From positions 6,348 to 16,351 of the forward strand of contig MFDZ01000040.1 in NCBI GenBank assembly GCA_001777455.1: a stretch of DNA of 10,004 nt, written 5' to 3'. The notes below the pieces were generated by a model. That model saw nothing but the letters and a program-made list of their open reading frames with translations, ran no database searches and was not told the DNA's origin. The stretch's first letter is position 1; every line of letters starts with the position of its first letter. A program made the translations under genes and the position numbers. Origin of the DNA: Candidatus Daviesbacteria bacterium RIFCSPLOWO2_02_FULL_41_8. Lineage in GTDB: Bacteria; Patescibacteriota; Microgenomatia; Daviesbacterales; UBA10151. This document shows, piece by piece, positions 1 through 10,004 of the stretch.

Positions 1-731
1 AAAGGCGTAAAATACCAAAGCAAACTATAGCTTAAAATCCAGGCCGCAACAGCTCCGGTTATGCCGTAAAACATGCCCTCCAAAATAAACGGATTCCTGA
101 TAAAAGAAGAAGACGCCCCCAAAAGACGCATGATTTCTATCTCTGTCCGCTTTATCCTGATTTTAAAGCCGATTACCATAATGATGACCAGTGTGGCAAA
201 CAGCATCAAAAATATCACGGTTGATCCGCCGACCACCCGGATAATTTGTGTGACGGAGGTAAGAGTTGCCACCACATCTTCCGGCACAATTACCTCGGAC
301 ACCACAGGTTCCCGTTTTAAAATTTCCGCAATCGGCTGCAGATCCTGTGGGGTTTGAGTGGAGATTTCCAAAGAGGCAGGTAAGATATTGGCCGTGACCA
401 GCTCCAACAACATCGGGTCTTTTTTATTTTTCTCCCGGTAAATTTGCAGGGCTTCCTCCTTGGAGATAAATTTGGTGTTAGTTACCCTAGTTTCCTGTTT
501 CAGGGCATTTTCTATGGCTGAGACATCCTGATCAGTGGTGCCGTCTTTAAAAAAGGCAATGACTTGCGGCTTGCTCTCAAAATAACGGAGAGACGCTTGT
601 GAGCCTGCGGCCAGGATAATAAAAGTTTGAAGTGCCAAAAATGTTAAAAACATTACCATGGAAGCAGCCAAAGCCTGAAACGGCGTACGCCGGATATTTC
701 TTCTGGTGAATTCAATAGATCTGCTAGTCAT
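1..731 (-). CDS. ftsX: Cell division protein FtsX, 5' part (243 codons, C-terminus outside window)
   Basis: Membrane subunit of the FtsEX ABC-type complex, which in studied bacteria couples FtsE ATPase activity to activation of periplasmic peptidoglycan hydrolases at division. My reading from the ATG at 731 down to the window edge has no stop. It gives a short basic cytoplasmic N-terminus (TRRNIRRTPFQALAAS), TM1 at about residues 22-43, an extracytoplasmic domain at about 45-165 (contains FISKEEALQIYRE and LPASLEIS, both typical of FtsX), TM2 at about 167-190, the cytoplasmic stretch IKRTEIEIMRLLGAS, and TM3 at about 219-240. The final TM and C-terminus are missing because the window ends. 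Its start overlaps the end of ftsE by 8 nt (ATGACTAG, 724-731), which suggests translational coupling. The identification is firm because of the FtsE neighbour and the conserved segments. Confidence 0.95.
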   Translation of the reverse strand, partial: MTSRSIEFTRRNIRRTPFQALAASMVMFLTFLALQTFIILAAGSQASLRYFESKPQVIAFFKDGTTDQDVSAIENALKQETRVTNTKFISKEEALQIYREKNKKDPMLLELVTANILPASLEISTQTPQDLQPIAEILKREPVVSEVIVPEDVVATLTSVTQIIRVVGGSTVIFLMLFATLVIIMVIGFKIRIKRTEIEIMRLLGASSSFIRNPFILEGMFYGITGAVAAWILSYSLLWYFTP

Positions 732-1398
732 ATTTGCCCTCTTTGGTGTCAGCACTTTTTTTGCCTGCCTTAAGTTTGATAACCCTTCTTTTTAAGGTAT
801 TCACAATTTCCTGGTTGTGGGTGGCCATGACAATAGTGGTGCCCCAGGAATTAATTTCATTTAACAGCTGAATAACTCCCCAGGCGGTTTTCGGGTCCAA
901 ATCCCCGGTTGGCTCATCTGCCAAAACTATATCCGGTTTGCCGACAATAGCCCTGGCGATGGCGGTTCTTTGCGCCTCCCCACCGGAGAGTTGTCTGGGA
1001 AAAAGATTTCTCTTATCCCAAATTTCCACCAGTTTTAAAGTATGCTCCACCATTTTGGAAATTTCGGAATCAGTTTTACCCTGCACCTCTAAAGTTAAAG
1101 CCACATTCTCAAAAACAGTTCGGTCGTCCAACAGTTTAAAATCCTGGAAAACTACCCCGATTTTTCTGCGGAAATTTGGTACACTGGCGGATTTAATTTT
1201 AGTAATGTCCTCATGACCAACCATGACTTTGCCGCTGGTCGGCAGAATTTCCCGTGTTAAAATGCGAAGCAAAGTAGATTTGCCGGCGCCGGAAGGGCCG
1301 ACAATAAAGACAAATTCCCCTTGTTTAATTTCCAGCGAAACATCCTCTAGGGCAGCGGCGGAGCCAAATTTTTTTGTGACAGAATTGAAAACGATCAT
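724..1398 (-). CDS. ftsE: Cell division ATP-binding protein FtsE
   Basis: Cytoplasmic ABC ATPase partner of FtsX. All nucleotide-binding motifs are visible in 224 aa: Walker A GPSGAGKST (34-42), Q-loop Q85 in VVFQDFKLL, signature LSGGE (137-141), Walker B IVLADEP (157-163), D-loop GDLD, and the switch histidine H194 in MATHN. The FQDFKLLDDRTVFENV segment is characteristic of FtsE rather than of other small ABC ATPases. The length is normal for the family, with a short Lys-rich tail. The ATG directly abuts the TGA stop of the upstream membrane-protein gene (0 nt between), and the 3' end overlaps ftsX by 8 nt, so the three genes form one tightly coupled operon. ATP hydrolysis here would drive the FtsX conformational change that controls a cell-wall hydrolase; that role comes from family knowledge. 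Confidence 0.97.
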   Translation of the reverse strand: MIVFNSVTKKFGSAAALEDVSLEIKQGEFVFIVGPSGAGKSTLLRILTREILPTSGKVMVGHEDITKIKSASVPNFRRKIGVVFQDFKLLDDRTVFENVALTLEVQGKTDSEISKMVEHTLKLVEIWDKRNLFPRQLSGGEAQRTAIARAIVGKPDIVLADEPTGDLDPKTAWGVIQLLNEINSWGTTIVMATHNQEIVNTLKRRVIKLKAGKKSADTKEGKYD

Positions 1399-1824
1399 TC
1401 ATTTAACTTCTTCTACTTGACCGACATCCATCAGCCAGCCTTCTTTAAGGGCTTTTTGGGTTTCACCTAAAACTTTAACTTTTTTACCCTCGTAAAGGGA
1501 CAAATCTACTACGGATGAAGTCAGCGCCACCGGCACAGCGCCTTCGCGCTGCAGATAATGTGTTCCTTCAACATATGCTGTCGGATCTTTTGCTATTGGT
1601 CTAGCCTTAATGACACCTTCGGCAAAATCCTTAAAAGTCCGGGTGTCTTGTTGGGCGGTTTTTGCCTTTCCCGGCAGAATTGAAGCAACTTGCGAGCCGC
1701 TATTTTTAGTTGAAAGTATATAGCCGGTTAAAGTTCCCAAAATTAGTGCCGCGATAACTACGCCCAGAATAGTACGCATGGGATTTTCAACACTCACAAG
1801 GGGTTTAGTGATTTTTTCTTCCAT
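1399..1824 (-). CDS. Single-pass membrane protein with small extracytoplasmic domain, unknown function
   Basis: A 141-aa protein I do not recognise by name. It has a short N-terminal cytoplasmic segment, one clear transmembrane helix at about residues 17-38 (TILGVVIAALILGTLTGYIL), a linker rich in Ser, Ala and Gln, and a C-terminal region of about 70 residues. The pattern VDLSLYEGKKVKVLGETQ followed by GWLMDVGQVEEV looks like the strands of a small OB-like beta barrel; that fold is inferred from the pattern only. It is the first gene of the ftsE-ftsX operon and its TGA stop touches the ftsE ATG, so it is probably made together with FtsEX. A role near the envelope or the FtsEX complex is plausible but unproven. 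No Shine-Dalgarno precedes the ATG; the upstream promoter places the transcript start at or near it. Confidence 0.85.
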   Translation of the reverse strand: MEEKITKPLVSVENPMRTILGVVIAALILGTLTGYILSTKNSGSQVASILPGKAKTAQQDTRTFKDFAEGVIKARPIAKDPTAYVEGTHYLQREGAVPVALTSSVVDLSLYEGKKVKVLGETQKALKEGWLMDVGQVEEVK

Positions 1825-1825
1825 A

Positions 1826-1860
1826 ATTATATATTACTCATAAATCGGGTAGTTTGTCTA
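1826..1860 (-). promoter_or_regulatory. Promoter of the membrane protein-ftsE-ftsX operon (leaderless type)
   Basis: On the minus strand a -35-like TAGACA (1855-1860) is followed after 18 nt by a -10-like TAATAT (1831-1836). Only 6 nt separate the -10 from the ATG at 1824, so the transcript would begin at about the A of the start codon. The -35 overlaps the stop codon of the methyltransferase gene. An alternative TATAAT at 1826-1831 is too close to the ATG to serve it. Confidence 0.5.
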
Positions 1861-1863
1861 CCC
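1847..1863 (-). terminator. Short hairpin at the methyltransferase stop codon, possible weak terminator
   Basis: A perfect 6-bp inverted repeat GGGTAG / CTACCC (1858-1863 and 1847-1852) with a 5-nt loop spans the stop codon of the methyltransferase gene on the minus strand. The sequence after it (GATTTATG) is not a clear T tract, so termination would be weak. It could equally be an attenuator, or incidental to the overlapping -35 box. Confidence 0.3.
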
Positions 1864-2709
1864 TTTACTTTTATATCCCCAAAACCAAAGTCCTGCTCCC
1901 CAGGTTTTGGATATTAAATTATCCCGGCGGTCAAATTTTTTCCATATAAAGATAGTTGATTTAAGTATCAGGGTGTAGATACGGTCGAGCGACTTAGGTA
2001 GCGTCAGCCGGGGGAAAGGCCGGTTACCTCTGACCTGAATTTCTTTAAGCTTAGTTTTTTCAATCATCTTTTTATACTCCTGCCAGGAGAAGGAATTTTC
2101 AAAGTAAGCCGGTTTAAAATTCCGCAGGGCTTTGGCAAGTCCTAAAGCAGGCTTGCCTTTTAATAACCAGTATATAAGTACCACAAAACTGTTAAAAACA
2201 TTGCCAATTGTCTGACAGGAAAAACGGTCAGGTACAATATCGGCAAAAAATAAACCGCCCGGCTTTAATACCCTGACCATTTCAGAGATAGCCGTTTGCG
2301 GATTTTCAAAATGCTCCAGTAGTCCGAAACTGGTGACAATATCAAATTGGTTATCCGGAAATGGTAATTTTTCGGCATTACCGGCAATAAATTTTCCTTT
2401 TATCCCTTCCGCTTTAAAATTCTTTTCGGATATTTTTAAAATGAATTTATTTATATCTAAACAATGGGTTTCGTAACCGCGTTTGGCAAAAAACAAAGAT
2501 ACAAATGCGCTGCCGCAGCCAACCTCCAGCATTTTTGCCGGAGGTTTGGGAAAGATTTCGTTCAAAAAGCCTATTTTAACAAGCTCGAAAAGTTTGCCTT
2601 GAGTGTCGGCTTTCTCCGAATACGATAAATCCAAATCTTCATATACCTCATTCCAGGATTCAGGTGATCCGTGTGTATGGGTTGAGTGTATTTTATTTGC
2701 GGTTTTCAT
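1858..2709 (-). CDS. Class I SAM-dependent methyltransferase (Methyltransf_11 type)
   Basis: A 283-aa soluble protein with a Rossmann methyltransferase core. Motif I is LEVGCGSAF (61-69), the acidic SAM-ribose ligand is D85 in CLDIN, the adenine-side segment is NAEKLPFPDNQFDIV (111-125), then GLLEHFENP, and the post-motif LKPGG (148-152). This order is that of UbiE/Methyltransf_11-like enzymes. The C-terminal part (from about 160) has aromatic and basic stretches with hydrophobic helices and probably forms a substrate cap or membrane-proximal surface; the acceptor cannot be told from sequence. It starts 2 nt after the prfB stop, so it is cotranscribed with RF2, but it is not the usual release-factor methyltransferase PrmC: the NPPY motif is absent. 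Possible substrates include a lipid, quinone-like compound or glycan. Confidence 0.88.
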   Translation of the reverse strand: MKTANKIHSTHTHGSPESWNEVYEDLDLSYSEKADTQGKLFELVKIGFLNEIFPKPPAKMLEVGCGSAFVSLFFAKRGYETHCLDINKFILKISEKNFKAEGIKGKFIAGNAEKLPFPDNQFDIVTSFGLLEHFENPQTAISEMVRVLKPGGLFFADIVPDRFSCQTIGNVFNSFVVLIYWLLKGKPALGLAKALRNFKPAYFENSFSWQEYKKMIEKTKLKEIQVRGNRPFPRLTLPKSLDRIYTLILKSTIFIWKKFDRRDNLISKTWGAGLWFWGYKSKG

Positions 2710-2711
2710 TT

Positions 2712-3782
2712 TTATTTTACTAATCTGAGTTCTGCTTCTATGAACTGGTTCAAGTCTCCGTCCAGCACTGCGCCGGTATTGGAGGTTTCAACGTTAGTCC
2801 GTAAATCTTTTACCATATGATAAGGATGCAGGACATAGGAGCGGATTTGGGTGCCCCAGGAAGCTTGAGTGACACCGCCTTTCATTTCTTTTTTTAGCTC
2901 TGCCTCCTCGGCTTGCTTGGCAGCCCACAACTTTGCCATCAACAGTTTTAAGGCATTCTCCCGGTTTTGCAGTTGGGACCGCTCGGTTTGGGCGGTAACA
3001 GTCATGCCTGTGGGAATGTGTTTTAGCCTGACGGCGGTGGAAACTTTATTGACATTTTGCCCGCCGGCGCCGCCGCTTCTGAAAGCTTCAAATTCAATAT
3101 CGCCTTCATTAATTTCTACCTCTTCCGCGCCGATAACCGGCAAGATTTCCACCAGCGCAAAAGAGGTTTGGCGCAGCTTATCGGCATTGAAAGGGGATTG
3201 CCGGACTAGCCGGTGTGTGCCTGCCTCGCCTTTTAGGTAGCCGAAGGCAAAGTCGGCGTGAACAATCATGGAAACGGTTTTAATACCGGCCTCTTCCCCG
3301 GGGTTTTCATCTGTTACTTCAAATTTCCAATCCGTTTTCTCAAAATACCGCTGGTACATCCGGACCAGCATGGCAGCCCAATCCATAGCTTCCACCCCAC
3401 CTGCTCCCGAGTGAACGGACACAATTGCTTCGGATTCGTCGTGCGGATTGGATAAAAATAATTTCAATTCCAGCTTATCTAAAATTTCCACCATTTCCTT
3501 AATTTCTTTTTTTAATTCCTCCTGCATGGAAGCTTCTTCCGAAATTTCCAGGGCATTATTGATTCTGGATTCTAAATCTTCCAGCACTTTTAGCGTCTTT
3601 TGTTTGGCTGATAGCTGACGGCTGATGACTGACGACTCTTCCGGACTGTTCCAAAAACCCTCTTTCATAGTTTGGGCTTCCAGTTCTCTGATTTCAGTCC
3701 GCAACCGATCCCGGTCAATCGCCAGTGCAACTTTCCCGAATCTATCTTTTAGTTCTTTTAATTTACTCTGAATTTCTTCCAT
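2712..3782 (-). CDS. prfB: Peptide chain release factor 2 (RF2)
   Basis: Class I release factor recognising UGA and UAA stop codons on the ribosome. At 356 aa it has the family length. It shows the helical N-terminal domain (1-110), the codon-recognition tripeptide SPF (196-198, in [19 protein letters not shown]1 would have PxT), and the catalytic GGQ loop (240-242, in [12 protein letters not shown]). The C-terminal [26 protein letters not shown] and [14 protein letters not shown] segments are typical of RF2. The reading frame is continuous through the position of the programmed +1 frameshift known in E. coli (here around LAIDRDR), so autoregulation by frameshifting is absent. Presence of RF2 agrees with UGA being a true stop (it ends the 1399 gene and tsaB), arguing against the UGA-glycine code of Gracilibacteria and Absconditabacteria. 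Confidence 0.97.
3607..3634. repeat. Four-unit heptanucleotide tandem repeat inside prfB
   Basis: Four consecutive 7-mers fit RCTGAYR on the plus strand: GCTGATA, GCTGACG, GCTGATG, ACTGACG. They encode residues around [10 protein letters not shown] in the N-terminal helical domain of RF2. Because 7 is not a multiple of 3, each unit is read in a different frame, yet the ORF stays open. Similar heptad repeats occur between genes in many bacterial genomes (recalled, not searched). Confidence 0.6.
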
Positions 3783-3788
3783 AGAGGA

Positions 3789-3794
3789 ATTATA
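3789..3794 (-). promoter_or_regulatory. Consensus -10 box for prfB (leaderless type)
   Basis: TATAAT on the minus strand ends 6 nt before the prfB ATG (3782), the same geometry as the 1824 and 9245 genes, so the mRNA would start at about the ATG. There is no Shine-Dalgarno in between and no convincing -35. The box is built from the terminal bases of the 58-bp palindromic element at 3790-3847. Confidence 0.5.
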
Positions 3795-3847
3795 AACGAA
3801 GTTTGAAAGCTTTGCTAGAAAACTGAGTTTTCAAGCTCCGCTTATAA
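3790..3847 (-). repeat. 58-bp palindromic element, copy A (inverted relative to copies B and C)
   Basis: Imperfect palindrome bounded by TTATAA at both ends, with arms that include ACGAAGTTTGAAAGC and GTTTTCAAGCTCCGC. Its reverse complement matches the elements at 9008-9065 and 9139-9196 along most of their 58 bp, differing mainly in the loop (TCAGTTTTCTAGCAAA against TTTGTTTGAAAGATGA). It abuts the prfB promoter. Three copies in 10 kb in both orientations indicate a dispersed repeat family. Confidence 0.8.
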
Positions 3848-3857
3848 CTTATTCATT

Positions 3858-3898
3858 CGTCATTGCGAGGAGTGAGTCCTCGAACGACGTGGCAATCC
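3858..3898. repeat. Short dispersed palindrome, TCATTGCGAGG...GCAATCC type
   Basis: Outer arms ATTGC (3862-3866) and GCAAT (3892-3896) enclose an inner GAGGA/TCCTC pair. The sequence resembles the TCATTGCGAGG...GCAATCC repeat that I recall as common in intergenic regions of very diverse bacteria. Only one copy is present in this window, so repeat status rests on memory of the motif plus the palindrome. Confidence 0.6.
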
Positions 3899-3917
3899 AT
3901 ACAATAATTCTTTTTAT

Positions 3918-3939
3918 GTACTTTTGTAACCAAAAGTAC
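3918..3939. repeat. Perfect 9-bp hairpin flanking the large palindrome
   Basis: GTACTTTTG (3918-3926) and CAAAAGTAC (3931-3939) pair perfectly around a TAAC loop. It is followed by CAAAAGT-like repetition and then, within 10 nt, by the 142-nt palindrome. It may be the left end of the same composite element. Confidence 0.6.
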
Positions 3940-3947
3940 CAAAAGTT

Positions 3948-4089
3948 TCTTTGACGGGAAGTCGCGCTACTCTTCGGATTTTGTCTAGCGGGGGCTCACC
4001 CCCTCGGAAATTCACTAATCGTTCAGTTTCCGGTTCCCCCTGTTGTCAAAATCCTCATCGTTTGACGCGCGCGATTCCCAAGTCAAAGA
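3948..4089. repeat. 142-nt nested long palindrome (MITE-like or structured RNA)
   Basis: The arms pair in order. TCTTTGAC (3948-3955) pairs with GTCAAAGA (4082-4089), GGGAA (3956-3960) with TTCCC (4075-4079), and TCGCGC (3962-3967) with GCGCGA (4069-4074). GGATTTTG (3976-3983) pairs with CAAAATCC (4047-4054), GGGGG (3990-3994) with CCCCC (4036-4040), and CGGAAA (4005-4010) with TTTCCG (4027-4032). That is 38 paired positions, separated by small bulges and loops. GGGGG can instead pair with the nearby CCCCC at 3999-4003. No ORF of note lies inside. It may be a small non-autonomous mobile element or a structured RNA; the sequence alone does not decide. Confidence 0.7.
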
Positions 4090-4123
4090 TGAAGAAAAAA
4101 GCTTCGAAGCAGTATTTCCTATC

Positions 4124-4152
4124 TTGACGGGAGGTTAGGAAGACAATAAAAT
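4124..4152 (+). promoter_or_regulatory. Candidate sigma-70-type promoter upstream of the 4164 ORF
   Basis: TTGACG (4124-4129), a 17-nt spacer and TAAAAT (4147-4152) on the plus strand. The predicted transcript start near 4159 lies about 5 nt before the ATG at 4164, the same spacing as at the 6898 gene. The promoter could alternatively drive a non-coding transcript through the repeat cluster. Confidence 0.4.
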
Positions 4153-4163
4153 AATTACTTATT

Positions 4164-4373
4164 ATGGCGAGCAAAATTGAAATTAAGTTGGGAGCAATAT
4201 CAGCATGGAGAAGAGGAATGAGAGAAACTGGGTCGCCTGACGATAATCAGCCAGCTAATCCTTCTTCACTAACACAGGAAGGCACTTTTGACGATAGAGG
4301 AGGTTGTCAGCCTCCTTATCATCCTACTCTAAGTATTTCTGCAAGTTTGCGACGAGCCTGCGAACCAATTTAA
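4164..4373 (+). CDS. Doubtful small ORF, 69 aa
   Basis: I do not recognise this ORF. The product begins MASKIEIKLGAISAWRRGMRE and then becomes a Pro-, Ser- and Gly-rich sequence with no domain, signal or membrane segment. In favour: a well-spaced TTGACG-17-TAAAAT promoter sits right before it. Against: it lies in a region packed with palindromes, has no Shine-Dalgarno, and its 3' half contains the hairpin AGGAGG/CCTCCT (about 4300-4316), which looks like more repeat material. The most likely readings are a fortuitous ORF or a decayed gene with an intact 5' end. The remainder of 3783-4687 holds only the palindromic units listed separately. Confidence 0.22.
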   Translation: MASKIEIKLGAISAWRRGMRETGSPDDNQPANPSSLTQEGTFDDRGGCQPPYHPTLSISASLRRACEPI

Positions 4374-4414
4374 ACGAACAATATTCCCGTATTTACCTTT
4401 GTTTTCCTTATTCT

Positions 4415-4458
4415 TGAACCAGAATACCTCGCAGCTTGCTGCGGGGATGAATGGTTCA
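4415..4458. repeat. Two-tier hairpin, TGAACCA outer and CGCAGC inner arms
   Basis: Outer arms TGAACCA (4415-4421) and TGGTTCA (4452-4458) pair perfectly. Inner arms CCTCGCAGC (4427-4435) and GCTGCGGGG (4438-4446) pair with one G-T wobble around a TT loop. The two tiers are separated by symmetric 5-nt internal loops. This is a highly regular structure, typical of a dispersed palindromic repeat unit. Confidence 0.65.
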
Positions 4459-4463
4459 CAGAA

Positions 4464-4508
4464 GAACTTTCCGAAGGATACTCCGTCAGCTCTGCTGCGG
4501 AGTAGTTC
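4464..4508. repeat. Branched palindrome, GAACT...AGTTC
   Basis: Closing arms GAACT (4464-4468) and AGTTC (4504-4508) enclose two stems: a mini stem TCC/GGA near 4470-4478, and ACTCCGTCAGC (4480-4490) with GCTGCGGAGT (4494-4503), which pair with a single bulged T. It follows the TGAACCA hairpin after 5 nt and may form a composite unit with it. Confidence 0.6.
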
Positions 4509-4528
4509 ATTTTTCTTCCCCAAAATTG

Positions 4529-4558
4529 ACATTAATGTTACGGCCGTAGTGTTAATGT
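4529..4558. repeat. 30-bp near-perfect palindrome centred on CGGCCG
   Basis: ACATTAA (4529-4535) and TTAATGT (4552-4558) are perfect arms, and the core TACGGCCGTA (4539-4548) is itself fully palindromic; only the TGT/GTG triplets between them fail to match. It could be a protein-binding site or another repeat unit. It lies at the end of a run of hairpins. Confidence 0.55.
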
Positions 4559-4579
4559 ATAAAGAATCCGCAAACTGGT

Positions 4580-4598
4580 CCTGAGTGAAATCGAAAGG
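4580..4598. repeat. CCTGAG...CGAAAGG short dispersed repeat motif
   Basis: The 19-nt motif has CCT and AGG ends. It resembles the CCTGAGCGAAGTCGAAGG-type sequence that I recall as one of the commonest intergenic repeats in environmental bacterial genomes. There is a single copy here, and identification is from memory. A weak CCACC/GGTGG hairpin (4612-4628) follows. Confidence 0.4.
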
Positions 4599-4687
4599 CG
4601 TCTATACAATTCCACCCCCTAATGGTGGACGGCAGAAGCTTGGACAGTGGATTTATGGTTCGCCTCTTTCGTAAAATTCCGGGAAAG

Positions 4688-5575
4688 CTAAGACTTTCGT
4701 AAAGCTGCCAAAATGCCTTTGAGATTGAAGCGTCTTCTGGGCTTCCTTGAAGCTTTATTAGTCTCTACCATTTCAGTAATTCCTGGCAGGATTGTTGCAA
4801 AATGCGCGTCAACTATTTCTTTTAAGCGTGGCCACGGCAGCTCACCGGACATTATTGAAGAGACATCGTGCCTGCTAAGTCTAAAATCGAAACCCGGTTT
4901 ATGACTATCTGAATGATGACTATCTTCGCTTCTCAGTAGAGGATTTTCATTGATAAACGATTTTAAACCGGAAATGTTAAGATCGGGTAGTAAATCAAAA
5001 CCCACTCGTCTTAATTTACTTTCTATATAAAGTGCTGTAGCGTCTGCTCTTTGTTCATAACCCCCTGATACTTTTTCTGCTTCTAATTCTTGTTTTCTCC
5101 ATTCGCAACCTTCGGGAAGTGAATTATTGTCCAGTAAATCTAAAGTATTAGAAGCTGTTAACATCCAATCTGCATCCTCATAGGTAAATAGATGGCCTAT
5201 TTCGTGTAAAAGCATACCTGTTACTGATTTTCTACTCCATCGTAGAAAATCAGAAGGAACCTCTATTAATCTGTTTTTATGAGCACAGAAAGAATGCTTG
5301 AACCATGTTGCGTTATAAATTGAGAATCGTGTTCCTTCAGGAGACAAAGCTTTAAGTGGTATGTTTCCTTTTGGTGTATTGCAGAAAATTTCCATATCAT
5401 TTCTTGGGCCTTGAAAATGAAGAACGATTCCACCGGGTTGTGGCAAGCGGTGATCCAAAACATCGGGGATCTGATATTTTTTATGTGCCCATTCATAATA
5501 ACTTCCCCACCCAAAAGGGAGGTGTTGGTTGATTGCTCTGCGGAATCTATTACCGGTATAAATCTCATTAATCAT
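4688..5575 (-). CDS. Putative zinc metallopeptidase (HEIGH motif, gluzincin/IrrE-like pattern)
   Basis: A 295-aa soluble protein without signal peptide or membrane helix. The key feature is LLHEIGHLF, with the HExxH zinc motif at 124-128 (H124 and H128 ligands, E125 general base). About 45 residues later GGYEQRADATALYIESKL offers E174 as a third ligand in a helix of E-x-x-A-D pattern, as in ImmA/IrrE-like and related gluzincins. The rest matches no family I know. A His/Asp/Ser-rich stretch (SEDSHHSDSHKPGFD, 216-230) may bind metal or be a flexible linker. The C-terminus is strongly basic (KASRKPRRRFNLKG). It is the last gene of a three-gene operon, starting 9 nt after the asparaginase-like gene, with no strong Shine-Dalgarno. 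The substrate is unknown; regulatory proteolysis would be a guess from the fold. Confidence 0.75.
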   Translation of the reverse strand: MINEIYTGNRFRRAINQHLPFGWGSYYEWAHKKYQIPDVLDHRLPQPGGIVLHFQGPRNDMEIFCNTPKGNIPLKALSPEGTRFSIYNATWFKHSFCAHKNRLIEVPSDFLRWSRKSVTGMLLHEIGHLFTYEDADWMLTASNTLDLLDNNSLPEGCEWRKQELEAEKVSGGYEQRADATALYIESKLRRVGFDLLPDLNISGLKSFINENPLLRSEDSHHSDSHKPGFDFRLSRHDVSSIMSGELPWPRLKEIVDAHFATILPGITEMVETNKASRKPRRRFNLKGILAALRKS

Positions 5576-5584
5576 AAAATCGTA

Positions 5585-6115
5585 TTATCTTTCTTCACTG
5601 CTGAAGACTTCGTGAAGCTTTCCCTGTTTGATATATTCGTTTACCTCTTCCAGGGTGAATGACCTGCCTTCCAAAGATACGTAAATACCGGCCGGTAAAT
5701 GTTGGGTCTTGGCAAAGGCATAACCTAAATTAAACGGCGCATCGGAAAAATCAAAAGCGATAAGCGGTGTGGTTGCCGCAGTAAAGACAATAGTTTGATC
5801 TTTACGTTTCAGGTGTTCTTTAAGATAACGGGCGCTGTCTGGCATGGTAAAACGGCCGTGCGTAATAATGATATTTTTTGACGGGCTTTCCTCTATTGTC
5901 TTTAACATATTTTTCCGATCCTCCGCTGTCAGCTCCCGTGAGTCTTTCGTGCACACTTGAGTAAACGTAGTGTCGTCAAGCAGTTGATAATCCTCGAAAT
6001 AATCCGGAATTGCTGATTCCTTGTTAAGCTCTATTGCATCAAGCCTTTTATTCCATCTTGAATCAATAGTGCCGCCCATCAATATAAAGTGAACTAGTGT
6101 TTTATCTGTTTTCAT
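5585..6115 (-). CDS. Single-domain L-asparaginase-like protein with altered active-site residues
   Basis: A 176-aa protein matching only the N-terminal domain of bacterial asparaginases (full enzymes have about 330 aa). Visible landmarks are MGGTIDS (13-19, with T16 equivalent to the nucleophile T12 of E. coli AnsB), TKDSRELTAEDR (56-67), IITHGRFTMPDSARYL (83-98), IVFTAATTPL (109-118) and APFNLGYAFAKTQHLPAGIYVSLEGRSF (126-153). The last is typical of the short stand-alone asparaginase-like family. The canonical HGTDTM is here HGRFTM, so the residues equivalent to catalytic T89 and D90 are R88 and F89. Classical asparaginase chemistry is therefore doubtful; amino-acid or nucleotide sensing, or a different amidase activity, is possible. 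It begins 1 nt after the ACT-gene stop and precedes the metallopeptidase gene by 9 nt. Confidence 0.85.
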   Translation of the reverse strand: MKTDKTLVHFILMGGTIDSRWNKRLDAIELNKESAIPDYFEDYQLLDDTTFTQVCTKDSRELTAEDRKNMLKTIEESPSKNIIITHGRFTMPDSARYLKEHLKRKDQTIVFTAATTPLIAFDFSDAPFNLGYAFAKTQHLPAGIYVSLEGRSFTLEEVNEYIKQGKLHEVFSSEER

Positions 6116-6116
6116 A

Positions 6117-6761
6117 TTATTTATTAAAATAAATATTCATTGCTTTAATTGCCGGTTCCATATCTTCTTTTGCAATTATAAAAGAGAGCTCCGTATAGGT
6201 TGATACCAGCTCAAAAATGTTTATCCGTTTTGTGGCCAGAGCGCTGAGTAGTGTATAGATTATATTGGGAGTAGTAGCTTGTTTTTCACTGAAAGCAACA
6301 CTGACAGCCACGAGTCCATTAATTTCCGCTTTTGGTTTTGACCCGATATTTTTAAGGATAATATCTTTTGAGCGGTCAGAGCAAATGATGGTAATCTCTT
6401 CCGGCCCTTCGGTAACGGAAAAAAGGTCATTGATAGGAAGCAAAAAAGGATTCATGACAGAGATTTTTCTTTGAGTATCGATAGATTTTTTATATGTGAG
6501 AATAGTTAGGGATGATTTAATGCCGATGTTGGTGAGTGAAACGTCCTGAATAAGGGCAGCCGCATTGGGCAGGTGCTTGGTAATCCTGGAGAGCGCCACC
6601 ACAATAGTCCCCCTTTTAACCGGTTTTTTGGTGGCATTTTCAACGTTTTTGTGAATTTTATCCGCATAAGCGCTTAAGTTCAGCAAGCCTGTCCGGAGAG
6701 CTTCGCTGGCTATTTCGTCTGTTTGAATGATTTCTAGAACCGTATCTGTGATTTTTATCAT
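6117..6761 (-). CDS. ACT-domain protein, probable amino-acid-responsive regulator
   Basis: A 214-aa protein. The C-terminal region (about 147-212: EINGLVAVSVAFSEKQATTPNIIYTLLSALATKRINIFELVSTY split over beta-alpha-beta, then ELSFIIAKEDMEPAIKAMNIYF) has the aspartokinase-type ACT pattern, including the RINIFELVST turn where ligands usually bind. A second, degenerate ACT-like half may lie at about 112-145. The N-terminal 100 residues are mostly helical with no enzyme motif, so this is not a kinase. I chose the ATG at 6761 because AGGAGG (6767-6772) sits 5 nt upstream. A longer reading from 6878 would run through promoter and hairpin sequence and yields an implausible extension. First gene of the operon with the asparaginase-like and metallopeptidase genes; sensing of Asp/Asn-like amino acids would fit the neighbour but is inference. 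Confidence 0.72.
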   Translation of the reverse strand: MIKITDTVLEIIQTDEIASEALRTGLLNLSAYADKIHKNVENATKKPVKRGTIVVALSRITKHLPNAAALIQDVSLTNIGIKSSLTILTYKKSIDTQRKISVMNPFLLPINDLFSVTEGPEEITIICSDRSKDIILKNIGSKPKAEINGLVAVSVAFSEKQATTPNIIYTLLSALATKRINIFELVSTYTELSFIIAKEDMEPAIKAMNIYFNK

Positions 6762-6776
6762 AATCCCCTCCTCGTC

Positions 6777-6805
6777 ATCCTGATCCGGCTTTGCCGGAGA
6801 AGGAT
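6777..6805 (-). repeat. Hairpin in the 5' leader of the ACT gene
   Basis: Outer arms ATCCT (6777-6781) and AGGAT (6801-6805) and inner arms CCGGC (6785-6789) and GCCGG (6793-6797) form a symmetric two-tier hairpin with 3-nt internal loops and a TTT loop. It ends 4 nt upstream of the AGGAGG ribosome-binding site, so it could modulate initiation. The sequence looks like a dispersed repeat unit. Confidence 0.55.
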
Positions 6806-6808
6806 CTA

Positions 6809-6826
6809 TTGTAATAAATATTACAA
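6809..6826. promoter_or_regulatory. Perfect palindrome TTGTAATA-AA-TATTACAA, candidate operator
   Basis: Two 8-bp arms (6809-6816 and 6819-6826) are perfect inverted repeats around AA. GTAATA recurs as direct repeats at 6811, 6830 and 6839, the last touching the minus-strand -10 box. The palindrome sits about 11-28 nt downstream of the predicted ACT-operon transcript start. It fits a homodimeric repressor site, or an RNA hairpin in the leader. Confidence 0.5.
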
Positions 6827-6843
6827 AAAGTAATAAGTGTAAT

Positions 6844-6872
6844 ATTTTACCAAAAATTTTACATCTTGTCAA
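6844..6872 (-). promoter_or_regulatory. Strong sigma-70-type promoter of the ACT-asparaginase-like-metallopeptidase operon
   Basis: On the minus strand, consensus TTGACA (6867-6872), a 17-nt spacer and TAAAAT (6844-6849). The transcript would start near 6837, giving a 5' leader of about 76 nt that holds the palindrome, the two-tier hairpin and a real Shine-Dalgarno. It interlocks with the plus-strand promoter at 6858-6886. Confidence 0.7.
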
Positions 6873-6886
6873 ACCCATAATAAAAT
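6858..6886 (+). promoter_or_regulatory. Promoter of the PP2C-like gene, interlocked with the divergent promoter
   Basis: TTTACA (6858-6863), a 17-nt spacer and TAAAAT (6881-6886) on the plus strand. The transcript would start near 6893, about 5 nt before the ATG at 6898, which has no Shine-Dalgarno. The -35 box lies inside the spacer of the minus-strand promoter and the minus -35 lies inside this spacer, so both cannot be occupied at once. Confidence 0.6.
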
Positions 6887-6897
6887 ACGTAACTTAT

Positions 6898-7770
6898 ATG
6901 GTTAAACATGAATTCGAACAACCTATATCAATCACAGATATCTGTAGCGGATTAGACCTGCAGTTCTCCGGATACTCCCGGGGACCTGCTGCTTATAATA
7001 CTAATTCGGATCTTATTTACTTAAGTGGAGAGGAAAGGTTAACAATCATTATGGATGGGTTCGGACCAGATACTGAAGGGGTTAACCGCAAAGCATTAAA
7101 CCTTATCAGAAATGGGTTAAATAGAATTAAGGCAGGTGATGTTGAGAAAGTCCGAAAGGAGATGGGAGAAGTGTTATTTAAATCTTCCAATACTCTAGCT
7201 CGGAGGCTCAAAGGGGTAGGAGGTCTAAGTGTGGTAGCGGTTAAATATGTTAGTACACCTTACTTACGGACAGCAGTCTTTGGATGGTTAGGCAAGGCTA
7301 GGTTATATTCTGACGATCGAGGAATATACCAGCCTTTGACCATTGATGACACCTACGAGTTGGCTTACGAAGATCGTGAAGAGGCTAGGGGGGCAATGTG
7401 GGCACTTGATTATACAAAAGATCCAGAGAAGCTTGAGCCTCTTTCTAGGATCAGACAAATTTGGAATGAGAGTCCATCAATGCCTCCTTACAGGTATTTA
7501 GGTAAGGCTAATTTAGATAGTGTATATGTTAATTTAGCGCCTATATTCCCCGGGACAAAGTTGTTGTTAGCCACAATTGGCTTATACAGAAATTTAACTG
7601 CCCGGGAGATTAGAAATATTCTTAGAACTGAATCAGATCCGGCAAAATCTTTGGTGGAATTTGCTTGGGAGCGGTCTCAGAACCCGGCCAATAAGAGGGC
7701 AGATCGCAACACGGATATTTCGACAATCGTTGTGGAAGAGAAAACCATTGGGACTGGAGCAAGGAGGTAG
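6898..7770 (+). CDS. PP2C-like (PPM) phosphatase-fold protein with degenerate metal site, probable pseudophosphatase
   Basis: A 290-aa soluble protein with the order of PPM/PP2C landmarks. These are LTIIMDGFGPD (48-58, DG at 53-54), GGLSVVAVKYV (108-118), RTAVFGWLGKARLYSDDRGIYQPLT (124-148), KLLLATIGLYRNLTAREIRNIL (221-242) and TDISTIVVEE (272-281, D273). In active enzymes the third and fourth read GDSRAY and SDGLYD; here the aspartates are replaced (GWLGKARLY, TIGLY), so two of the metal-coordinating acids appear lost while D53 and D273 remain. That suggests a regulatory or binding role instead of catalysis, though an unusual metal site is possible. The start is set by a promoter whose transcript begins about 5 nt upstream. 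The next gene follows after 3 nt. The family call rests on motif order and spacing and needs a structure comparison to be firm. Confidence 0.65.
   Translation: MVKHEFEQPISITDICSGLDLQFSGYSRGPAAYNTNSDLIYLSGEERLTIIMDGFGPDTEGVNRKALNLIRNGLNRIKAGDVEKVRKEMGEVLFKSSNTLARRLKGVGGLSVVAVKYVSTPYLRTAVFGWLGKARLYSDDRGIYQPLTIDDTYELAYEDREEARGAMWALDYTKDPEKLEPLSRIRQIWNESPSMPPYRYLGKANLDSVYVNLAPIFPGTKLLLATIGLYRNLTAREIRNILRTESDPAKSLVEFAWERSQNPANKRADRNTDISTIVVEEKTIGTGARR
7761..7767 (+). promoter_or_regulatory. Strong Shine-Dalgarno for the 7774 gene
   Basis: AAGGAGG lies 6 nt before the ATG at 7774 and inside the last codons of the PP2C-like gene. It fixes the start of the downstream gene and shows it is translated from an internal site of the same mRNA, in contrast to the leaderless-type first genes of this window. 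Confidence 0.85.
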
Positions 7771-7773
7771 CTT

Positions 7774-8580
7774 ATGGGAGAAGTTGTATCAAATAAAGAG
7801 AGCAAAAATATTCCATTATCCGAGATCGAACTAACGGAGCTAGATAAGATCCGCTGGGCTCATGATGAGCCGCATCCTGATGATGGAACGCAGCCATTGT
7901 TTGGGCTCTCAAAGATCATTATGCCTGTCTCCGGAGGTAGAAACCATATTCGCATGAATGGTGTAGGACAGCTAGAAAAAATATTTTTTGCTGAAAAGTC
8001 TAACGTTGGCGTAATAGATTCTGACCGAGAAGAAGAATGGAGCCGCTTAACCTTTAGTAACCTAGGTTTTCATAGACCTATCACATCTTTTCTCAATTCT
8101 CCCAAGGGTATTGTTGATCCGCTTAATGCCGAGCGAATCAATGAGATTGGTGATTTTGTGGTTGAGGTTAATCAAGTCTTTACTCAAGATCATCAGTCCA
8201 GGTTGGTTATTGAAGCGCAACAAAGCGTCTTGAAGATGTACCAACAGTATATGCAATCAGGCATTTTGAGTGGGGATGATAAAATGCTTCAACAACTCAT
8301 TGAGAATGCTTCAGTGCATTTACAAACTTTGCAAAAAACTAGAGAAAGTTTACCGGAAGGTATCCGCCAACTTGTTCCCCGGGTCAAGCAGTTAGGTATA
8401 TTTTTCATTGATGAAAGAGTTTTTAGTAGCGTTTATCGAGGTTTGCAATTTGATCCTCTCATCATAAAAACTCTTTATACCCCTGAGACGGATAATCTTA
8501 GCTTATCTGATTTACGGGAATATTGGTGGAAGCTACCTGAGCTCAAGCCTTTGAACTTAAAAGATCTGGCGGCCTTATAA
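7774..8580 (+). CDS. Protein of unknown function, 268 aa, cotranscribed with the PP2C-like gene
   Basis: I do not recognise a family. It is a soluble, mildly acidic protein with no signal peptide or membrane helix. The N-terminus is charged and probably flexible (about 1-40, includes DEPHPDDGTQP). A mixed region follows (LSKIIMPVSGGRNHIRMNGVGQLEKIFF, then VGVIDSDREEEWSRLTF). Residues about 118-200 look mainly helical and Gln-rich (VVEVNQVFTQDHQSRLVIEAQQSVLKMYQQYMQ), with possible coiled-coil character. The C-terminus has aromatic motifs (LREYWWKLPELKPLNLKDL). A very good Shine-Dalgarno and a 3-nt gap after the PP2C-like gene make it a real gene and a probable functional partner of that protein, for example as a binding partner or effector. 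That partnership is inferred from context only. Confidence 0.8.
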   Translation: MGEVVSNKESKNIPLSEIELTELDKIRWAHDEPHPDDGTQPLFGLSKIIMPVSGGRNHIRMNGVGQLEKIFFAEKSNVGVIDSDREEEWSRLTFSNLGFHRPITSFLNSPKGIVDPLNAERINEIGDFVVEVNQVFTQDHQSRLVIEAQQSVLKMYQQYMQSGILSGDDKMLQQLIENASVHLQTLQKTRESLPEGIRQLVPRVKQLGIFFIDERVFSSVYRGLQFDPLIIKTLYTPETDNLSLSDLREYWWKLPELKPLNLKDLAAL

Positions 8581-8618
8581 GAAAACGTCATCAGTTATTC
8601 CGATAAAAATGGTAGAAT

Positions 8619-9005
8619 TTGGGGATGGTTTTAAGACGAAGTCGCAAGCTTTGCTTATATATTGATACTCGGGGCGGTTCCACCACTAAAGACCGGAAAG
8701 TTATTAAAGTTTCTTTGAAAAAGGAGGGGAAGGTGGTGGGGAGTTTAAGCGCGGATAATGAGTATGGCTCGCAAGCCCTTTTGCCTTTGATTTTGAAATT
8801 ATTTCGAACCTACAATCCCGGATTGTCAAGTCAAATCCAATCCGGGATTGGAAGCTGGGATGAACTTGAAGGGATTGAAGTAGAAACCGGGCCGGGATCT
8901 TTTACCGGACTGCGGGTCGGGGTGTCTGTAGCTAATGCCCTAGGGTTTGCGCTGGGAATTCCTGTTAATGGGAAAAAAGTGGAAACAAAATTACAATATA
9001 ATTGA
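8619..9005 (+). CDS. tsaB: Short TsaB (tRNA threonylcarbamoyladenosine biosynthesis), N-terminal-domain form
   Basis: TsaB is the non-catalytic partner of TsaD in making the t6A modification of tRNAs that read ANN codons. The 128-aa reading shows LCLYIDTRGG (11-20, the ASKHA phosphate-1-like start), GSQALLPLILKLF, then the diagnostic VETGPGSFTGLRVGVSVANALGFALGIPVNG (87-117). E. coli TsaB has about 230 aa; here everything after the first domain is absent, as I recall for CPR homologues. The start is unsure: TTG at 8619 or ATG at 8625, both reasonable and with no clear Shine-Dalgarno. Between the helix LLPLILKLF and the strand LEGIEVETG there is an extra stretch NPGLSSQIQSGIGSW coded by a perfect palindrome. 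The 58-bp repeat begins 2 nt after the TGA stop and may end transcription. Confidence 0.87.
   Translation: MGMVLRRSRKLCLYIDTRGGSTTKDRKVIKVSLKKEGKVVGSLSADNEYGSQALLPLILKLFRTYNPGLSSQIQSGIGSWDELEGIEVETGPGSFTGLRVGVSVANALGFALGIPVNGKKVETKLQYN
8814..8849. repeat. Perfect 12-bp inverted repeat inside tsaB
   Basis: AATCCCGGATTG (8814-8825) and CAATCCGGGATT (8838-8849) are perfect inverse complements around a 12-nt loop. The 36-nt unit is a multiple of three and keeps the tsaB frame open, adding residues roughly NPGLSSQIQSGIG to a surface loop. It looks like an in-frame insertion of a dispersed palindromic repeat. Confidence 0.75.
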
Positions 9006-9007
9006 TC

Positions 9008-9065
9008 TAATAAGCGAAGCTTGAAAACTTTGTTTGAAAGATGAGCTTTCAAACTTCGTTTATTA
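9008..9065 (+). repeat. 58-bp palindromic element, copy B
   Basis: Imperfect palindrome with TAATAAGCGAAGCTTGAAAAC at the left and its near-complement GCTTTCAAACTTCGTTTATTA at the right (18 of 21 positions match). It matches copy C (9139-9196) at 57 of 58 positions and is inverted relative to copy A (3790-3847). It starts 2 nt after the tsaB stop, so it may act as a transcription barrier. Confidence 0.88.
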
Positions 9066-9138
9066 ACCTAATTTCTAATTAACCTAAATAATGACTAATA
9101 TCTAAATGTTTTAATTTAAGAATTTGGACATTGGGATT
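9066..9138. other. AT-rich spacer between repeat copies B and C
   Basis: No gene is seen. The sequence is made of CTAATTT, CTAATTA, CCTAAA and CTAAATG-like units, roughly heptameric, and ends in GACATTGGGATTT. It resembles intergenic filler I recall from Microgenomates-type genomes; that recollection was not checked. Confidence 0.4.
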
Positions 9139-9196
9139 TGATAAGCGAAGCTTGAAAACTTTGTTTGAAAGATGAGCTTTCAAACTTCGTTTATTA
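9139..9196 (+). repeat. 58-bp palindromic element, copy C
   Basis: Identical to copy B except for one base near the left end (TGATAA for TAATAA), in the same orientation, 131 bp downstream. Such near-identity next to diverged copy A implies a recent local duplication or insertion. Confidence 0.88.
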
Positions 9197-9221
9197 GAAA
9201 TTAGTAATTAGAAATTAGAAA
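9194..9221. repeat. Heptanucleotide tandem repeat TTAGAAA
   Basis: Four consecutive 7-mers: TTAGAAA, TTAGTAA, TTAGAAA, TTAGAAA. The run begins at the right end of palindrome copy C and ends 11 nt before the CAP-gene -10 box. The same unit on the other strand (TTTCTAA) appears around 9070-9080. Confidence 0.75.
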
Positions 9222-9229
9222 TTCTCTTC

Positions 9230-9238
9230 TGTTATACT
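9230..9238 (+). promoter_or_regulatory. Extended -10 promoter of the CAP-domain gene (leaderless type)
   Basis: TG-T-TATACT: extended -10 dinucleotide at 9230-9231 and TATACT at 9233-9238. Six nt separate it from the ATG at 9245, so the mRNA would start at the A of the start codon. No good -35 is present, as is usual when the TG extension is used. Confidence 0.55.
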
Positions 9239-9244
9239 TAAACC

Positions 9245-10004
9245 ATGGCTCTACATAACTGGTTTCTACCGCACAAAGATACTCACCAAAAAGCCCACCT
9301 GCTTTCCTGGGAAGGTTTGGTGATTTATATCCTGCTTTTTATCCTGCTGCAGGTGAGTTTATCCATAATAGGATACGCTAAACCAGGAGTTTTAGGAATT
9401 TCCGGCAATATTGACCAAAAGCGATTGATAGAACTTACTAATATCGAAAGGCAAAAGAACGGACTTTCCCCGGTTTCTGAAAACAGTGCACTGGATCAGG
9501 CAGCGGAGCTTAAAGCCCAAAATATGTTTGCGGAGAATTACTGGGCTCACTTTGCCCCCAGCGGGAAAACCCCCTGGGACTTTATTTCCGGTGCGGGTTA
9601 TAAATTTACCTATGCCGGAGAAAATCTGGCAAAGAATTTTTCTTCCACCGATGAAGTTATAAAAGCCTGGATGGCATCTCAGACGCACCGCGATAACTTA
9701 TTAAATCCCCGGTATCAGGATATCGGCATTGCGGTAGCGGAAGGGGTATTAAACGGACAGAAAACTATTTTGGTGGTTCAGGAATTCGGCAGTACTCAAT
9801 ACCTGGCCGCACAGCCTGCTATGGAGGTGGCCGGAAAACAAATTGCCGTCCCCAAGCAGGATCTGTTTAATCCACCCAGCTTAATAGCCGCTGTTTCCGG
9901 CACCAGACAAAATACCGTTAGTACGCTGGTTAATCCTTATCTAGTTTCAAAGACGGCAGGGCTTTCGGTTATTGCTTTAATTGTAGTTTTATTGACGCTT
10001 GATA
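9245..10004 (+). CDS. Membrane-anchored CAP/SCP-domain protein, 5' part (253 codons, end outside window)
   Basis: My reading from the ATG at 9245 is open to the window end. It has a cytoplasmic N-terminus (about 1-22), one TM helix at about 24-46 (LVIYILLFILLQVSLSIIGYA) and a CAP domain at about 57-185. The CAP signatures are LTNIERQKNGLSPVSENSAL, WAHFAPSGKTPWDFI (H102), YAGENLAKNF (E126), VIKAWMASQTHRDNLLNPRY (H148) and IGIAVAEG, ending in VVQEFG. A linker follows and then a second hydrophobic stretch at 238-251 (AGLSVIALIVVLLTL), probably the start of another TM. Bacterial CAP proteins of this class (YkwD-like) are exported and have unclear function, with proposed roles in the envelope or in binding lipids or peptidoglycan. 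Located just after the repeat-rich spacer and driven by a leaderless-type promoter. The remainder of the protein lies outside the window. Confidence 0.9.
   Translation, partial: MALHNWFLPHKDTHQKAHLLSWEGLVIYILLFILLQVSLSIIGYAKPGVLGISGNIDQKRLIELTNIERQKNGLSPVSENSALDQAAELKAQNMFAENYWAHFAPSGKTPWDFISGAGYKFTYAGENLAKNFSSTDEVIKAWMASQTHRDNLLNPRYQDIGIAVAEGVLNGQKTILVVQEFGSTQYLAAQPAMEVAGKQIAVPKQDLFNPPSLIAAVSGTRQNTVSTLVNPYLVSKTAGLSVIALIVVLLTLD

Follow-up and report, generated by a model that had tools for sequence, protein, structure and literature searches.

In this analysis of a 10,004-nt stretch of DNA (hereafter the window), we report that two divergent housekeeping genes, prfB and tsaB, enclose a cargo slot in a genome of the Candidatus Daviesbacteria type (Microgenomatia), and propose that the slot holds an ACT-domain regulator paired with a degenerate asparaginase-like protein, ASP, with the ACT switch controlling both gene arms and the other genes being lineage-specific cargo. 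We consider this reading somewhat better than an even chance (probability about 0.55).

Gene content of the prfB-tsaB slot

The ORF coordinates (Table 1) agree with the earlier note that five intact genes, arranged in two arms, face away from one 136-nt region, and that both arms are tightly packed, the gaps being 9 nt (HEIGH/ASP), 1 nt (ASP/ACT) and 3 nt (PP2C-like/P268). An Rfam search gave 0 matches, and no tRNA was found in a tRNA search of the window.

Table 1. Features of the slot, its walls and its control region (window coordinates)
Feature	Position	Strand	Remarks
prfB (peptide chain release factor 2)	2712..3782	-	Left wall of the variable slot; name assigned by similarity
Left slot part without supported gene	3783..4687		
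54-nt imperfect palindrome	3792..3845		Left slot edge; more copies at 9010-9063 and 9141-9194
Dispersed repeat in left slot part	3920-4068		82% to G000:C29
HEIGH	4688..5575	-	295-aa putative zincin; orphan family
ASP	5585..6115	-	176 aa, short-chain-asparaginase-like; predicted pseudoenzyme
ACT	6117..6761	-	Predicted DNA-binding regulator of 214 aa; basic N-terminus (~62 aa) and aspartokinase-type ACT domain
Divergent control region	6762..6897		136 nt
Dispersed repeat in ACT 5' leader	6774..6807		7 further genome matches
Operator-like perfect palindrome TGTAATAAATATTACA	6810..6825		Identified from sequence only
Second palindromic element	6838..6863		Overlaps ACT-side -10 and PP2C-side -35
Sigma70-like promoter, ACT-ASP-HEIGH	6844..6872	-	11/12; TG before -10
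Sigma70-like promoter, PP2C-P268	6858..6886	+	10/12
PP2C-like	6898..7770	+	290-aa predicted pseudo-phosphatase without acidic metal ligands
P268	7774..8580	+	Orphan protein
tsaB-like gene	8619..9005	+	Right slot wall; named from Pfam TsaD match (PF00814, E=1.6e-9) and conservation in relatives

All five genes sit between prfB and tsaB. Matches to prfB at 63-87% identity were present in 21 other genomes of the family, and at each of the 25 family loci examined the two wall genes stood side by side in divergent orientation; the spacer there ranged from 30 bp to 9.3 kb (9,280 bp) and the cargo differed between relatives, including an EamA transporter, an acetyltransferase and a phosphoesterase. 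The conserved five-gene system envisaged in the earlier note did not withstand the synteny check and was rejected, as the arms do not co-occur in relatives: the slots of G004 and G040 contain ASP and none of the other four, the slot of G036 carries P268 without PP2C-like and without the left arm, and G022 and G175 have ACT and ASP with the right arm absent. ACT homologues are located outside the slot, and homologues of both ASP and ACT occur in many unrelated contexts. The prfB-tsaB spacer being a cargo slot in this family, caution is needed before adjoining genes there are read as systems. ASP was also seen to precede prfB in G004, G040 and Liptonbacteria L089; a functional link between the two was considered, the cases being too few and those of G004 and G040 possibly sharing one event.

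HEIGH, PP2C-like and P268 are orphan cargo, almost absent outside their own lineage as judged from sequence searches (13-17 contigs and 2-4 member sequences for each), and nothing except shared DNA ties HEIGH or the PP2C-like/P268 arm functionally to ACT and ASP. The putative zinc peptidase motif was confirmed in HEIGH, where the HEIGH motif (124-128) and E174-x3-D178 are kept in 3/3 sequences (the window and both relatives found); HExxH with a downstream ExxxD is what we take to be a gluzincin-like signature. Its matches were confined to its own genome among 373 class genomes, a PDB sequence search gave nothing significant (best E 0.31), the structure model was unusable (pLDDT 34.9), and a viral scan returned one weak partial match; plasmid cargo was rejected after a search of a plasmid collection. 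PP2C-like had no Pfam match, a weak match to the Stp1 profile (E=0.014) and, when its sequence was searched against the PDB, a best E of 0.53. In an alignment with four PP2C-type proteins, its first two Asp are retained, and K, I and T stand in place of the Asp found in the GDxR, T-D-G and DD(I/M)(T/S) motifs of the others, conserved residues that are presumably metal ligands; with these three replacements, the proposed loss of metal ligands (at least two) holds. An intact 448-aa paralogue is found on G000:C29. P268 has three relatives at 45-49% identity and a model with pLDDT 66.7; a fold search gave no match at E<=0.001 and viral scans none, and a phage origin was rejected after a search of phage records.

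The ACT family and the control region

The ACT assignment of the left arm was upheld by Pfam ACT_7 (PF13840, E=1.8e-7, 31.3 bits against a cut-off of 27). The ACT part resembles aspartokinase C-terminal regulatory domains, the aspartokinase regulatory-domain matches in NCBIfam all falling below their cut-offs. The start was placed at the ATG at 6761, which gives the divergent region its length of 136 nt and is in line with the starts of 32 aligned family members, and because these start there, a longer 253-aa reading from 6878, which passes through the dispersed repeat, was rejected. Residues 28-64 carry a mean net charge of +4.2, and K46 and R59 are invariant (33 rows). The N-terminal domain matched no structure, and a Pfam search of the 33 members found no HTH match in it; the search returned DUF7523 in 16/33, ACT models and a few weak single-member matches, with one match of the window ACT to ThermoDBP-RP at 0.016. 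Viral scans gave no ACT match.

The ACT gene is divergent from its upstream ORF at 30 of 32 family loci, compared with 92 of 320 other ORFs. The upstream ORF frequently belongs to lysine biosynthesis: of 10 loci tested in the lysine clade, seven have LysX as divergent neighbour and one has DapB.

In the window, TGT[AT]A-N6-T[AT]ACA occurs once, at the perfect palindrome of the control region, which scores 12/12. A first test, demanding TGT/ACA upstream of the ATG only, found palindromes at 16/34 ACT loci (one a duplicate) against 58/1539, with a shuffle mean of 2.3 and maximum of 7 of 34 (100 shuffles). Because many sites overlap the start codon, a second test included it, used a new scoring scheme and considered palindromes of 16 bp only. 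The 16-bp TGT...ACA palindrome was then present within 120 nt upstream of ACT at 22/33 family loci (score >=11/12), against 18/1514 for all ORFs (AT-rich subset 13/312) and 2/292 for divergent intergenic regions (AT-rich subset 0/105); at a laxer score of 10, the counts were 27/33, 87/1514 and 17/292, respectively. Fisher p-values for the divergent-control test are optimistic, as the settings were chosen after the first result was known and the ACT loci share ancestry with one another. Eleven of the 33 ACT loci missed the threshold, and among those adjacent to ASP the window alone passed, G175 scoring 10 and G022 7. L124 also scored 7; a sequence like the second palindromic element lies upstream of its ACT gene, and its element is ~240-300 nt from ACT. 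The promoter-like sites of both arms overlap, in a scan that overall was not above shuffles (16 found, against a mean of 14.2, sd 4.5).

The best reading of the window palindrome, lying as it does between both arms, is that it would be a shared site for the two. The family itself is best read as an autoregulated, amino-acid-responsive transcription factor that probably binds DNA, and the ACT switch with its DNA sites looks like a widespread, apparently undescribed regulator. Literature searches found no papers on ACT regulators in Patescibacteria or on Daviesbacteria lysine, and for related regulators no matching title or abstract opening was found.

ASP and its pairing with ACT

The asparaginase fold with altered catalytic residues, suggested earlier for ASP, was recovered by Pfam (Asparaginase, PF00710, E=1.1e-14), and the family profile matches solved 185-residue asparaginase chains (E~1e-25). 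These chains we read as RrA from their lengths and because PMC10949315 gives the entry code 8uou. The length of ASP fits a single N-terminal-type domain (about 160-185 aa). Of the catalytic set T16, Y21, T87, D88 and K158 (RrA numbering), T16 alone is retained, the changes being Y21W, T87R, D88F and K158E, to which K19S is added; position D88 is Tyr in 61 of the 77 other rows of the alignment. In RrA, K158M abolishes activity, according to PMC10949315. ASP is predicted to be a pseudoenzyme with catalysis lost. A literature search gave no papers on short-chain asparaginase in Patescibacteria.

ACT and ASP are immediately adjacent in three genomes (the window, G022 and G175), and in Giovannonibacteria L124 they share one 3.4-kb contig, 2.2 kb apart; the four ACTs group together weakly in the tree (87/48). 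Among 78 ASP rows, 7 of them with a gap at T16, a non-hydroxyl replacement of T16 or T87 is visible in the three ACT-adjacent ASPs only. The contig scan for ASP used two peptide patterns, each of which falls on catalytic positions, so that its counts of intact copies are inflated; among ASPs found without the patterns, 3/3 ACT-adjacent ones are degenerate, against 0/4. Over the part that its contig covers, the L124 ASP is intact, and G175 carries another asparaginase-like gene, which is divergent from ACT and keeps both Thr with other residues changed. No ASP adjoins 13 of 16 close-clade ACT loci (one on a contig ending just upstream), and no ACT lies in the fetched flank of 77 of 80 ASP loci. 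The ASP-adjacent copies do not form one clade in the ASP or the ACT tree (2 changes each), and the ASP of L156, not near ACT, has a branch as long as those of the ACT-adjacent ASPs.

The idea of a signalling module built from repurposed folds stands in part: the recurring adjacency, the degeneracy of the adjacent ASPs and the ACT-family palindrome in the control region favour an ACT sensor with a degenerate ASP under one control region. ASP is plausibly a pseudo-asparaginase co-sensor of ACT.

Proposed mechanism, rival explanations and known systems

In the proposed mechanism, ACT would be an amino-acid-responsive transcription factor, with its basic N-terminal domain contacting DNA and its ACT domain sensing a ligand, possibly a lysine- or aspartate-family amino acid. 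Bound to the palindromes of the control region, it would regulate its own operon, ACT-ASP-HEIGH, jointly with the divergent PP2C-P268 genes. ASP would most likely be an Asn/Asp-binding partner or co-sensor touching ACT, and PP2C-like, P268 and HEIGH would be lineage-specific cargo placed under the same switch. Only tentatively do we extend this to an undescribed ACT transcription-factor family controlling lysine/aspartate-family metabolism across Microgenomatia via TGT-N10-ACA, one branch of which would use a dead short-chain asparaginase as Asn/Asp co-sensor and here also drive the pseudo-phosphatase arm.

The five genes could instead be unrelated accessory genes in a hotspot, with ACT regulating itself only and the rest passengers. 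The varying slot contents, the separate occurrence of ASP, P268 and ACT and the near absence of the three orphans elsewhere all suit such an account; we consider it rather unlikely, given the three genomes in which ACT adjoins an ASP that has lost catalytic residues, the position of the ACT-family palindrome between both arms and the 1-9 nt spacing inside them. The resemblance of ACT to aspartokinase C-terminal domains raises another explanation, namely that ACT serves a split aspartokinase as its separate regulatory subunit, with ASP as an aspartate/asparagine pool protein and the palindrome belonging to another regulator. In G052 the ACT gene indeed precedes an AA_kinase gene, but this is the one such neighbour seen; divergence at nearly all family loci and a palindrome tracking the ACT gene are typical of a local regulator, and ASP lacks the catalytic residues, which makes this explanation improbable.

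Orphan, patchy genes in a hypervariable slot might also suggest a defence or inter-microbial conflict island, with HEIGH as a zincin toxin and the pseudo-phosphatase/P268 as immunity. PADLOC gave 0 matches for any of the five genes, on which a defence system was rejected, and PHROG matches were insignificant for all five (E 0.03-0.07), so that we give the conflict island very little credence; these matches and the viral scans likewise led to the rejection of phage cargo.

Candidate Phyla Radiation bacteria have few biosynthetic genes, and literature searches found little on amino acid sensing in them. If the regulator-partner reading is true, they gain a family of regulators responding to amino acids, for which a DNA site and lysine-pathway targets are predicted, and a case of a metabolic enzyme fold converted into a regulator's partner.

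Stand-alone ACT regulators of amino acid metabolism include TyrR and the Lrp/RAM types, and with these and BCARR the window family has in common an ACT sensor joined to a predicted DNA-binding part, a palindromic operator-like site, predicted autoregulation and a divergent neighbour. It differs from them in an N-terminal domain without a match to HTH families in Pfam, in having lysine genes as neighbours and in reaching no NCBIfam cut-off. HEIGH shares HExxH, followed ~46 residues later by ExxxD, with gluzincin metallopeptidases, whereas searches of Pfam and NCBIfam place it in no family. PP2C-like shares a weak profile match and an alignable DG motif with PP2C phosphatases (Stp1/IreP), but not their acidic metal-ligand positions. 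ASP, like the short-chain L-asparaginases (scASNases) such as RrA of Rhodospirillum rubrum (PMC10949315), is a single-domain protein, and it retains their GGT and DS motifs.

Gene content of the window and distribution of its proteins

The window (G000:C40:6348-16351) comes from a 0.99-Mb genome of 70 contigs, which we infer to be a Daviesbacteria-like member of the Microgenomatia. ORF reading of the window confirmed the five ORFs, strands and spacing described in the earlier note. Pfam searches matched ASP to the asparaginase N-terminal domain (PF00710, E=1.1e-14) and found an ACT_7 domain in ACT (E=1.8e-7). The same search gave no match for HEIGH, PP2C-like or P268, bar an insignificant TetR match for P268, and all NCBIfam matches of the five proteins were below the cut-offs.

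Coordinates of the features in the window
Feature	Position	Strand	Remark
prfB	2712-3782	-	left border of slot
54-nt imperfect palindrome, three copies	3792-3845; 9010-9063; 9141-9194		around slot edges
Dispersed repeat	3920-4068		82% identical to L086:6806-6963
69-aa ORF	4164-4373		left part of slot
HEIGH	4688-5575	-	GC3 0.29
ASP	5585-6115	-	
ACT	6117-6761	-	
Divergent region	6762-6897		136 nt
16-bp palindrome	6810-6825		perfect; sole copy in window
Longer similar palindromic element	6838-6863		overlaps both promoter-like sites
PP2C-like	6898-7770	+	
P268	7774-8580	+	
tsaB	8619-9005	+	right border of slot

HEIGH, the GC3 of which is lower than that of the nine other genes measured (0.37-0.50), was found among 373 class genomes in the window's own only, and P268 in two (own counted), each with two further metagenome relatives. 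An uncultivated viral contig (L169:3231-6719) encodes a 1162-aa protein that weakly matches HEIGH and contains the HEIGH motif twice. A protein database search returned no relative of PP2C-like besides itself, and 95 related genomes gave weak matches alone, in four genomes (own counted). The claim that this protein lacks two metal ligands held up in alignment, where acidic metal-ligand positions are lost; an intact 448-aa paralogue (27% to PP2C-like) is encoded in the same genome. The outside copy of the dispersed repeat, in L086, lies approximately 1 kb 5' of this paralogue. The structure model of P268 was of moderate confidence (pLDDT 66.7) and its fold search gave no significant match, while prediction for HEIGH gave no usable model. 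HEIGH, PP2C-like and P268 are tied to ACT via shared control DNA and gene packing alone.

The prfB-tsaB slot and its cargo

The proposal that the five genes form a conserved module was not borne out. Both prfB and tsaB were found in 22 of the 28 family genomes searched (a match to one or both was missing in the other 6) and adjoined in all 22. Together with G036, G040 and G044, which came via P268 or ASP, these gave 25 slot loci, and prfB (-) and tsaB (+) were divergent in every one. The spacer ranged from 30 bp (G006, G007, G026) to 9,280 bp (G022), and in seven loci it was a gap of <300 bp without a counted ORF (90 aa). Three genomes (L060, L064, L066) carried an FtsE-like ABC ATPase flanked by two longer ORFs, a set read as MacAB-like; further cargo comprised a GNAT acetyltransferase, a PaaX/Cas2-like protein, a phosphoesterase, an Asp/Glu-racemase-like protein and EamA. 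From the window's five genes, G004 and G040 had an ASP homologue only, G036 a P268 homologue (46%) together with EamA, and G044 a 35-residue ASP-like remnant on the opposite strand. Because contents differ among relatives, it is the slot that is conserved and not the five-gene system.

In G010 (L053), the prfB-tsaB spacer region contains an ORF that matches the 69-aa ORF (45% over 49 residues), and the two are perhaps remnants of a decayed shared gene. A related copy of the 54-nt palindrome lies inside the G012 slot (L063:2167-2208). Outside the Daviesbacteria family, in Liptonbacteria (L089), ASP lies a few hundred bp 5' of a prfB-like gene.

ACT loci and their upstream palindrome

ACT was found in 56 of 373 class genomes (E<=1e-15). 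The 33 distinct loci used comprised 31 of 60 class-genome matches (window counted), L124 and L111, with L082 left out as a duplicate; neighbours were mechanical ORFs of at least 100 aa. The upstream region of L082 (G001:C67) is identical to that of L217 (G341:C23), in a genome labelled as a different family, which suggests a misbinned contig. The gene 5' of ACT was divergent in 30 of the 32 loci that had one (the remaining locus has none on its contig), vs 92 of 320 other ORFs in the same loci. In ten distant-clade loci the first divergent gene was LysX (seven), DapB (one) or unmatched (two).

A 16-bp palindrome with TGT/ACA ends (score >=11/12, <=120 nt 5' of the start codon including its three bases) was present in 22 of 33 ACT loci vs 18 of 1514 controls (13/312 AT-rich). 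Divergent intergenic controls, with regions of 60-120 nt, had it in 2 of 292 (0/105 AT-rich). The threshold was missed in 11 ACT loci, including two of the three ASP-adjacent ones (G175, 10; G022, 7). The half-site varies by locus (TGTTAAAATTTTAACA, TGTATAATATTATACA, TGTAATATTTATTACA), as would be expected if regulator and operator change together. Part of the window region was also detected by BLASTN 5' of ACT in L124 (E=4e-10) and in G284, G021 and G083 (8e-6 to 1e-3). The N-terminal region of ACT is basic, with K46 and R59 invariant (33/33); profile searches, Pfam included, assigned no DNA-binding fold, and aspartokinase regulatory domains match the ACT part of the protein.

Catalytic state of ASP and its pairing with ACT

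ASP occurred in eight of 95 related genomes, own counted (one a fragment, one a long asparaginase). The named genome collection gave 92 encoding stretches, of which 80 were kept, mainly from CPR, DPANN archaea and Micavibrio-like Alphaproteobacteria. A 472-480-aa ORF lies 5' of ASP in seven Alphaproteobacteria/Micavibrio loci (L146, L148, L149, L154, L155, L157, L158), and pyruvate kinase was seen in 5 of 59 scanned ASP neighbours, with individual checks on two (L146 and L149).

Published work on short-chain asparaginase gives T16, Y21, T87, D88 and K158 as catalytic residues and reports that K158M abolishes activity (PMC10949315). Alignment was performed on 78 rows, excluding asparaginase ORFs of at least 230 aa and ORF-less loci. 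Among the other 77 rows, 61 have Tyr in place of D88, 75 retain T87 (Ser in L118) and 71 retain K158; the family-wide D88Y makes the activity of the whole ASP family uncertain. Non-hydroxyl residues at T16 or T87 were confined to the three ACT-adjacent ASPs (window T87R, G175 T87L, G022 T16R), T16 not being judgeable in the 7 of 78 rows with a gap there. K158E is common to the window and G175, and K158 is missing in G022. Since both patterns used to search the named genome collection for ASP lay on catalytic positions, intact copies are over-sampled; among ASPs found without the patterns, with neither the fragment in G044 nor the long protein of G083 counted, T16/T87 was lost in 3/3 ACT-adjacent copies (G000, G022, G175) vs 0/4 others (G004, G030, G032, G040). 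Branch lengths of ACT-adjacent ASPs were 0.72-1.12 vs a median of 0.3 (69 rows), yet the L156 branch is also long (1.07) with no ACT in the fetched flank.

ACT and ASP adjoin in the same order and strand in the window and G022. In G175 they are convergent, 1 nt apart, and a second asparaginase-like gene, truncated at the contig end, is divergent from ACT; it keeps both Thr, with D57, H85, D88 and K158 changed. Giovannonibacteria L124 carries both genes 2.2 kb apart on one 3.4-kb contig. ASP was thus adjacent in 3 of 16 close-clade and 0 of 17 other ACT loci. Counting against the pair, most close-clade ACT genes have no ASP nearby, and only three of 80 ASP loci had ACT within the fetched flank (L111, L124, L141 (= G022)).

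A literature search of open-licence PMC papers found no description of this ACT family or of a pseudo-asparaginase partner; the best-supported core of the arrangement is a predicted pair of regulator and pseudoenzyme with a self-controlled divergent promoter.
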